Below, piece after piece: positions 1 to 64,000 of a stretch of 64,000 nucleotides of DNA. The notes under the pieces were generated by a model. That model saw only the letters and a program-made list of their open reading frames with translations. It was not told the origin of the DNA and did no database searches. The stretch is from Litorimonas taeanensis (lineage in GTDB: Bacteria > Pseudomonadota > Alphaproteobacteria > Caulobacterales > Maricaulaceae), in contig NZ_RBII01000001.1 of NCBI RefSeq assembly GCF_003634015.1, positions 1,178,001 to 1,242,000 on the forward strand, in the 5' to 3' direction. A program made the translations under genes and the position numbers. Within the stretch, counting starts at the first letter, position 1. Each line of letters opens with the position of its first letter.

Positions 1-1
1 G

Positions 2-118
2 CCTCTATCTTGGCGGATATTTGCTTCATTCGCCGTGATATTATTGGGCGTTTTGATTGCTCGATTGGGCAAAGACAAACCCCCAATGGGCACACCAAAC
101 CCCAATTTGGGTCGCTAG
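2..118 (+). CDS. C-terminal end of a membrane protein (5' part outside window)
   Basis: An open frame runs from the window edge to a TAG at 116-118 and encodes 38 residues. It starts with a hydrophobic segment (WRIFASFAVILLGVLIARLG) followed by a short polar tail rich in Pro, Asn and Gly. One terminal membrane helix followed by a short basic/polar tail is what the last helix of a DMT/EamA-type permease looks like, but that family name is only a guess from 38 residues. The frame meets the convergent thiD gene tail to tail and their stops overlap by about 4 bases. Confidence 0.55.
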   Translation, partial: PLSWRIFASFAVILLGVLIARLGKDKPPMGTPNPNLGR

Positions 119-981
119 TTTTTTAAACCTTTAAGCGCAGCAAAAGGATTTGATGGATCGGGCGTCTCTTCTGCCTCAGCTTCGCCCATTGCTAACCCAT
201 GGTTAAGCGGACCATTGCCACCGCCTAGCTTGGGGGCTGTGCGAATAGCTTCAAAGACAAATTCTCGCGCGCTCATCACAGCCTCTTCCAACGTGGCCCC
301 TAACGAGATTGCCGCAGCAATGGCACTGGCCAAAGTACAGCCTGTGCCATGAGTATGGCGACTATGGATACGAGGACCAGACATTATGTTGGTGCCTTCT
401 TCGCTGACCAAAACATCGACGACAGACTTACCTTTTAAATGCCCGCCCTTCATCAAAGCCGCATAAACATTGCGTGACAACAAAGCATCCCCCGCCTTGG
501 TTAAATCATCAATATCAGTAATCGAAATCCCGGTAAGCCATTCAGCTTCGGGGACATTAGGCGTCACTAAATCAGCGAGCGGCAATAGTGTGTCACGCAT
601 GGCCTCCATCGCATCATCTTGCAGGAGTTTATCACCTGAGGTAGCCACAGAGACTGGGTCCAAAATGATAAAAGCGTCAAGCGGCTCAATCTCTTCAGCC
701 ACCACATCGATAATCGCCTTTGTACCGAGCATCCCAATCTTGACAACATCTGCGCCTATATCAGAGAGGCAGGCTTTAATCTGTGCTCGGACAAGTTCTG
801 GCTTCAAATACTCTACCTGTGTCACGCCCAATGTATTTTGAACGGTAATCGCGGTAATCGCCGTTTGTGAATAAGCCCCAAATGCCGCGCAGGCTTTAAT
901 ATCGGCTTGAATACCCGCACCGCCAGACGAGTCAGATCCCGCAATGATGAGGACACGGCCTTGGTCGTTTTGGTCGGACAT
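115..981 (-). CDS. thiD: hydroxymethylpyrimidine/phosphomethylpyrimidine kinase
   Basis: ThiD phosphorylates 4-amino-5-hydroxymethyl-2-methylpyrimidine (HMP) and then HMP-P to the diphosphate used in thiamine synthesis, in the cytosol. The 288 residues match the family length. Visible ribokinase-fold marks are the N-terminal substrate loop GSDSSGGAGIQADIKA (residues 15-30), LDPV at 107-110, TPNVPEAEWL from 140, MKGGH at 177-181 and the anion-hole motif GTGC at 212-215, whose region carries the catalytic Cys/Gly typical of ThiD. It lies 89 bases downstream of folP on the same strand, so co-transcription is possible. The C-terminus carries a 20-residue acidic/polar extension. No other thiamine genes are in the window. 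Confidence 0.93.
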   Translation of the reverse strand: MSDQNDQGRVLIIAGSDSSGGAGIQADIKACAAFGAYSQTAITAITVQNTLGVTQVEYLKPELVRAQIKACLSDIGADVVKIGMLGTKAIIDVVAEEIEPLDAFIILDPVSVATSGDKLLQDDAMEAMRDTLLPLADLVTPNVPEAEWLTGISITDIDDLTKAGDALLSRNVYAALMKGGHLKGKSVVDVLVSEEGTNIMSGPRIHSRHTHGTGCTLASAIAAAISLGATLEEAVMSAREFVFEAIRTAPKLGGGNGPLNHGLAMGEAEAEETPDPSNPFAALKGLKN

Positions 982-1070
982 TTCTACTTCCCTATCATTT
1001 CATGAGGCGGGGTCTAGATGCGCAAGACCGCCAATTTAGTCAAGTCAAGCCTATGGTTTTACATAGCTCA

Positions 1071-1895
1071 TCACGCGTCATACGCGCTCATGGCATGCCA
1101 AACCTTCACGGCCTGTACCGTTTCACTGACGTCATGGACCCGCAAGATTTCAGCCCCAGCCTGCGCAGACCAGAGGGCTGCGGCGAGACTCCCGCCGAGG
1201 CGATCTTCTGCACGGCTGCCATCGATGCGGCCGATAAAACTTTTCCGTGACGCCCCCATAAGTATGGGGCAACCAAGGCTCTTAAAATCTGAGAGATGTT
1301 TAAATAAGGCCAGATTATCCTCTAGGCGTTTACCAAACCCTATCCCTGGATCGATAGTGATATTTTTGAGCTCTACCCCAGCAAAATCCAGCGCGTCGAT
1401 ACGTTTCGCAAGATAGTCTTTTACCTCAGCCACAGGATTCCCGTAATGCGGATTATGTTGCATAGTTTCAGGCGAGCCTTGCATATGCATGATAATGACA
1501 GGGCAAGCGAGGTCTGCGGCAATTTGTTCTGACGAGGCGTCAAAGCTCAGCGCGGTGACATCATTCCAAATATCAGCTCCCGCCAAAATGGCAGCCTCGG
1601 CAACTTGGGGCTTGCGGGTATCGATAGAGATTATGGGATCAATTTCATAATCCCGCGTCGCCTCTCGAAGCGCTGCAATAACAGGCACAGTGCGGCGCAC
1701 TTCTTCCTCGATGGAGATTTCCTCTGCGCCGGGGCGCGTACTCTCGCCGCCAATATCAATAATATCAGCGCCGTCTTCGATAAGGCGAATAGCGCGTTTC
1801 ACGCCTAGCTCTAAGGAGTCAAAACGCCCACCATCAGAAAAACTATCAGGCGTGACGTTTAAAATACCCATGATTTGCGGATGCTTAAAAGTCAT
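1071..1895 (-). CDS. folP: dihydropteroate synthase
   Basis: FolP condenses 6-hydroxymethyl-7,8-dihydropterin diphosphate with p-aminobenzoate to give dihydropteroate, the sulfonamide-sensitive step of folate synthesis. The 274-residue TIM barrel shows all standard signatures: ILNVTPDSFSDGG (11-23), DIGGESTRPG (47-56), IDTRK (91-95), NDVT (111-114), DPGIGFGK (182-189), GASRKSF (214-220) and RVHDV (252-256). These are the pterin, diphosphate and pABA contact loops. It follows ftsH on the minus strand, a common alphaproteobacterial order in which glmM often comes next; here thiD follows instead. A terminator between ftsH and folP suggests folP has its own promoter or depends on read-through. 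Confidence 0.96.
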   Translation of the reverse strand: MTFKHPQIMGILNVTPDSFSDGGRFDSLELGVKRAIRLIEDGADIIDIGGESTRPGAEEISIEEEVRRTVPVIAALREATRDYEIDPIISIDTRKPQVAEAAILAGADIWNDVTALSFDASSEQIAADLACPVIIMHMQGSPETMQHNPHYGNPVAEVKDYLAKRIDALDFAGVELKNITIDPGIGFGKRLEDNLALFKHLSDFKSLGCPILMGASRKSFIGRIDGSRAEDRLGGSLAAALWSAQAGAEILRVHDVSETVQAVKVWHAMSAYDA

Positions 1896-1959
1896 GGTTC
1901 AGCGTTTAATCTCTTAAAACGGAATAGCAAGCCATTGGCCAGCCCTCTACAGGCCCAAT

Positions 1960-1986
1960 AAAAAACCCGCCAAAGCGGGTTTTTAA
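1960..1986 (-). terminator. intrinsic terminator after ftsH
   Basis: Six A residues, the hairpin CCCGC-CAAA-GCGGG and a T run form a symmetrical hairpin that works best for the minus strand, directly after the ftsH stop at 1988. It separates ftsH from folP, which starts at 1895. Confidence 0.8.
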
Positions 1987-1987
1987 A

Positions 1988-3919
1988 TTAGGCTTTCGCT
2001 GCGCCGCCAAGACCCTTGGGCTTTTTCGTCGTCGGCACGGCCGATACAGCCGGCTTGGTCTTACCGCCATCAGGGCGCTTTGGTTTAATTCCGTCAGAAA
2101 GTAGAACCTCAATCTCATCACCTGAGAGCGTTTCATATTCTAGAAGCGCTTCAGCTAAGGCCACCCAATCTTTCTTTTTCTTCTTCAGAATTTTGACCGC
2201 AGTCTCATGCGCTTCGGTGACAAAGCGTTTGATTTCGGCTTCGATAATTTTAGCCGTTTCAGGCGAAATAGAAGACCCTCTACCAATACCCGGCATAAAG
2301 CTCTGTTGATCAGTTTCTTTATAGGCAATTGGGCCAACTTCGTCAGACAAACCCCATTCTGTCACCATCGCCGTAGCGATCCGCGTTACCTGTTCGATAT
2401 CAGAACTCGCGCCAGATGTGACCTTGTCATAGCCAAAATGAAGTTCTTCAGCCGCACGTCCACCCATAGCCATCGCCATACGTGCAATCATTTCTTCGCG
2501 GCTTTGCGAAATTTGATCGCGTTCTGGCATGTATTGTACCATACCAAGGGCGCGCCCACGCGGTATAATCGTCGCCTTATGAATGGGTAAGCTCCCTTTC
2601 ATATTTAGGCCAACAATCGCATGACCCGCTTCGTGATAGGCCGTCATTTCTTTTTCTTCATCCGTCATTGCCAGAGTACGACGTTCCGCCCCCATCATGA
2701 CTTTGTCACGTGCATCTTCGAACTCACGCATTGTAATTTTTAGCTTGTTACGGCGCGCCGCAAGTAAAGCAGCCTCATTACAAAGGTTCGCTAAATCCGC
2801 ACCAGAGAAACCGGGCGTTCCGCGAGCAATATATTTCACGTCAAGGTCCGCCGTGATGGGCTTACCCTTCATGTGAACTTCTAGAATTTTTTCGCGCCCT
2901 TGAATGTCTGGGTAAGGCACTTCGATTTGACGGTCAAAACGTCCCGGACGAAGCAAAGCTTTATCCAATACATCTGGGCGGTTCGTTGCCGCGATAATGA
3001 TGATACCTTCTTGTCCATCAAAACCATCCATTTCAACCAATAGCTGGTTCAATGTTTGCTCGCGTTCCTCATGACCACCAGAAGTTCCGACGCCGCGATG
3101 ACGTCCAACGGCGTCAATTTCGTCGATAAAGATAATACAAGGTGCATGTTTACGGGCATCCGCAAACATTTCCCGCACGCGAGAGGCCCCTACACCGACA
3201 AACATTTCCACAAAGTCAGAGCCAGAAATCGTAAAGAAAGGCACACCTGCTTCGCCGGCAACAGCCCGCGCCAACAGTGTCTTACCTGTCCCAGGAGGGC
3301 CCACCAGAAGCGCGCCCGTCGGAATACGTGCTCCAAGGCGTGTAAAGCGAGAGGGGTCTTGGAGGAACTCCACCACTTCTTTCAAATCTTCTTTCGCGCT
3401 TTCAACTCCAGCTACATCTTCGAATGTGACGCGCTTTGTATTTTCCGTCAGCAGCTTGGCTTTGGATTTACCAAAACTCATCGCGCCGCCGCGTCCCCCG
3501 CCCTGCATAGAACGGAAGAATAACACAAAAAGACCCGCGATAAGCAAGAGTGGCAAAATACTGATAAGCAAATTACCGATAAAGCTTTGTTCTTGTTTCT
3601 TGGCATATTCATAAGGCACATTTGAAGTGGCCAAAAGATCACCAGCCTTGTCATCAAAAAACGGAATATTGGCAACATATTCAGTACCGTCCGACTTTGT
3701 ACCCGTGACGAGTTGTTTTTGCTGATCAATTTTAGCGGTGGCAATATTGCCTTGATTAACCTGTTGTGAGAACTGGCTAAAGGTCAGCTTATTCGACTCA
3801 GCGGCCTTTTGAAAATTCCCTTGTGACATAGCAATCATCACAAGGAACATAGCCACAATAACACCCCAAACGGCAAGGTTTCGGATATTCAGATTGGGCG
3901 GTGGATTATCGTTTTTCAT
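1988..3919 (-). CDS. ftsH: ATP-dependent zinc metalloprotease FtsH
   Basis: FtsH is the inner-membrane hexameric AAA+ protease that degrades misassembled membrane proteins and short-lived regulators. With the start used here (643 residues) there are two membrane helices (about 15-32 and 114-135) flanking a periplasmic domain. Next come Walker A GPPGTGKT (207-214), Walker B IIFIDEID (262-269), the second region of homology around [20 protein letters not shown], and the zinc site HEAGH (429-433). The frame stays open to 3955, but the ATG at 3919 has a good ribosome-binding site (GAAGG seven bases upstream) and gives the usual N-terminus [14 protein letters not shown]. It sits 117 bases after tilS, as in many alphaproteobacteria. 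Confidence 0.97.
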
Positions 3920-4036
3920 CTCAAGGCCTTCAGTAAAGTCTTCTCTTGATAACACATAAGCGTAAACGCTCCAAAAAAAAGACCAATAAGGGTTAAATTC
4001 TCACAGAATATGCGGGTATTGCTATTTAAATGCAGG

Positions 4037-5311
4037 TTAAAACCCTGCCAGAAATTGAGAGAGCCTTTTTGGGGCCAAAGCAGTAACTGAAACGTCGTCA
4101 AATTGTCCCGCGCCAAAACCAATCGCCTCATTTCGCCACAATAATGGCAATGTCGGGCGAACTAAGCTGTTTATTTCCGAAATATCTTGTGACTTCAACC
4201 CTTTGGACACAGCCTCAACTTTACCAAAAATGGGTTCAACATGAATTCCAGGCCTATGGGCTTGTATTAAAAACCGACCATCCCAAACATAGGGTTCACC
4301 TGACTGGAGTTCCGTTGCCTGTAAAGCTGAGACAGAGCCGCGCCGCCCTTTTGCTGCCACTTTATCGCGTGTGACAAGAAATGTATCTGCCTGTTTTACT
4401 ATCCATGCCCCAGCCAATGTCGCGGCCGTGAAATCAGGTTTTTGCATAGCAGAAATAAGGGTATCTACCGCCCCTATATCAATCGGGCCACCTGTTCCGC
4501 TCGCCATTCTTAGTAGGGGTCCCAAGAGGGCAAGCGGCGGTAGCGAAGCCAGTTCAAAATAGCCTTGTGGATCTATACGGGCATGTTCTGCCATCCATAG
4601 CTTGAAGCCATTTCTTTCGGCGTCTAATCGGGCGCCCTGCTCTTTTTGCAGGCGTAAAAGCTCTGTCTTCACCCGTGGGTCACGCCTCAGCTCTTGCCGC
4701 GTTTTCACACGTGTAAAGGCTAAGTTCTGATTAGAGGGGTCTTCAATCCATGTTAAATTATGCGCTCGGTTATATGCGCGTAAGGCTCTGCGAGATTGCC
4801 CAATCAAAGGCCGTACTAAAGTGACATCCGCTAAAGCTGGCCAAATTGGGCCATATGCGCGGGGTTTCATTCCCGCTAGACCGCGCCAGCCTGTATCCCG
4901 CGCTTGCCTCATAAAAATCGTCTCAGCTTGGTCATCTTCGGTATGTGCTGTCAGCAAAAAGGATAACCCTCTCTGCCGGGCCATTTCCCCCATTGCGGCA
5001 TAACGATAGGCCCGAGCTTTCGCTTGGACACCTGTTTTTGGGGTGTCATGAATCCAAGTCTGAACCACTGCATCATAGCCTAGTTCACGAGCGAAAGCGG
5101 CCGATTTTTGGCTTTCCGCGTAACTCTCTGACCTTAAATTATGGTCTATAATAAAGGCGTGGTTTACCCGTGGATGGTTTCGTAATGCGTAAAGTAAGGC
5201 TGTACTATCGCCTCCTCCTGAAAAAGCGATCGCGCAATTTCCTTCTTTGGCACCCCCAAAACCTAAATCAGATATTGTTTTTTCAAGCGCCTCAATATCG
5301 GCTTTTAACAT
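4037..5311 (-). CDS. tilS: tRNA(Ile)-lysidine synthase
   Basis: TilS uses ATP and lysine to modify C34 of the tRNA-Ile that reads AUA, changing both codon and charging identity; it is essential in most bacteria. The 424-residue protein begins with the N-type ATP pyrophosphatase loop SGGGDS (31-36), followed by RSESYAESQ and the HTEDDQAETIFMR segment typical of the TilS catalytic domain. The C-terminal half is divergent, as usual. Its ATG overlaps the end of cpoB by seven bases, which implies translational coupling. Placement between the tol-pal cluster and ftsH is conserved in alphaproteobacteria. Confidence 0.93.
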   Translation of the reverse strand: MLKADIEALEKTISDLGFGGAKEGNCAIAFSGGGDSTALLYALRNHPRVNHAFIIDHNLRSESYAESQKSAAFARELGYDAVVQTWIHDTPKTGVQAKARAYRYAAMGEMARQRGLSFLLTAHTEDDQAETIFMRQARDTGWRGLAGMKPRAYGPIWPALADVTLVRPLIGQSRRALRAYNRAHNLTWIEDPSNQNLAFTRVKTRQELRRDPRVKTELLRLQKEQGARLDAERNGFKLWMAEHARIDPQGYFELASLPPLALLGPLLRMASGTGGPIDIGAVDTLISAMQKPDFTAATLAGAWIVKQADTFLVTRDKVAAKGRRGSVSALQATELQSGEPYVWDGRFLIQAHRPGIHVEPIFGKVEAVSKGLKSQDISEINSLVRPTLPLLWRNEAIGFGAGQFDDVSVTALAPKRLSQFLAGF

Positions 5312-6231
5312 CCTGTGCGGGCGGCCTCTACGCGGGCTTTTTCTTTCACCGTTTCATCTGCATTTGGATATTGCCGCGGGAAGCTAGACAAGGTTTGACA
5401 GGCTTCAGCTTTATTGCCTAACTGCCTTAATGTTGCTGCAAGGCGCACCATAGCATCAGGCGCTTTCACCCCTTTGGGATCTTGCCGCATGGAACTGATA
5501 TAGGCATCTGCCGCATCCGCAAATCCGCCGCGTACATAATAGCTTTCGCCTAGCCAGTAGCGCATTTCACCCGCGTCTTCAGCTTCGGGGTTGAATTCTA
5601 AATATTGGCTAAGGGCTGTTTGAGCGCCGACAAAGTCCCCCTCATAAAGCTTTTGAATACCAATTTCGCCAAGTTTCGAGGCTTCGTTTTTAACAGATGC
5701 AGGGGGAAGCGTCATCGGTTCTGTACCGCCCATTTGCTGACCATCAATGATAAGAGGCTGTTGCGTCACGACGGGCGGCCCAGGGATAGCGCTGGGCTGT
5801 GTTGTGTCCAGATTGTCAAATCCATCACTCCCGCCATAGGTTATTGGCGCCGCACGCTCTTGTTGCTCTCTGGCCACAAGATCCACTGCATCGAGGTGAA
5901 TTTTCATACGAGTAGAGAGCTCTTGAAAAGACCGAATATCTCCAGTCAAGGCTTCGACCTCGGATTGAAGGTTGTCGCGTTCATAGCGCAGGCGTTCAAT
6001 TTCTCCGGTAAGATTACGCTGTGCCGCCTCTAGCCCGTCCATGCGCGCGAGCAGGCGCGCCGCGGCGGGATCACCCGTTAGCAAGCGCGATTCCAGCACT
6101 TTTATTCGTTCTGCCAATTGTGCATTTTGCGCAGCAAGTTCTTTTTTAGATTGCGCCTGTGCTGGGCTTGCCAAGGCCAAAAGTAGAATTGCGAATACAG
6201 GCGTAAAAAATTTATACATAAACATTTTCAT
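5305..6231 (-). CDS. cpoB: Tol-Pal system protein CpoB/YbgF
   Basis: CpoB is a periplasmic partner of TolA that, in E. coli, coordinates PBP1B peptidoglycan synthesis with Tol-driven outer-membrane constriction. The 308-residue protein has a signal peptide ending ASPAQAQ (cleavage near residue 26), an N-terminal coiled coil (about 28-110) that would trimerise, a Pro/Gln-rich linker, and TPR-like repeats from about 190 to the end (EIGIQKLYEGDFVGAQ, AEDAGEMRYWLGESYY). Met3 and Met5 are alternative starts. A strong hairpin stands nine bases before the ATG. It is 74 bases downstream of pal and overlaps tilS. Confidence 0.92.
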   Translation of the reverse strand: MKMFMYKFFTPVFAILLLALASPAQAQSKKELAAQNAQLAERIKVLESRLLTGDPAAARLLARMDGLEAAQRNLTGEIERLRYERDNLQSEVEALTGDIRSFQELSTRMKIHLDAVDLVAREQQERAAPITYGGSDGFDNLDTTQPSAIPGPPVVTQQPLIIDGQQMGGTEPMTLPPASVKNEASKLGEIGIQKLYEGDFVGAQTALSQYLEFNPEAEDAGEMRYWLGESYYVRGGFADAADAYISSMRQDPKGVKAPDAMVRLAATLRQLGNKAEACQTLSSFPRQYPNADETVKEKARVEAARTGC

Positions 6232-6239
6232 AAACTGAG

Positions 6240-6265
6240 GTGAGAGACAGCTTTCCGTCTCTCAC
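6240..6265 (-). promoter_or_regulatory. perfect 9-bp hairpin between pal and cpoB
   Basis: GTGAGAGAC and GTCTCTCAC are perfectly complementary around an 8-base loop. There is no U-tract, so it is not a simple terminator. Lying eight to nine bases before the cpoB ATG, it could protect the pal 3' end from exonucleases or mask cpoB translation initiation. Confidence 0.5.
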
Positions 6266-6305
6266 TTAAAACATCATAAATTTAAGGTGTTATGAAAGGC
6301 TGCAA

Positions 6306-6872
6306 TTAAGAAATGCCACCCACCGTGATATTCGTAAAGCCGTTACGGTTGCGTGCCCAGCCCGCTTCATTTGAACGTCCATCAATGGGGCGTTCTTTAC
6401 CATAAGATACGGTTGTCAAACGCCCAGAAGCAACGCCCTGGCCCACAAGGAATGCCTTAACCGCTTCGGCACGACGAGCACCTAACGCTAAGTTATATTC
6501 ACGAGTACCCCGTTCATCGGCATGGCCTTCGATTATGGCATTAGCATTTGTATAAGTCATAAGCCAGTTCGCTTGAGCTAAGAGAGAGTTTCTTGCCTCT
6601 TGAGAGAGCGTAAACTGATCATAACCAAAATAAACGCGCGGTTCTCCGCCAGATTGATAGGCAAAGTCTTCGACAGAACCCGGCACAGGTCTATCATCAG
6701 CCACATAAGGAATAGGATCTAATAAGGGCTGTTGCGTGATTTCAACGGGTTCAGGCTCTTGTTGAACTTGCGGCGCTACCGGCGTTTGAATGGGTTCGGG
6801 TTCAGGCGCTGTTGCACATGCTGCGAGTGATAAAGCCAAGCTGCCCGCTAGGATAATTTTCATTTTATTCAT
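6306..6872 (-). CDS. pal: peptidoglycan-associated lipoprotein Pal
   Basis: Pal anchors the outer membrane to peptidoglycan and cycles with TolB during division. The 188-residue precursor has a lipoprotein signal with lipobox LAAC, giving lipidated Cys19, then a Pro/Glu-rich linker and a C-terminal OmpA-like domain (about 80-185). That domain contains VYFGYDQFTLSQEAR, IIEGHADERGTREYN and LGARRAEAVK, which bind meso-diaminopimelate. The unusually Pro/Glu-rich linker is common in alphaproteobacterial Pal. It lies 145 bases after tolB and before cpoB; the gap has room for a promoter of its own. Confidence 0.96.
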   Translation of the reverse strand: MNKMKIILAGSLALSLAACATAPEPEPIQTPVAPQVQQEPEPVEITQQPLLDPIPYVADDRPVPGSVEDFAYQSGGEPRVYFGYDQFTLSQEARNSLLAQANWLMTYTNANAIIEGHADERGTREYNLALGARRAEAVKAFLVGQGVASGRLTTVSYGKERPIDGRSNEAGWARNRNGFTNITVGGIS

Positions 6873-6981
6873 ATTGTCCTCTGTCTCACCAAGTTTAGTG
6901 TCAGTCTTTCCAACAGGTTAAGACCGCGAATAAGGCAAAATCAAGGTCGAAACCCTTAAATTGCCTCAATATAATCTTGAA

Positions 6982-7007
6982 GCCTTAAGCTTTAAAATAA
7001 TTAAGGC
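6982..7007. other. 7-bp inverted repeat after tolB
   Basis: GCCTTAA and TTAAGGC are separated by 12 A/T-rich bases, just past the tolB stop. No T run follows on the minus strand, so it is at best a weak terminator or RNA-processing hairpin between tolB and pal. Confidence 0.3.
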
Positions 7008-7017
7008 CCATAAAGAC

Positions 7018-8349
7018 TTAGGGTAATAGCGGTGACCAAGCCGGATCAGAGGCTTTGCCGGGTGTATTTATGCGGCGTAAATTTTGGCCTGTCAGGTCAA
7101 CCGACCATACCTCAGACGTTGCTTTTTCACCTCTCGTATGGCGCGAGAAAGCGATAACGCGGCCATTGGGAGACCATGTAGGCCCCTCATCTAAATAACT
7201 TTCCGTAAGGATACGTTCATTCTTTCCATCGGGGTCCATAACTCCAATAGAGAATCGCCCATTTAAACTGCGAACAAAGGCGATTTTATCCCCACGTGGC
7301 GACCAGACAGGCGCGCTATATCGGCCTTTGCCAAAACTAATCCGCTTTTGATTGCGACCATCCGCATCCATAACATAAAGCTGAGGCGGCCCACCTCTGT
7401 CAGAATTGAATACAATTTTATCTCCATCAGGAGAGAAACTGCCTGACACATCAATTCCGGGATGCTGAGTTAGGCGCGTAGTTGAACGACTATTCAAATC
7501 CATCAAGTAAATATCGGTATTACCCTTGCGTGCCATAGACAGGACTAATTTGTCACCTTTGGGAGAAAAGGTGGGCGCAAAAGTCATACCGGGGAAATTC
7601 CCTAACAGCTCCCGACGGCCCGTCTCAATATCCAGAAGGTAAACTTGCGGACGTATATTTTCATAGGACATGAATGTGATTTTCTGGCTGCTCGGAGAAA
7701 AGCGCGGTGTCAAAACTATATCAGATCCGCCGAGCAAGAATTGTGGATTTGCACCATCTTGGTCCATAATACCCAGACGTTTTTGCCGATTCAGTTTCGT
7801 CCCTTTTTCATCAATGAATACAATACGGCTATCAAAATACCCTTCTTCGCCGGTCAGAGCTTTGTAAATCGCGTCCGAGGCCTTATGCGCTGTACGGCGC
7901 CAGTTTTCAGGTGTCGAGGCCAATCTAATGCCTGCCAATTGCTTGGCCGCAAACACGTCCCACAAGCGAAACTCAACCCGAATACGGCTAGGGCTTTCCT
8001 CGATGATACGCCCAGAAACAAGCGCTTGCGCCTTGATAACACGCCAATCCGCATAGGTTGGCTCATAGTCAATATTTGTCTGCGTTTCGATAAAGCTTTG
8101 CGGATCCAGAGACTTAAAAAGTCCAGACCGCTCCAAATCGGCCCGAATGATTTCCGCGACATTCGCGCCTAATTCTTGTCCAGTTTGTGACGAGGATAGA
8201 AAGTTAGGCACAGCGATTGGGGTCGGCTCAATATTACCTTTTGTAATATCAATTTCAATTTGCGCTTGGGCTGTAACGGGTAAGATACAGGCCACAAAAA
8301 GCCATACGCAAAACATTTGTAATTTCGACAAGAGGTGATTTGATTTCAT
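7018..8349 (-). CDS. tolB: Tol-Pal system protein TolB
   Basis: TolB is the periplasmic shuttle that binds Pal and releases it when TolA pulls its N-terminus. The 443 residues start with a signal peptide ending PVTAQAQ (about residue 30), followed by the mixed alpha/beta N-terminal domain (about 35-170). A C-terminal six-bladed propeller of PD40 repeats follows, seen as repeated blocks such as [47 protein letters not shown] and [14 protein letters not shown]. It lies 29 bases after tolA in the tolQRAB operon. Confidence 0.97.
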
Positions 8350-8378
8350 AAAAACAGGCTATCAGTTTCAAACAAGAG

Positions 8379-9218
8379 TTACAATTGCGGGGCGAAGTTC
8401 AAAGTCAGTTTCCGCCAATCTGAATATTTATCTTCTGGCAAGAAATCATAAGGCGCGCAGGACGGGTGAGATACGGCGCTTACAGCGCGTTGCTCGGCCA
8501 CATCCCAGAACGGATTACCGGGATCATTACGGCGCGCCGCCGCGCTATTGACGACGCGGGCGCTCTCGACAAAGCCGCCCGGTAAGAGCTTCACTTCTAC
8601 CGTCACAATCAGTTTTTCAGGATTTTTCGCGTCTGCTGGCATTCTCCAACAAGCATACATGGCTGATTTCAGGGCGTCTAATTCTGTTAATGTCATCTTC
8701 GTCCCCTCACCCGAACCTGACCGAGCACTTTCAGCAAATCTATAAAGGTTCTCTTCCGACTGTAGGGTTTCTTGCTGGTTTTTTTCCGGTGCGGTTGACC
8801 GTGATTTCGTGACCAGACCAGAGAGCTTGTCTAAATCAAACACAGGTTCATCTACGGTTTCTTTTTGAGGCTCCGTTATTTCAGTGTCCTCACGCGGCGT
8901 GTCAGTGGGGTCAGGAACTATCGTTTCCGCAACTTTTTTGGTGGGTTCATCTATGCGTTCGGAGAAATCATCCGCTTCTTCAGGAGCGTTTTGCATAGGT
9001 GATTGTAATGTCATCGCTTCATCAGGCTCTGCTTCGGGCAAAACCTCTTTTGGTTTACGGATTGCGGCGCTGATATTCGTGTCTTTCGCGATTGAAATCA
9101 GTTCAATAGGAATTATTCGACTATCCTCATAGGGTTTGACTTTACCAGAAAAGGCAATCAGCCCAGCCCCCAAGACCGCGCTATGCAAAATAAGAGATAT
9201 CGGCAAGCCGAACTTCAT
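8379..9218 (-). CDS. tolA: Tol-Pal system protein TolA
   Basis: This is the energy-transducing arm of the Tol system, linking TolQR to TolB/Pal. The 279 residues have one N-terminal membrane helix (about 5-24) with a short cytoplasmic end, a charged Pro/Glu/Thr-rich periplasmic rod (about 40-160) and a C-terminal TolA/TonB-like globular domain (about 175-279) with SAMYACWRMPADAKNPEKL and VEVKLLPGGFVESARV. The rod is shorter than the long Ala/Lys helix of enterobacterial TolA. Sequence identity alone is weak, but position three bases after tolR and before tolB makes the assignment firm. Confidence 0.9.
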   Translation of the reverse strand: MKFGLPISLILHSAVLGAGLIAFSGKVKPYEDSRIIPIELISIAKDTNISAAIRKPKEVLPEAEPDEAMTLQSPMQNAPEEADDFSERIDEPTKKVAETIVPDPTDTPREDTEITEPQKETVDEPVFDLDKLSGLVTKSRSTAPEKNQQETLQSEENLYRFAESARSGSGEGTKMTLTELDALKSAMYACWRMPADAKNPEKLIVTVEVKLLPGGFVESARVVNSAAARRNDPGNPFWDVAEQRAVSAVSHPSCAPYDFLPEDKYSDWRKLTLNFAPQL

Positions 9219-9221
9219 GGA

Positions 9222-9674
9222 TTATTGCGACACCGGATCCGTCACGAGGCCAATATTTGAAAACCCCGAGGCATTAACGCGGGCCATAACTTTCATCACG
9301 GCGCCGTAATCTGAATTTTCATCGGCGCGTAAATAAATGCGTTCTTCATATCCATTTGCCGCAATGGCAGAGAGGCGTGGGGCCAACTCTTCGAGTGTCA
9401 CCTCAGTGTCCTGAATGAACACGCCGCCCTCTTTATCGACAGAAATAGTTATGGATTCATTGTCGCTCGGTAAACTTTTTGCGTCCGTTTTCGGTAATTC
9501 CAATGGTACGCCGACACTAAGAAGCGGAGCCGCCACCATAAAAACAATCAATAAGACGAGCATAACGTCCACCAATGGCGTCACATTAATATCGGCATTC
9601 AGCCCACCACGGCGATTGCGCCGACGGCCTCCGCCTCGGCTCCCGCGCCCTCCGCCTGATACAGAAGCGCCCAT
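9222..9674 (-). CDS. tolR: ExbD/TolR-family protein TolR
   Basis: TolR forms the proton-conducting motor with TolQ. The 150-residue protein has a Gly/Arg-rich cytoplasmic head (residues 1-25, unusually repetitive GGGRGSRGGGRRR), a single membrane helix from about 34 to 56 with the proton-carrying Asp in TPLVDVMLVLLIV (Asp36), and a periplasmic ExbD-type domain. It starts two bases after the tolQ stop, so translation is likely coupled. Confidence 0.95.
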   Translation of the reverse strand: MGASVSGGGRGSRGGGRRRNRRGGLNADINVTPLVDVMLVLLIVFMVAAPLLSVGVPLELPKTDAKSLPSDNESITISVDKEGGVFIQDTEVTLEELAPRLSAIAANGYEERIYLRADENSDYGAVMKVMARVNASGFSNIGLVTDPVSQ

Positions 9675-9676
9675 CT

Positions 9677-10417
9677 TTATTTACCCTTACTGATTTTACG
9701 AGAAAGGATAGCGGATAGCTCGTCTGCATAGCCTTCGATACGTCCACCATAGCTATCTAGATCTGAGCTAAACTTATTATAAAAAACAAGAGCGGGGATC
9801 GCAGCCACCAAGCCCAAAGCCGTAGCGAACAGAGCTTCGGCAATCCCGGGGGCCACAACAGAAAGATTTGTGTTTTGGCTTACGGCAATGGCGCGAAAAG
9901 AGTTCATAATCCCCCAAACTGTACCAAACAGCCCGACAAAGACCGAAGCTGAAGCCACGGTGGCTAAGACCGACATGCCTTTTTCCGCCTTTGCCATTTC
10001 GCGATTGATGACGAGATTCATCACGGAATCAATTCTCTGACGCGTACTTTGTAATGCGCCCTCAGACCGCGGGGTCGTTAGGCTCTCATTATATTCGCGC
10101 ATAGCCGCAGAAAAAATACGTGCCATAGGGTCCCGCGTATCACTGCCCAGTGAGGCCGACAGATCATCCAAAGTACGGCCTGACCAGAATGTATCTTCAA
10201 AGTCGGTCGCTTTGCGGCGCAGGACATAAAACATAAACAGCTTGTTTATGGCCACAGTCCAAGACCAGATAGACGCCAGCGCCAAGACAATCATTACCCC
10301 TTTAACGACCCATCCTGCCCGCATAAAAAGTGACCAAAATGAGAAGTCACCACTAGAAACAGGGTCTAGTGTTGTCACTTGTAGTGCGAGTTGCATTAAC
10401 ATGGGGTCTGCCGACAT
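9677..10417 (-). CDS. tolQ: MotA/TolQ/ExbB-family protein TolQ
   Basis: TolQ is the pentameric motor subunit in the inner membrane. The 246 residues show three membrane helices, the conserved GLFGTVWGIMNSFRAI segment in helix 2 and GIAEALFATALGLVAAIPA in helix 3, with a large cytoplasmic loop between helices 1 and 2. It is the first gene of the tolQRAB operon; ybgC, which often precedes tolQ, is absent here. The ATG at 10417 has an AGAGG ribosome-binding site and a good upstream promoter match. Confidence 0.96.
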   Translation of the reverse strand: MSADPMLMQLALQVTTLDPVSSGDFSFWSLFMRAGWVVKGVMIVLALASIWSWTVAINKLFMFYVLRRKATDFEDTFWSGRTLDDLSASLGSDTRDPMARIFSAAMREYNESLTTPRSEGALQSTRQRIDSVMNLVINREMAKAEKGMSVLATVASASVFVGLFGTVWGIMNSFRAIAVSQNTNLSVVAPGIAEALFATALGLVAAIPALVFYNKFSSDLDSYGGRIEGYADELSAILSRKISKGK

Positions 10418-10432
10418 AGTTTTTGACCTCTA

Positions 10433-10461
10433 AAATTACATTCCGGTGTTTTCGCCGTCAA
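10433..10461 (-). promoter_or_regulatory. tolQ: sigma70-type promoter for the tol operon
   Basis: On the minus strand TTGACG (at 10456-10461) and TAATTT (10433-10438) are separated by 17 bases, with transcription expected to start only a few bases before the tolQ ribosome-binding site. This match is by eye. Confidence 0.45.
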
Positions 10462-10699
10462 AATCGACTTTGAAAAGAACCCGTACCATTCCTAATCATG
10501 TGCAGACTAGTCATGGTCAGAGCAAGTCACCAATTAACAGGTTGTAACATCTGCTTTCTATACATGTTCGCAACCCTTAATTTTGGCAAGGAAAGAAAGA
10601 GTTAACCATAAACGCTAAAGCGGTAAATAATGTCTTTATAAAGGCACTCACGCTGAAAATTCAGCACAGGCTCTGCATTTACATAAATTCCGTCATAGT

Positions 10700-10728
10700 T
10701 TTGACCTGATTAAAGGTCTATAAGACCT
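10700..10728 (+). promoter_or_regulatory. overlapping inverted repeats before lipoprotein gene
   Basis: GACCT, AGGTCT and AGACCT follow each other with spacers of 6 and 3 bases. The central AGGTCT can pair with either side, so it may be a two-half operator or two alternative RNA hairpins. The right end lies 22 bases before the ATG at 10751. Confidence 0.35.
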
Positions 10729-10750
10729 CAAACAATTGATCGGAGACACA

Positions 10751-11134
10751 ATGCGCCGCTTGACTTTCCTAACGCTTTCAACTGCTTTATTCATCAGTGC
10801 CTGTACGACAACGCCAATTGTAGACGCACCGCAAATCGTTTTGCCGCCAGAAACGGTCAATACATGTCTGCCCGTGTCTGCACTAACCAAAGTCATCATC
10901 CCTGCAGAGACTCAAACTCGCTATGCCACGACTTTGATTGATAACCCACCCTATGAGCCCATTGAAACCACGGTAAAACAAGTCCGTGTGGTTAAACCCG
11001 CTCAAATTATTTACGTTGACTCTAACAACCAAGAAGTCATCGACATATGTGAGCCTGACGTAGAAATTGGCGATACAGGGCCTGGCGTCGGCGAAATTCT
11101 ATCCGATGATAATATGGGTGGTGACGCAGGATAA
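10751..11134 (+). CDS. small lipoprotein of unknown function
   Basis: A 127-residue protein with a lipoprotein signal peptide: MRRLTFLTLSTALFISAC puts the lipidated cysteine at residue 18. The mature part is Thr/Val/Pro-rich with repeated Thr-Pro-Val and Glu-Thr-Val segments and ends in an acidic Gly/Asp tail. I recognise no domain. A TTG 15 bases upstream keeps the frame open, but the GGAG ribosome-binding site lies inside that extension and fixes the start at 10751. Two other cysteines (CLPV and CEPD) remain in the mature protein and could form a disulfide. It diverges from tolQ. Confidence 0.7.
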   Translation: MRRLTFLTLSTALFISACTTTPIVDAPQIVLPPETVNTCLPVSALTKVIIPAETQTRYATTLIDNPPYEPIETTVKQVRVVKPAQIIYVDSNNQEVIDICEPDVEIGDTGPGVGEILSDDNMGGDAG

Positions 11135-11139
11135 TTGGT

Positions 11140-11478
11140 TTATTCAGCCGCGCCTTGTTTAGCCGCGTTTTTGAGTAAATCAGCAGACACATCTCCGGCC
11201 CATAAAACTTCACTGGGCCGGCAGAGTTCTGCCCAAGCCATGCGCAATCTCATGAATTTTTCATTGGGTATTATTTCATCTGCAGCTTCAAAAGTCTTTT
11301 TGTCGGGCCACTGCGCATAGGCATAAAAGGCCCCGTCCTCCCCTTTGTGAAGACGAGACCCCAAAGCCCCGCCGCTCTCTTTGAAAAACTCAGTTATACC
11401 AGACCAGCACGCAATAAACTGCGCCTCATTGGCTGGCGTGGGGGTATAAAGTGTGAAGCGGTAAGAGAGGCAATACAT
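11140..11478 (-). CDS. small protein, antibiotic-biosynthesis-monooxygenase-like fold
   Basis: A 112-residue cytosolic protein. The layout (strand YRFTLYT, helix EAQFIACWSGITEFF, strand with LGSRLHKGEDGAFYAYAQW, helix PDKKTFEAAD) fits a dimeric alpha/beta-barrel of the ABM type. These act as small monooxygenases or simple dimeric binding domains; the substrate cannot be read from sequence. It starts two bases after the stop of the 74-residue membrane protein and so lies at the end of a prfA operon. The stop falls five bases from the convergent lipoprotein gene. Confidence 0.6.
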   Translation of the reverse strand: MYCLSYRFTLYTPTPANEAQFIACWSGITEFFKESGGALGSRLHKGEDGAFYAYAQWPDKKTFEAADEIIPNEKFMRLRMAWAELCRPSEVLWAGDVSADLLKNAAKQGAAE

Positions 11479-11480
11479 TA

Positions 11481-11705
11481 TTATCGTTCTTTCACATTCA
11501 AGCAGGCCGCCTTTTCTTCAACCCATATTTTGCCGTCACCAACGCAATCCAAAGAGCAGATATTTCTATCATAATCCCAAGCAGCACCATTATCCAAACA
11601 AGTATCAATTTGCACAAAACGTCGATTCATAAACAACGCCGCTGCAAACATGATCATCAGCAAAACGGCATAAAGCAGGAGTTTTTGCTTTCTTTCCGTT
11701 GTCAT
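11481..11705 (-). CDS. small single-span membrane protein, unknown
   Basis: A 74-residue protein with a short basic N-terminus (MTTERKQK), one membrane helix (about 9-27) and a periplasmic part with four cysteines in the order C-C-C-C (DTCLDNG, NICSLDC, AACLN), which could form two disulfides. Its ATG overlaps the prfA stop by four bases (ATGA), a clear sign of translational coupling. The function is unknown. Confidence 0.6.
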
Positions 11706-12766
11706 CCCGCTTCCATTTGAGCCAACCGCGCGGCTTGGTCTTCGGCCATCAACATATCGACAACGTCACTCAGCGCATCACCAGCGACAATTTTATCGAG
11801 GTTATAGAGCGTCAAACCTATACGGTGGTCGGTCACGCGTCCTTGCGGATAATTATAGGTACGAATACGTTCTGACCGGTCCCCAGAGCCGACTTGACCA
11901 GCCCGTTCTTCGGCTCGTTCAGCATCTATGCGTTGCTTTTCCATGTCGTAAAGCTTCATCTTTAAGAGGCGTTCCGCATTGGCGCGGTTCATATGTTGTG
12001 ATTTAGCGTCACAAACAACGACGACCCCAGTTGGAATATGTGTCATGCGCACAGCCGAGTCGGTTTTATTGACGTGCTGTCCCCCTGCACCAGAGGCCCG
12101 CATTGTATCAACCCGCACATCTCCCATTGAAAATCCAATATCTACGTCTTCAGGTTCTGGCAGAACCGCCACAGTCGCCGCAGAGGTATGCACGCGGCCT
12201 TGTGTTTCTGTCACAGGCACGCGCTGCACGCGGTGAACACCAGATTCAAATTTCATTTTACCATAAGCCCCTGCGCCAGAAACTGAGGCGATAATTTCTT
12301 TATATCCGCCCATATCAGCATCGGCTTGGCTCTCAATTTCGACTTTCCAGCCTTGTAGCGAGGCATAGCGCGCATACATGGAAAATAAATCGCCTGCAAA
12401 AATCGCAGCTTCGTCTCCGCCCGTTCCGGCGCGAATTTCTAAAACGATAGAGGCATTGTCATCTTTATCTTTGGGAAGCAGCAATAAAGACACTTCCTTT
12501 TCCAATGCAGGAAGACTGTCTTTCAGGCTTTGCATTTCTTCCTTGGCCATTGCGGCCATTTCAGGGTCTTTCATCATGCCTTCGAGGTCTTCCATTTCAG
12601 ACCGAACATCACGTAATTTTCGGACTCCATCGGCGATGGGTTTCAATTCGGCATAATCTTTACCGAGCTGTACGATTTCATCACTATCTGTCGTGGCATT
12701 CATTCGGGCGGCGATTTGATCGAACCGGTCGAGAACTTGAGCCAATTTTATATCAGGAATATGCAT
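11702..12766 (-). CDS. prfA: peptide chain release factor 1
   Basis: RF1 reads UAA and UAG and triggers peptidyl-tRNA hydrolysis. The 354-residue protein has the stop-codon reading tripeptide PVT (184-186), the variant of the RF1 PxT motif, and the catalytic GGQ at 228-230 within [18 protein letters not shown], whose Gln is methylated by PrmC. The acidic [15 protein letters not shown] segment (115-129) is also standard. In many bacteria prmC directly follows prfA; here it lies 31 kb away at 43701-44576, and prfA is followed by two small genes. Confidence 0.97.
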
Positions 12767-12783
12767 GAGGGCGAGTTAGTCCG

Positions 12784-14802
12784 TTAAAAGGAAGAGGTCA
12801 AACCCAAGAATAAAGTTCTGGGCCGTCCGGGGAAATAGCGTTCATTACCAAAGGCAAAGTCTGCTCTGTCAGCGTAGTCTGTGTCAAAGAGGTTATCAAT
12901 ACGTCCAAACAGACCAAAATGTGAATTCAAATCATACCGTCCGCGCAGCACAAAGATGTCATGCCCCCTATACTCGGCCGTATTACCAGGATTTGTGAAA
13001 TAGGCGCCAACATGGCGCCATTCGAGCCCTATAGCGCTGTTAGTGTTTGGCGTCGCCATTGCCCGAAGGGTGGCGAGTGTATCTGGCGCAGTGTCCACTC
13101 GATTGCCTTTTACAATTGTATTTGCAGCAGAACCTTCATCCAACGAAAAGTCATAACTATGTTTCGCTAGTGTCCCACTGCCTGACACAGTAAACCATGT
13201 AGAAAGCGGTATGTCGAAAGACGCTTCAATCCCTTCATGCCGGGTTTTGCCATCCACTACATTGAAACCATTGGCGTTTCTGAAGAAAAAATTGTCCTTC
13301 CACTGAGAAAAAATTGCTATGTCTGTTTTCACTCGTCCAAACTGGCCTTTAAAACCAATTTCAAGACTGTCCAATGTTTCAACATCAGCTTCCCCAGCCA
13401 GTTGATTAAGTTGTACAGAATAGAGATCAGTGGTCTGAGGGGCGCGAGACCCCCGCGCCGCTCTGAAATAGAGGGTGTTGCCATCTGATAAACTATGCAG
13501 CAGGCTTAATTTTGGCGTAATTGTCGTAAATTGATCTGTTCTATCAGCGACACGAATAAAGCGGCCCGATTGTCCATCCGTCGCATTATTGTCATAGTTA
13601 TATTCGGTAAATTCAGCGCGAACCCCCAAATCCAGAATAGTGTGTTCTGTTATTTGAAAATTCTTCTGGGCATAGGCAGCGCCGACAAACGCACTGACGT
13701 CATAATCATAATGCAATCCTTGCACAAATGAGAATTGAGACGGATTGGATTGAAATTCATATAAAGTGCCCTCAGTATATTCTACGTCTGCCCCAATATT
13801 AAAATTTTTCCCAAAATAAGCAGATTGCAAACCGATGGAACTATGGGCATTTTCTTCTAATGCCTGCCCCGGAACAAAATGACAAAGGAAACGCAATTCT
13901 GCGCGTCGAGCATAGGGCGTTAGAGACAGCGTATTGTCGCCAATCGCCCGAGAAAACCGCGCTTGAGTTCGGTAGCTCTTACCATCCCGAAAAGCTTCTG
14001 GATTGGGGTTAGTAAAACGAACAACATCGTCCCTATACGCTTCCTCACCTTGTATAAACCCCGCCGTTTCTTGATTAAGATTATTGAAAGAAGAAAGCCA
14101 ATCGACAGCCCAATCGCCCAGTTCATTTTGGTACCGCAATTGAAACTTTTGTTGATCGTAACCACTTTCTTCTCGAAATCCATCATCTGACACAACAGAC
14201 GTCGAAAGCCGAAACTTACCAAGTCTCACACTCGACATAGCCGACAAATACCCATCCTCACCGGCCATCAAGCGCAAAACATTGGCCCCGAGCACATCTT
14301 TGGCTTCTATATTAATTAAACCGTGAACCGCATTTGAACCATATTGCGCCGGACCTGGCCCCTTAAAGACTTCAATGGCCTTGGCGAACTCGGTACCGCC
14401 CTCGAACAACCCATTTACATTAGCAAATCCTGCGGCGCGTAGGGGAACCCCGCCCTCAAGATATAAAAAGCTCCCGGCTCCTGCGCCGCCTGTCAACACC
14501 GGAGACCTTAGAGCTGTTAAGTGCTCTTGCCCGCTACCCCGATGAATATTGACCCCAGAGAGCCCGTTTAGCGCTTCTGCAGGGTGAACGACTGCCAAAC
14601 TATCTAGCAGCTCAGCCTCCAAAACATCCACACTAGCAGGCACTCTAACAATTGTTTCTTCACGATCAAAAATGCCATAGACAACGAGCTCGTCACCCGC
14701 GGCAGTTTGCGCATAGACCGTTTGTGTGCCCATCAGGCCAAGCGCGAATAAAGCACTAGACATTAATGTCAGGCGCGTTCCTAGCTTACAATTTACTTGC
14801 AT
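12784..14802 (-). CDS. TonB-dependent outer-membrane receptor (possible alkane-locus uptake)
   Basis: A 672-residue receptor: signal peptide ending TVYAQ (about residue 32), a TonB-box-like ELVVYG, a plug domain (about 55-165) with ALNGLSGVNIHRGSG and VEVFKGPGPAQYGSNAVHG-type residues, then a 22-strand-type barrel ending in the aromatic C-terminus LGLTSSF. The gene overlaps the TetR regulator gene by ten bases and that gene diverges from alkB. This context suggests uptake of a hydrophobic substrate such as an alkane, as described for receptors beside alkane genes, but the ligand is not readable from the sequence and a siderophore or vitamin remains possible. Confidence 0.85.
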   Translation of the reverse strand: MQVNCKLGTRLTLMSSALFALGLMGTQTVYAQTAAGDELVVYGIFDREETIVRVPASVDVLEAELLDSLAVVHPAEALNGLSGVNIHRGSGQEHLTALRSPVLTGGAGAGSFLYLEGGVPLRAAGFANVNGLFEGGTEFAKAIEVFKGPGPAQYGSNAVHGLINIEAKDVLGANVLRLMAGEDGYLSAMSSVRLGKFRLSTSVVSDDGFREESGYDQQKFQLRYQNELGDWAVDWLSSFNNLNQETAGFIQGEEAYRDDVVRFTNPNPEAFRDGKSYRTQARFSRAIGDNTLSLTPYARRAELRFLCHFVPGQALEENAHSSIGLQSAYFGKNFNIGADVEYTEGTLYEFQSNPSQFSFVQGLHYDYDVSAFVGAAYAQKNFQITEHTILDLGVRAEFTEYNYDNNATDGQSGRFIRVADRTDQFTTITPKLSLLHSLSDGNTLYFRAARGSRAPQTTDLYSVQLNQLAGEADVETLDSLEIGFKGQFGRVKTDIAIFSQWKDNFFFRNANGFNVVDGKTRHEGIEASFDIPLSTWFTVSGSGTLAKHSYDFSLDEGSAANTIVKGNRVDTAPDTLATLRAMATPNTNSAIGLEWRHVGAYFTNPGNTAEYRGHDIFVLRGRYDLNSHFGLFGRIDNLFDTDYADRADFAFGNERYFPGRPRTLFLGLTSSF

Positions 14803-15377
14803 AGACTATGGCTCTTTTTACTGGTCAAGAGAGCCGTTAAGAGCCGCTCTGTGAAATCTTGGATGACGTCTTGGGGCCGATTATCAAAGGTCATTATCGC
14901 AATCATATTTGCCGCATTATAAATAATCAAAGCATCCGATTGTGTTTGTAACGCCTTAGGCAACTTGGCCTGGACCATGTTTATTATTCTGGTTTGCATC
15001 TCTAAATATTGCGGCCTTAAATCTGGATTGAACGAAACAGACCAAGATAAATAGGCTTTAATCGTGGCTGGGTGCGCCGATATCATATCCTCATAGGCTT
15101 TAGACAAAGCCATAAATTGATTTCTAGGGTTATCATCCGTTTCTTTGACAGACTCGAACATAGCGATAATTTGTGTTTCAATCTCTCTTAGGACATCGAC
15201 AGTTAAAGCTTCTTTGGTCGGAAAATAATTGAAAACAGTTGCTGTGGATACACCGGCACGTTTGGCAATATCGCCATGTCCTGTTCTCTCTATGCCCATA
15301 TCTGCAAATGTTTCGATGGAAACAAGGACGAGCTGCTCTCTTCTTTTTTCTGGGGAGTAACGGCGACGGCTCGGCAT
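14793..15377 (-). CDS. TetR/AcrR-family transcriptional regulator
   Basis: A 194-residue regulator. The N-terminal helix-turn-helix (about 12-58) reads LVLVSIETFADMGIERTGHG, IAKRAGVSTATVFNYFPTKE, a typical TetR signature; the C-terminal helices form the ligand and dimer domain. It starts with a basic patch, MPSRRRYSPEKRREQ. The stop overlaps the downstream TonB receptor start, so both are one operon, and the gene diverges from alkB over 113 bases. That gap contains a perfect inverted repeat at the alkB promoter, so this protein is the likely repressor of alkB and perhaps of itself. Confidence 0.88.
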   Translation of the reverse strand: MPSRRRYSPEKRREQLVLVSIETFADMGIERTGHGDIAKRAGVSTATVFNYFPTKEALTVDVLREIETQIIAMFESVKETDDNPRNQFMALSKAYEDMISAHPATIKAYLSWSVSFNPDLRPQYLEMQTRIINMVQAKLPKALQTQSDALIIYNAANMIAIMTFDNRPQDVIQDFTERLLTALLTSKKSHSLCK

Positions 15378-15438
15378 ATTAAAAGACTCAATTTATAAAT
15401 TAATGTCTTCAATGGCCTGACTTCAAACCTATCGCAAG

Positions 15439-15466
15439 TTGACAATTCACGAATAATTACTATTGA
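15439..15466 (+). promoter_or_regulatory. alkB: alkB promoter
   Basis: TTGACA at 15439-15444 and TATTGA at 15461-15466 with a 16-base spacer make a good sigma70-type match 25 bases before the alkB ATG. The -10 lies inside the inverted repeat described next. Confidence 0.5.
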
Positions 15467-15481
15467 TAATTTTATCAATAG
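15460..15481. promoter_or_regulatory. perfect inverted repeat, likely TetR-family operator
   Basis: CTATTGATA and TATCAATAG are exact 9-base arms around ATTT. The element covers the alkB -10 hexamer and the start region, which is where a TetR-type repressor would block transcription. The neighbouring regulator at 14793-15377 is the natural candidate. Confidence 0.65.
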
Positions 15482-15490
15482 GGGGAATAG

Positions 15491-16660
15491 ATGGCCACTC
15501 TGGAAAGTTTAAGTTCTCAACCTGAGTTAAAAAAACACCTCTGGCTCATATCGCTTACCTTTCCAACCACACCACTAATAGGCATTGGCCTAGCCCTTTA
15601 TACAGGCAATCCGCATTGGGTTTGGCTCCCTGTGTTTCAGTTTTATATTCTTGTCCCTGTCCTTGATTTTTTGATTGGTAATGACAAACACGATCTCTTG
15701 GGATTAGTCCAAGACGAGATGCATCAGTCGCGTTTTTATAAGTTCATGGTACATGCCATGCTCCCTATGATTTACCTAACTTGGATTGGCGGCGCTTGGT
15801 TTTTCACCAAGCAAGCTTGGCCTTGGGATATCTATCTGGCCCTTGGCATCAGTCATGGCTGGGGGCTCGCCTTTGCCATTAATGCCGGCCATGAAACAGG
15901 TCATAAAACGGATAAGTTTTCAAAATGGGTCGCCATTCTTATGCTCCTACCCAGCCTTTATGGTCATTTCAGAATTGAACACAATATGGGCCATCATGCA
16001 GATGTTGCGACGCCGCGTGATCATGCGACGGCGCGTTTTGGAGAGAGTTATTATAAATTCGCGACAAGAGAATATCCCGGCGCGTGGAAACGGTCGTGGA
16101 AAATTGAGAGCAAGCGCGCCGCCAGAAAAGGTTACTCCCGTTTTTCATTAAAGAACGAGGTCGTCGCCTCAACCCTATTGGGTATTTGCCTGTGGAGTAT
16201 AATGACGGCCATATTTGGTGTGACTGTCTTGGCCTATATGCTGATGGCATGGTTCATTTCCGCAACGGCACTAACGTCCCAAAACTACATTGCGCATTAC
16301 GGACTACTTAGGGACAGACGGCCAGACGGAAAATTTTTACCTTGTCAGCCCCATCATAGCTGGAATTGCAATCTCTTAATCACAAACCTTACGAGCTTTA
16401 ACTTAGCGCGGCATTCAGATCACCATGCTAATCCATCGCGTCATTATCAATATTTGCGCCAATTCAGAGACGTCCCCACCCTGCCCTATGGCTATATGAT
16501 AATGTTTCTAATCGGCTTTGTTCCTCCGCTTTTCCGCAAAGTCATGGATCCGCTCGTCCTAAGAAATGTAGACGGCGACATGAACAAAGTTCTTACCCAT
16601 GAATTTGCGCAAAGCTGGTTAACAGAAGCGCCTCAAAACCAACCTGCCACTCAAAACTAA
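15491..16660 (+). CDS. alkB: alkane 1-monooxygenase (AlkB-type, membrane di-iron)
   Basis: AlkB hydroxylates n-alkanes at the terminal carbon using O2 and electrons from rubredoxin. The 389-residue membrane protein has six hydrophobic stretches and all histidine clusters: HETGH (134-138), EHNMGHH (163-169), NYIAHYG (265-271) and ARHSDHH (306-312), plus GWGLAFAINAGHE before the first. These residues bind the di-iron centre and separate true alkane hydroxylases from fatty-acid desaturases. A rubredoxin is neither fused nor adjacent, so electrons must come from elsewhere in the genome. It is preceded by a promoter with an operator-like inverted repeat and diverges from the tetR-TonB-receptor operon. 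Confidence 0.93.
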   Translation: MATLESLSSQPELKKHLWLISLTFPTTPLIGIGLALYTGNPHWVWLPVFQFYILVPVLDFLIGNDKHDLLGLVQDEMHQSRFYKFMVHAMLPMIYLTWIGGAWFFTKQAWPWDIYLALGISHGWGLAFAINAGHETGHKTDKFSKWVAILMLLPSLYGHFRIEHNMGHHADVATPRDHATARFGESYYKFATREYPGAWKRSWKIESKRAARKGYSRFSLKNEVVASTLLGICLWSIMTAIFGVTVLAYMLMAWFISATALTSQNYIAHYGLLRDRRPDGKFLPCQPHHSWNCNLLITNLTSFNLARHSDHHANPSRHYQYLRQFRDVPTLPYGYMIMFLIGFVPPLFRKVMDPLVLRNVDGDMNKVLTHEFAQSWLTEAPQNQPATQN

Positions 16661-16663
16661 CGC

Positions 16664-19600
16664 TTATTTGCTTGGCTTAGTTTCGGGCTTTGACTTTGGT
16701 TTCGCTTTGGCGGTGGCTCTAGGCTTGGATTTTGCCATTTGCTGACTAGCAATTTGCAAAGGTATATTTTGCGACACGATATTAAGGTCAACTTGTGGGA
16801 ACGGAATTGAAATCCCAGCCTTGGCTAGTGTCTTATTCACCTCTGTATGAATTGTATGGGTCATCGGCACACGATCATCAAACGCACGGAGGAAAACTCG
16901 AATTTGGAAATTCAAGGAACTGTCACCAAAGCCCATAAACAAGACTTGCGGCGCAGGTGTCTCAAGCACTTTAGGCAAGGCCTTAACTGTATCCAAAATA
17001 AGCGTTCGGGCTTTTTCCGTATCAGAGCCATAAGCAATACCGACACTTACCACTAAACGCGTCACAGAATTAGAAAGCGTCCAATTCGTCACGCGTTCGC
17101 TAATTAAGGCTTCATTCGGGATAAGAATTTCACGATTATCCAAATCAGAAAGCGTTGTCGCTCGAATTTTAATGCGAGAAACAGTCCCGCTCTGCTCTCC
17201 AATAGTGACGTAATCTCCGATACGGATGGGGCGTTCGAACAAAATAATCAGACCTGAAACAAAGTTCGCAATGATTTTCTGCAAACCAAAACCGATACCC
17301 ACAGAAAGACCTGCCGCGACGAACTTTAACTGTGACCATTCAAACCCCATGCGATTGAACCCCATAATCACACCGACAGCTACAATGGTATAACCCAAAA
17401 TGGTCACAACCGCGTAACGAGTGCCCGGGTTTACGCCGAGTTTATTCAAAACAAATATCTCAAGGAAACCGGGTAAGTTCCGAGCCGAAATAAACGTCAA
17501 TCCCAAGATAAAGAGCGACTGAAGTATATTCCACATCGTAATCGGTAATTCGATGGGTTGCTGTGTGGCCGCATCAATATCGCCCGTATTGATTGTCCAT
17601 ACCTCGATACTGTCAAAGATTGACAAAGCCGGCACCAATGACGACCAATTCATCCACATAAAGACCGTGAAAGCGATGATGATAATTGTATTGAGGAGCT
17701 GCGAAGACTGACGTGTAAGCGTCGATACATCGATTTCTTTGGTATCCAGAGGGGGCGGCGCAACTTCTTCGCCGCGTTCTTCGGCGGCTTCTTTTTCCCG
17801 TCGGGCCTTAATCGCCGCATCACGGCGTTCTAAGGCTTGCCGATATTTCAATTGGCGCTGCGCGACAACAATCATGCGGCGAATGGTGCCCCAAACAATA
17901 TAAGTCATTAAGAGCAACACGCTGGAGGTAAAGAAACGCCAAAGCAGTTCATCTGCAGTTTCATAATACCCTGCCGCAGCCACACCCGCCGCAGCGATGG
18001 GGCCAGCAATCATAATCGCTGAAACCAATAACCGATGCCGTGATAAGAACCCTTCGTCAGTTTGCGCTTTAACGAGCTTTCTATCCCACCAAATCACCTT
18101 GAAACCAAAGAAGGCGAGTGTCAGAGCCGTAAAAATAAAGACAAAGAGCGAGAACCCTTCATATATATCTGTGGTGTCCATATCCGTTGTAAGCGCCAAT
18201 AGCCCAGAGGAAACCCCCATCACGGGGATGAACCAACGTAGCTCTTTGTTTACCGCCTTACGCAAATCATTTGGCATTTTGAAGTGAGCGCTAAAGAGCG
18301 ATTTCTCTCTATCCCATGCGCGCCAAGTCAGAAATATAAAGCTTAAGAGCGCAACAAAGAAAAAGGCGTCTTCCAGACCCTCGATAAATGGATCTGGAAC
18401 TTCGACCAAAGCCATCAACCCGCCTAATAGCAATAAAAACAGAGGTAAAGGCGCGGCGATTAAAAAGCCAATTCCGATAACGGTCGGCGTATGCCAAGCA
18501 CTGTCTTGTTGAACACGCCCGACTTTCTTTGCGCGCTCTCTTATCTCTTCAACCAATCCTGTCCGCGAACGATATAAAACCAGGATGATAACACCAAAGA
18601 CCAAGACTAAAGGCCAAAAACGGCTGAGTTGAGTAATAAGCGTATTCGTCATCAGAGTCAGATGCTCTGCTGAAAATAGCTCCAAGCTCCCCTTCACGAT
18701 TTTAGGCGCCCAGTCCAAGCCAATGGCAGGGACGCTTGGTATCCAAAGCAATTTCTCATCTAGCAGGCTTTGCAGTTCTTCGGTCGCGCCCAAATAATCT
18801 TTCTGTGCTTTTTGCAAAGTTTCCAAATCGCTGACGCGCGCCAGACCCTCGGTTTGAATACGGCGTAATAAAATGCGCTTAGAATTATAAAGGGATTCCA
18901 ATGCAGTAATATCTTCGGGCGTGAAATCGGCAATGGTCGCATCAGCCTGACGGGCACGTTTCAAAATTTGCTGTGGGTCCACACGCCCAATCGGCAAATC
19001 GCGTAGGGCCTCAAGCGCGATTAGTCTTTGCCGCGTAGCATCAATCAACTCGCTCTGGGTCTGCTTAACAGAGGAGCGAATACTCGGAACGGATTCAAGC
19101 TGATTACCCAATCGCCGCAAAGTCGCCCCAGCATTTCTGTCCAAACTCTCAAGCCGAGAGAGTTGCTTGGCGACATTTAAGTCCTCTAATACTTGGTCAT
19201 GGCGAGACCGCGTCGTCGCTGTGTTTCGAGAGATATTCGCCTTAGTCGACGCTAATAACCGTGCCTGCTCCGCAAGCTGCACATTTTGCTCAGATATATT
19301 CGTGAGAATGGGATGCTGACCAGCATAGAGTTCTGATTGAACTTTGACGCTTTCTTGGAGCTGTAAAGCCTCATTCAATCTCCGCTGCCCTGTAAGCTCT
19401 TGCATGGCTTGTACTTCGAGTGACAAGGCACGCGCCTTCAAATCAGCTAAATTTTGACGCGCAGTCATAATTTCTAAACGATTAGACTGCCCTGCGATCT
19501 CAAGCTCTAGAGCCGCAATTTGCAAACGCCTATAATTGTTTCTGATGCGTAAATTGGCTTGCCGCGCGGCACCGACAACATCTTCGCTATCTGCAGAAAA

Positions 19601-20170
19601 CTCAGATAAAGCAGCCGTGATTTTGGCAAGCTCCGCCCGCGCATCGACTAGTTCTCTTGGCGCATTTGTTTGACGATTTGTGATGGCCTGAAGACTATCT
19701 CGATATCCCTCTAGCTCGGCTCTGATTGTGCGAAGCTCGGATTCTTTCTGCACAAGTTCTTGTTCCAAAGCGAGCAAGTCTTCTTGGCGCATTGATTCCG
19801 TGCTTAGGGCTTCGTCTTCCTTAGAGGTTTCTGCCAAAGCCTGATTGGCGATTTGAATTTCTGCTTCTAATGTCTGTAGTGTTTTCGGAGCGTTCGCGAG
19901 CTCAGACTCGAATTGCACTTTCTGTTCTTTAGCCGCTACTGAAGCTTCCAAACGACGTTTGGCTTCTTGGTATAATTCTGTGGCCGCTTTAATTTGCTCT
20001 TCTGTTAGCTCTGAATTGTCTTTCAAATTGGTGATACGTGTATCAATTTCACTCACAGATAAGAGAGGCGCTTGCGGCGTTTGCTGTGCCGAGGCCAAAT
20101 TAAAACTACACGCAATCAAAATGATTGTGGAGAGTAAGATATAAAGCTTACGGGTCAAAACTGTCATCAA
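16664..20170 (-). CDS. large mechanosensitive channel, MscK/KefA type
   Basis: A 1168-residue channel of the MscS superfamily that would open under membrane tension and release osmolytes. It has a signal peptide (ending NLASAQQ), a long periplasmic coiled-coil domain (about 40-490) with repeated Glu/Gln/Leu heptads, about eleven membrane segments from residue 520 on, and a C-terminal MscS core with GFGLQKIIANFVSGLIILFE as pore helix, DYVTIGEQSGTVSRIKIRAT as the beta domain, and a Lys/Pro-rich tail. This architecture matches MscK-type proteins. It is a single gene convergent with alkB, with only three bases between them. Confidence 0.88.
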   Translation of the reverse strand: MMTVLTRKLYILLSTIILIACSFNLASAQQTPQAPLLSVSEIDTRITNLKDNSELTEEQIKAATELYQEAKRRLEASVAAKEQKVQFESELANAPKTLQTLEAEIQIANQALAETSKEDEALSTESMRQEDLLALEQELVQKESELRTIRAELEGYRDSLQAITNRQTNAPRELVDARAELAKITAALSEFSADSEDVVGAARQANLRIRNNYRRLQIAALELEIAGQSNRLEIMTARQNLADLKARALSLEVQAMQELTGQRRLNEALQLQESVKVQSELYAGQHPILTNISEQNVQLAEQARLLASTKANISRNTATTRSRHDQVLEDLNVAKQLSRLESLDRNAGATLRRLGNQLESVPSIRSSVKQTQSELIDATRQRLIALEALRDLPIGRVDPQQILKRARQADATIADFTPEDITALESLYNSKRILLRRIQTEGLARVSDLETLQKAQKDYLGATEELQSLLDEKLLWIPSVPAIGLDWAPKIVKGSLELFSAEHLTLMTNTLITQLSRFWPLVLVFGVIILVLYRSRTGLVEEIRERAKKVGRVQQDSAWHTPTVIGIGFLIAAPLPLFLLLLGGLMALVEVPDPFIEGLEDAFFFVALLSFIFLTWRAWDREKSLFSAHFKMPNDLRKAVNKELRWFIPVMGVSSGLLALTTDMDTTDIYEGFSLFVFIFTALTLAFFGFKVIWWDRKLVKAQTDEGFLSRHRLLVSAIMIAGPIAAAGVAAAGYYETADELLWRFFTSSVLLLMTYIVWGTIRRMIVVAQRQLKYRQALERRDAAIKARREKEAAEERGEEVAPPPLDTKEIDVSTLTRQSSQLLNTIIIIAFTVFMWMNWSSLVPALSIFDSIEVWTINTGDIDAATQQPIELPITMWNILQSLFILGLTFISARNLPGFLEIFVLNKLGVNPGTRYAVVTILGYTIVAVGVIMGFNRMGFEWSQLKFVAAGLSVGIGFGLQKIIANFVSGLIILFERPIRIGDYVTIGEQSGTVSRIKIRATTLSDLDNREILIPNEALISERVTNWTLSNSVTRLVVSVGIAYGSDTEKARTLILDTVKALPKVLETPAPQVLFMGFGDSSLNFQIRVFLRAFDDRVPMTHTIHTEVNKTLAKAGISIPFPQVDLNIVSQNIPLQIASQQMAKSKPRATAKAKPKSKPETKPSK

Positions 20171-20505
20171 AATTCCTTATCGTATCATGCAACGTCTGAC
20201 ACTGATGGTTTTGCTCCGCCGAAAAACCTTACGGATTTCAAATATTAAGTCCGTAAAATTAGAGCATGAGGCCTTTCATAAAGCCATATAATTAATTCGT
20301 AACTTTGTCGATTAAAGTTCAAGCCTATTGTCATATTTCGGCAGTCATTTCCGTTACAATTCCGTATTCTTTACCGTCTAAGGTATGCGTAGCCCCTGAA
20401 ATTATGCCGCAACATGCGGTGGTGACTATGAAAGCCCTGCAATTATAAAGCAAAAGACAAGGGTAATGGCTTCCCTTTCGGCTTCGCCTTGCGTAAACCG
20501 CCGCC
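20171..20505. other. 335-bp divergent intergenic region, no gene
   Basis: Between the channel gene (leftward) and the ABC-F gene (rightward). It contains a 7-bp inverted repeat TTACGGA/TCCGTAA (20229-20256) and a short hairpin CCGCA-ACA-TGCGG near 20407-20419. Neither has a T-run. No clear promoter or RNA gene is seen. Confidence 0.35.
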
Positions 20506-22308
20506 ATGGCTCCACCACTCCTCACCTTATCCGAGATAGCGCTTACCTTTGGGAGTACGCCGCTTATCGAAAATGCCAGCCTTATGGTCTATCCACGAGA
20601 GCGCCTCTGCCTTGTGGGCCGTAATGGCTCTGGCAAATCGACCTTGATGAAAATCGCAGCGGGATTGGTAGAGCATGATAGCGGTGAGCGGTTCGTAAAG
20701 CCCGGCACAAGCTGGCGCTATCTCCCCCAAGAACCCGACCTCTCTGCCTTCGCGACATCCCGCGACTATATCGCAGACGGGCTGGTCGGTGCGGATGATG
20801 GCGGGCGAATACCCTATCTATTGGACGCCCTTGGCTTGACAGGAGACGAAGACCCCAAAGTTATGAGCGGCGGTGAAATGCGCCGTGCGGCTCTTGCCCG
20901 AACATTGGCCCCCGACCCTGATATTCTCATGCTCGACGAGCCTACAAACCATCTGGACTTACCCGCAATTGAATGGCTCGAAGAAGAACTCGCGCGTAGC
21001 CAAAGTGCCATCATTCTTATTTCTCATGATAGACGCTTTCTGGAAAGCCTCTCCCGGCGAACGGTATGGATGGATAGAGGCGAAACGCGCGACCTTGATA
21101 AAGGCTTCGCACATTTCGAAGACTGGCGAGATGATTTCCTAGAACAAGAAGAGTTAGAGCGTCATAAAATGGAACGCAAAGTTCACCGCGAGCAACACTG
21201 GGTTGTTCACGGTGTATCAGGACGCCGCAAACGCAATGTCCGGCGCTTAAAAGAACTCGGCACGCTGAGAGAAACAATCAAAAACCAGAGAAAAGTCAAA
21301 GGCAACGCCCAAATTACGGTAACCGAAGCCAATAACTCTTCTAAGCAAATTGTGCGTATGCGTGACGTCTCCCATCGCTTTGGGGAACGCCCAATTGTCA
21401 CAGATCTCTCTTTGCGCATTAACCGCGGAGAACGTCTGGGGCTGGTTGGGCCAAATGGCGCGGGGAAAACGACCCTGCTGAAAATCATCATGGGCGACCT
21501 TGTCCCCGATGAAGGCCAAGTCGAGCTTGGGCTCAATCTTGAATCGCTTGTCATTGACCAGAAACGTGAGAGCCTTGATCCAGAATGGACTCTGAAAGAT
21601 GCGCTGACGGATGGCGGTAATGATACAGTGATAGTGGGCGGTAATTCTGTCCATGTTATGCGCTATATGAAAGACTTCCTCTTCTTGCCTGAACAAGCTC
21701 GAACCCCCTTACATGCACTTTCAGGCGGAGAACGGGGCCGCCTTCAACTGGCAAGAGGGCTACGCCTGCCCAGTAATTTCTTGGTCCTAGATGAACCGAC
21801 CAATGATTTAGACCTAGAGACACTCGACTTATTACAAGAGATGGTCGCCAATTATAACGGCACTGTCATCATTGTCAGCCATGACAGGGATTTCCTAGAC
21901 AGAACCGTGACACGCACTCTGGCCTATGAAGGGCCTGGAGAATGGCAAATCTATCCCGGCGGTTATTCAGATATGATGGCGCAGCGCGGCGTCGGCGTCC
22001 AAGCCAGAAAGTCTAAAACAGAGAGCAAAAAAAGCGGCGCGTCTCAAACTGCGGCCCCTAAAAAATCATCCTCCAAACTGTCCTATAAGCATAAATTTCG
22101 TCTTGAGCAGTTACCGAAAGAAATGGAAACGCTCTCGGCGCAAATCGAAACCCTAGAAACAAAAATGGCAGACCCAAACTTCTACACAAAGGACCCTGAT
22201 GGCTTCACTAAAGCCTCTACAGCGCTGCAAAAAGCACAGTCAGACCTAGAGGCCGCCGAAGAAGAATGGCTTGAGCTTGAGATGCTACGCGAGGAAGCCG
22301 AGGGCTGA
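20506..22308 (+). CDS. uup: ABC-F family ATPase, Uup-like
   Basis: A soluble twin-cassette ATPase without membrane domains; ABC-F proteins act on ribosomes or, for Uup, in DNA-related and ribosome functions. Of 600 residues, the first cassette has Walker A GRNGSGKS (38-45), signature SGGEM (121-125) and Walker B LMLDEPTNHLD (141-151). The second has GPNGAGKTT (315-323), LSGGERGRLQLAR and LDEPTNDLD. An Uup-type C-terminal coiled coil (about 525-595) follows a Ser/Lys-rich linker. The start has no obvious ribosome-binding site. It ends one base before the convergent TadG-like gene. Confidence 0.9.
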   Translation: MAPPLLTLSEIALTFGSTPLIENASLMVYPRERLCLVGRNGSGKSTLMKIAAGLVEHDSGERFVKPGTSWRYLPQEPDLSAFATSRDYIADGLVGADDGGRIPYLLDALGLTGDEDPKVMSGGEMRRAALARTLAPDPDILMLDEPTNHLDLPAIEWLEEELARSQSAIILISHDRRFLESLSRRTVWMDRGETRDLDKGFAHFEDWRDDFLEQEELERHKMERKVHREQHWVVHGVSGRRKRNVRRLKELGTLRETIKNQRKVKGNAQITVTEANNSSKQIVRMRDVSHRFGERPIVTDLSLRINRGERLGLVGPNGAGKTTLLKIIMGDLVPDEGQVELGLNLESLVIDQKRESLDPEWTLKDALTDGGNDTVIVGGNSVHVMRYMKDFLFLPEQARTPLHALSGGERGRLQLARGLRLPSNFLVLDEPTNDLDLETLDLLQEMVANYNGTVIIVSHDRDFLDRTVTRTLAYEGPGEWQIYPGGYSDMMAQRGVGVQARKSKTESKKSGASQTAAPKKSSSKLSYKHKFRLEQLPKEMETLSAQIETLETKMADPNFYTKDPDGFTKASTALQKAQSDLEAAEEEWLELEMLREEAEG

Positions 22309-22309
22309 G

Positions 22310-23671
22310 CTATTCAACGAGAACCGCTCCGTCTTCGGCGCGGGGCTCAATAGGCGGCAGGTCAGCGGCACGGTGATCCACATTGACTTGAACCCTTGCG
22401 CCAGATTTCCCATCCAGTTCTATTTTTTGCGCAATAAAGCTCGTGGCGGGGGCTTTTGCGCCCATCTGGGTATCTTCGCCTTTTACTTTCAATGTCTTTG
22501 TCGGGAAATAGACAGTCCCAAGCACTTCAAGAGACGCGCCACCTTCAATTTTATTTTGATCGCCTTCCTTGTTTTTCTCAAGGATTTTGAGCTTCTCACT
22601 TGGCGAAGCCATTCCCATAAAGGCCAAACCTTTTCGCGGACCATCCGAGGGGGCTTTCACGCGGACATTGGATCCGCTCTGAATATTTAACAACGCTTTG
22701 TCACCTGAAAAAGCAAAAGTTACGTCTTCGGCATCGGCTTCTGCCCCATTTTTAAAGGTCAAAGCCCCGTCTAACATAATATAGTCACCCGGCTTAAAAT
22801 TAACATTAATCCCGTCTACAGTCAGGCCCCCGCAATAAGTGCCTGGATAGAATGTAGAATTACTGCCTGTCAGGTTTAAAGATTCCTCGATAATATCTCC
22901 GACAAGCCCCAATGCGCCGCCGATTAGCCCGCCATCATCGTCGTCGTCGTCATCATCGTCGTCATTTTTACCCTTTTTGAATTTATATTCCGGAACACAG
23001 GGCCCAATTTCGGGTAGCTCCACATTTAAATATGGGTCTTCCACAGGCAAACAATCGCCTTTGGCATAAGGGCTGAATGGCCCCTTCACGCCCCCTGTCG
23101 CGCAAAAAGATTTAGCGAGGGGAGTCTTGCTAGAGTCTGAATTAATCGCCGTTGATGATTCGGAATTGGAATGCACGGAACAAGTCGGCGCGAAAAACTC
23201 AACATTACCCTTTATTTTAATAGAATCTTTTAGAGATTTAGAGAGAGCCAAAACACATATGACTTCTTTTTCTGAGCGCTGAGCCGCGCTTTTAGCATAA
23301 AGCTTTACCCCACTTAACCCAAGGGCATCAGAGACAGAATACGGCAGTAACCCGTTAGCCCACAGGTCAACACGGCCATTTTCAGAGGTGCCCTCTGTCA
23401 CAATATTGGCGCGTCCCGTATAATTTTGATCAAAATGAAATTTCGCCAGCGTCACACGTTCGGAATCTGAAATACGGTTATTTGTTGCCGCTGATAACAC
23501 GGCATTATCCAAGGCATCCTTGATGGATTTATGCTCGCGCATAGCATTCGTATAATCGATTGCGGCACTGGTCGCCATTAATAGCGGCACAGCAATAATA
23601 GCCGTGATGACAGCAAATTGGCCGTCCTCATTGGCTTTATAGCCTCGAATTTTTTGTTTAAATGCCATCAT
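22310..23671 (-). CDS. TadG-like pilus/secretion protein with poly-Asp tract
   Basis: The N-terminus (FKQKIRGYKANEDGQFAVI, TAIIAVPLLMATSAAIDYT) is the Flp-pilus TadE/TadG-like membrane anchor: a positively charged start, the Gly-Gln-Phe/Ala region and one helix, followed by a periplasmic domain. The rest (about 450 residues) has several Cys residues and a pectate-lyase-like beta pattern near GTYCGGLTVDGINVNFKPG. Residues encoded at 22934-22963 form ten consecutive Asp. Alternative starts are GTG at 23680 and ATG at 23668. No other tad genes are present here, so it is likely an isolated paralogue. It is convergent with the ABC-F gene and divergent from ppk2. Confidence 0.75.
   Translation of the reverse strand: MMAFKQKIRGYKANEDGQFAVITAIIAVPLLMATSAAIDYTNAMREHKSIKDALDNAVLSAATNNRISDSERVTLAKFHFDQNYTGRANIVTEGTSENGRVDLWANGLLPYSVSDALGLSGVKLYAKSAAQRSEKEVICVLALSKSLKDSIKIKGNVEFFAPTCSVHSNSESSTAINSDSSKTPLAKSFCATGGVKGPFSPYAKGDCLPVEDPYLNVELPEIGPCVPEYKFKKGKNDDDDDDDDDDGGLIGGALGLVGDIIEESLNLTGSNSTFYPGTYCGGLTVDGINVNFKPGDYIMLDGALTFKNGAEADAEDVTFAFSGDKALLNIQSGSNVRVKAPSDGPRKGLAFMGMASPSEKLKILEKNKEGDQNKIEGGASLEVLGTVYFPTKTLKVKGEDTQMGAKAPATSFIAQKIELDGKSGARVQVNVDHRAADLPPIEPRAEDGAVLVE
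22934..22963. repeat. GAT/GAC trinucleotide repeat (10 Asp codons)
   Basis: Ten consecutive Asp codons (mixed GAT and GAC) form an imperfect trinucleotide tract in the TadG-like gene. Such tracts can expand or contract by slippage; in protein they can bind calcium or stay disordered. Confidence 0.8.
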
Positions 23672-23856
23672 CAAACCCACTACAGGCCTGAACTTTACGC
23701 CGAATTGGTAAAGTTAAATTTTTAAAACAGGGTTTCCAAAGGGTAAATTTATACAAAGCTATTGAATAAAGAGGCCGTGTCTTCATCTTACATCTTTCAT
23801 TTCTCGGCAGGTCTCTGTACCACACCAAAAGAATAATAAAGGAAGCGAAGCAAACG

Positions 23857-24666
23857 ATGACGGTAATAAATACGCAGGATTACATTCTCGGTAACGGCCC
23901 CGTAAAATTGGCGAGCCTCCCCACACGCGTAAACTTATTCTCAGATAAAAAATCCGCTAAAAACCATATAAAAGATAATGCCAAAGCTATCTCTGATCTG
24001 TCGCACCGTCTTTACGGCGAAGCCAACCGTTCCCTGATCGTCTTGCTACAAGGCATGGATACATCTGGTAAAGATGGGACAACCGCAGCCTTGTTTGGCC
24101 GCACGCCGCCCTTAAACGTCAATGTCGCGAGCTTTAAATCCCCTTCCAAAGAAGAGCTCGCGCATGACTATCTGTGGCGGGTTCATAAGGTCTGTCCACA
24201 GAAAGGCCAAATTACAGTCTTCAATCGTTCGCATTACGAAGATGTATTAGTGGTCAAAGTCCGCAAATTTGCCCCTGCCGAAGCCGTTGAAAAACGCTAT
24301 GCGCAAATAAACGACTTTGAGCGTCTCTTGACAGAAAACGGAACGACCGTTCTGAAATTCATGCTCAACATAAGCCCTGAAACACAAGCTGAACGCCTCA
24401 AAGACCGCTTGGTCAATCCTGACAAACGCTGGAAGTTCAATCCAAATGATCTAGAGGATCGGAAGCTATGGCCTGACTTCATGGAGGCTTATGAAACAAT
24501 GTTAAACCGGACATCAACAGATCACGCGCCTTGGCATGTCATTCCATCCGATAGCCGTTCGACGCGCGGGGCGATTATCGGATCTATTCTTCGTGAAACC
24601 CTCGAAAAAATGGATCCGCGTTATCCTGATCCGGGGTATCGTCCTGATGACTTTGAAATCATCTAA
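23857..24666 (+). CDS. ppk2: PPK2-family polyphosphate kinase
   Basis: Class I to III PPK2 enzymes transfer phosphate between polyphosphate and nucleoside mono- or diphosphates. This 269-residue protein has Walker A GMDTSGKDG (66-74), the Walker B/lid segment FNRSHYEDV (122-130) and the RLKDRLVNPDKRWKF block, all typical of single-domain PPK2. Class (AMP or ADP preference) cannot be settled by eye. The ATG has a GGAAG ribosome-binding site. The last codons and stop are duplicated three more times just downstream (24652-24720). Confidence 0.92.
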   Translation: MTVINTQDYILGNGPVKLASLPTRVNLFSDKKSAKNHIKDNAKAISDLSHRLYGEANRSLIVLLQGMDTSGKDGTTAALFGRTPPLNVNVASFKSPSKEELAHDYLWRVHKVCPQKGQITVFNRSHYEDVLVVKVRKFAPAEAVEKRYAQINDFERLLTENGTTVLKFMLNISPETQAERLKDRLVNPDKRWKFNPNDLEDRKLWPDFMEAYETMLNRTSTDHAPWHVIPSDSRSTRGAIIGSILRETLEKMDPRYPDPGYRPDDFEII

Positions 24667-24720
24667 ACCTTGAAACCACCTAAGCCTTGAAATCATATTA
24701 AGCCTTGAAATAATTTAAAG
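24652..24720 (+). repeat. four tandem ~17-bp repeats of the ppk2 3' end
   Basis: Units at 24652-24668, 24669-24685, 24686-24703 and 24704-24720 share the core CTTGAAAT(C)AT-TAAG, with 17, 17, 18 and 17 bases. Unit 1 contains the end of ppk2 and its TAA; units 2-4 repeat the stop-codon region and fill the gap to pgi. This looks like slippage or tandem duplication. Confidence 0.8.
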
Positions 24721-24733
24721 AGTGACCCCGATA

Positions 24734-26305
24734 ATGACTGATAGAAAATCTTTGTTCAAAAATCTTGAAGCGCTCGCATCACAGGCTCCCGCCATTGTTG
24801 ATTTGTTCAACACAGAGCCTAACCGACTTGACCGCTTTGTTATGCGTGAAGGCCCGCTTCGGGCTGACTTCTCTAAGCAAGCCATAAGCGGAAACGCCCT
24901 TGATGCCTTGCTTGATTTGGCCGCCAAATGCCATCTTGAGGAATGGCGAGCCAAACTCTTTGCCGGCGAAACCGTCAACACATCCGAAGATCGCGCTGTT
25001 CTGCATATGGCCCTTCGCGGTGTCGGCGGCACCAAAGACATCCAAGATGATGTCAACCAAATGCGCCGCCATATGGCCGAATTTGCGGATGAAATCCGCG
25101 CTGAAGGTAAATTTAAAAGCATAGTCCATATCGGCATTGGCGGTTCTGACCTTGGCCCTCGTCTTGTTTCTGATGGATTTGAAGCGATGGCAGAACAAGC
25201 CCTGACACTTCGTTTCGCTGAGAATGTTGACGGCGCTTCGATAAATGATGCACTGTCTGGCCTCGACCCCAAAGAAACCTTAGTCATTATCGTCTCCAAA
25301 AGTTTCGGCACGCAAGAAACCAAAATGAACGGACTGTCTGCACGGGCTTGGCTGTCTGAAAGCCTTGGCGATAAAGCCGGAGAGCATATGCTTGCGGTCA
25401 CCGCCAATAGAGAGCGCGCCATAGACTTTGGGATTAAAACCGAAAACATCTTTGATTTCTGGGACTGGGTCGGCGGTCGATATTCTGTTTGGAGTGCCGT
25501 TGGATTGTCTCTGCAAATTGCCTATGGCCCTGATGTGTTCTCTGAGTTCTTGGAGGGTGCCGAAGCGATGGACATGCATTTCAGAGACCAACCTTTACAA
25601 GAAAACCTACCGGTGATGATGGCGCTTACGGGGATTTGGAACCGTAATGCGATGGGCTATTCCAGCCTGGCTGTTATCCCCTACTCTCGCCGCATTCGTA
25701 AACTCGCCGCTTTTCTTCAGCAGCTTGAAATGGAAAGTAACGGCAAAGGCGCCACACGAGATGGAGAGCCCGCCGGCATGACCTGTCCCGTTATATGGGG
25801 GGATGAAGGCACAAATGGACAGCACGCTTTCTTTCAATGGTTACACCAAGGCACAGGACTTGGCGGCAATGGCGGCGCACCCGTCGATTTCGTTGCCGTT
25901 CTAAAAGACCATGAAAACAGACCCGAACATCATGCCGCCCTCCTTGCGAATTGCTTTGCCCAATCTGAGGCCTTGATGATTGGAAAACCCGAAGCCATTG
26001 TGCGTAAAGAATTGGGTGACCGCGCTGATATTGATGCTCTTGCCCCTCAAAAAACCTTCCCCGGCAATCGGCCTTCGACAACGATTACGCTGGATGAACT
26101 GAGCCCCTTTGCACTGGGCCATTTGATTGCGCTGTATGAGCATAAAGTCTTTGTCCAAGGCGTTATATGGAATGTGAATAGTTTCGACCAATGGGGCGTT
26201 GAATTAGGTAAAGTTCTAGCCACCACAATATTGGACGAAATGAAAGCAGGCGAAACGGGCCATCATGATGCCAGCACGACCGCGCTCATGGGGTTAGTAA
26301 CCTAA
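24734..26305 (+). CDS. pgi: glucose-6-phosphate isomerase
   Basis: PGI interconverts glucose 6-phosphate and fructose 6-phosphate. About 523 residues, matching the family. Visible marks are VHIGIGGSDLGPRLV (sugar-phosphate loop), VSKSFGTQETKMN, FDFWDWVGGRYSVWSAVG (PGI signature 1 region), DEGTNGQHAFFQWLHQG with the catalytic Glu/His, and WGVELGKVL near the C-terminus (signature 2). A GTG at 24722 is in frame, but the ATG at 24734 gives the usual start MTDRKSLFKNLEAL. It lies directly after the ppk2 repeats and overlaps the convergent secreted-protein gene by four bases. Confidence 0.95.
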   Translation: MTDRKSLFKNLEALASQAPAIVDLFNTEPNRLDRFVMREGPLRADFSKQAISGNALDALLDLAAKCHLEEWRAKLFAGETVNTSEDRAVLHMALRGVGGTKDIQDDVNQMRRHMAEFADEIRAEGKFKSIVHIGIGGSDLGPRLVSDGFEAMAEQALTLRFAENVDGASINDALSGLDPKETLVIIVSKSFGTQETKMNGLSARAWLSESLGDKAGEHMLAVTANRERAIDFGIKTENIFDFWDWVGGRYSVWSAVGLSLQIAYGPDVFSEFLEGAEAMDMHFRDQPLQENLPVMMALTGIWNRNAMGYSSLAVIPYSRRIRKLAAFLQQLEMESNGKGATRDGEPAGMTCPVIWGDEGTNGQHAFFQWLHQGTGLGGNGGAPVDFVAVLKDHENRPEHHAALLANCFAQSEALMIGKPEAIVRKELGDRADIDALAPQKTFPGNRPSTTITLDELSPFALGHLIALYEHKVFVQGVIWNVNSFDQWGVELGKVLATTILDEMKAGETGHHDASTTALMGLVT

Positions 26306-26766
26306 CCCTGTTTTGCCAGCTTCACCATCGTCTCTAGCGCCTCTTTCATCACGGGCGTTTTGTCGGCGCTCATGGGGGCCTTGCTATAACAGCCATTAAT
26401 CGACACGGCTTGATCTGTAAAAATACGGGGTTGCGGATGACGCTGTTTAAGCCCCTGAACAATCGTCAATTTATAAGCGTCAATTTGCGTTTGAAAGGCT
26501 TTGGCTTTGTTTTCATCCCCGCCTGTAAAAGCGAGTAGCCCCGGTGCGATATGTTCGTCTTGCAAAAATTTATTATAGTCTCTCAACGCGCTTTGGATAA
26601 TTTTGACATCCTTTTCGTCATATTTAGAAACCGTCCCCACTCTGGCGTCCACAAAGTCGAGAACCGCTTGGCAGCCCTGAATATCATTAAGAGACGGCTT
26701 TGCGGCCGCAGGAAAACAGAAAAGCGACGCCGCCATTATCGGGAAAATATATTTAAGTTTCATCAT
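26302..26766 (-). CDS. secreted protein of unknown function
   Basis: A signal peptide (MKLKYIFPIMAASLFCFPA, cleavage after AAA) precedes a helical domain of about 135 residues with two Cys (GCQAV and GCYSK) that could pair. No domain is recognised; small helical secreted proteins of the Rap1a/Tai type are a loose resemblance only. The frame is open to a GTG at 26781, but the double ATG at 26766/26763 gives a better signal peptide. It is convergent with pgi and shares four bases with its stop. Confidence 0.6.
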   Translation of the reverse strand: MMKLKYIFPIMAASLFCFPAAAKPSLNDIQGCQAVLDFVDARVGTVSKYDEKDVKIIQSALRDYNKFLQDEHIAPGLLAFTGGDENKAKAFQTQIDAYKLTIVQGLKQRHPQPRIFTDQAVSINGCYSKAPMSADKTPVMKEALETMVKLAKQG

Positions 26767-26849
26767 TCTATCTCTGCTCACGGGTTTAAAATTTAAAGTT
26801 TAGGCGGAAAAGCCTTTGAAAGATAGGCTATCCTGACTATCAAGCTTTC

Positions 26850-27458
26850 ATGTCAAAATATTTCGCATTCGTCTCACTCACTCTCTTGGCCTTGGTTTTG
26901 ATGGCTTGCTCGAAACCACCGCACCGCCCCGTTGTTATGATGGAAACGACGCAAGGCAATATTGAAATCGAAGTCTATATTGACAAGGCACCAATTTCGG
27001 GCGGGGATTTCCTGACCTATGTTGATAATAAATTTTACAATGACCAAGGATTTTACCGCGTTGTGCGCCCCGATAATGATCCGCTTGAAATGGGCATGAG
27101 CCTTATCCAAGGTGGGCGTCTGGATAGCGAACCGCTGACGGATCCGATTGCGCATGAGCTGACGACAGAGACGGGCCTGTCTAATAAAGAAGGCGTCGTG
27201 TCTATTGCGCGCCTTGAACCGGGATCGGGCAGCGCCGCCTATTTTTTCATCAATATAGGCAATAATGATTTTCTTGATTATGGCGGAAAGCGCAATCCAG
27301 ATGGACAAGGCTACGCCACTTTCGGCAAAGTCGTAAAAGGTATGGACGTCATACGCAAAATCCAAGCCTTGGAAGCCCAAGGACTTTCCGGAGACAATGT
27401 GACGACGGGTCAAATCTTGACCAAACCCGTCAAAATTATCCAAGCCTATCGGATGTAA
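26850..27458 (+). CDS. cyclophilin-type peptidyl-prolyl isomerase, lipoprotein
   Basis: A 202-residue cyclophilin with a lipoprotein signal: LALVLMACSKPP places lipidated Cys at about residue 20. The PpiA-like domain includes QGNIEIEVYIDKAPISGGDF, FYRVVRP, GSGSAAYFFINIGNNDFLDY and GYATFGKVVKGMDVI. Cyclophilins accelerate proline cis/trans isomerisation in secreted proteins. The usual QGGD/FHRV block is altered here (IQGGRLDSEPL), and the catalytic Arg of the family is kept in VVRP. It lies before another lipoprotein gene on the same strand. Confidence 0.88.
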   Translation: MSKYFAFVSLTLLALVLMACSKPPHRPVVMMETTQGNIEIEVYIDKAPISGGDFLTYVDNKFYNDQGFYRVVRPDNDPLEMGMSLIQGGRLDSEPLTDPIAHELTTETGLSNKEGVVSIARLEPGSGSAAYFFINIGNNDFLDYGGKRNPDGQGYATFGKVVKGMDVIRKIQALEAQGLSGDNVTTGQILTKPVKIIQAYRM

Positions 27459-27536
27459 TCTTCCGGCATGGGCAAAATGATGGATGCGTTTAAAATGAAG
27501 ACTTCTGAGTAATCTATATAAAGAAAGCGGGGGCAT

Positions 27537-28463
27537 ATGATTAAATTTCTAACCTTAACACTTGCAGGGTCAGCCTTAGTATTGGCGGCTTGTTCGAACG
27601 GTACGGCGGAACCTGCTCCCTCTGAGAACCCAGATGCCTCCACGGACGTCTCTTCTGTCGCCTCTCTGGAAATTTCCGAAAAATTTTACTGTGACGCGCA
27701 ATTGAATGGGCAGCATTATTTTTACCTCGATCCCGAAAACACCAATAAGGGCATTGTCGGATTTGAATTTTCTAAGGCCTATCAAACGGCCTATCCTGAT
27801 GAAGTGGCCCCTTCGAGCCACATGCAAAGCGCAGTTTCGGGCTCTGGCATGCGTTATGTAAACGACCAGATGGAATTCCGCGCCAAAGGCGTAAACGGCT
27901 TTTTGACCCTCTCGGACGGCTCGACCTTAGAATGCAGCTTACAGCCTGTTAAAGACCAGAACGAAGCGTCAGAAACTGTCGGCGGCAGTTTGGCATTTGA
28001 ATGGAGCGCGAATGGCTTTGAGACCCTCCCCGCTGATTTCAAATGGCAGGGCTATGGCGGCGATTCTCCTATCTTAATGTTATCTGTTCCCGAGACCGAT
28101 AACTTCGTTTGGATATCTCAATGTGATGGCACAAATGTCACGAGCTATGTTCAATTGATAGCTGCGGGGCTTCGCAATGGCGACCAAACGACGTTCCAAG
28201 TCGAGACCGATAAAACCGCAACGCGTGTCTATCCGATAGAGGTTGGGCCTTTACCCTTTGGCGACGGTGGGGCGGATGGCGCGATTTCGCCTATTCTGGT
28301 GCAATCCCTAGACGATCCCATGTTCACTGATTTAACCCAAGGCGAATGGGGCTATTTCCAACTTGGCGAAGGCGACAAAGCGAGCAAACTCCGCATTAAT
28401 TTGTTTGGCAGTATCAGCGCGTGGAATAGCTTTATCCCCGCCTGTCGAAATTTGAATCAATAG
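27537..28463 (+). CDS. lipoprotein of unknown function
   Basis: A 308-residue protein starting MIKFLTLTLAGSALVLAACS with lipidated Cys19, then a low-complexity Ala/Glu/Pro/Ser linker (20-45) and a beta-rich domain with several Cys (FYCDAQ, TLECSL, SQCDGT, PACRNL). No family is recognised. A short hairpin (GCGGCGT...ACGCCGC, 28471-28497) follows the stop and may act for both this gene and the convergent one. It is preceded by the cyclophilin lipoprotein at 79 bases. Confidence 0.65.
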   Translation: MIKFLTLTLAGSALVLAACSNGTAEPAPSENPDASTDVSSVASLEISEKFYCDAQLNGQHYFYLDPENTNKGIVGFEFSKAYQTAYPDEVAPSSHMQSAVSGSGMRYVNDQMEFRAKGVNGFLTLSDGSTLECSLQPVKDQNEASETVGGSLAFEWSANGFETLPADFKWQGYGGDSPILMLSVPETDNFVWISQCDGTNVTSYVQLIAAGLRNGDQTTFQVETDKTATRVYPIEVGPLPFGDGGADGAISPILVQSLDDPMFTDLTQGEWGYFQLGEGDKASKLRINLFGSISAWNSFIPACRNLNQ

Positions 28464-28470
28464 CGCCTAA

Positions 28471-28497
28471 GCGGCGTTGGCCAAGGGGGCACGCCGC
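28471..28497. terminator. hairpin between convergent genes
   Basis: GCGGCGT and ACGCCGC pair perfectly over 7 bp with a 13-base loop. There is no T run, so terminator activity is uncertain, but the position between two convergent stops fits. Confidence 0.4.
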
Positions 28498-28510
28498 CAC
28501 TAGACAGGCA

Positions 28511-28843
28511 TCATAACCGTCCCAACATCCCAGCCATTTCACGCTCTAACCGCAAAAGGCTCCGCGACTGGGGTGTATCGGGCGGAACGGATTTCAGCGG
28601 AGGCAGACCCGCCATAGCGCGTTGATGATTATAGAGCTCAAGCTCCATCGCCTCAAATCTGGCCGAATGTCGTAAGACAGTCAGGTCATGGATTAACTGC
28701 GCTTCTGTGTCGCTTAGATCTTCTGGCAGGCGCGCGCGCCTTTGTGCTTTTAACTTTTGGATATTCTCCTCCAGTCGTAAACTTTGATAATAATGTTTTC
28801 TCGCCCTGTGACGGGCGTGATTAAACCGTTTCGCGCGGGGCAT
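28511..28843 (-). CDS. basic protein of unknown function
   Basis: A 110-residue Arg/Lys/His-rich protein. The first 40 residues are strongly basic (MPRAKRFNHARHRARKHYYQ) and the rest is helical with a Leu-rich spacing suggesting a coiled coil (about 25-90). There is no signal peptide. High net charge and helix content fit a nucleic-acid-associated or ribosome-associated protein, but no family is recognised. It borders the gene-poor 28.8-30.8 kb stretch. Confidence 0.55.
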   Translation of the reverse strand: MPRAKRFNHARHRARKHYYQSLRLEENIQKLKAQRRARLPEDLSDTEAQLIHDLTVLRHSARFEAMELELYNHQRAMAGLPPLKSVPPDTPQSRSLLRLEREMAGMLGRL

Positions 28844-29783
28844 TCTCTTTATTCCTTCTTATTTCTGTCTCTCTTGATTGGCTCTCTTTGATAGGTACTA
28901 CCTGATAAGTATTGCGAAAAATGGGCGTCTGCGGGAGGTCAAAGAGTGTCGGTCTGGAAACCGTGGATAGCTAAAAATTGATTTTCACACCCTTACACAG
29001 CAAAGATGCCCGACACATGGCCAAGGCCGAAACCTTGCCCATAGAATTCAAGGCGCTTTGCGCCCCCGCAGTGACATGTTTCTCCGCTGACGGCCAAAAG
29101 ACCCCTTATTACAAGGCGTTAATAGCACGCATCAGACCGCCTAATAGCTTTCGGCCCGTTACAGCCAAAATCGTTTAACGGCGCATGTCATCCCCTCTTC
29201 TAAACCAACGTACGCTTAGGCCCATAAGAGCGGAACATCCCGACAATACCCCATAGAAATGAGGCGGGGAAACAATAGGTAAAAAACGCGGCCACACAGG
29301 GGAGTACGCAAGGTTAAGATGAGAATCTTTGTGTAGGAGCGCAGAAATAGTGCGCCGCGCAGCACCATTCCGATTAAGGTCAAAGTCTATATCAATATCT
29401 ATGTCAATGGTTTCACCAGAGGCTTAGAGACACAGAGCCTTAGAGATATGGTAACGAAAAGGAGAGATTAGACATATCCGCACAACCAAACCCTCCGCAC
29501 AATAGTTATTGATTTTCTTAGGTTTTCACGATTTGTTCGTATCCATGGAAAAGTATCACATACTTGCAATGCAATTTTTAGAGCAAAGAAAACACAAGAG
29601 TTATAGTGCAGAGAAAACTGCACAGAAAAAATAGAGATAAACACTGGACTCTCTTGTTTGATTATGATTTACAGTTAAACAGGCATTGCAAGAGCTCCCA
29701 TCCCGATTCGGAACGTGCGCCAATTTATTCAATGCCAAGGTCTACTTTGGACGATGACCTTAATGATTCATTAGGAGCTAATT
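28844..29783. other. 940-bp stretch without a convincing gene
   Basis: Base composition varies and no open frame has a ribosome-binding site plus normal codon use. Short frames at 28978-29178 and 29606-29830 start with TTG or GTG and lack both. Repeats seen: two copies of CTTAGAGA near 29427-29448, and a 6-bp hairpin GTGCAG-AGAAAA-CTGCAC at 29606-29623 upstream of the 172-residue gene. No tRNA, SRP RNA, tmRNA or RNase P signature was found. Confidence 0.45.
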
Positions 29784-30302
29784 ATGGCCAAGTACGACAA
29801 TGTTATCAAAAAAATCATCTCCAAATATGAAAAGTCCTTAAGCAAACATATGCCAGGTGTGGGAAATTGGGATGTTTGGACTGTTGATAAGGCGGCTATA
29901 TCGGATATGTTTGAGGAGGTTAAACATCTTCGTTCCATTACGAAGCCCGTTCCCAAGACACTTGGCGACATATCAGACCTTCCTGAAGAGCTTAGAGCCG
30001 AACTTTCAGCCATCAAGACCGACGATGTTGAGGATCAAATTTTTACAATCATCAATGCCTCTGACGACCGCGAAGCCAATATAGATACGATTTTAGTCGA
30101 ACTTTATCGTCGCTTCGGAACTGTCCACAAACGCAATTACATAACGAATAAGTTGTGGAGAATGGTCAACAAGAGTGAGATGTTATGGAATGGTGAAAGC
30201 GGTAAGGGTTACTACACAACCAAAGAGCCTAATAATTCAGGTGATACAGCAACCCAACGTAACAGCGACGACCTCGATTTAGACGAACAAATCCCTTTTT
30301 AG
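29784..30302 (+). CDS. unknown protein with winged-helix-like region and SSB-like acidic C-terminal tip
   Basis: A 172-residue protein with a good AGGAG ribosome-binding site seven bases before ATG. Residues 1-80 are helical and charged. Residues 97-146 (IDTILVELYRRFG, YITNKLWRMVNKSEMLW, GKGYYTT) look like helices plus a beta wing, as in winged-helix DNA-binding domains; this is inference. A disordered Asn/Asp/Ser linker (147-162) leads to the last ten residues DLDLDEQIPF. That tail resembles the acidic tip of bacterial single-stranded DNA-binding protein (DDDIPF), which recruits repair and replication proteins through its final Pro-Phe. There is no OB fold, so this is not SSB. Neighbours are unknown elements only. 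Confidence 0.7.
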   Translation: MAKYDNVIKKIISKYEKSLSKHMPGVGNWDVWTVDKAAISDMFEEVKHLRSITKPVPKTLGDISDLPEELRAELSAIKTDDVEDQIFTIINASDDREANIDTILVELYRRFGTVHKRNYITNKLWRMVNKSEMLWNGESGKGYYTTKEPNNSGDTATQRNSDDLDLDEQIPF

Positions 30303-30547
30303 GCCGCAACTATGGAGAGACTAATGTGATAAGAATAGGGAGCGTAACCACCGGAACCGTTACGTTACCCCAAAACCAAAAGAACCGCATCTTAACCCTG
30401 CTACAACAGGACGATGCGGCTCTTGGTTCGGTAGTAAGCCCGCGCTACCAACTATTAAGCCAGTGTGCAAGTTACCCCTGATCAACAATAGGATTCTGAC
30501 ACATAGAAGCGAATAGTTCAAGGTGCAACTTGATACGGAGTCATATT
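30303..30547 (+). other. run of three hairpins (candidate structured RNA or leader)
   Basis: Between the 172-residue gene and a 33-residue ORF. Hairpin 1: CGTAAC/GTTACG (30343-30364) with flanking GGG/CCC. Hairpin 2 (30376-30426): CCGCATC/GATGCGG with an inner CCTG/CAGG stem and an outer imperfect CCAA/TTGG extension. Hairpin 3: GGTAG/CTACC (30430-30449). A perfect ATA-flanked palindrome AGTCATATTATGACT follows near 30539-30553. Such density of perfect stems outside genes suggests a structured RNA, but no known family is matched. Confidence 0.35.
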
Positions 30548-30649
30548 ATGACTGGTGTTTGCTTTTGCTTTCACGTCCGCGCTTATACTCGGGAACGCTA
30601 CGGTAGAACCGAATATGTAAGAGCGCATATAAGGTGCCTACACTGTTAA
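30548..30649 (+). CDS. 33-residue Cys/Arg-rich small protein (predicted)
   Basis: ATG at 30548 has a GGAG ribosome-binding site seven to ten bases upstream and the frame stops at TAA 30647-30649. The product starts MTGVCFC, contains the similar segments HVRAYTR and YVRAHIR (an internal repeat) and ends RCLHC. Four Cys (C5, C7, C30, C33) in a CxC...CxxC arrangement could bind a metal. The stop lies inside a terminator-like hairpin. It is short, so expression needs proof. Confidence 0.4.
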   Translation: MTGVCFCFHVRAYTRERYGRTEYVRAHIRCLHC

Positions 30650-30662
30650 GTAGGCTGTTTTA
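30636..30662 (+). terminator. terminator-like hairpin over the small ORF stop
   Basis: GCCTAC-ACTGTTAA-GTAGGC has a perfect 6-bp stem followed by TGTTTT. It overlaps the stop codon of the 33-residue ORF. Confidence 0.55.
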
Positions 30663-30668
30663 AACTCT

Positions 30669-30699
30669 GGAAGGGGGTCATTTGGCCCCTTTCTTTCTA
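30669..30699 (+). terminator. second terminator-like hairpin
   Basis: A GAAGGGG/CCCCTTTC stem is followed by TTTCTTTCT. It comes six bases after the previous hairpin; two in a row would give strong termination before hisS. Confidence 0.55.
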
Positions 30700-30927
30700 T
30701 TGATTGCCTCTAGCTTTTAATCAATATCGCCTTCCACAACGCAGTAACGCTTCACTTACATGACTTGTTGATTATCATTATGCAGGAGCGATAAGTCGAA
30801 CGATGATACGGATCACATAAACGCATCACTCCGAATTATTCGTTTCATGCGCATTGTTTCACTGCTATCTCTCAATGCCCACATAAAACACTTCACCTTT
30901 TCCCCTGCCCCCGCTAAAGCCCCTCGC

Positions 30928-32406
30928 ATGAGTAAAAAGCAAAAACCTTTTCGTCCCAAAGCGCGTCGTCCGCGTGGTTTTGAAGATAAACCTGCCGAGC
31001 TGCTTCGCGCTGAGCGAAAGCTGATTGATGCGGCTTTTTCTGTTTATGATATGAACGGGTTTGAACCCCTTCAGACGCCTGCTTTTGAATTTGCAGATGT
31101 GTTGGGTAAATTTTTGCCTGATGACGACCGGCCGAATACAGGTGTATTCGCCCTCCAAGATGATGACGAGCAATGGCTATCGCTTCGCTATGACCTCACC
31201 GCGCCGCTGGCCCGATTTGTCGCGGAAAATTATGACGCGCTCGCGAAACCTTATCGCCGTTACCAAGCGGGCAGCGTTTACCGAAATGAAAAACCAGGCC
31301 CCGGACGTTTCCGTGAATTTGTCCAGTGTGATGCCGATAGCGTCGGCGCGGCAGGCCCTGCCGCTGATGCTGAAATGATTATGCTGGCCGCCGAGGTCAT
31401 GCGCGCCGCAGGATTAAAAGACGGACAATATGCTGTCCGCGTGAATAACCGCAAATTGCTCGATGGGATTTTGGAAAGCTCAGGCGTCCCCAATACAGAT
31501 GAAGGCGCGGTGCAGCGTCTCCAAGTTCTTCGCGCTATTGATAAGCTTGACCGCCTTGGCGAAGATGGCGTCGAGGCTTTGCTTGGCGCAGGCCGCGAAG
31601 ATGAAAGCGGTGATTACACAGACGGCGCAAAACTCAACCCCGCTGGAATTAAAGCCGTTCTAGGCTTTACAACCGCCTCTGACCCCGACCGCGGCAATAC
31701 CATTTCGACCCTCGAAGGCTTGGTCGGCGATTCCGCGCGAGGCCGTGAAGGCTGCGCCGAACTCGCCGCGATTGACAAAATCCTGACCGCTACGGGCTTT
31801 GGCCCTGACCGCGTAAGCTTTGATACCTCTATCGTGCGCGGCCTTGGCTATTACACTGGCCCTGTTTTCGAGGCAGAGCTTCTGGCCGATATTCGTGACC
31901 GCAAAGGCCGCCCTGTTCGTATTGGCTCTATTGGCGGCGGCGGACGTTATGATGATTTGGTTTCGCGTTTCCGCGGACAACAAGTCCCCGCCACAGGGTT
32001 TAGCTTTGGCGTCTCGCGTTTCCTCTCGGCGCTTGACCGTATGAACGCCGTCGAAGACAGCGTAAAACCGCCCGTGATTATTTGCGCTTTTGATAAATCG
32101 CTTATGGGCGAGTATTTCAAAATGGCCGCTGAACTTCGCGCCGAAGGGATTCGTGCAGAAGTCTTTGTCGGCGCCGGCAATGTGACGAAACAGATGAAAT
32201 ATGCGGATCGCCGCAATGCCCAGATTGCTGTTCTTGTCGGCAGTGACGAGTTGGAAAAAGGCGAAGTCACTTTGAAAGATTTATATGAAGGCGCGAAAGC
32301 CGCCAAAGCCATCGAATCTAACGAAGAATGGAAATCCAGCCGCCCCGCCCAAGAGACTGTCGCGCGTGGTAATTTCGTCTCGGCTGTGAAAGCGATGCTT
32401 GGCTAA
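30928..32406 (+). CDS. hisS: histidyl-tRNA synthetase
   Basis: HisRS charges tRNA-His. The 492-residue class II synthetase has motif 2 (YRRYQAGSVYRNEKPGPGRF then REFVQCDADSVG), the histidine-binding loop GLGYYTGPVFE, motif 3 (GFSFGVSRFL), and an anticodon-binding C-terminal domain with GAGNVTKQMKYADRRNAQIA. The open frame extends back to an ATG at 30847, but those 27 extra residues (hydrophobic/Pro-rich) look non-coding; the ATG at 30928 gives the usual MSKKQKPFRPKARRPRGFED start. Neither start has a clear ribosome-binding site. No other translation genes adjoin it. Confidence 0.93.
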   Translation: MSKKQKPFRPKARRPRGFEDKPAELLRAERKLIDAAFSVYDMNGFEPLQTPAFEFADVLGKFLPDDDRPNTGVFALQDDDEQWLSLRYDLTAPLARFVAENYDALAKPYRRYQAGSVYRNEKPGPGRFREFVQCDADSVGAAGPAADAEMIMLAAEVMRAAGLKDGQYAVRVNNRKLLDGILESSGVPNTDEGAVQRLQVLRAIDKLDRLGEDGVEALLGAGREDESGDYTDGAKLNPAGIKAVLGFTTASDPDRGNTISTLEGLVGDSARGREGCAELAAIDKILTATGFGPDRVSFDTSIVRGLGYYTGPVFEAELLADIRDRKGRPVRIGSIGGGGRYDDLVSRFRGQQVPATGFSFGVSRFLSALDRMNAVEDSVKPPVIICAFDKSLMGEYFKMAAELRAEGIRAEVFVGAGNVTKQMKYADRRNAQIAVLVGSDELEKGEVTLKDLYEGAKAAKAIESNEEWKSSRPAQETVARGNFVSAVKAMLG

Positions 32407-32493
32407 AATCACGCCAAGCCGCCATTAGCCCCGCTAGAATCTGTGCAGCCCCAGCCTGTGACAATTAAGTTTAGACTTTCTCTGTCACGGGGG

Positions 32494-32521
32494 TTGAACG
32501 TCTGTCTAATCCCCCTATATG
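32494..32521 (+). promoter_or_regulatory. promoter of the peroxiredoxin gene
   Basis: TTGAAC (32494-32499) and TATATG (32516-32521) with a 16-base spacer, 36 bases before the ATG at 32557, which has an AAGGA ribosome-binding site. Confidence 0.45.
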
Positions 32522-32556
32522 TCGCGAAAATCAACTTATTGTGATAAGGATTCATC

Positions 32557-33084
32557 ATGCGTACAACTGTCCCAAATGTTACATTGAAAACCCGCGTTCG
32601 TAATGACGCGCTTGAAGGCGACAACCCTTTTGAGTGGAAAGACGTCAATACTGGCGAGTTTTTTGCGGGTAAAAAAGTTGTTGTTTTCGCTCTACCCGGC
32701 GCTTTCACGCCAACCTGTTCCACTTCACACCTTCCGCGCTATGATGCGCTTTACGAAGACTTCAAAGCCCAAGGCGTTGATGAAGTCGTTTGCTTGTCCG
32801 TAAACGATGCCTTCGTCATGTATAAATGGGGTCAAGACCAAGGTAATAAGAACATCTTCTTACTGCCTGACGGATCTGGCGATTTCACACGCAAGATGGG
32901 CATGCTTGTCAAAAAAGACAATCTTGGCTTTGGTATGCGTAGCTGGCGCTATTCAATGCTTGTGAATGACGGCACAATTGAAAAAATGTTCGTAGAGAAA
33001 GATTTTGGCGATGATTGCCCAACAGACCCATTCGAAGTGTCTGATGCCGATACAATGTTGAACTACATTAAGAACGGCGAATAA
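32557..33084 (+). CDS. peroxiredoxin (Prx5/glutaredoxin-type)
   Basis: A 175-residue thiol peroxidase of the Prx5 group that reduces H2O2 and alkyl hydroperoxides. The peroxidatic motif is PGAFTPTC (47-54) with catalytic Cys54; the catalytic Thr and Arg are in the same loop and in [13 protein letters not shown]. Further Cys at about 79 (VVCLSV) and 157 ([17 protein letters not shown]) could act in resolution, with the last block typical of the family. It has its own promoter and a strong downstream hairpin, so it is monocistronic. Confidence 0.93.
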
Positions 33085-33124
33085 GGCTCAATAGCCTTCG
33101 CCCCCCCTATGGGGCAAAAAAATA

Positions 33125-33146
33125 GGCGGTGCATCACTGCACCGCC
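33125..33146 (+). terminator. strong hairpin after peroxiredoxin gene
   Basis: GGCGGTGCA-TCAC-TGCACCGCC, perfect 9-bp stem, 40 bases after the stop. The following CAGTGCATTTTG is only weakly T-rich. Confidence 0.5.
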
Positions 33147-33180
33147 CAGTGCATTTTGTGTATAATTAAATTTGAAGCTC

Positions 33181-33217
33181 CTCAAAAATATGGGCAAACT
33201 CCGCCCAAATTTTTGAG
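33181..33217. terminator. long inverted repeat, possible bidirectional terminator
   Basis: CTCAAAAATATGGGC pairs with GCCCAAATTTTTGAG over 15 positions with one A-A mismatch and a 7-base loop. The A-run before and T-run inside the arms make it suited to termination in both directions. Confidence 0.4.
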
Positions 33218-33428
33218 ACTATTCTTACACAAATTCCACAAGTTCGAAGGGAATAACCTTGTCTATCGAACCCCACCTCTCCTCTATGTGTCCAAAACAT
33301 GACAAGAACTTCATATAGGTGAATGTGGAGAGGACTTAATGATTCTGCCTACACACGATATTTCTAAACTTGATACTTAACGCTCAGGCATAATCATTAT
33401 CGCCGCAATATGGCGTTCTTTGCCGCCC

Positions 33429-33469
33429 TGTCTGGGCCGCGTTGTCTCTACCGTGTTGTCTGGGCCGCG
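33429..33469 (+). repeat. two direct repeats TGTCTGGGCCGCG
   Basis: Exact 13-bp copies at 33429-33441 and 33457-33469, with a 28-base period. Only two copies, so not an array. Confidence 0.6.
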
Positions 33470-33479
33470 CATTAAGACC

Positions 33480-33509
33480 AAAAAAAACCCCGTCGGGAGG
33501 CCGACAGGG
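33480..33509 (-). terminator. minus-strand terminator with no gene in front
   Basis: Read on the minus strand, CCCTGTCGG-CCTC-CCGACGGGG is followed by eight T. It is a convincing intrinsic terminator, but no minus-strand gene ends here, which implies an unannotated minus-strand RNA starting between it and 33640. Confidence 0.6.
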
Positions 33510-33640
33510 CATAGTTGAGAAGAGAGAGGGAACCTAATCCCTGCACTCTGAATACAGTTTTCAATCTGAACCTTGGCTGAACTGTTCGCGATACAGTCTC
33601 TCCTCTTGACCCAAACCGCCTAGCTGTTCACATAGCGTTC

Positions 33641-34327
33641 ATGGCCCGATTAGATCTTAAACTTCTTCCTGTTACGCCTTTTGCGCAAAATTGCTCCCTT
33701 CTCTATGATGTGGACACCAAAGAAGGCGTGCTTATCGATCCGGGCGGAGAAGCCCCGCGTTTACAAGAAACCCTCGACGAGATGGGAATAAAGCTGAAAG
33801 AAATTTGGCTAACACATGGTCATCTTGACCATGCGGGCGGCGCGGATGAAATTCGTGAAAAGCTAAATGTAGAGGTCATAGGCCCGCACAAGGATGACCA
33901 ATTTTGGATGGACAGTATTTCTGACCAATGGTCGAAATATGGCCATGCAGGTATGGGAAAAAATGTTGTCCCTGACCGTTATCTAGAAGACGGCGATGTT
34001 TTGGAACTTAGCGGCGTTAAATTTGGCGTGGTCCATACACCGGGCCATACGCCGGGACATGTCGTTATATATAACCAAGATATGAAAATCGCTTTCGTTG
34101 GCGATGTACTCTTTCGCGGCTCTGTCGGGCGAACGGACTTCCCGAAAAGCAATCATCAACAATTGATAGACAGCATCACAAACAAGCTCTGGCCGCTAGG
34201 AAATGATATGCGCTTTGTACCGGGCCATGGCCCTATGGGGACATTTGGTGGTGAGCGGGCGGATAATCCCTATGTTGGCGACCGCGTCATCGGCAATAGC
34301 CAAGCTAATCATTCTGGGCCCGGCTAA
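33641..34327 (+). CDS. metallo-beta-lactamase-fold hydrolase (glyoxalase II-like)
   Basis: A 228-residue MBL-fold hydrolase. The metal motif is THGHLDHAGG (58-67; H59, H61, D63, H64), with HTPGHTPGHVVIYN and FVPGHGPMGTFG giving the next metal ligands. It most resembles the single-domain group near persulfide dioxygenase/glyoxalase II, acting on thioesters or similar; the exact substrate is unknown. The ATG has a weak ribosome-binding site; a TTGACC...CACATA promoter match is in the region before it. Confidence 0.88.
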   Translation: MARLDLKLLPVTPFAQNCSLLYDVDTKEGVLIDPGGEAPRLQETLDEMGIKLKEIWLTHGHLDHAGGADEIREKLNVEVIGPHKDDQFWMDSISDQWSKYGHAGMGKNVVPDRYLEDGDVLELSGVKFGVVHTPGHTPGHVVIYNQDMKIAFVGDVLFRGSVGRTDFPKSNHQQLIDSITNKLWPLGNDMRFVPGHGPMGTFGGERADNPYVGDRVIGNSQANHSGPG

Positions 34328-34355
34328 GCCTGAGTTTATTCAGCCGCCCCTGCGT

Positions 34356-37300
34356 TTATTCTGCCGCTAAATCTTGGGCTTGCTTTCGTAGCTGTGATTG
34401 CAAATGCGCATTTGAATTAAAACTGCGCAGAATGTTAAACAGCTCCCCTTGCACCTCTATGTCAAATTCAAAGGGCTGTCCGTTCAGAACCTTTTTATTG
34501 GTGCCGTCAAAAACGACGGCAAGTTCGACATCACCGTCCAGCGGGCCGTCAACAGAGGCTCTGAGTTCACGATATTTAAACTCGCGCATCGCGTCACGGG
34601 CCAGATTTCTGTACTCTGCCGTGTCCTGACGGCGAATAATGTCTAAGGCTTGTTCCTGAGAATAGGTCACGGCGGTGCCTTCATCTGGATTATATCGGAT
34701 AGTTCCGCCGTCTTTGGCCTCGATAAAGCCCTTATCCACCGTCACTTTGATACCTTCAACAACCACGGGGAATTCGCCTCTCGCGATACCTGTCGCCTCG
34801 ATTTTTTCATTCCCAAATGTTTTGAGCAGCTCATTAATCGGAATGTCGTCAAGTCGCATAACAACGCGGTTCTGAAGCGCGCCGTAACTCCACGTAAAGG
34901 GATCCAAAGCAAAAGCCCCTTCCCCTAATGGCCAGCGCGCGCTCGTAATTCTAACCCCTTCGGGCAATAACTCATACTCTGCCGCCCCGCCCTTCAAGGC
35001 AATGCCAGGATTGAACTCTTCTAGCGTCAGGGTTTGAACCCCTTGGCTCTGAAACGGTAAAAGCGAGCTAAGTTTAATTTGCGTATTAAGCCCCTTTACC
35101 GGGCCGGGCGGCGTACTGAAATTCATGTTCGTTAAATCCAGAACGCCATCTGATTGTTCTAGGGCTCCATCGGCGAAGGTCAGGTTTACAGTCGCCGCGA
35201 CGACGCCTTCAACAGAGGTGATTTTACCGCGAAGCGCAGGGATTAAATCTTGTGGCTGAAACCCCCTTGGCTTGAAGACGAGGCTCTCTAGATTAACCTG
35301 CGCGCTGCCCGCGCCCTCGAAATAATGATAATCCGATTTGACAATGGCGTTATTGGCGCGCGGTACAACGGCCTCGGCATGGCCTGAAATACCGCTTGTC
35401 GTGTAATGCGCTCTCCCCGTCACGGGCCATTGCGGTATATCGGCCATATCCGTTTCAATGACACCGCCCGAATGTTCAATCCAAAAATCATCAGGGGTGC
35501 CATTGGCCTTCACGGCGAGGCCTTCAGCGCTGCCTTGCAATAAAGACACATTCAAAGACGGGGTTTCAAAGTCAAAATTCAAAGCGTCTGTTGTGTAATT
35601 AATCGCCGCAGAGCCTGTCGGAATATAGGCTTTTGTGCCAGGCATCGGCAGGGTATCAGACGTCATATGCGCCGATTGAAAATCTAATGTCCAATCTTGC
35701 ACTGCTTTGGTAAAATTCAGAGCCCCATCAGCAACGACGCTATCGGCCTGAATTGCAAAGTTGTTATCTTCGGTTTTATGGAATGCAGAGAATGAAACCG
35801 TTTCAAGACCAGCCGCTATTTTCGCTTTATCAAGGCCTTGGGTCGCAAAATGCGGGCCCGCTTTTGATGCCTTAGGCGCAAGTTTGAAAGACACATCCTT
35901 TAAAATCCAATCGGTGTCATTGGTCAATTTCGACAAGGTCATTATCGGGTCAGACGGCGTATAATTGAGGGACAAACCATTTTGTCCCAAGGGCGCAAGG
36001 TTTAGATCCACGCGCCCGCGCGTCACCAATTTTTCGACATAGCCCATTGGCAAGCGCCCATCGAAATCTATGCCGCCTTGCACCATAAGCCGCCTTGTTT
36101 TCTCATTTGAGACATAATTGAGGTTGGCTTTGAAAGGCGCCAATCGTGTGGCTTCGCCATCGGCTTTGACGCGCCAACTGGCCTGGGTAGCCATCTGCCC
36201 TGAAAACTGTGTAACGCCTTGTAACTGCCACGCATTTGATGACACGGCGCCCATTCGCGCATTTGTCAGCGCCAAGGGAACGGGGCGGTTCAAATTCGCA
36301 TTAAAGGCCAATTGCATGGCTTTGTCAGAATGGTTCCAAACATATAGAGGCGCGTCAGCACTGGGCCAGACCTCAAGAGTCTGCTTATTCCGCTGCGTTC
36401 TAAACGGAGCCACCAGAGCAATACTTGCCGTTTCGCCGTCGAAGTTGATATCTGCGCGCGTATCAATCGCCGATTGCTCCAATAGGTTTTCAAGGGTCGC
36501 CGTCAGGGATGGAGAAAAATGTTGTGCTATAGGCGTCTTTAACAAAGGCTCAGACAGGGTCAGCAATTGCGCCAATTCCTTTGCCCTGTCTTTATTCAAG
36601 ATTGAAAACTTCTCTGTTGCGAGGCCCAACTGACCTTCAACATGTGGAGAGACACGGCTCTGAGTGCGCCGCATAATCGCGCCAGACCAGTCAAACTCGC
36701 TTGTGTCTAAACTAAAAACCCTGTTTTTAATCAGTTCCGCCGCCCCTGTGATGCGCCCGTTAAAATCCATATCGAGCGTATCTATATCTATCGGCAATTG
36801 TGTATTTACCGTCAAAGGCCCCACTATGGATAAGGTAGCCTCTGAAACGACTAAGCCCTCACCCGCTAAGCTATCGATTTTTATCAAACCATCTATATCT
36901 TTGTTATTTCCATCGACTTTCATATCGAGGCGCGCACTGCCCTCGGTTGTCCAATCTTGGTATTGATAAGACGAAGGTTTTAACAAAAGCGTGGCAACGA
37001 ATTGGTCGGTCTCTTTTATGTCCGCATTGATAGAAATGATAGGTTCGCCATATGGCGTCACCATATCAAATTCTCCGTCTTCGATCTGCAAACCATATTC
37101 TGGAATAGTGATTGGCGCGCCATTTGACTCTTGGTCACGGGGCGGGAGCCAGCCATCAATAATACGGAACTGTTCATCCAACGTAATTTTGGCAAATGGT
37201 TCAACCAACCTTAGACGCTTCATACGCCCATTCATCGCCTCTTTTAAAATATAATCCGCCTCTATGCGTTTGGCTTTAAAAAATGGCGAGGGCTCTGATT

Positions 37301-37589
37301 GATAAGGCTCTGATTGATAGGTCAAAGACACATCGCGCAGGATGACAGCCTCCCGAGACAGGCTTGTGATAGAGAGCTCTGCCTCTATGCCTTGTTCCCT
37401 CAGCAGGTTCTTGGCGTAATTTTCAATCAAGCTGTATCGCTGCGTCCAAAAGAAAATAGCCAATAAAATGGCGATGACAAAAAGGACGGCCACTCCCCAA
37501 AGCACGATTTTCCAAACAGACCCGCGTTTAGGATTCGGACTCTTGTCAGAGGGGCTTTTTTCGGCGCCGGGCTGGCTCGGTGTTAGCAT
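34356..37589 (-). CDS. ydbH: YdbH-family AsmA-type protein (intermembrane lipid transport)
   Basis: A 1077-residue envelope protein with one N-terminal membrane helix (about 27-50) and a very long beta-rich periplasmic body that ends in the YdbH-type C-terminal segment (ATGIARGEFPVVVEGIKVTV, EAKDGGTIRYNPDEG, LRASVDGPLDGDVELAVVFD). YdbH is one of three AsmA-like bridges (with TamB and YhdP) thought to carry phospholipids to the outer membrane. The usual partners ynbE and ydbL are not next to it. It is a single transcription unit, convergent with the MBL gene and divergent from the M23 gene. Confidence 0.85.
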   Translation of the reverse strand: MLTPSQPGAEKSPSDKSPNPKRGSVWKIVLWGVAVLFVIAILLAIFFWTQRYSLIENYAKNLLREQGIEAELSITSLSREAVILRDVSLTYQSEPYQSEPSPFFKAKRIEADYILKEAMNGRMKRLRLVEPFAKITLDEQFRIIDGWLPPRDQESNGAPITIPEYGLQIEDGEFDMVTPYGEPIISINADIKETDQFVATLLLKPSSYQYQDWTTEGSARLDMKVDGNNKDIDGLIKIDSLAGEGLVVSEATLSIVGPLTVNTQLPIDIDTLDMDFNGRITGAAELIKNRVFSLDTSEFDWSGAIMRRTQSRVSPHVEGQLGLATEKFSILNKDRAKELAQLLTLSEPLLKTPIAQHFSPSLTATLENLLEQSAIDTRADINFDGETASIALVAPFRTQRNKQTLEVWPSADAPLYVWNHSDKAMQLAFNANLNRPVPLALTNARMGAVSSNAWQLQGVTQFSGQMATQASWRVKADGEATRLAPFKANLNYVSNEKTRRLMVQGGIDFDGRLPMGYVEKLVTRGRVDLNLAPLGQNGLSLNYTPSDPIMTLSKLTNDTDWILKDVSFKLAPKASKAGPHFATQGLDKAKIAAGLETVSFSAFHKTEDNNFAIQADSVVADGALNFTKAVQDWTLDFQSAHMTSDTLPMPGTKAYIPTGSAAINYTTDALNFDFETPSLNVSLLQGSAEGLAVKANGTPDDFWIEHSGGVIETDMADIPQWPVTGRAHYTTSGISGHAEAVVPRANNAIVKSDYHYFEGAGSAQVNLESLVFKPRGFQPQDLIPALRGKITSVEGVVAATVNLTFADGALEQSDGVLDLTNMNFSTPPGPVKGLNTQIKLSSLLPFQSQGVQTLTLEEFNPGIALKGGAAEYELLPEGVRITSARWPLGEGAFALDPFTWSYGALQNRVVMRLDDIPINELLKTFGNEKIEATGIARGEFPVVVEGIKVTVDKGFIEAKDGGTIRYNPDEGTAVTYSQEQALDIIRRQDTAEYRNLARDAMREFKYRELRASVDGPLDGDVELAVVFDGTNKKVLNGQPFEFDIEVQGELFNILRSFNSNAHLQSQLRKQAQDLAAE

Positions 37590-37779
37590 AGTTGCTTATA
37601 GGTCCTTTCCCCGCTCAGGTGAAATAACTTTACGGCAAGAAAAACCCTGCGACTATATAAAAACTTCGTAAGTTTACGGCGCAGTAGAAAAGATTTAACA
37701 CTTGCTTAGGGGTCATTCTGCAAACTAGGTTAACACCGTGTCTTTGACAGACAAAATACAAACATACTTAAGGTAATTT

Positions 37780-39246
37780 ATGTCCGGCGATGAAAAGTCT
37801 AACTTTGACCCACTTCCCCCTAAAAAGTCGCCGCTTGAGGCCGCTAAGTCAGGATTAATTGTGCGCGCCAAAGCCTATAAAGACTATTCAAACACGGCTA
37901 TTCCGCGACGCAATCGTTGGAAGTTCTTAGGCGCCACAGCCGTTGTCGCACTTGTCGCCGCCATTGCTTTGCCCAATGGTGAATCCGAAGCAGACTCGCC
38001 GCCTGCGGTCATGAGCGTGAAAGTCCCCACAGTGGATTTAACGCGTTATGACATGGCGCTCGACTCAGACCCTTTTGACACGCCTATTACGCAAAAAACC
38101 CTCGTGGTTAAATCTGGAGATAGCCTCGGCCCAATGTTGCAAAATAACGGCCTGACAGGCCCAGAGGCCTATCGCGTAACGCAAGCCTTCGCCGAAGTTT
38201 ACAAACCCAGAAATGTCCGAGTTGGCCAAAAATTTGACCTTTATTTCAAGGGACAAACGCTGGAGAATATGACCTTCCGCCCCACACTGGAACAAACTGT
38301 TTTTGTGGAACGCAGAGGCGAAAACTACACTGCTCGCGGCGTAAGTGCGGAATTCAAATATGAAACGGTGTCCGTACAGTCCACGATTGAGAACTCACTT
38401 TACTTGGATGCCACGCGGCTGGGCGCGCCAGATCGGGTCGTGGCCCAATTTGCCAATATCTATGAATATTCCGTCGACTTTCAACGTGACATCCAACCCG
38501 GTGACAGTTTTGAGATGTTTTTTGAAGTCGCCCGTGATCGCAAAGGTAAGATGATAAAATCTGGAGACCTTCTTTACACGAGCTTTTCTCCGCGCGGTAA
38601 AACTTCGGAATATTATCTCTATACCGGAGAGGATGGACGCGAGAATTTTTACGACCAAGACGGTAAAACAGCGAAACGTAAATTACGCGCGACACCCATT
38701 AATGGCGCGCGCCTCTCATCGAGCTTTGGTCGCCGGAAACACCCCATATTGGGTTATCGTAAAATGCATGCCGGCGTTGATTTTGCTGCTCCGCGCGGAA
38801 CGCCCATTTTGGCAGCAGGTTCAGGCACAGTAGAACGCGCCAATCGATTTGGAAGTTTTGGTAATTATATACGCATTCGTCATACAGATGGTTATAAAAC
38901 CGCTTATGCGCATTTGAATGGTTTCGCGCGCGGCATTCGCGCGGGTAAATATGTCACCCAAGACCAAGTCATCGGTTATGTGGGAACGACTGGGCGATCT
39001 ACGGGGCCGCATTTACATTATGAAGTCATACATAATGGCAAGAAAATTAACCCTCGCCGCTTGTCTCAACTTTCAGGCAAACCATTGGGTAAAACAGAAA
39101 TGCCGAAATTCAAACAAAGACGCGCAGAAATCGATGCCCTTCGTGAAAAGTCCGAAGTCATCAGACCCGCCGCCCCCATTGGCGAAGTTGTCTTAAGCGT
39201 AGAAGCCAGCGAGCCGACACATTCACCCTCGCCTGAACAGCAATAG
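37780..39246 (+). CDS. M23-family metallopeptidase (peptidoglycan)
   Basis: A 488-residue peptidase. One N-terminal membrane helix (about 46-62) precedes a LysM-like/OapA region (VVKSGDSLGPMLQNNGLTG) and the C-terminal M23 domain with KMHAGVDFAAPRGTPILAAG (His330, Asp334) and GPHLHYEV (His411, His413), so all zinc ligands are present and the enzyme should be active on cell-wall crosslinks. A 40-residue Pro/Ser/Glu tail follows. The start has AAGGTAA before it. It is divergent from the YdbH gene, both acting at the envelope. Confidence 0.9.
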   Translation: MSGDEKSNFDPLPPKKSPLEAAKSGLIVRAKAYKDYSNTAIPRRNRWKFLGATAVVALVAAIALPNGESEADSPPAVMSVKVPTVDLTRYDMALDSDPFDTPITQKTLVVKSGDSLGPMLQNNGLTGPEAYRVTQAFAEVYKPRNVRVGQKFDLYFKGQTLENMTFRPTLEQTVFVERRGENYTARGVSAEFKYETVSVQSTIENSLYLDATRLGAPDRVVAQFANIYEYSVDFQRDIQPGDSFEMFFEVARDRKGKMIKSGDLLYTSFSPRGKTSEYYLYTGEDGRENFYDQDGKTAKRKLRATPINGARLSSSFGRRKHPILGYRKMHAGVDFAAPRGTPILAAGSGTVERANRFGSFGNYIRIRHTDGYKTAYAHLNGFARGIRAGKYVTQDQVIGYVGTTGRSTGPHLHYEVIHNGKKINPRRLSQLSGKPLGKTEMPKFKQRRAEIDALREKSEVIRPAAPIGEVVLSVEASEPTHSPSPEQQ

Positions 39247-39338
39247 GTAACGACTTTACGTGGAAGTTGATTCCTTTGCCAGAAGCGCTAAACTCGTTTT
39301 ATTGCTGCGATTTAGGCACAGTCAAAGGATAGACCCGC

Positions 39339-40100
39339 ATGAAAAATCTATTTAACTTTTTCTTTTCTTTCGACAAATTGTTGAAAGAAAAACTTATCAT
39401 TCCATTTTTCTGGTTAGCCATTATTGTTTGGGGGCTCGACCTCTTTGCTGAAGGTCTGGCGGCATTGAAACTCGGCCCAATCGCTGGCTTTGTAATTTTC
39501 ATTAATTCCTTTGCGACAATTCTATTTGCGCTCTTCACGATCCGCCTCGTCAGCGAGATCGCCGTGGCAATTTTCCGCATTAATGACAATTTATCGCCCG
39601 ATGGCGGGAAGTCTGAAAGCGCGGATATTGATATTATGGCCGAAACCAAAAAAGCGGCAGAAGCCGCCTCTAAGCGCGCGCGTGAATTAACACAAGCCGC
39701 AACGGAAAGAACCAAGTCGTCCGTAGATGGTGTGAAGGACAGTATGGAAGACATTTCTGAAACGGTTCAGTCCAAAGCCAAAGCCGCTACAAGCGCCACA
39801 AAAACCAAAGTAAGTTCTGCCAAAAAGACAGCGGCATCAAAGACAGCGGCGTCCAAAGCCACCTCGGAAACGGTTGACATAGAGGCGAAAACGACGACCA
39901 AAGCGGTTTCTACAAAAAAGGCCCCTACGGCGGTCAAGAAAACAACAACAGCCAAAAAGACCACAGCCGTTAAAAAGACCACGACAACAAAGAAACGCGG
40001 CCCAAAACCAGGCACCAAAGCTCTGCGTGATAAAGACGGTAATTTGTTGAAAAAAGACGGTACACCGCGCGCAAAGCCGGGTCCGAAAAAAGCAGATTAA
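39339..40100 (+). CDS. DUF4282 membrane protein with histone-H1-like tail
   Basis: A 253-residue protein. The first 80 residues are DUF4282: two membrane helices (about 16-37 and 45-68) with PFFWLAIIVWGLDLF and GFVIFINSFATILFALFTIR. After a helical Ala/Lys/Glu segment (about 90-170) comes a Lys/Ala/Thr-rich tail (about 175-253) with repeats such as KKTTTAKKTTAVKK and the AT-hook-like KKRGPKPGTKALRDKDG and GTPRAKPGPKK. The tail resembles histone H1 and bacterial HU-tail repeats, so it may bind DNA or RNA while held at the membrane; this is inference. No operon partner. Confidence 0.75.
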   Translation: MKNLFNFFFSFDKLLKEKLIIPFFWLAIIVWGLDLFAEGLAALKLGPIAGFVIFINSFATILFALFTIRLVSEIAVAIFRINDNLSPDGGKSESADIDIMAETKKAAEAASKRARELTQAATERTKSSVDGVKDSMEDISETVQSKAKAATSATKTKVSSAKKTAASKTAASKATSETVDIEAKTTTKAVSTKKAPTAVKKTTTAKKTTAVKKTTTTKKRGPKPGTKALRDKDGNLLKKDGTPRAKPGPKKAD

Positions 40101-40118
40101 ACCTGTTAAGCCTTTAAA

Positions 40119-40149
40119 TAAAAAACCCGCCAAATTGGCGGGTTTTTTT
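40119..40149. terminator. bidirectional terminator between convergent genes
   Basis: AAAAAACCCGCCAAATTGGCGGGTTTTTTT type: stem CCCGCCA/TGGCGGG with A-run before and T-run after. It serves both the DUF4282 gene and clpB. Confidence 0.85.
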
Positions 40150-42730
40150 ATGAGGTTTTACTGATACGGATTTTACCACCCGCTTCGCTAATCTTTATCT
40201 CATCCCCATCAGAGACTCGACCCGCCAATATCTCGCGCGCGAGTTCGTCTTGGACGGATTTTTGGATGACACGTTTTAATGGGCGCGCACCATAAGACGG
40301 ATCATATCCCTTTTCACCCAACCATGTACGAGCGGAATCAGATAGGCTGAGCGTGATAGATTTATCTTTCAGCCACCCTTGGAGCCGCTTCATTTGAATG
40401 TCGACAATCGCGCCCATATGTTCCGGTTTCAGACGTTCGAACAGCAATATTTCATCCAGCCTATTGAGGAATTCTGGACGGAAATAGCTATTCACCTCTG
40501 CCATCACACCGACACGCGCCGCATTTACATTATCGCCATCGGCGAGGTTCAACAGATGCTGCGCCCCTATATTGGATGTCAGGATAATAAGCGTATTTCG
40601 GAAATCCACAGTTCGGCCTTGCCCATCGGTTAGGCGGCCATCATCCAAGACTTGCAGTAACACATTGAAGACATCGGGATGCGCTTTTTCAATCTCATCA
40701 AAAAGAACAACCTGATAGGGACGACGTCTTACCGCTTCGGTCAACGCGCCGCCTTCATCATATCCAACATAGCCCGGAGGCGCCCCAATCAAGCGGGCGA
40801 CCGAGTGTTTCTCCATATATTCAGACATATCCATGCGTGTAATCGCTTGGTCATCATCAAACATAAATTCGGCGAGCGCTTTGGTCAGTTCCGTTTTACC
40901 TACACCTGTCGGCCCTAAAAACATGAAACTGCCAATGGGCCGCGCAGGATCTCTCAGCCCCGCGCGAGCACGGCGCACAGCATCGGAAACGGCCTCGACC
41001 GCTTTTTCTTGGCCAACGACACGCGCGCCCAAAACGGTTTCCATTGTCAGCAATTTATCTCGCTCGCCTTCGAGCATTTTTTCAACCGGTACACCCGTCC
41101 AACGAGACACAACCGCCGCGATGGTTTCTGAGGTCACAGTCTCAGAGGCCAAAGACGCTGTATCGTCATTCTGGGATTCTAGCTTTTGCACTTTGGTTTC
41201 AAGTTCTGGAATATCTTCATGTTGCAAACGTCCGGCCATTTCATAATCGCCGCGGCGCACGGCATCTTGCAGGGCATGCCGGGCTTGTTCTAGCTGTTCT
41301 TTTACATCTGCGGCAGAGGCCAATTTGGACTTTTCAGCTTCCCACGCCAAAGTCATATCGCTTGATTGCGCTTCGAGGTCTTTGATTTCCTCTTTGCGAT
41401 TTTTCAGGCGGTCTTTGGAGGCTTGATCTTTTTCCTTTTTCAACGCTTCGACTTCGATTTTTAATTGTACCAAACGCCGGTCAATTTCATCGAGCGCTTC
41501 AGGCTTGCTATCCACTTGCATACGCAGGCGTGACGCGGCCTCGTCCATTAAATCAATGGCCTTATCTGGCAAAAACCTATCCGTGATATAACGGTTTGAA
41601 AGTTGAGCCGCCGAAACGATGGCGGAATCGGAAATTCGAATACCGTGATGGACTTCGTATTTTTCTTTCAATCCGCGTAGAATAGAGACGGTATCTTCGA
41701 CGGTCGGTTCTGTGACAAACACGGTTAGAAAACGGCGCGCTAGGGCTGCGTCTTTTTCTAAATGTTTCCGATATTCATCCAGCGTTGTTGCGCCGACACA
41801 ATGCAGTTCTCCACGCGCCAGAGCGGGCTTTAAAAGGTTAGCGGCATCCATGGCCCCATCCGTCTTACCCGCGCCAACAAGCGTATGAATTTCATCAATA
41901 AAGAGAATGATTTCGCCATTGGCGGCTTCGACCTCTTTTAAAACAGCTTTGAGGCGTTCTTCAAATTCCCCGCGATATTTCGCGCCGGCAATCAACGCCC
42001 CCATATCCAAAGCCAAGAGGCGCTTATCGCGGATAGATTCGGGAACGTCTCCTGACACGATGCGGTTCGCCAACCCTTCGGCAATGGCGGTTTTACCCAC
42101 ACCGGGTTCCCCAATTAAGAGAGGATTATTTTTAGAACGGCGGGATAGCACTTGGATTGTACGGCGGATTTCTTCGTCCCGTCCGATGAGAGGGTCGAGC
42201 TTTCCGTCGCGTGAGGCTTGGGTCAAATCTCGCGCATATTTTGATAACGCATCATACTGATCTTCAGCGGCATCAGAGGTCACAGGATCATCATTTTTTC
42301 GCACAGATTTTATCGCCTCTTGTAGCTTTGAACTCTCTATATCTGACGCCGTTAAAACCGCGTTCAAGGTTTTATCTGCATTTAAGACTGTGGCGAGTAA
42401 TAGCCGCTCTACCGTAACAAATGCATCGCCTGCGGTTTTGGCAGACTTTTCAGCATTCGCAAAAGTCTTGGCACTCTCTTTTGATAATGACAATCCCGCC
42501 CCGCCTTGGACTTGTGGGAGCTTACCAAGTGCCTTCTCTATTTCGGCTTCTAATATCGCCATGTTCCCACCGGCCATTTTCAACAGGGTTTTCGGTAAAC
42601 CGCCCTGCTCTTGTAAAAGGGCATAGAAAATATGAAGCGGCGTCAATTGTTGATGGTCACGCGTTAGCGCTTCAGTCTGAGCCGTTTGGATGACAGTACG
42701 GCCCCGTTGTGTATAGGCTTGGATATCCAT
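40148..42730 (-). CDS. clpB: ATP-dependent chaperone ClpB
   Basis: ClpB disaggregates proteins with DnaK. The 860-residue protein has an N-terminal Clp domain (1-145), AAA1 with Walker [10 protein letters not shown] (about 206-214), the middle coiled coil (about 405-525) of the ClpB type, AAA2 with GPTGVGKTE (about 606-614) and [20 protein letters not shown], and the C-terminal small domain. The middle domain marks it as ClpB rather than ClpA. No HrcA CIRCE (TTAGCACTC) repeat was seen in front. In many alphaproteobacteria it neighbours DUF4167 and prmC, as here. Confidence 0.97.
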
Positions 42731-42822
42731 GTTTCACCTTAAAATCTAAGTTCGGAAAGCAAACATCTCTTTCGCATAGACATGTAGGATTTTATTCCTC
42801 ACCTTCAAGAGTGGCCCATAAC

Positions 42823-42851
42823 AAAAAACCCCGACGGTTAAGTCGAGGTTT
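42823..42851 (-). terminator. terminator of the DUF4167 gene
   Basis: On the minus strand, CCTCGAC-TTAACC-GTCGGGG is followed by six T. It ends transcription 25 bases after the DUF4167 gene and before clpB, so clpB needs its own promoter. Confidence 0.75.
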
Positions 42852-42875
42852 GAATGTCTTCGCCAGAAAATCTGC

Positions 42876-43493
42876 TTACTCGGCGGCTTCGACCGCGTCG
42901 TCAGATGTTTTTCTTGCTGGCGCTTTGCGGCGGCGTTTGGGGGCAGCCTCTTCTGATTCCGCCTCTGCAGTGTCCACTGCGGCAGCTTCAGCTTTCACAG
43001 CTTTAGGCTTGCGCGTCTTTTTAACAATAGCGACTTCGGCTTCAGGATTAACAACCTCTAACCCGTCAGGGGATTTAGGGGTTTCTGTTCCCGTATTCGC
43101 TGTCTCATCATCCGTGGTCTTTTGTTGACGGCGGCGGTTATTATTTTGATTGCGATTACGGTTATTATTACGGCGATCTCCGTCTTCGTCATCGTTCTCA
43201 TTTTCACCGCGAGCCGCACGTTCGGCCTCAGCCTTTTCACGGGCTTCTTGTTTGGCAGCTTCTTGAGCGTTCATCAAACGCAGATAATGCTCTGCATGTT
43301 GACGATAGCTTTCGGCTTTTACGCGGTTTCCAGAACTCGCCGCATCGCGCGCCAAAGTCGTATATTTTTCATAGATTGTGCTGGCCGTACCGCGAACTTT
43401 CACGTCTGGGCCATTACTGTCCATAGATCGATTACTGTTATTATTGTTTCGATTATTGTTATTATTACGATTACGACCGCGCTGACGCTTCAT
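42876..43493 (-). CDS. DUF4167 protein
   Basis: A 205-residue protein with a start rich in Asn and Arg (MKRQRGRNRNNNNNRNNNN), followed by the DUF4167 core VKVRGTASTIYEKYTTLARD, AASSGNRVKAESYRQHAEHY and LRLMNAQE, and a long acidic/basic low-complexity tail with KRRRKAP. The N-terminal Arg/Asn-rich end suggests binding to nucleic acid; function is unknown. The family is largely alphaproteobacterial and typically sits near prmC and clpB, as here. Confidence 0.85.
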   Translation of the reverse strand: MKRQRGRNRNNNNNRNNNNSNRSMDSNGPDVKVRGTASTIYEKYTTLARDAASSGNRVKAESYRQHAEHYLRLMNAQEAAKQEAREKAEAERAARGENENDDEDGDRRNNNRNRNQNNNRRRQQKTTDDETANTGTETPKSPDGLEVVNPEAEVAIVKKTRKPKAVKAEAAAVDTAEAESEEAAPKRRRKAPARKTSDDAVEAAE

Positions 43494-43700
43494 AGTCTTG
43501 TCCTATAAGGATAATGTTCTTCCCCTCGCACGCATCAGCCTCGGATTAGGCATAAATGTCATAGCAATTGGGACTTTAGGCTGTGTCCTTGTTAAATTTC
43601 TCCACGAATCTTTTAACGGGACTGTTCTGGCCTGTGACTTTGACGTAGCAAACCCAACCACTATCGCAAAGTCTTTTTTGATTTAAATTTCATATAACCT

Positions 43701-44576
43701 TTAAATTTGGTATTCACCGCCCACACAGCGATCATGCCCTGCTAGGTCTTTGACAACTCTAGGCGCGACGACCCCGTTCTGTTTGAAAAGCTCAGAAATG
43801 CTCGCCCCTTGGTCATATCCAATTTCCACCCATAGAGCGCCGCCAATTTTCAAAAATGGCCGATAATCCGATAGGATTTTACGATAAGCCTCAAGACCAT
43901 CCTCCCCGCCCCTTAAGGCTAAATCGGGGTCATAATTCAAAACTTCGGTCTCTAGGGCCTCCATGGCCGCATTCGTTATATAGGGCGGATTGGACACTAT
44001 CAGATCGAATTGCCCGGTAACATTTTCAAACCAATCGCTCTGAATAAGTTCACATCTATCCACGACCTTTAAGGCTTTCGCATTTTCCTTGGCAACGGAC
44101 AAAGCCGCGTCTGAGAGGTCCACTGCCAGAGCCTGCGCATCCGGCCGCTCTGCCAAAAGCGTTAAGGCAAGCGCCCCTGACCCTGTGCCGAGATCTAAGA
44201 TTGATGGTGATGTTTTACCCTCTAACGCAGAGAGGCAAGAAAGGATGAGCGTTTCGCTGTCTCCACGCGGCGATAACACATCTTTGGTGACTTTAAATTT
44301 GCGCCCATAAAATTCACGCCAACCCAAAATCATATCAAGCGGTTCGCCGCCCAAACGACGCGCCGCAAGTCTCGATAGAGACATCATTGCCACTTCAGAG
44401 AGTTCATCTTTTCCGCGCAAGGCGATGTCCGTCAGACTAAAGCCCGTCACCGCCATGAGGAGGTCTAACGCCTCTTCTTGTGCAGCCACAATACCCGCCT
44501 TGCGAAAGCGCTCCGTCAATTGGCGCTTATAGCTCTGAACCACATATGTCTGTGATGTATTGGGCGCCGTGCTCAT
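43701..44576 (-). CDS. prmC: release-factor glutamine methyltransferase
   Basis: PrmC (HemK) methylates the Gln of the GGQ motif in RF1/RF2. The 291-residue protein has the N-terminal helical domain, the SAM-binding loop DLGTGSG (128-134) and the catalytic motif NPPY (196-199). Distance from prfA (11702-12766) is over 30 kb, whereas the two are often adjacent. It follows the alpha/beta hydrolase gene by eight bases, indicating an operon. Confidence 0.95.
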   Translation of the reverse strand: MSTAPNTSQTYVVQSYKRQLTERFRKAGIVAAQEEALDLLMAVTGFSLTDIALRGKDELSEVAMMSLSRLAARRLGGEPLDMILGWREFYGRKFKVTKDVLSPRGDSETLILSCLSALEGKTSPSILDLGTGSGALALTLLAERPDAQALAVDLSDAALSVAKENAKALKVVDRCELIQSDWFENVTGQFDLIVSNPPYITNAAMEALETEVLNYDPDLALRGGEDGLEAYRKILSDYRPFLKIGGALWVEIGYDQGASISELFKQNGVVAPRVVKDLAGHDRCVGGEYQI

Positions 44577-44584
44577 ACGCCCGC

Positions 44585-45328
44585 CTAAAACAAAGCCTTC
44601 AGAGCTGCAGAGATAAGTCGCAAATCCCCAGCTCTCGACAAGCTGTGATCTCCCCCCTTTACTAGCGTGCAGGTGACATCTTCGCTCTCGACAGCATCGA
44701 CGATTAATCGGCTATGGGCCGGCGGTACGACTGTATCATTTGACCCTTGAAAAATCCGAATAGGACAGGATAGCGCGATAGGCCCATCGAGTATTTGCCG
44801 CGCTTTACCATCATCCATCAACTTTTTTGAATAGGCATAAGGTTCATCATACCCTGACGTTTCATATACCACGCCATTTTCAATGAGAGCTTTTTCTTCG
44901 GCTTCACCCCATTTCGCGCGCCTAAGTTTTTCTGTGAAATCAGGCGCCGGATTGATAAGCACCATAGCCTTAACGCGTTGTTTGCGCTCCAGAGCCGCTA
45001 AGAGACTGGCCCAGCCCCCCATTGAAGACCCCACCAAAATGACTTCGTCATCGCAAAGCTTGTCAATGACCGAAATAATATCCGCGCTCCAGCGACTAAG
45101 TGTGCCTTCTGTAAAGTTACCATCGCTCTCGCCATGCCCAAAATAGTCAAATCGAATATAACGGAAGCCTTGCTCTTTGGCACAACTGTCCAAATATACA
45201 GCCTTTGAACCCATCATGTCAGATTTAAGCCCCCCACACCAAATCACAGTCGGAGAGAATCCCTCAACTTTGCGATAAGCTAATTTTGTTCCGTCAGAGA
45301 TTTCAAGAAAGTCTGGTGCGTTAGTCAT
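44585..45328 (-). CDS. alpha/beta hydrolase (ABHD10/ABHD-like)
   Basis: A 247-residue serine hydrolase with RFDYFGHGESDG after strand 4, the nucleophile elbow GSSMGG (100-105, Ser102), Asp in GSNDTVVP (about 200) and His in GGDHSLSR (about 228), so the catalytic triad is complete. It resembles small cytosolic acyl-thioesterases/carboxylesterases of the ABHD10 type; substrate unknown. It is eight bases upstream of prmC (one operon) and diverges from the glycosyltransferase gene over 21 bases. Confidence 0.82.
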   Translation of the reverse strand: MTNAPDFLEISDGTKLAYRKVEGFSPTVIWCGGLKSDMMGSKAVYLDSCAKEQGFRYIRFDYFGHGESDGNFTEGTLSRWSADIISVIDKLCDDEVILVGSSMGGWASLLAALERKQRVKAMVLINPAPDFTEKLRRAKWGEAEEKALIENGVVYETSGYDEPYAYSKKLMDDGKARQILDGPIALSCPIRIFQGSNDTVVPPAHSRLIVDAVESEDVTCTLVKGGDHSLSRAGDLRLISAALKALF

Positions 45329-45349
45329 AAAATCCCTCTAAGGTTCTAA

Positions 45350-46486
45350 ATGATGAATGAGTCTCGCCTCGATAACCCTGCCCTGCGCATACTGCAAATC
45401 TTACCTGATTTGAATGCAGGTGGCGTTGAACGTACGACGGTAGAGATTGTCGAGGCCTTAACAGAGGCAGGGCATACAGCCCATGTCCTCTCTGCGGGCG
45501 GGCGATTAGAAACAGAAATAAAAGCGCTTGGCGGTATATTACACAGCGCATCCATCGGCAGTAAAAACGTGCTCACAGTAATTCCGCGTATTTTGCAAAT
45601 CGCAAAACTTGTCAAAGCCCATAATATAAATGTGATACATGCCCGTTCACGCGCACCTGCTTGGCCCGCTTATTTTGCGGCCAAGCTCACTAATACGGCT
45701 TTCGTGACGACCTATCACGGCATTTATAATGCAAATAACAGCCTAAAGCGTTTTTATAATTCCGTCATGGCCAAAGGCGACGCCGTGATTGCCAATTCTG
45801 AATTTACGAAAGCCCATATTCTTAAAACGCATAAATGCGCCCCTGACAAAATCACCGTTATTCATCGCGGCGTCGATATGAAACGCTTTGACCCCATGAC
45901 TGTCAGTCAAGAAGCCATTACGGCGCAAAGACTTGAATGGGGGACGGAGCGCGATAAGCTTATTGTATTGCCAGGTCGGTTAACCCGCTGGAAAGGGCAG
46001 CTTGATGCCATAGAGGCTCTGGCCGAACTGCCAGAATTCTGCCGCCTCATCCTTGTGGGGGATCCCCAAGGCCGTGATGATTATGTCGCCGAAGTTAAAG
46101 CCAAGGCCCAAAGCCTAGGACTCTCTGATCGCGTTATACTCGCCGGGCATAGACCTGATATGCCCCTTATTCTCGCCGCCGCCGATATCGTCCTTAGCGC
46201 CTCAAATGAGCCCGAAGCCTTTGGCCGTATCGCCGCCGAAGCACAGGCAATGGGCCGCCCTGTTGTTGCGACGGCCCTAGGCGGGGCCTTGGAAACGGTG
46301 AAGGATGAAGAGACAGGTTGGCTCGTCCCCGCGCATGATTCTGTAGCTATGGCGAAAGCCATTCGCAAAGCCATAGCTTGGCCAAGCTATGATGGGGGAA
46401 AGGCGCGATCTCGCATAGCGCGATATTTTTCAAAAAAATCATTGCAATTACGCACAATTGGCGTCTATCGGGCCGTTATACGGTAG
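45350..46486 (+). CDS. GT4-family glycosyltransferase
   Basis: A 378-residue GT-B retaining glycosyltransferase. N-terminal half: LQILPDLNAGGVERTTVEIV, the family hallmark; C-terminal half: LPGRLTRWKGQLDAIEALAE (NDP-sugar binding), ILAAADIVLSASNEPEAFGR (the EX7E motif with Glu-Pro-Glu) and GLSDRVILAGHRPDMP. Likely role in cell-surface polysaccharide or LPS assembly, substrate unknown. The AAGG ribosome-binding site fixes the start. It is a single gene between the hydrolase and infC. Confidence 0.88.
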   Translation: MMNESRLDNPALRILQILPDLNAGGVERTTVEIVEALTEAGHTAHVLSAGGRLETEIKALGGILHSASIGSKNVLTVIPRILQIAKLVKAHNINVIHARSRAPAWPAYFAAKLTNTAFVTTYHGIYNANNSLKRFYNSVMAKGDAVIANSEFTKAHILKTHKCAPDKITVIHRGVDMKRFDPMTVSQEAITAQRLEWGTERDKLIVLPGRLTRWKGQLDAIEALAELPEFCRLILVGDPQGRDDYVAEVKAKAQSLGLSDRVILAGHRPDMPLILAAADIVLSASNEPEAFGRIAAEAQAMGRPVVATALGGALETVKDEETGWLVPAHDSVAMAKAIRKAIAWPSYDGGKARSRIARYFSKKSLQLRTIGVYRAVIR

Positions 46487-46579
46487 GAAAAGCGCCTTTA
46501 GCGCCCGCCTTACCACTTGAAAATTTGCGGTTTTACCGCCATATTCTGACCAACGTTAACAATCTTAGGAGAATTCCGC

Positions 46580-47119
46580 ATCGCTAGACGCCCATTAGCC
46601 GCAGCCCCTGCTAAAAAGCCCAAGGGTCCGCGCATCAATCGGGACATTACTTCCCCCAAAGTCCTTCTTATCACTGAGACAGGTGAAAAACGAGGAGTTG
46701 TCTCTCTTGAAGAAGCCCTTGCCGCTGCCTCTGCAGCAGGCCTCGACTTAGTAGAAGTCGCCCCCGGTGAAACCCCCGTAACCAAAGTTTTGGATTACGG
46801 TAAATTACGTTTCGAAAATCAAAAGAAAAAAGCTGCGAACCGCAAAAACCAACGGACGCAGACGCTCAAAGAAATTAAAATGCGCCCGAATATCGACGTG
46901 CATGATTACGGCGTGAAAACGAAAGCCATGACAAAATTCTTTGATCGAGGCGACAAAGTAAAAGTCACCGTAAGATTCCGCGGGCGTGAAATGGCCCATA
47001 TGGATCGTGGCATGGACCTTTTGGCACGCGTCAAAGAAGACTTTGCCGAAACCGCCAAAGTTGAGTTCGAGCCAAAGACCGAAGGTCGTATGATGACTAT
47101 GGTGCTAGCCCCGCGCTAG
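46580..47119 (+). CDS. infC: translation initiation factor IF-3 (ATC start)
   Basis: IF-3 binds the 30S subunit and checks the start codon. The frame encodes 179 residues: [16 protein letters not shown], the interdomain helix with [19 protein letters not shown], then [19 protein letters not shown] and [11 protein letters not shown]. No ATG, GTG or TTG lies between the in-frame TGA at 46547 and TTG at 46790, and starting at that TTG would lose the N-domain. The ATC at 46580 is preceded by AGGAG with eight-base spacing, so it is the start. Rare starts (ATT, ATC) are known for infC and allow IF-3 autorepression. It leads infC-CPBP-rpmI-rplT. Confidence 0.92.
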
Positions 47120-47138
47120 GCCACGCCGTCTTTCGTAA

Positions 47139-48065
47139 ATGTCAGACACTCCCAATTATTTTTTAAAGTTTCCCAATGCGCCGCTTTCGCGGCGTATTTC
47201 ATATGGGCATTGGCTTTTTGGGGCGCTCATCCTATTAACCCTCCCTGACCTTTTGGCCCTTCCCCTTTTCGGCCTTTTTGATTTTCTACCCGCTGAATGG
47301 CAACTCCCCCTAGACCCTAATTTCCCGCGAAGTGGCTATGGGGATTCCCTGATGCTTTGGATCTATTTCATCCCGGCCTTTATCGTCCCATTTCTTATCT
47401 ATAAATATTGGCATCGGCTCCCGCTTAAACGCCTTCTTACCACGGCCCCCACATTTCGGTGGAACCGCCTTTTAATAAGCTTTGTCATCGTCCTCATTGT
47501 TTATGGCAGTTTGACGGCAGTGGAATATGGGTTGGGCTTTGAAGATTTTGATGAAGTCGTACTTCACCCAGATTGGAAAGGGTACCTTATCATGTTGGGT
47601 ATCATGCTCTTCCTATTGCCCATTCAATCAGCCTCTGAGGAAATTCTTTGCCGCGGTTATTTAAACCAAGGCCTTAGCCAGATAACGAAACGGCCTTGGA
47701 TAGCCTTTATTATCACCAGTGGGTTATTTGCGGCTTTACATATGGCGAATCCCGAAGCCTATCAGCAAATGCTCCCTTATATGCTGAGTATTTTTGCCTT
47801 TGGCATGGCCATGTGTTGGCTAAGTTATGCCGATCAAGGTCTGGAAAGCGCTATCGGTGTCCATATAGGTAATAATTTCTTTGTGTTTACAGTCTTTGGA
47901 TATGCAGACCCAACTTTGCCGCACTCTGCAATTTGGACAGGGCCAGAGCCTATGATAACATGGCGGAGTGCGATAGAGGATGCCGTACTCATTTTTGCTC
48001 TGACAGCTATCATTATTGGGTTTAATCATTGGCGTGAAAAGCAAAACCAAAAGAAAGGTATTTAG
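47139..48065 (+). CDS. CPBP-family intramembrane metalloprotease
   Basis: A 308-residue multi-span membrane protein. The three CPBP motifs are visible: SASEEILCRGYL (Glu167, Glu168, Arg172), FAALHMANPE (His201) and VHIGNNF (His242, Asn246). These residues form the active site of Rce1/Abi-type proteases. Function in bacteria is mostly unknown. It is inserted between infC and rpmI, 19 bases after infC, so it probably is part of the infC transcript; this insertion is unusual because infC-rpmI-rplT are normally contiguous. Confidence 0.88.
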   Translation: MSDTPNYFLKFPNAPLSRRISYGHWLFGALILLTLPDLLALPLFGLFDFLPAEWQLPLDPNFPRSGYGDSLMLWIYFIPAFIVPFLIYKYWHRLPLKRLLTTAPTFRWNRLLISFVIVLIVYGSLTAVEYGLGFEDFDEVVLHPDWKGYLIMLGIMLFLLPIQSASEEILCRGYLNQGLSQITKRPWIAFIITSGLFAALHMANPEAYQQMLPYMLSIFAFGMAMCWLSYADQGLESAIGVHIGNNFFVFTVFGYADPTLPHSAIWTGPEPMITWRSAIEDAVLIFALTAIIIGFNHWREKQNQKKGI

Positions 48066-48089
48066 GCCCGTATAGCTGTGCTCTACCGC

Positions 48090-48117
48090 TTGACTGTCTC
48101 TGCGCAAACACTATAAG
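48090..48117 (+). promoter_or_regulatory. rpmI: promoter of rpmI-rplT
   Basis: TTGACT (48090-48095) and TATAAG (48112-48117), 16-base spacer. It gives rpmI-rplT expression independent of infC and the CPBP gene and a leader of about 110 bases. Confidence 0.55.
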
Positions 48118-48123
48118 GCCCGC

Positions 48124-48141
48124 TTCTGAGGTGACTCAGAA
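48124..48141 (+). promoter_or_regulatory. hairpin with GTGA tetraloop at rpmI leader start
   Basis: TTCTGAG-GTGA-CTCAGAA, perfect 7-bp stem with a GNRA loop, right at the predicted transcription start. Could be part of an L20/L35-responsive leader or stabilise the RNA 5' end. Confidence 0.45.
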
Positions 48142-48236
48142 ACCGCAGTGCTATGGGCTAACAGGCATGCCTATACACTCACAAAGGCTGTGTCGCGCAT
48201 CGGGTCTGATGCAAGACACCAAATCAGGAGACCGAA

Positions 48237-48437
48237 ATGCCAAAAATGAAGACCAAGTCAGGCGCAAAAAAGCGCTTTAAAATTACCTCTAGTGGTAAAG
48301 TGAAAGCTGGCCAAGCCGGCAAACGTCACGGAATGATCAAACGTACGAATGACCAAATTCGTAAATTGCGCGGCACAACAGTTCTTAAAGACTGTGATGC
48401 AAAGCGTATCAAAAAATCATTCATGCCAAACGGCTAA
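48237..48437 (+). CDS. rpmI: ribosomal protein L35
   Basis: A 66-residue basic protein of the 50S subunit, [20 protein letters not shown], with [20 protein letters not shown] features typical of L35. Ribosome-binding site AGGAG. It follows a 171-base leader with its own promoter and precedes rplT by 30 bases. Confidence 0.97.
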
Positions 48438-48467
48438 TCGCCGCCCTTATCTTACTGGAGTAATATT

Positions 48468-48845
48468 ATGTCACGAGTAAAACGCGGCGTCACAAAACAC
48501 GCACGCCACAAAAAAATTATCGACGCCGCCAAAGGTTATCGCGGTCGCCGTAAAAATACTTTCCGTATCGCTAACCAAGCCGTCGAAAAAGCCGGTCAGT
48601 ACGCCTATATCGGCCGTAAGCTGAAAAAGCGTCAGTTCCGCGCTTTGTGGATCCAACGCATTAATGCGGCTGCACGTTTACACGGTTTGACTTATGGTCG
48701 TTTCATGGATGGCCTAAACAAAGCCGGTATCAACCTTGACCGTAAAGTCTTGGCTGACATGGCTGGCAATGAGCCAGAAAGCTTTAAAGCGCTTGTTGAA
48801 ACTGCGAAAAAGCACGCTAGCCAGCCGCACACTGTTAAAGCCTAA
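48468..48845 (+). CDS. rplT: ribosomal protein L20
   Basis: A 125-residue 50S protein, early in assembly, that in many bacteria represses its own operon by binding the leader RNA. Signatures [40 protein letters not shown] and [21 protein letters not shown] strong terminator follows; pheST, which often come next, are absent. Confidence 0.97.
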
Positions 48846-48867
48846 TCCGCTTAATAAACGAGAATTC

Positions 48868-48897
48868 AAAGCGTCCCATAAGGGGCGCTTTTTTTTT
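48868..48897 (+). terminator. terminator after rplT
   Basis: AGCGTCCC-ATAA-GGGGCGCT followed by nine T. Confidence 0.85.
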
Positions 48898-49055
48898 GGG
48901 GAAACAAAAGGGATGCCCCATAGGAAAGATTTAAACTGCCTAAGGGTGATAAATTATAGTTACGCATTGATGATTGTAAAAATAACCGTTTCGTAATCAT
49001 CGTCTTCTAAGAAAATAATCAGTTTTCTAGATAGGGCGAAATTATAAAATTTCTC

Positions 49056-50480
49056 ATGCCATATGAGCGCTTGCTACGCGCAGCAGACGACACGGGAGCC
49101 GCTGACCTGCTGAAGGCTCGTACTGTCTATATTATTGGCTGGGTCTTTATCGCGTCACAGATCGTCAACCTGATCTTTATGACCTATACCTATGGCGGCT
49201 GGACGCATGACCATTGGATTTCTATCATTGCCTCAGCCTGCGTTATTGGCGCGACTTACCTCATTCGGTATTATAAAAACTTCTCTGTCTATGCGGGGTT
49301 CTGTTCTGGCCTTATATTACTTGGAATTGGCGCTTCGGCTTACCCGGATCACATCGGCATCAACACAGCCATGTTACCCCTGTTAGTGGTGGGCGCCATC
49401 ATCAATGGTACGATTGGGAATTGGCGCCTCGTCGCTATATTTGGCGTCATCAATACAGCCTTCATTTGGTATCTTTATTATATTTCATCACAGGCCCCAC
49501 CCACTCTCCCAGCTAATCCAATTCTTTATGACGGGCAAAATTTCCAACGCGCCATTCAATGTACAATTGCCTTGCTCATTATTTCGACGATTATGGCGCT
49601 GTACTCTCTCAGTATCGCCTATATTTTCTCTCTGATGGAGAAACATGTTCGCCTCGCAAAAGAAGCTAATCATGCAAAATCTAGCTTTTTGGCGAATATG
49701 AGCCATGAGCTTCGCACACCTCTTAATGGCGTCATAGGTATGGCGGGGCTTTTGCTTAAAACAGATTTGGATCCAAAGCAGAGACAATATTCAGAAATCA
49801 TTGAGGGGTGTAGTGATGGCCTCGTCACGATTATCAATGATGTGTTGGATTTATCAAAACTTGATGCAGGCAAAATTGTCTTGAAAGACGCGCCTCTGAA
49901 TTTAGCAAAAATTCTCAATGACCTTGTTCAATTGCATCACCCTGCCTCTTTGGGAAAAGGAATTTCATTAGGCCTACATTATGACCCTTATGTTCCGACG
50001 ATGTTTATTGGGGATGAAAGCCGTCTCAGACAAATCGCCAATAATCTGATTGGCAATGCGGTGAAGTTTACGAAAGAAGGCCGTATAGATATCTTTGTCA
50101 AAGGCATGAGCCGTAATTTAGATGTTTTCGATTTGTATCTTTATGTACGCGATACAGGGATTGGCATTTCCGAAGAGCATACTGAGCGCGTTTTCAAACG
50201 CTTTGAGCAAGTCGATAATCGCCATTCAACACAGACCCAAGGCACAGGCTTGGGCCTTTCGATTACCAAAGGGATGGTCGAAGCCATGGGGGGATCAATC
50301 AATCTAGAAAGCCGATTGAATTATGGCACCATGTTCACCGTCCACATCCCCTTGCCATTGATGAAAGCCGAAGAAAACACAAAGCCGAACACAGCGCCGA
50401 ACACAGATAAAACTACAGCAGACATAAAGGCCTCAGGAGCGCCGATTTCGCCGCATATACACGCCCAAAAAATCGCATAA
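49056..50480 (+). CDS. orphan membrane sensor histidine kinase
   Basis: A 474-residue kinase. Five to six membrane helices (about 22-200) form the sensor, with no recognisable PAS, HAMP or CHASE domain. Then HisKA with [16 protein letters not shown] (His217), and a HATPase domain with the N-box [17 protein letters not shown]1 DTGIGI and G2 GTGLGLSI. The short Thr/Asn/Ala tail lacks a receiver domain. No response regulator is adjacent, so it is an orphan kinase; the signal is unknown. A TTTTC-rich region without clear promoter precedes it. Confidence 0.9.
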
Positions 50481-50515
50481 GCAAAAGCTTGGGCAAGGCT
50501 ATCTGTATGAAAAGC

Positions 50516-52594
50516 TTAAAAATTATAGCGAATACTGGCCCTTATTTGCCTTGGCTCTACGGAATGAAAATGAATGTCTTCCACAGGCTGCGCTTCGCCT
50601 GCTAATTGGGATTCAAATAAATAGCTAATATCGGAATCTTTTGCGTCCAAGACATTCAAAAGCTCTAGGCCAAAGGTCACATCGTGCAAATCATAATGCG
50701 CGGAAAAATTGACCAAGGTTGTCGGCTCTGAACGCGTGCTATTGTCTTCTATCAAAGGAGCCGCCCCAAAATGACGAAGGCGCGTATTCAGAGTGAGCTT
50801 GTCAAACTTCATCAATGCGCCGCCTGATAATACCGTCTCTACGGCACCGGGAATTCTATCTGCAATCGCGACATCAGAGAAACGCGCATCGGTATAGGCG
50901 CCCCCTACATCCAGAACGAGCCAATCATTGGGTAACCAGAATATATTGCCCTCAACACCCAAACGTTCTGTCGCATCATTGGCTTCGGTTGTGCCCGCAT
51001 CGCCAACGAATACTAATTCAGAATCAAGCTCTAAGTAAAAGGCGGCCGCGTTTAAACGAAAGTCACCCTTTTCGAGTCTAAAGCCTATTTCTTGGCCTTT
51101 TGATTTCACCAGCAAGGGTACTGTATCAACGGGGTCAAGGGTAACAGGGTCCACTGAAATTGTTGTGCCGCGCACATCATTGGAGTGAAAGCCTTGCCCG
51201 TAATTAGCGTAAAGTTCCAGATTAGGCGCGGCCTGCCACGCAAGGCCCAAGCTCGGCGATAAGAGCGTATCATCGCTTTCGCCGCCATTTTGCGCAAGAG
51301 ACAAGGCCTCGACATCCGCTTTGAAATAATTCCCCCGAATCCCGCCATTCACGCGTAAGCTATTGGTGAGGGCATATTCCACTTCACCCCAAATTGCGGC
51401 GCTCGTCTCTTTGACTTTATCTTGGCGAACCGTAGAGAGGCGCTCGCGCCCGGCGGTATTAAATAAACCTAATTCGCCAATATTATCACGGCGGAACTCT
51501 GCACCTGTACTCAGTGTAAGATTATCCCACAATTGACGGCTATGATTTACTGAGCCCCCAAAATATTGGCGACTATCACGCTGTTCAAACTCATCCCCAT
51601 TAACTGGGTCATTTAAGAAATAAGTAAAGTTAGAAAACAAAGAGAGATCATAATCTACTATGTATAAATTTATATTCGTCTCGGCGCCGCTACTTGAAAA
51701 AATCTGACTGTCAAACCCCAGAGAGGCACGATGTGTTTCACCGCCTAAATCATCATCGATAAAGCCATATCTGTCGATTGTACCTTCCTGCACCGCTCTT
51801 AATGGAATTTGATCCGTCGCCGTCCAATCGCTTTGATAATAACTAGCGCTCAAGACAGAGCGGCTAAGACCGCCCACATGGATGAGTTTGGCCAGACCGT
51901 TAAACTTCTTCAAATCCTGATCCAGATCCCAAGGCCCGTCATAGCGCTGTATTTCTCCCCCTAAGAGGAGACTTGTTCTCTCCGAGAGCTGCTGCGTACC
52001 CGCCGCCACGCCGCGCAGATAACCATATTCCCCCGCCGTCAGTTGAAGAAAATTATGATCGAGGCTTTCTCGTGTCAGATATTGCGCCGAACCCGCAGTA
52101 GAGAAATCCCCTACTTGCGCGGAATAAGGCCCCTTACGGTAGTCCACTCTCTCAACAAGTTCAGGAATAACAAAGTTCAGATCAAGATAACCTTGCCCAT
52201 GCCCGTGGGTGCGAAGGTTGACGGGCACGCCGTCAACGCTGGCTGAAAAATCAGTCCCGTGATCAAGGTTAAACCCCCGCAGAAAATACTGATTGGATTT
52301 CCCCTCACCTGAATGTTGTGTGGCCACAGCCCCGGGGATGACTTCCACTAACTCGCCTGAACGACTCAGCGGTCGGTTTTCGAAATCCGAATAGCCAACA
52401 GTGCCCTCTGAGGCTGTCTTGGCTTCGCCGATCTTATCCAGAGCCCGCCCATATACGACAACTTCATCAACCCTGTGAAGCAAGTCATCATGGGCAAAGG
52501 CGGGTTGGGACAATAACCCCACCATTAAGCCAAGGCTTGAGACGCTTTTCAGAGAAAGTTTCTGATGAAAATATGGTGGTTTTGTAAAAGTCAT
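50516..52594 (-). CDS. TonB-dependent outer-membrane receptor
   Basis: A 692-residue receptor with a signal peptide (ending QPAFAH), TonB-box-like DEVVVYGRAL, plug (about 55-165) with LVEVIPGAVATQHSGEGKSN and RGFNLDHGTDFSASVDGVPV, NLRTHGHGQGYLDLNFVIPE and YRKGPYSAQVGDFSTAGSA, and a barrel ending in an aromatic Phe (SIRYNF). The His-rich plug loops (THGHGQG, LDHGTDF) recall receptors for metal complexes, but the substrate cannot be fixed. A nested inverted repeat 18 bases before the ATG may control it. Confidence 0.88.
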   Translation of the reverse strand: MTFTKPPYFHQKLSLKSVSSLGLMVGLLSQPAFAHDDLLHRVDEVVVYGRALDKIGEAKTASEGTVGYSDFENRPLSRSGELVEVIPGAVATQHSGEGKSNQYFLRGFNLDHGTDFSASVDGVPVNLRTHGHGQGYLDLNFVIPELVERVDYRKGPYSAQVGDFSTAGSAQYLTRESLDHNFLQLTAGEYGYLRGVAAGTQQLSERTSLLLGGEIQRYDGPWDLDQDLKKFNGLAKLIHVGGLSRSVLSASYYQSDWTATDQIPLRAVQEGTIDRYGFIDDDLGGETHRASLGFDSQIFSSSGAETNINLYIVDYDLSLFSNFTYFLNDPVNGDEFEQRDSRQYFGGSVNHSRQLWDNLTLSTGAEFRRDNIGELGLFNTAGRERLSTVRQDKVKETSAAIWGEVEYALTNSLRVNGGIRGNYFKADVEALSLAQNGGESDDTLLSPSLGLAWQAAPNLELYANYGQGFHSNDVRGTTISVDPVTLDPVDTVPLLVKSKGQEIGFRLEKGDFRLNAAAFYLELDSELVFVGDAGTTEANDATERLGVEGNIFWLPNDWLVLDVGGAYTDARFSDVAIADRIPGAVETVLSGGALMKFDKLTLNTRLRHFGAAPLIEDNSTRSEPTTLVNFSAHYDLHDVTFGLELLNVLDAKDSDISYLFESQLAGEAQPVEDIHFHSVEPRQIRASIRYNF

Positions 52595-52611
52595 GGCTCT
52601 CTTTATATCGA

Positions 52612-52643
52612 TATCTGACAGGGGTATCCCTCTAATTCAGATA
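52612..52643. promoter_or_regulatory. nested inverted repeat before the TonB receptor
   Basis: Outer arms TATCTGA/TCAGATA (7 bp) enclose AGGG/CCCT (4 bp) around GTAT. It lies 18 bases upstream of the ATG at 52594 and could be an operator or an mRNA hairpin. It does not resemble the cobalamin (B12 box) or TPP riboswitch core. Confidence 0.45.
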
Positions 52644-52827
52644 CGACAGAAAGAGAATAAGAGTTGCGTCACAACTTCATTTATTTTGATTGATTATCTG
52701 TATTTTATAAATCGGCCAAAACAATTTGAAATTACAAACAATTAAACTTCGCAACACCTTATGCAGGTGTTCAAACATAATCCTAGCTTACGCTTTGAAC
52801 GGGCTTATCCGCAGCGAATAAGCTTGC

Positions 52828-52856
52828 TTGACACTTCCGCCAGTTTTCAATAAACG
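52828..52856 (+). promoter_or_regulatory. ffh: ffh promoter
   Basis: Consensus -35 TTGACA (52828-52833) and TAAACG at 52851-52856 after 17 bases. The -10 is poor, so this is tentative; the leader would be about 125 bases. Confidence 0.4.
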
Positions 52857-52985
52857 CCCCTTAATTCAGCGCAGATTTATTCCTGCGCTCCGCGCTGTGC
52901 GAGATGCAGACGGGGTCCCGTGGTCGACGTGTTACGTTCACCGCGGCTCTTGTGCATTGGGCATTGCTAATTTTGAGGTGAACAT

Positions 52986-54593
52986 TTGTTCGACACATTA
53001 GGTGATAAGCTTGGTAATGTCTTTGACAATCTGACAGGGCGCGGCGCTCTATCAGAGAAAGACGTTAATGCCGCTATGCGTGAAATCCGCGTCGCCTTGC
53101 TAGAAGCTGACGTGGCCCTGCCCGTTGTTAAAACCTTCGTCGAAAAAATTCGCCGCGAAGCCGTTGGCGAAAAGGTTATTAAATCAATCAAGCCCGGCCA
53201 GATGGTCGTTAAAATCGTCAATGACGCCCTTATCGACATGCTTGGCGGTACGCTCTCTGATGAAGACGCTGATAAAGAAGAAGCGGCCAAGGCCACACAT
53301 CTTAACCTTTCAGGTCGTCCGCCCGTTGCCATTCTTATGGCGGGCCTTCAAGGTTCTGGTAAAACCACGACATCGGGTAAAATCGCGCTTTACCTAAAAA
53401 AGGCGTTTAAAAAGAAAATCCTTCTTGCCTCGCTGGATACGAATCGCCCTGCCGCGATGGAACAGCTCGGTATGCTGGCTAAGCAAGCCGATGTTGGTTT
53501 CTTACCTATTATCAAGGGGCAAAGCGCCCTCGAGATCGCCAAACGCGCCATGAGCGAAGGCGCCAAGGGCGGGTATGACGTTGTCTTCCTCGATACGGCG
53601 GGCCGCACCACCATCAATGATGAGTTGATGGACGAAGTTGAGGCTATCGCCAAGGAAACGCAGCCTATTGAAACCCTTCTGGTCGCAGATAGCCTGACGG
53701 GCCAAGATGCTGTTGAAACGGCCAAGCGCTTCCATGAGCGCCTGCCGCTTACAGGTCTTGTCCTGACTCGGATTGACGGCGACGGTCGCGGCGGTGCGGC
53801 GCTCTCTATGCGCGCCGTTACAGGTCTACCCATTAAATTCCTAGGTACAGGCGAGAAATTAGACGGGCTAGAAGCCTTTGACGCAGAACGCCTTGCAGGA
53901 CGTATTTTAGGGCAAGGCGATATCGTTTCGCTTGTCGAACGCGCCTCAGAAGTCATCGACCAAAAAGAAGCCGAACGCGCCGCAGAGAAAATGCGCAAAG
54001 GCCAATTTGATTTGGATGATCTCGCCAAACAACTTGGTCAAATGCAGAAAATGGGCGGCATGGGCGGCCTGATGAAATTAATGCCCGGCATGGGCAAAAT
54101 GAAGAAACAAATCGACGCGGCTGGCGGGATTGATGATCATCTTTTGAAACAGCAACAGGCGATTATTTTCTCCATGACGCCAGAAGAGCGTCGTAACCCT
54201 GCCCTGATGAAGGCTTCGCGCAAAAAGCGCATCGCCGCCGGTTCAGGCATGAGTGTGCAAGAAGTGAACAAGGTCATCAAAATGCACCGCCAAATGTCTG
54301 ATATGATGAAGAAAATGGGCAAAGGCGGCATGGCCGGCCTAATGCAGCAAATGGGCGGTATGCCTGGCATGCCCAAAATGCCCGGCGGTATGATGCCCGG
54401 TAAAGGCATGGGCGGCATGCCTAACCCTGCAGATATGTCCCCAGAACAACTCGAAGAGCTAAAAAAATCCCTGCCAGCCGGCCTTGGTAAGCTCCCTGGC
54501 CTTGGTGGTCTGGGCGGCGGGGGGCCGAAACTCCCCGGCCTTGGCGGCGGCCTTCCGGGATTAGGCGCCAACCCCTTTGGTAAAAAGAAATAG
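52986..54593 (+). CDS. ffh: signal recognition particle protein Ffh
   Basis: Ffh binds signal sequences and 4.5S RNA and docks with FtsY. The 535-residue protein starts with TTG, supported by GAGGTG six bases upstream; no ATG lies in frame near it. Domains: N helical bundle (1-85), G domain with GLQGSGKTT (120-128), DTNRPAAMEQ, DTAGR (203-207), TRIDGDGRGG and GTGEKLDGLEAFD, then a Met-rich M domain (about 310-470) with MSDMMKKMGKGGM. A 60-residue Gly/Pro/Leu-rich tail (PGLGGLGGGG) is unusual in length. rpsP follows after 42 bases, as in many bacteria. Confidence 0.96.
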   Translation: MFDTLGDKLGNVFDNLTGRGALSEKDVNAAMREIRVALLEADVALPVVKTFVEKIRREAVGEKVIKSIKPGQMVVKIVNDALIDMLGGTLSDEDADKEEAAKATHLNLSGRPPVAILMAGLQGSGKTTTSGKIALYLKKAFKKKILLASLDTNRPAAMEQLGMLAKQADVGFLPIIKGQSALEIAKRAMSEGAKGGYDVVFLDTAGRTTINDELMDEVEAIAKETQPIETLLVADSLTGQDAVETAKRFHERLPLTGLVLTRIDGDGRGGAALSMRAVTGLPIKFLGTGEKLDGLEAFDAERLAGRILGQGDIVSLVERASEVIDQKEAERAAEKMRKGQFDLDDLAKQLGQMQKMGGMGGLMKLMPGMGKMKKQIDAAGGIDDHLLKQQQAIIFSMTPEERRNPALMKASRKKRIAAGSGMSVQEVNKVIKMHRQMSDMMKKMGKGGMAGLMQQMGGMPGMPKMPGGMMPGKGMGGMPNPADMSPEQLEELKKSLPAGLGKLPGLGGLGGGGPKLPGLGGGLPGLGANPFGKKK

Positions 54594-54635
54594 AAACAGA
54601 ATTCAACCGATTGCTAGATTAAAAGGAAAAACATC

Positions 54636-55109
54636 ATGGCTCTCAAACTAAGACTGGCCCGTCACGGCGCCAAAAAACGTCCTTACTACCGCATCGTTGC
54701 TGCGGATTCTCGCGCGCCGCGTGATGGTCGTTTCATCGACATCGTCGGTCGTTACAACCCAATGCTTCCAAAAGACTCAGAAGACCGCGTACAGTTAGAC
54801 GTCGAAAAGTGTAAAGAATGGCTTTCAAAAGGCGCACAGCCAACAGAGCGCGTTGCACGTTTTCTTGGCGCCGCTGGCCTTTGGGAATGGAAAGCTGGAA
54901 ACAATCCTCAAAAAGGTAAGCCTGGCCAAAAAGCTGTAGAGCGAGAAGAAGAGCGTAAAGAGAAAGCTGAAGCCCGCGCCGCCGCCGAAGCAGAAGCAAA
55001 AGAAGCCGCTGCTGAAGCTAAAAAAGCAGCTGAAGCGGCTGCAAAAGAAGCCACTGAAGCCGCGCCTGCTGAAGAAGCGCCTGCTGAAGAAGCTAAATCA
55101 GAAGAATAG
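54636..55109 (+). CDS. rpsP: ribosomal protein S16 with long Ala/Glu/Lys tail
   Basis: The first 80 residues are typical S16 ([48 protein letters not shown]). The last 70 residues are a low-complexity Ala/Glu/Lys helix ([20 protein letters not shown]), common in alphaproteobacteria. The normal next genes rimM, trmD and rplS are missing; a terminator with a UUCG loop follows. Ribosome-binding site AAAGGA. Confidence 0.95.
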
Positions 55110-55130
55110 TCTTTTGATAGTTTTAGACAT

Positions 55131-55160
55131 GAAGCCGTCCTTCGGGGCGGCTTTTTTTAT
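55131..55160 (+). terminator. terminator after rpsP with TTCG loop
   Basis: AAGCCGTCC-TTCG-GGGCGGCTTTTTTT, UUCG tetraloop closed by C-G. Confidence 0.85.
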
Positions 55161-55258
55161 GCCGCAAATCATTCAAATGTTCCCCCCACCGCATTAGGGC
55201 GCGGTTTCTAATTTATCTCGCTATCAGACATGTATTATCCATCTTTTAGGGGGACATT

Positions 55259-56035
55259 ATGTCGACCAAGACTCTTGAGAAAAAGCTTAAGCCTCTTACG
55301 ACGGCGCGCCGCGCCTATATCGGCCTACATGGTTTTGCATATGACCGTGCTAAATTACGAAGCGATCAGGCCAGCACGCTCGTTAAAAACCTATTCGAAA
55401 CCTGTGTCTCTCATGGAGAAAAAGTCGAAACTCAGTTCAATACTCTGTCTTCCACAGTCAAAACGGATGTCTCTGAAAAACTGAAGTTCAAAATGCCGAA
55501 ACGCGCTTTTAAGACGTCAAATTCCACTAAAAAAGTCGCTGAACTGGAAGCTAAAATTGAACGCTTAAACGCGCAGATTGATAAATTATCTAAGCCAATG
55601 GCCAAAAAAGCTAAGCCTCAAAAAACCCAGCCCGCAAAAGCGGCGGTTACCAAAAATGTTCAAAAGGAAACGCCTGCACCAAAAACCCAGCCTGCCTCAG
55701 CCACAGCAGACACTGATAAATACGCCCCTTACCTCGCGGATGTTCAGCGTTTTGACGCCGCAGCGGATATATCTGTTGTGCGTAAAATCGTCATCCATTG
55801 CGGTATCGCACTCCGTAATAATGACGGTCGTTTTGTAGCCTGCTCAGACGAGACAGAACGTCACACAGTACGCAATAGTTGGCTCATTAAGAAATTGGGC
55901 CTCGAAGATGAAACCGACATCTTAGACGCCAAGGTACAGGCCGTTTGCGAAACAATGAAATCAGACAATAAAAAGAACCGCGTCACGTTTTATTATCTTC
56001 TTGCGAAAAATGAAGGGCGATTAGCGTCGCTTTAA
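55259..56035 (+). CDS. phasin-like/DUF2853 fusion protein
   Basis: A 258-residue protein. The first 95 residues are a helical phasin-like domain (ARRAYIGLHGFAYDRAKLRS), like the proteins covering polyhydroxyalkanoate granules. Next comes a Lys/Pro/Ala/Gln linker (about 95-155) with a coiled-coil piece (VAELEAKIERLNAQIDKL). The last 100 residues match DUF2853 (YLADVQRFDAAADISVVRKI, IHCGIALRNNDGRFVACSDE, RNSWLIKKLGLEDETDILD, KKNRVTFYYLLA). DUF2853 usually occurs alone. No PHA synthase is near. Terminator follows. Confidence 0.75.
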   Translation: MSTKTLEKKLKPLTTARRAYIGLHGFAYDRAKLRSDQASTLVKNLFETCVSHGEKVETQFNTLSSTVKTDVSEKLKFKMPKRAFKTSNSTKKVAELEAKIERLNAQIDKLSKPMAKKAKPQKTQPAKAAVTKNVQKETPAPKTQPASATADTDKYAPYLADVQRFDAAADISVVRKIVIHCGIALRNNDGRFVACSDETERHTVRNSWLIKKLGLEDETDILDAKVQAVCETMKSDNKKNRVTFYYLLAKNEGRLASL

Positions 56036-56054
56036 CGATAGCCTTCCCCCAAAT

Positions 56055-56087
56055 GAAAAGCCCGCCAAATTAGGCGGGCTTTTTTAA
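56055..56087. terminator. bidirectional terminator
   Basis: AAAAGCCCGCC-AAATTA-GGCGGGCTTTTTT, between the convergent phasin-DUF2853 and redoxin genes. Confidence 0.85.
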
Positions 56088-56104
56088 TTAGAGGCTCGAA
56101 TAAT

Positions 56105-56728
56105 CTAGCTCTTATATTTTACTGAACACCCATAAGGCGCCGTGTCTGACTCTGCGATAGGTCGACCCGCTTCCATATCTGCAAGAGCCGCCTTGACGTA
56201 ATTTTTCGCTGTGGCGACTGTTGAATGTTTCGCGCTGCGGTTATCATCAATCGCACCTTGATACACCAAAGTTTGGTCAGCATCGATGATATACATATGC
56301 GGCGTTGTTTTGGCGTTGAACGCCTTACCCATTGTACCTTCTGGATCAAGCACAACAGCACTTGGCGCAGCGTCTCTTGTCACAGTCAAATTATTGGCTT
56401 CGGCGCCAGATACATGGCCTTGCTTACCGGGCGCGCTAGAAATGACTGAGAGCCAAACTGTGTCGCTATCCGCTGTGGCTTCTTTTTGTATGGCTTGCAT
56501 ATTCCCAGTTTCATAATGTTTTTGAACATAAGGACAGCCATCATTCGTCCATTCTAGGATGACTTTTTTACCTTTATAATCCGATAGATTATGCGTCATG
56601 CCGTTAGAATCTGTGACCGTCATGTTGGAAACTGTGGAACCTGTTGCGATTTTGGCGCTCGCTGTCCCGGCAAAACTTAGAGTGCTTGCAATTAGGGCTA
56701 GGGATAAAGTGCGTGATAATTTTGTCAT
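56105..56728 (-). CDS. secreted thioredoxin-fold protein (redoxin/AhpC-type)
   Basis: A 207-residue protein with a signal peptide (ending GTASAK) and a thioredoxin fold. The active-site position shows WTNDGCPYVQKHY, a single Cys65 in place of CxxC, as in AhpC/TSA-like redoxins. Another Cys (YGCSVKY, near 203) could resolve it. DsbD-like reductase follows upstream on the same strand after about 65 bases, so the redoxin is likely reduced by it in the periplasm. Peroxidase or thiol reductase role is possible. Confidence 0.8.
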   Translation of the reverse strand: MTKLSRTLSLALIASTLSFAGTASAKIATGSTVSNMTVTDSNGMTHNLSDYKGKKVILEWTNDGCPYVQKHYETGNMQAIQKEATADSDTVWLSVISSAPGKQGHVSGAEANNLTVTRDAAPSAVVLDPEGTMGKAFNAKTTPHMYIIDADQTLVYQGAIDDNRSAKHSTVATAKNYVKAALADMEAGRPIAESDTAPYGCSVKYKS

Positions 56729-56793
56729 TATAATCCTCTTTAGAATGATAAACGAGCGCTGACGCCGATAGCGGGCGCTTGAGTGACAACCCT

Positions 56794-58890
56794 TTACTGG
56801 GCTTCCTCAATTGCAGTCTTTAACACATTATAAGATAACACTTGAGGCAAAACTTCAGCTCTCACGGAATTGTTAGAATCGCTTGAGCCATGGGGCGAAA
56901 ACATCAGATATAGTGGCACGCCAGCCCGACCATAAGATTCAAGCTCAGCGGCAATCACATCATCCTTGTTTGTCCAATCAGCTATTAAGAAAGCCGTATT
57001 GGTTTCTTTGAACAGCGCTTTAGTTTTTTCTTTATCCAGAACCAATTTTTCATTCACTTTGCAGGTCACGCACCATGCCGCGGTGAAATCCACAAAGACG
57101 GGGCGACCCTCTGCCCGCAAAGCCTCTACCTTCTCTGGGGACCACGCCTGTTTTTCTAAGACCGTATCCGTATCGCTCTCGGTCGTGAGGGTTAGGCATA
57201 AAACGATGGCCGCAAGACACAATATAATCGCCAAACCTTTGGACACGTAATTTTGTACTCGGAATAACCAAAGCGCAAACCCCACCAAAAGCATAGCAAT
57301 CAAAATAGCTATCATGCCGCCAGATCCTGCCTGCATAGTTAAGACCCAAACAAGCCAAATTGCGGCCGCAAACATTGGAAAGGCAAGAAATTCTTTAAAG
57401 CGTACCATCCAAGGCCCAGGTTTCGGCAGCGCTTTTAATAATCCGGGGACATAAGCCATGATTAAAAACGGCAAGGCAAATCCAATGGCCAAGGCCATAA
57501 ACACCGCAATCGTGACCAAAGCGGGCTGCGCCAAGGCATACCCCACAGCACCGGCCATAAAGGGCGCAGTACAGGGAGTGGCTACAATTACGGCAAGCAA
57601 CCCAGTGAAGAATGAACCTTTCAGCCCTCCTTTTGCGGCAATTCCAGAACCTGTATTTTGCAGTCTGGCACCGAATTCAAATAGGCCCAATAAATTCAAC
57701 CCAATTACAAAGAGGAGCAAAGCCAAGAGCGCCACAACGGGCGGTGATTGTAACTGGAAACCCCAACCAATTTCATTTCCGGCGGCTTTCAACCCTAATA
57801 GTAAAAGCGTGAGGGCTATAAATGTCGCTATCACGCCAGCTGTATAGGCCCAAGCTTCACGCCGAATGACAGTACGTTCACCATGCGCTGTTTTTGCAAT
57901 GCTGAGCGCTTTCATAGAAATGATAGGAAAAACACAGGGCATTAGATTTAAGATTAAGCCGCCCAAAAGCGCCGCGAATATTGCTCCAACAAGGCCGATA
58001 TTGCTCTCTGCCAATTGTCCTTTTGCAGGGCTTAGGCCAACATCCAAATTGTCCCCGACTGTTAAGGCTATCTCAGCCCCGACAGATCGGCCGTTTTGTT
58101 CATAAGATAGAACGCCTGATAGTGTATCTGGCAGGCCCTCATCCCACGCATAATCTGATGGGCTCGTTAAAGCGATACCCTTAGTCCCCAGCTCCACTTT
58201 TTGCGGCTCTGAATGCATCAGGATTCCCTGATCAAAAGGGAAAAAATATGCGTTAGAAAAATCACCTTCCGGCAACTCTGTTACCGTGATGGTGGCTGTA
58301 TCATTTGTTTTCGAAACGCCAGCCTTTACCGAAACAGGCTTGGGGGCCTGAGTAATCGCTTCGTTAATGAGCGCTTCCCACAAAACGTCTTTGACGTTTT
58401 CACCAATGCGCAAATCAATAGACGCAACGCCATTTTCGGGAATACATACATCTTTACAAACGAGATAATAAAAATCGACTTCAATCGTTTCAACCGTACC
58501 TATTGCGGCTGTTTCTGGCACTTTTAAAGTCACAGGAAAGAGCGGCGCGCCCTCAAAACCATAATTGATGATGGGGCCTGTCGGCAGGGTCATTGGCAAG
58601 GGCCAAACTATCTCTCCGACCTCCCAGCCCGCGCCTAACACCCAGTCGAGCTGAACGGGCTCACCACTATCGCCGGGATTACGCCAATATGTGTGCCAAC
58701 CTTTATCTAATACGGTACGCAGAGCCACATGAATGGTCTCCCCTGGGGCCGCACTGTCATGGGAACTAACAAGCGAAGCCACAACTTTACCTGTATCAAT
58801 CTCAGCGCTTTCCGCTGCATGAGCCGTCAAGGCCGTCAGCGGTAAGATTGAAATTAAAAACGCAAATAGGCTGAGAAGAAAAGCTTTCAT
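56794..58890 (-). CDS. DsbD/ScsB-type protein-disulfide reductase
   Basis: A 698-residue three-part protein. After a signal peptide (ending TAHAAE) the N-terminal periplasmic domain (about 30-275) contains the catalytic Cys region FYYLVCKDVCIPENG. Eight membrane helices (about 290-575) have Cys in NLMPCVFPI and ATPCTAPFM, the pair that carries electrons across the membrane. The C-terminal thioredoxin domain has AAWCVTCK (Cys607, Cys610). This order (alpha, beta, gamma) is that of DsbD/ScsB. It would draw electrons from cytosolic thioredoxin for periplasmic partners such as the adjacent redoxin. Confidence 0.9.
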   Translation of the reverse strand: MKAFLLSLFAFLISILPLTALTAHAAESAEIDTGKVVASLVSSHDSAAPGETIHVALRTVLDKGWHTYWRNPGDSGEPVQLDWVLGAGWEVGEIVWPLPMTLPTGPIINYGFEGAPLFPVTLKVPETAAIGTVETIEVDFYYLVCKDVCIPENGVASIDLRIGENVKDVLWEALINEAITQAPKPVSVKAGVSKTNDTATITVTELPEGDFSNAYFFPFDQGILMHSEPQKVELGTKGIALTSPSDYAWDEGLPDTLSGVLSYEQNGRSVGAEIALTVGDNLDVGLSPAKGQLAESNIGLVGAIFAALLGGLILNLMPCVFPIISMKALSIAKTAHGERTVIRREAWAYTAGVIATFIALTLLLLGLKAAGNEIGWGFQLQSPPVVALLALLLFVIGLNLLGLFEFGARLQNTGSGIAAKGGLKGSFFTGLLAVIVATPCTAPFMAGAVGYALAQPALVTIAVFMALAIGFALPFLIMAYVPGLLKALPKPGPWMVRFKEFLAFPMFAAAIWLVWVLTMQAGSGGMIAILIAMLLVGFALWLFRVQNYVSKGLAIILCLAAIVLCLTLTTESDTDTVLEKQAWSPEKVEALRAEGRPVFVDFTAAWCVTCKVNEKLVLDKEKTKALFKETNTAFLIADWTNKDDVIAAELESYGRAGVPLYLMFSPHGSSDSNNSVRAEVLPQVLSYNVLKTAIEEAQ

Positions 58891-58997
58891 ATGGGCTCGT
58901 ACCGCAAATTCATAAAAGGGCCAACAGGCTTTCCCCTGTCCTCACGCAGAGGTGAAGTCGTTTGGTTCGCCGCTTTTATAGATTAAAGATTTAGACA

Positions 58998-59032
58998 ATA
59001 AAAAACCCGAATTGTTTCCAATCCGGGTTTAA
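58998..59032 (-). terminator. terminator of the SapC-family gene
   Basis: Stem AAACCCG/CGGGTTT extended by ATTG/CAAT around TTTC; on the minus strand it is followed by TTTTTTATTG. It lies 21 bases after the SapC stop. Confidence 0.75.
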
Positions 59033-59052
59033 ACTTTAAAACCTCGCTTAAC

Positions 59053-59847
59053 TTAAGCAGAGGCTTCGTCTCTGGAACGACGCAAAGTAATATTCACAAG
59101 GCGCTGCCAGTTCCCCAAGGAAACAAGATGGGCATAAGCCACAGCCAAGTAACCACGGTCTGAATATTCTTTGAGTGTTTCAGCAGGCAAATTCTTTAGA
59201 CGCTCTTCGCTAATGGCAAAGTAATCTGCGATTTTTTGAACAGGAGCTTCTGAACCATCAGGGTTTTGTCCGCGGAAGTTCATTTCTTTTTGCTCAAAAA
59301 GGTCTGCTTTTTTGAAATCTTCAATCATGACAGATGTTGCTTGGCGATCACGCTCATAGTTTTGCAGGAACTGGAAGGCTTCTTTTGTGAAAGCTGACGT
59401 TTCGTCTTTATCAAAGAAGCTTTGCGTTGGCTTTTTATCTGTGACGCATTCTGCATCTGTATCAACACAAACAACAAAGCGGTCATTGGCTTGGTCAGCC
59501 GCCAAAACAAATGGGAAACGGCGTGCAAAAGCTGGCATATAGAAATCTTGGTTATACTGTCCATCCGTCACGAATAGGTTTTCGTTTTGGCGGATACCCA
59601 TAACGGCCAAAGGCAAACGATTTTCACCTGCAAAGATAATAGGGAATGACGCAGCTGCTGCACCAAATTCTGGAGCCGTCATAGGCAAGAAGTGCTGATC
59701 AGCCATAAATTCAAAAGGTTTTGCAACGGGCTTTACGCCAAAACTTTTATGAGCTTCCAAAGATAAAGGTTGCGGGTTTTTGTAAAACATTACGTTACCC
59801 GTTACGCCAACGCTGCTATCGGCTTTAGTTTCTGGTTTCTTGGCCAT
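59053..59847 (-). CDS. SapC-family protein
   Basis: A 264-residue cytosolic protein matching the SapC family of unclear role: FYKNPQPLSLEAHKSFGVKP, FIIFAGENRLPLAVMGIRQN-like block, YNQDFYMPAFARRFPFVL, FQFLQNYERDRQATSVMIED and DYFAISEERLKNLPAETLKE. No signal peptide. The family is named from an S-layer-linked Campylobacter gene, and the function is not established. Monocistronic with its own terminator. Confidence 0.85.
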   Translation of the reverse strand: MAKKPETKADSSVGVTGNVMFYKNPQPLSLEAHKSFGVKPVAKPFEFMADQHFLPMTAPEFGAAAASFPIIFAGENRLPLAVMGIRQNENLFVTDGQYNQDFYMPAFARRFPFVLAADQANDRFVVCVDTDAECVTDKKPTQSFFDKDETSAFTKEAFQFLQNYERDRQATSVMIEDFKKADLFEQKEMNFRGQNPDGSEAPVQKIADYFAISEERLKNLPAETLKEYSDRGYLAVAYAHLVSLGNWQRLVNITLRRSRDEASA

Positions 59848-60018
59848 GGTGGTCCTTCCCCAAAGGCGGTGTTAAATTTCGTGTCCTAAATAAGATGTAG
59901 CTCCACTAGTCAAGACCAGTAGAGCCAAATTCCATGAAGCCTTTAGACAATTTGATGAATGGGTTCAACACAGGATTGACGCCTTTCACATAAAGTCAAA
60001 TCAGGCTAAGAGCACCGC

Positions 60019-60459
60019 ATGAGAGACAATATTGATACTGAGAGCCTAAGTGAACGCCTTAGCAGCGCCAGAAACACGGTTACGAGCGCAGGAGAGCGCT
60101 TCACCCCTCTGCGAGAACATGTCTTGGAATTGATTATCTCTGATGGCGGGGCCGTGAAAGCCTATGACCTGCTTGACCGATTAAGCCCCCAATTGGGCTC
60201 GCCAAAGCCCCCTACAGTATATCGCGCTCTGGACTTCTTATCCAAACACGGCCTCATCCACCGCATAGAAGCCATTAACGCCTTCATAGCCTGTGATCAT
60301 AAACATGAGGGTCATCTGGCCGAGTTTTTCATATGCGAAGCCTGTCAATCCGTTGAAGAGCGTCATGCGCATGATCATACAAATTGCAAACCAGACGGAT
60401 TTCACATCAATCGAAGCGTCGTCGAACATTATGGGCAATGCGCCCATTGCGCAGCTTAA
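60019..60459 (+). CDS. zur: Fur-family zinc regulator (Zur-like)
   Basis: A 146-residue metal-dependent repressor: an N-terminal winged helix (about 25-82) with RFTPLREHVLELII, PPTVYRALDFLSKHGLIHRI, then the dimer/metal domain. The structural zinc site is CEAC (106-109) and CAHC (141-144); His/Asp ligands occur in ACDHKHEGH (91-99) and RHAHDH. The Cys-rich C-terminal CxxC and overall layout fit Zur more than Fur. No znu genes are in the window. Stop overlaps closely with the thioesterase gene, eight bases downstream. Confidence 0.88.
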   Translation: MRDNIDTESLSERLSSARNTVTSAGERFTPLREHVLELIISDGGAVKAYDLLDRLSPQLGSPKPPTVYRALDFLSKHGLIHRIEAINAFIACDHKHEGHLAEFFICEACQSVEERHAHDHTNCKPDGFHINRSVVEHYGQCAHCAA

Positions 60460-60467
60460 GGTCAGAT

Positions 60468-61388
60468 ATGCCATTTACATTAACATGGGCGGGTGAGTGT
60501 TCAGCATGGGAGTGCGATGAACTGGGCCATCTGAATATGCGGCATTATGTTTATAAAACCGCACAAGCCAGAGCGGGATTGATTATCCGCATGGGCCTTC
60601 CTGACGCGTTTAAAAACGATGCAAACAGCACCGTTCGCGTTCGCGACTTTCACATCAAATACCAAGCGGAAGCGCGCCCGGGTGACGCGCTGAAAATTGA
60701 AAGCGGACTGATTTCGTTAGATGAAACAACGGCGAAGCTTTGCCATATCATGTATCATTATGACGGACGCATTGCCGCCACAGTCGTCGAGACCGTTGAA
60801 CATATTTACATCCACGAAATCCGCGCCTTTAATTGGCCCTCGCGCGTAAAAGAAGCGGCTCCTCGATTTTTGGTAGAGTTACCCGCTCCAGCCAAGCCGC
60901 GTAATATTGATTTGACGAAAGAGCCTCTCAAGCTCAATTTAGAGGCTTTACTCGATTTAGGGTTATCCGTTGTCGGAGCGGGCGTTTTTGGAGAAGAAGA
61001 AGGCAATAATATCGGCCAAATTACGCCGCAGGCTTATTTTGGGCGAACGACGTCCTCAGGCGGATGGTTCCACGATGGTTGGCCCGAATTGCATGATCCA
61101 AATTACCGCGAAGCCGGTGGTATGGGCGCCCTACTCGAAGCCAGAGCCGTGTTTCACAGCTTTCCAGAGGTAGGTGATGCTTATGCCTATGTGCCTGCCT
61201 TTCTAGGCGCTGATATTTACACACGCGGGATAATGCATAACCTTCTCAACCCTGTGACGGGCGAATGTTACATGACTTCTACGGCTAGAGGCTGTTTGTT
61301 CAACACCAAAACTCGGAAATTGGTAAAAACACCACCAGAACAAGTCGAACATCTGAATGAGAATGTCATTCCGCAATTAAAGGGATAA
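60468..61388 (+). CDS. acyl-CoA thioesterase (two hotdog domains)
   Basis: A 306-residue protein: a first hotdog domain (about 5-125) of the YbgC/FadM type with CDELGHLNMRHYVYKTAQAR, VRVRDFHIKYQAEARPGDAL and ETVEHIYIH, and a second related domain (about 165-300) with LNMRHY-like spacing, SGGWFHDGWPEL and FLGADIYTRG. They would hydrolyse acyl-CoA esters. The frame is open 84 bases further upstream inside zur; the ATG at 60468 has AAGG and gives the right N-terminus. It follows zur by eight bases. Confidence 0.82.
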   Translation: MPFTLTWAGECSAWECDELGHLNMRHYVYKTAQARAGLIIRMGLPDAFKNDANSTVRVRDFHIKYQAEARPGDALKIESGLISLDETTAKLCHIMYHYDGRIAATVVETVEHIYIHEIRAFNWPSRVKEAAPRFLVELPAPAKPRNIDLTKEPLKLNLEALLDLGLSVVGAGVFGEEEGNNIGQITPQAYFGRTTSSGGWFHDGWPELHDPNYREAGGMGALLEARAVFHSFPEVGDAYAYVPAFLGADIYTRGIMHNLLNPVTGECYMTSTARGCLFNTKTRKLVKTPPEQVEHLNENVIPQLKG

Positions 61389-61414
61389 AGATTTTCAAAG
61401 GATATGAGCTTTGA

Positions 61415-62290
61415 TTAAACTTTTGCGCGTTTAATCGCGTCCAGCAAAAATGGGCGCGCTATATCTGGCTGATTTAGCGGAAACATATGATTGGTATCCG
61501 CAAGACGCTCTACATTCTCTTTACCAATCACGCCGCGCATATGGGCTCGGGTAAACGCTGTACTGGGCGCATCCGAGGTCGCAAACACAACTTTCGTATT
61601 ATTGAGTGGCAATTGTTTGGCCGCGCCAAATAAATCATGGTCATGAGAGGGGAAGATAGATTGTTCCCACTTTGGATTGCAGGCCAATTTATAGCCATTC
61701 TGGGAAGGGATAAAGCCGCCCTCTACATAATCCCTCAGGGTCGCGTCAGGAAACCCTTTAAATATTCCGCGATCTTTATAGCGCCCAAAAGCCTGTTCTA
61801 AGCTATCAAATTCAGAGCGGCGACGCCCCGCAGCAACGGCTATCGGCAATTTAGATTTTAGAAAATCCAAGCCGCCCGGCATTTTAAAAACCACACGTAG
61901 GAAACTGGATAAAAGCGGCAAGTCAAAACCCACATAGCCCGCCATTTTATCTTTTAAAATCGGTGCGCTGAGCATTGAGACCACAGCCCCAAGGGAGTGG
62001 CCCGACAGAATTACCGGCCCTTCAATATAGTTTTGCACGAACTCTACGACATCATCCCGAAAGCCATAAAAGTTGCGAAGACCTTTGGGGTTAATCGGTA
62101 ATTGGGTCATGCCATGACCGCGCAAATCCAATGAAAGGGCATGCACCCCTAAGGGTTCAAGCAAACCCCGATAAGATTGGGCATTCAGTCCATTTGCATG
62201 CAACATGACCAGTTTAACGGGCTGGCTTTCATCCCCAAAATGAAGGGCAGAGAGTGTTCCGCCCTTAATATCATAATTTTCGCGGCGCAT
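61415..62290 (-). CDS. alpha/beta hydrolase
   Basis: A 291-residue hydrolase with the nucleophile elbow GHSLGA (97-102; Ser99), LSLDLRGHGMT after strand 4 and the His in LADTNHMFPLNQP. Substrate unknown; small esterase or acyl-thioesterase. It starts five bases before the crotonase stop on the same strand, so it belongs to an operon with the crotonase and acyl-CoA dehydrogenase. Confidence 0.82.
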   Translation of the reverse strand: MRRENYDIKGGTLSALHFGDESQPVKLVMLHANGLNAQSYRGLLEPLGVHALSLDLRGHGMTQLPINPKGLRNFYGFRDDVVEFVQNYIEGPVILSGHSLGAVVSMLSAPILKDKMAGYVGFDLPLLSSFLRVVFKMPGGLDFLKSKLPIAVAAGRRRSEFDSLEQAFGRYKDRGIFKGFPDATLRDYVEGGFIPSQNGYKLACNPKWEQSIFPSHDHDLFGAAKQLPLNNTKVVFATSDAPSTAFTRAHMRGVIGKENVERLADTNHMFPLNQPDIARPFLLDAIKRAKV

Positions 62291-62295
62291 GGGGC

Positions 62296-62997
62296 TTAGA
62301 CAGCGTGAATTTTCTCTGGGTCAAGATCATCTTCAATGGCTTGATCAAGGATTTGAAACACGGCTTTTCGGGAGCGTAATTTCGTGCCTTTGAACGCCGT
62401 CATATTAAGCTGACCAAACATTTGCCCAGCCATTGCTCCGGCCATCGGCATTTGCTCAGCCGGCACAATACGGTCAATAAAGCCTGCATGCACAGCGCCC
62501 TTTGGATTGAAAATCTCAGCATTAATAACGCAGCGATTGAAATAGTTTTTCGCAAGGCGATAACGGGCAATTTCAATACCAAAGTTATGCATCGTCATCC
62601 CAATGAGGGTTTCATTCAACCCCACCTTATAGTCTCCGTCTGCTATCATACGATAATCACACGCCAATAATAAGAAAGCCCCCATAGCGATAGAGTGCCC
62701 CGTAGAAAGGGCGATAACGGGCTTTGGAAAGGCCATTATACGGCGCGCCAATTTTGACCCCTTCGAGGTCAAAATCATGGCTTCTTTTGGCCCTGCTTGC
62801 ATTTCCTTAAGATTAAATCCGCCAGAAAACATGCCTTCGCGGCCCGTTAAAACAACTATGGCGTCATCAGCTTCGGCCTTATCAAAAGCCTCATTCAATT
62901 CCGTAATCATTTGGGTCGACAGGACGTTGGCCTTGCCATCATCCATAGCGATGGTGGCCACATTGCCGTTCAGAGTATAAGTAACAAGATCAGTCAT
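62296..62997 (-). CDS. enoyl-CoA hydratase/isomerase (crotonase) family
   Basis: A 233-residue crotonase. Oxyanion-hole segments MFSGGFNLKEMQ and LSTGHSIAMGAFLLLACDYR, LNETLIGMTMHNFGIEIARY and a C-terminal helix are visible. The usual catalytic Glu pair is not clearly recognisable (NETLIG in place of GxxE), so hydratase activity is uncertain. The frame continues to a TTG at 63021, but ATG at 62997 avoids overlap with the acyl-CoA dehydrogenase gene. It sits between a hydrolase and the dehydrogenase. Confidence 0.85.
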   Translation of the reverse strand: MTDLVTYTLNGNVATIAMDDGKANVLSTQMITELNEAFDKAEADDAIVVLTGREGMFSGGFNLKEMQAGPKEAMILTSKGSKLARRIMAFPKPVIALSTGHSIAMGAFLLLACDYRMIADGDYKVGLNETLIGMTMHNFGIEIARYRLAKNYFNRCVINAEIFNPKGAVHAGFIDRIVPAEQMPMAGAMAGQMFGQLNMTAFKGTKLRSRKAVFQILDQAIEDDLDPEKIHAV

Positions 62998-63004
62998 GGC
63001 GTTC

Positions 63005-64000
63005 TTACAAACTCCGCGCAATGAGAAGTTTCATAATCTCATTCGTGCCGCCATAAATACGCTGAACGCGGCTATCGCGATACATACGGCCAATACGGTA
63101 TTCATTCATAAAGCCATAGCCGCCGTGTAGCTGGAGACAACGGTCAATAACTTCGCACTCTTTATCGGTGACCCAGTATTTCGCCATAGATGCCGTGACT
63201 GTGTCGAGCTCTCCGCGGAGATGTTTTTCAGCGCAATCATATGTGAAAGCTTTGGCAATCGTGACAATGGTTTTACATTCAGCCAACTCAAATTGTGTGT
63301 TTTGAAAGCTCATGATGGGCTTGCCAAAGGCTTGACGCTCTTTGCAATATTCAATCGTCATTTCCAGAGCAGCTTCCATTTGCGCAACACCTTGAACAGC
63401 GATGTTAAGGCGCTCTTGCGGCAATTCTTTCATTAATTGAATAAAGCCATGACCAGTCTCTGGCCCAAGCAAGGCATCGGCTGGTAATTTCATATCGTCG
63501 AAGAAAAGCTCGGCCGTGTCTTGGGCATCCATACCCACCTTGTCGAGAATGCGGCCACGACGGAACCCTTCAAGGCCGTCCGTTTCGGCCACGAATAAGG
63601 ATTTGGACATTTTGCCCTCGCCGCCCGTATCCGCAACAATCACGATAAGGTTAGCCGTCCCGCCATTGGTGATGAAGGTTTTAGAACCATTCAGCACCCA
63701 ACCATTGCCATCTTTTTTAGCGTTCGTTTTTACGTTTTGAAGGTCTGAACCCGTTCCTGGTTCTGACATGGCAATAGCGCCAACAAGCTCGCCTGATGCC
63801 ATACGCGGCAACCATTTTTGCTTTTGCTCCTCTGTACCGTAATGCAGGATATATGGCGCAACAATGGCGTTATGGAGAGAGAGGCCAAAACCGTCGACAT
63901 TGGCTTTGACCAATTCTTCCATGATAATCATCTCATGGCGATAATCTCCACCGCCCCCGCCATATTCTTCAGGGATAGCGCAGTTAAGCAGGCCCATTTC
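63005..64000 (-). CDS. acyl-CoA dehydrogenase (5' end outside window)
   Basis: 331 residues visible, N-terminus missing. FAD/substrate marks: SEPGTGSDLQNVKTNAKKDG, NGSKTFITNGGTANLIVIVA, ELPQERLNIAVQGVAQME, CKERQAFGKPIMSFQNTQFE and the C-terminal LHGGYGFMNEYRIGRMYRDS then VQRIYGGTNEIMKLLIARSL with the Glu of GGTNE in the catalytic position. The protein continues past the window edge by about 60 residues. Forms a beta-oxidation or branched-acyl catabolic operon with the crotonase and hydrolase. Confidence 0.92.
   Translation of the reverse strand, partial: EMGLLNCAIPEEYGGGGGDYRHEMIIMEELVKANVDGFGLSLHNAIVAPYILHYGTEEQKQKWLPRMASGELVGAIAMSEPGTGSDLQNVKTNAKKDGNGWVLNGSKTFITNGGTANLIVIVADTGGEGKMSKSLFVAETDGLEGFRRGRILDKVGMDAQDTAELFFDDMKLPADALLGPETGHGFIQLMKELPQERLNIAVQGVAQMEAALEMTIEYCKERQAFGKPIMSFQNTQFELAECKTIVTIAKAFTYDCAEKHLRGELDTVTASMAKYWVTDKECEVIDRCLQLHGGYGFMNEYRIGRMYRDSRVQRIYGGTNEIMKLLIARSL

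Follow-up and report, generated by a model that had tools for sequence, protein, structure and literature searches.

Results

Locus and gene content

The window, the stretch of 64,000 nucleotides analysed here, holds an open reading frame (29784-30302, forward strand) for a protein of 172 residues (Table 1). The protein ends in DLDLDEQIPF, and the earlier note was thus correct in describing an SSB-like acidic C-terminal tip. The same note had placed the gene in a gene-poor accessory stretch. This was borne out by comparison with genome G015, whose hisS is 92% identical: there about 20 bp separate hisS from the gene for peptidyl-prolyl isomerase, which makes positions 27459-30908 of the window extra DNA. 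In a comparison of 100 related genomes, including 17 from congeners, only the window genome carried the gene, and it did so in one copy. The start of the listed hisS frame probably lies too early (window 30847-30927 would be surplus); homology to relatives starts near the ATG at about 30928.

No family was matched at cut-off by the 172-residue protein in Pfam, PHROG, NCBIfam or PADLOC, and no OB fold was seen; sub-cut-off Pfam matches to DUF7646 and FAM180 were dismissed. By the OB fold (PF00436) the protein is not a member of the SSB family. The absence of an OB fold, already claimed before, was supported both by Pfam, which gave no SSB match, and by AlphaFold2, which predicted helices and a winged helix. 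The PADLOC models for anti-phage defence yielded no accepted match; of five members, a single one hit Avs2, at E 0.032.

Table 1. Coordinates of the features in the window and in related elements (positions without a locus handle refer to the window).
Feature	Position	Strand	Remarks
DNA homology to Robiginitomaculum IS1595 element L022	29566..30699	+	64-69% identity, three blocks
5' UTR hairpin AAGGTC..GACCTT	29737..29761	+	Upstream of ribosome-binding site
Passenger protein, 172 aa	29784..30302	+	Predicted helical hairpin (2-53), predicted winged helix (~78-147), disordered linker, acidic IPF tip
SSB-like tip DLDLDEQIPF, codons	30270..30299	+	Terminal [IVL]P[FW] in 13/13 full-length relatives
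Non-coding stem-loop 3' of gene	30374..30428	+	Compensatory stem changes vs L022 (two sequences only)
Small ORF, 33 aa, MTGVCFCFHVRAYTRERYGRTEYVRAHIRCLHC	30548..30649	+	Kept in L022; NG86 dN 0.38, dS 1.28
Terminator-like hairpin GGGGGTC..GGCCCC, then TTTCTTTCT	30671..30700	+	Common to L022
Hairpin + tRNA-like structure (predicted)	L012:7898-8010, L013:8511-8620, L014:8523-8630, L017:3274-3385, L019:3314-3425		
Transposase subgroup A	L012, L013, L015, L017, L019		
Transposase subgroup B	L016, L018, L020, G970, G1455		Also tip-less G768
Transposase subgroup C	L022		
8-bp duplications	L012, L013, L016		CAAAAAAG, TTTGAAAA, CAAAATTA
8-bp duplications	L019, L020, L022		CAAGGTTG, CAAAGTTA, ATTATATT

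Predicted structure

Two AlphaFold2 models, one with the window protein and one with a Lutimaribacter protein as query, agreed on a helical hairpin and a winged helix, with a tail that is disordered. The mean pLDDT was 75 and the pTM 0.41-0.44, and the domain arrangement is therefore uncertain. In the tail the pLDDT was mostly below 50; burial of the tail, named beforehand as a possible refutation, was not what the models gave, since they left it disordered. A winged-helix fold is predicted for the protein. The possible winged helix of the earlier note recurred in the models, its extent being about 78-147 and not 97-146. Foldseek returned mostly winged helices (forkhead, Fur, linker histone, cullin WHB, viral I73R, F93) with probabilities up to 1.0, yet with E >= 0.045, that is, as weak matches. 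Some winged helices bind only protein, and cullin WHB stands among the top matches. A profile search of solved structures mainly matched designed coiled coils.

Relatives and conservation of the tip

Distant relatives were found first, in a Bordetella phage, a Zymomonas plasmid, an Alcaligenes phage and two Alphaproteobacteria. Scans with the single protein over genome and viral contigs had given no relatives because the peptide patterns were too specific. A scan with core peptides (KxDELDDQ-like plus EASLDQILV-like) returned eleven loci and supplied most of the full-length members; G970 and G1455 were added through whole-genome searches. The searches other than this core-only scan scored the whole protein, where the six tail residues count little. 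In total, 12 further full-length relatives were obtained, from Rhodobacteraceae, a Robiginitomaculum MAG, another genus of the window's order and one Verrucomicrobia-binned MAG, giving 13 full-length members with the window protein. In the tree the latter grouped with Robiginitomaculum L022 (99/98); the branching is compatible with one origin of the tip as well as with several.

All 13 members end in acidic residues followed by [IVL]P[FW]. The window end DEQIPF is joined by DTDLPF, DDAIPW, EDEVPF, ETDIPF, EDPIPF, DSDIPF, DSEIPF (three times), PEEVPF, ETQIPF and DDEVPF, which amounts to eight IPF, three VPF, one LPF and one IPW. G1455 was detected after this rule had been set, and its tip fits. 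Inside the proteins of the same loci, [ILV]P[FW] occurs at a rate of 6e-4 per position. The linker in front of the tip varies from 16 to 34 residues and its resemblance between members is no better than that of shuffled sequence: over 12 sequences, without G1455, the mean pairwise identity was 0.58 for the core, 0.29 for the linker, 0.26 for the shuffled linker and 0.54 for the last six residues. An SSB-type peptide, understood as a terminal acidic-[ILV]-P-F with free C terminus behind a disordered linker, is therefore present throughout (12 members with PF, one with PW), and the question raised earlier, whether the -PF terminus is conserved among homologues, can be answered in these terms.

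Homologues lacking the acidic IPF had been named as a refutation. None occurred in the full-length clade, whereas the distant relatives do lack the tip, which makes it a clade trait. Tip-less are Gemmobacter L021 (G855), phage contig L023, the Bordetella and Alcaligenes phages, Zymomonas, G768 and G416. The idea that the tip was "stolen" from SSB found no support; a tip of six residues can arise convergently. We also considered a link to defence islands and rejected it: the Zymomonas copy, which has a TIR-domain gene and a type I restriction system nearby, is a single, tip-less case.

Transposon setting of the relatives

A transposase of the IS1595 family adjoins the gene in 11 of the 13 tip-bearing copies and in one of seven tip-less ones (Fisher p 0.004, uncorrected for phylogeny or short loci). 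It is of the type DDE_Tnp_IS1595 (PF12762, E < 1e-35) with PF12760, the IS1595 zinc ribbon. In ten cases it precedes the gene in the same orientation, at a distance of about 200-310 bp, and in L022 it lies downstream on the opposite strand; tblastn split the G970 transposase into pieces, and this copy is possibly broken. The transposases that accompany the gene form three subgroups with a mutual identity of about 30%, and two gene orders occur; the link between gene and transposase is hence recurrent. Terminal inverted repeats bracket nine elements (L012, L013, L016, L017, L018, L019, L020, L022 and G1455), and reading of the flanks gave exact 8-bp target duplications in six. The elements of the relatives thus have the DDE transposase, the inverted repeats and the 8-bp target duplication of the IS1595 family. 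From this combination it follows that the gene is a recurrent passenger of IS1595-family transposons, of which it normally is an accessory.

Flanking RNA and small reading frames

By the pattern of paired substitutions, a conserved, covarying and presumably structured RNA flanks the passenger gene. Upstream, near the ribosome-binding site, a double hairpin is predicted with compensatory changes. At the site of the window's 5' UTR hairpin, L022 has AAGGCT..AGCCTT, and the Rhodobacteraceae members have hairpins of their own. The downstream stem of the window and L022 differs from the downstream RNA of subgroup A, which consists of a hairpin and a tRNA-like fold (7-bp acceptor, 5-bp T stem, TTCGA loop, NCC end). 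Over five sequences, 16 pairs of this structure were changed on both sides. ARAGORN and Rfam made no call for the tRNA-like structure within the elements, nor did Rfam at gathering score match anything in the window or within the elements; its matches outside them were ordinary tRNAs and one TPP riboswitch.

Downstream of the passenger, elements of subgroup B (L016, L018, L020, L042) contain a small ORF (MHDCKVTPAMASVIKLAR..) and a conserved, structured non-coding stretch of another kind. Within subgroup A elements L013, L017 and L019, the passenger is followed by a short ORF (QLERFKEAARELGTDDDEERF..) that is likewise conserved. Directly upstream of the G768 passenger, ARAGORN called an odd 96-nt tRNA-Ile (L008:2004-2099).

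The window copy

The blocks of homology to L022 extend into non-coding DNA on both sides of the window gene and end at about 30699, where the L022 transposase sits. No inverted repeats of type A or C were present in the window at up to 3 mismatches, and a search without positive control found no L022-type transposase in the window genome. The single copy in the window is specific to its lineage, a remnant in which neither transposase nor repeats are detectable and which, by these two features, is itself not an IS1595 element. Inverted repeat I1 (29308-29330/30379-30401) was rejected as a pair of transposon ends: it is unlike all three repeat types and one arm falls within the covarying RNA stem. 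Between the window and L022, substitutions at codon positions 1/2/3 numbered 42/37/109, with dN 0.29 and dS saturated. The gene thus bears the signature of purifying selection since the split from L022, part of which may predate the loss of the transposase.

Discussion

The IS1595 setting and the flanking structured RNA are the new points of this work, missed by the earlier note. Searches of the open-access literature turned up no transposon passenger with an SSB-like tip, which is weak evidence of novelty.

RecO and chi are encoded in the host genome, as are two SSBs, whose ends read IDDDIPF and DLDDDIPF. The second SSB, on contig C2 (G000:C2:171094-171393), ends DFDLDDDIPF, and its tip is the closest to that of the window protein. 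RecO, PriA and chi are bound by SSB tips alone, without the linker (PMC7145534). IS transposases bind the beta clamp, and strengthened binding leads to more transposition (PMC4549789). The explanation we favour, and to which we give about an even chance, is a transposon-encoded adaptor that borrows the SSB docking peptide to reach host replication and repair proteins. The N-terminal hairpin and the winged helix would hold either the transposition complex or nucleic acid of the element, such as its ends or the RNA beside the gene; the tip would dock on host SSB-interacting proteins (RecO, PriA, chi or others). Docking would bring the element to sites of replication or repair, or gap-filling and fork-restart proteins to the element. 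The window would then hold a stranded single copy that lost transposase and ends and shows the signature of purifying selection. Retention of the tip in all 13 members beside a randomised linker, most of these members stemming from the core-only scan, argues for an adaptor. So do the predicted disorder of the tail in both models, the recurrent neighbourhood of IS1595 transposases with their repeats and duplications, the RecO, chi and SSB ends of the host, and the two cited findings on SSB tips and the beta clamp. Three points argue against it. The transposon-borne relative G768 is without tip, so the tip is dispensable for carriage by a transposon; the window copy and L014 bear the tip but have no transposase, so a role independent of transposition is possible; and the match to known winged helices is weak. 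Wider still, and in our opinion possible but doubtful, is the proposal that IS1595 transposons carry a protein-plus-RNA module, in which a winged-helix protein would couple the element to host replication or repair through its SSB-mimic tip, and in which the structured RNA, tRNA-like in one subgroup, would belong to the same machinery.

Persistence of gene and RNA without transposase in the window and L014 would also suit a decoy that, by competing for the partners of SSB, weakens host repair or restart; this might, for example, keep the host from removing the element or hinder other mobile DNA, and carriage by the transposon would then mean mobility only. SSB partners can indeed be occupied by the tip alone (PMC7145534). 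SSB is abundant, however, and a single-copy gene would need strong expression to compete; moreover, the recurrent tie to one transposase family argues for a family-linked role. We therefore regard a decoy as unlikely, and as less likely than the adaptor. An acidic tip folding back onto the winged helix to tune nucleic-acid binding, like that of Caulobacter Hfq, is distinctly unlikely. Alphaproteobacteria do have acidic disordered tails with such a role (PMC6561178), and the SSB tip, too, touches its own DNA-binding domain (PMC7145534), but a purely electrostatic tip would not require the fixed [IVL]-P-[FW] kept in 13/13 members, the Caulobacter Hfq tip ends DADD, and the tail was disordered and of low pLDDT in both AlphaFold2 models.

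That the tail binds the element's own transposase instead of a host protein would fit the adjacency of the two genes in 11/13 tip-bearing copies. We consider it very unlikely, as the tip is the same although the transposases of the three subgroups are only about 30% identical, the transposase-less copies in the window and L014 keep it, and the peptide matches a host motif. A chance acidic end on an ORFan, for which the empty first family and database searches spoke, has become next to untenable: it is refuted by the homologues, with conservation in 13/13 against the internal rate of 6e-4.

The adaptor proposal can be placed among known systems. As with IS transposases and the beta clamp (PMC4549789), the element would, by analogy, reach host replication proteins via a short peptide, which here sits on a separate accessory protein and is similar to the tip of SSB rather than to a motif for clamp binding. 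Hfq likewise has an acidic disordered C-terminal tip and a core that binds nucleic acid (PMC6561178), but its tip is without the terminal Ile-Pro-Phe and its core fold differs. The bacterial SSB tip (SSB-Ct, DDDIPF) shares with the passenger the disordered, unconstrained linker followed by acidic residues and Ile-Pro-Phe at the C terminus; the passenger differs in its predicted winged helix in place of an OB fold, its carriage by a transposon and its ends IPF, VPF, LPF or IPW. With ISXO2-like members of the IS1595 family that carry passenger genes, the elements have in common DDE_Tnp_IS1595 with zinc ribbon, inverted repeats and 8-bp duplications. They differ in that the passenger belongs to no known family, has no assigned function and is accompanied by covarying RNA and a small ORF, and in that the window copy is without transposase and ends.

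Docking through the SSB tip is usually ascribed to SSB alone. A protein of a mobile element that has conserved this peptide on another fold would constitute a second, element-controlled entry to the SSB partner network, parallel to the binding of the beta clamp by transposases. The natural tip variants VPF, LPF and IPW are material for specificity studies.

Two minor observations concern the elements of the relatives. L019 is a typical Rhodobacteraceae-type element on a Verrucomicrobia-binned contig (GSL.Bin9), reflecting either transfer or a binning error. The right ends of the subgroup B elements L016 (~9532) and L020 (~4408) lie about 450 and 240 bp from tRNA-Met and tRNA-Phe, respectively, perhaps by chance or through an island preference.
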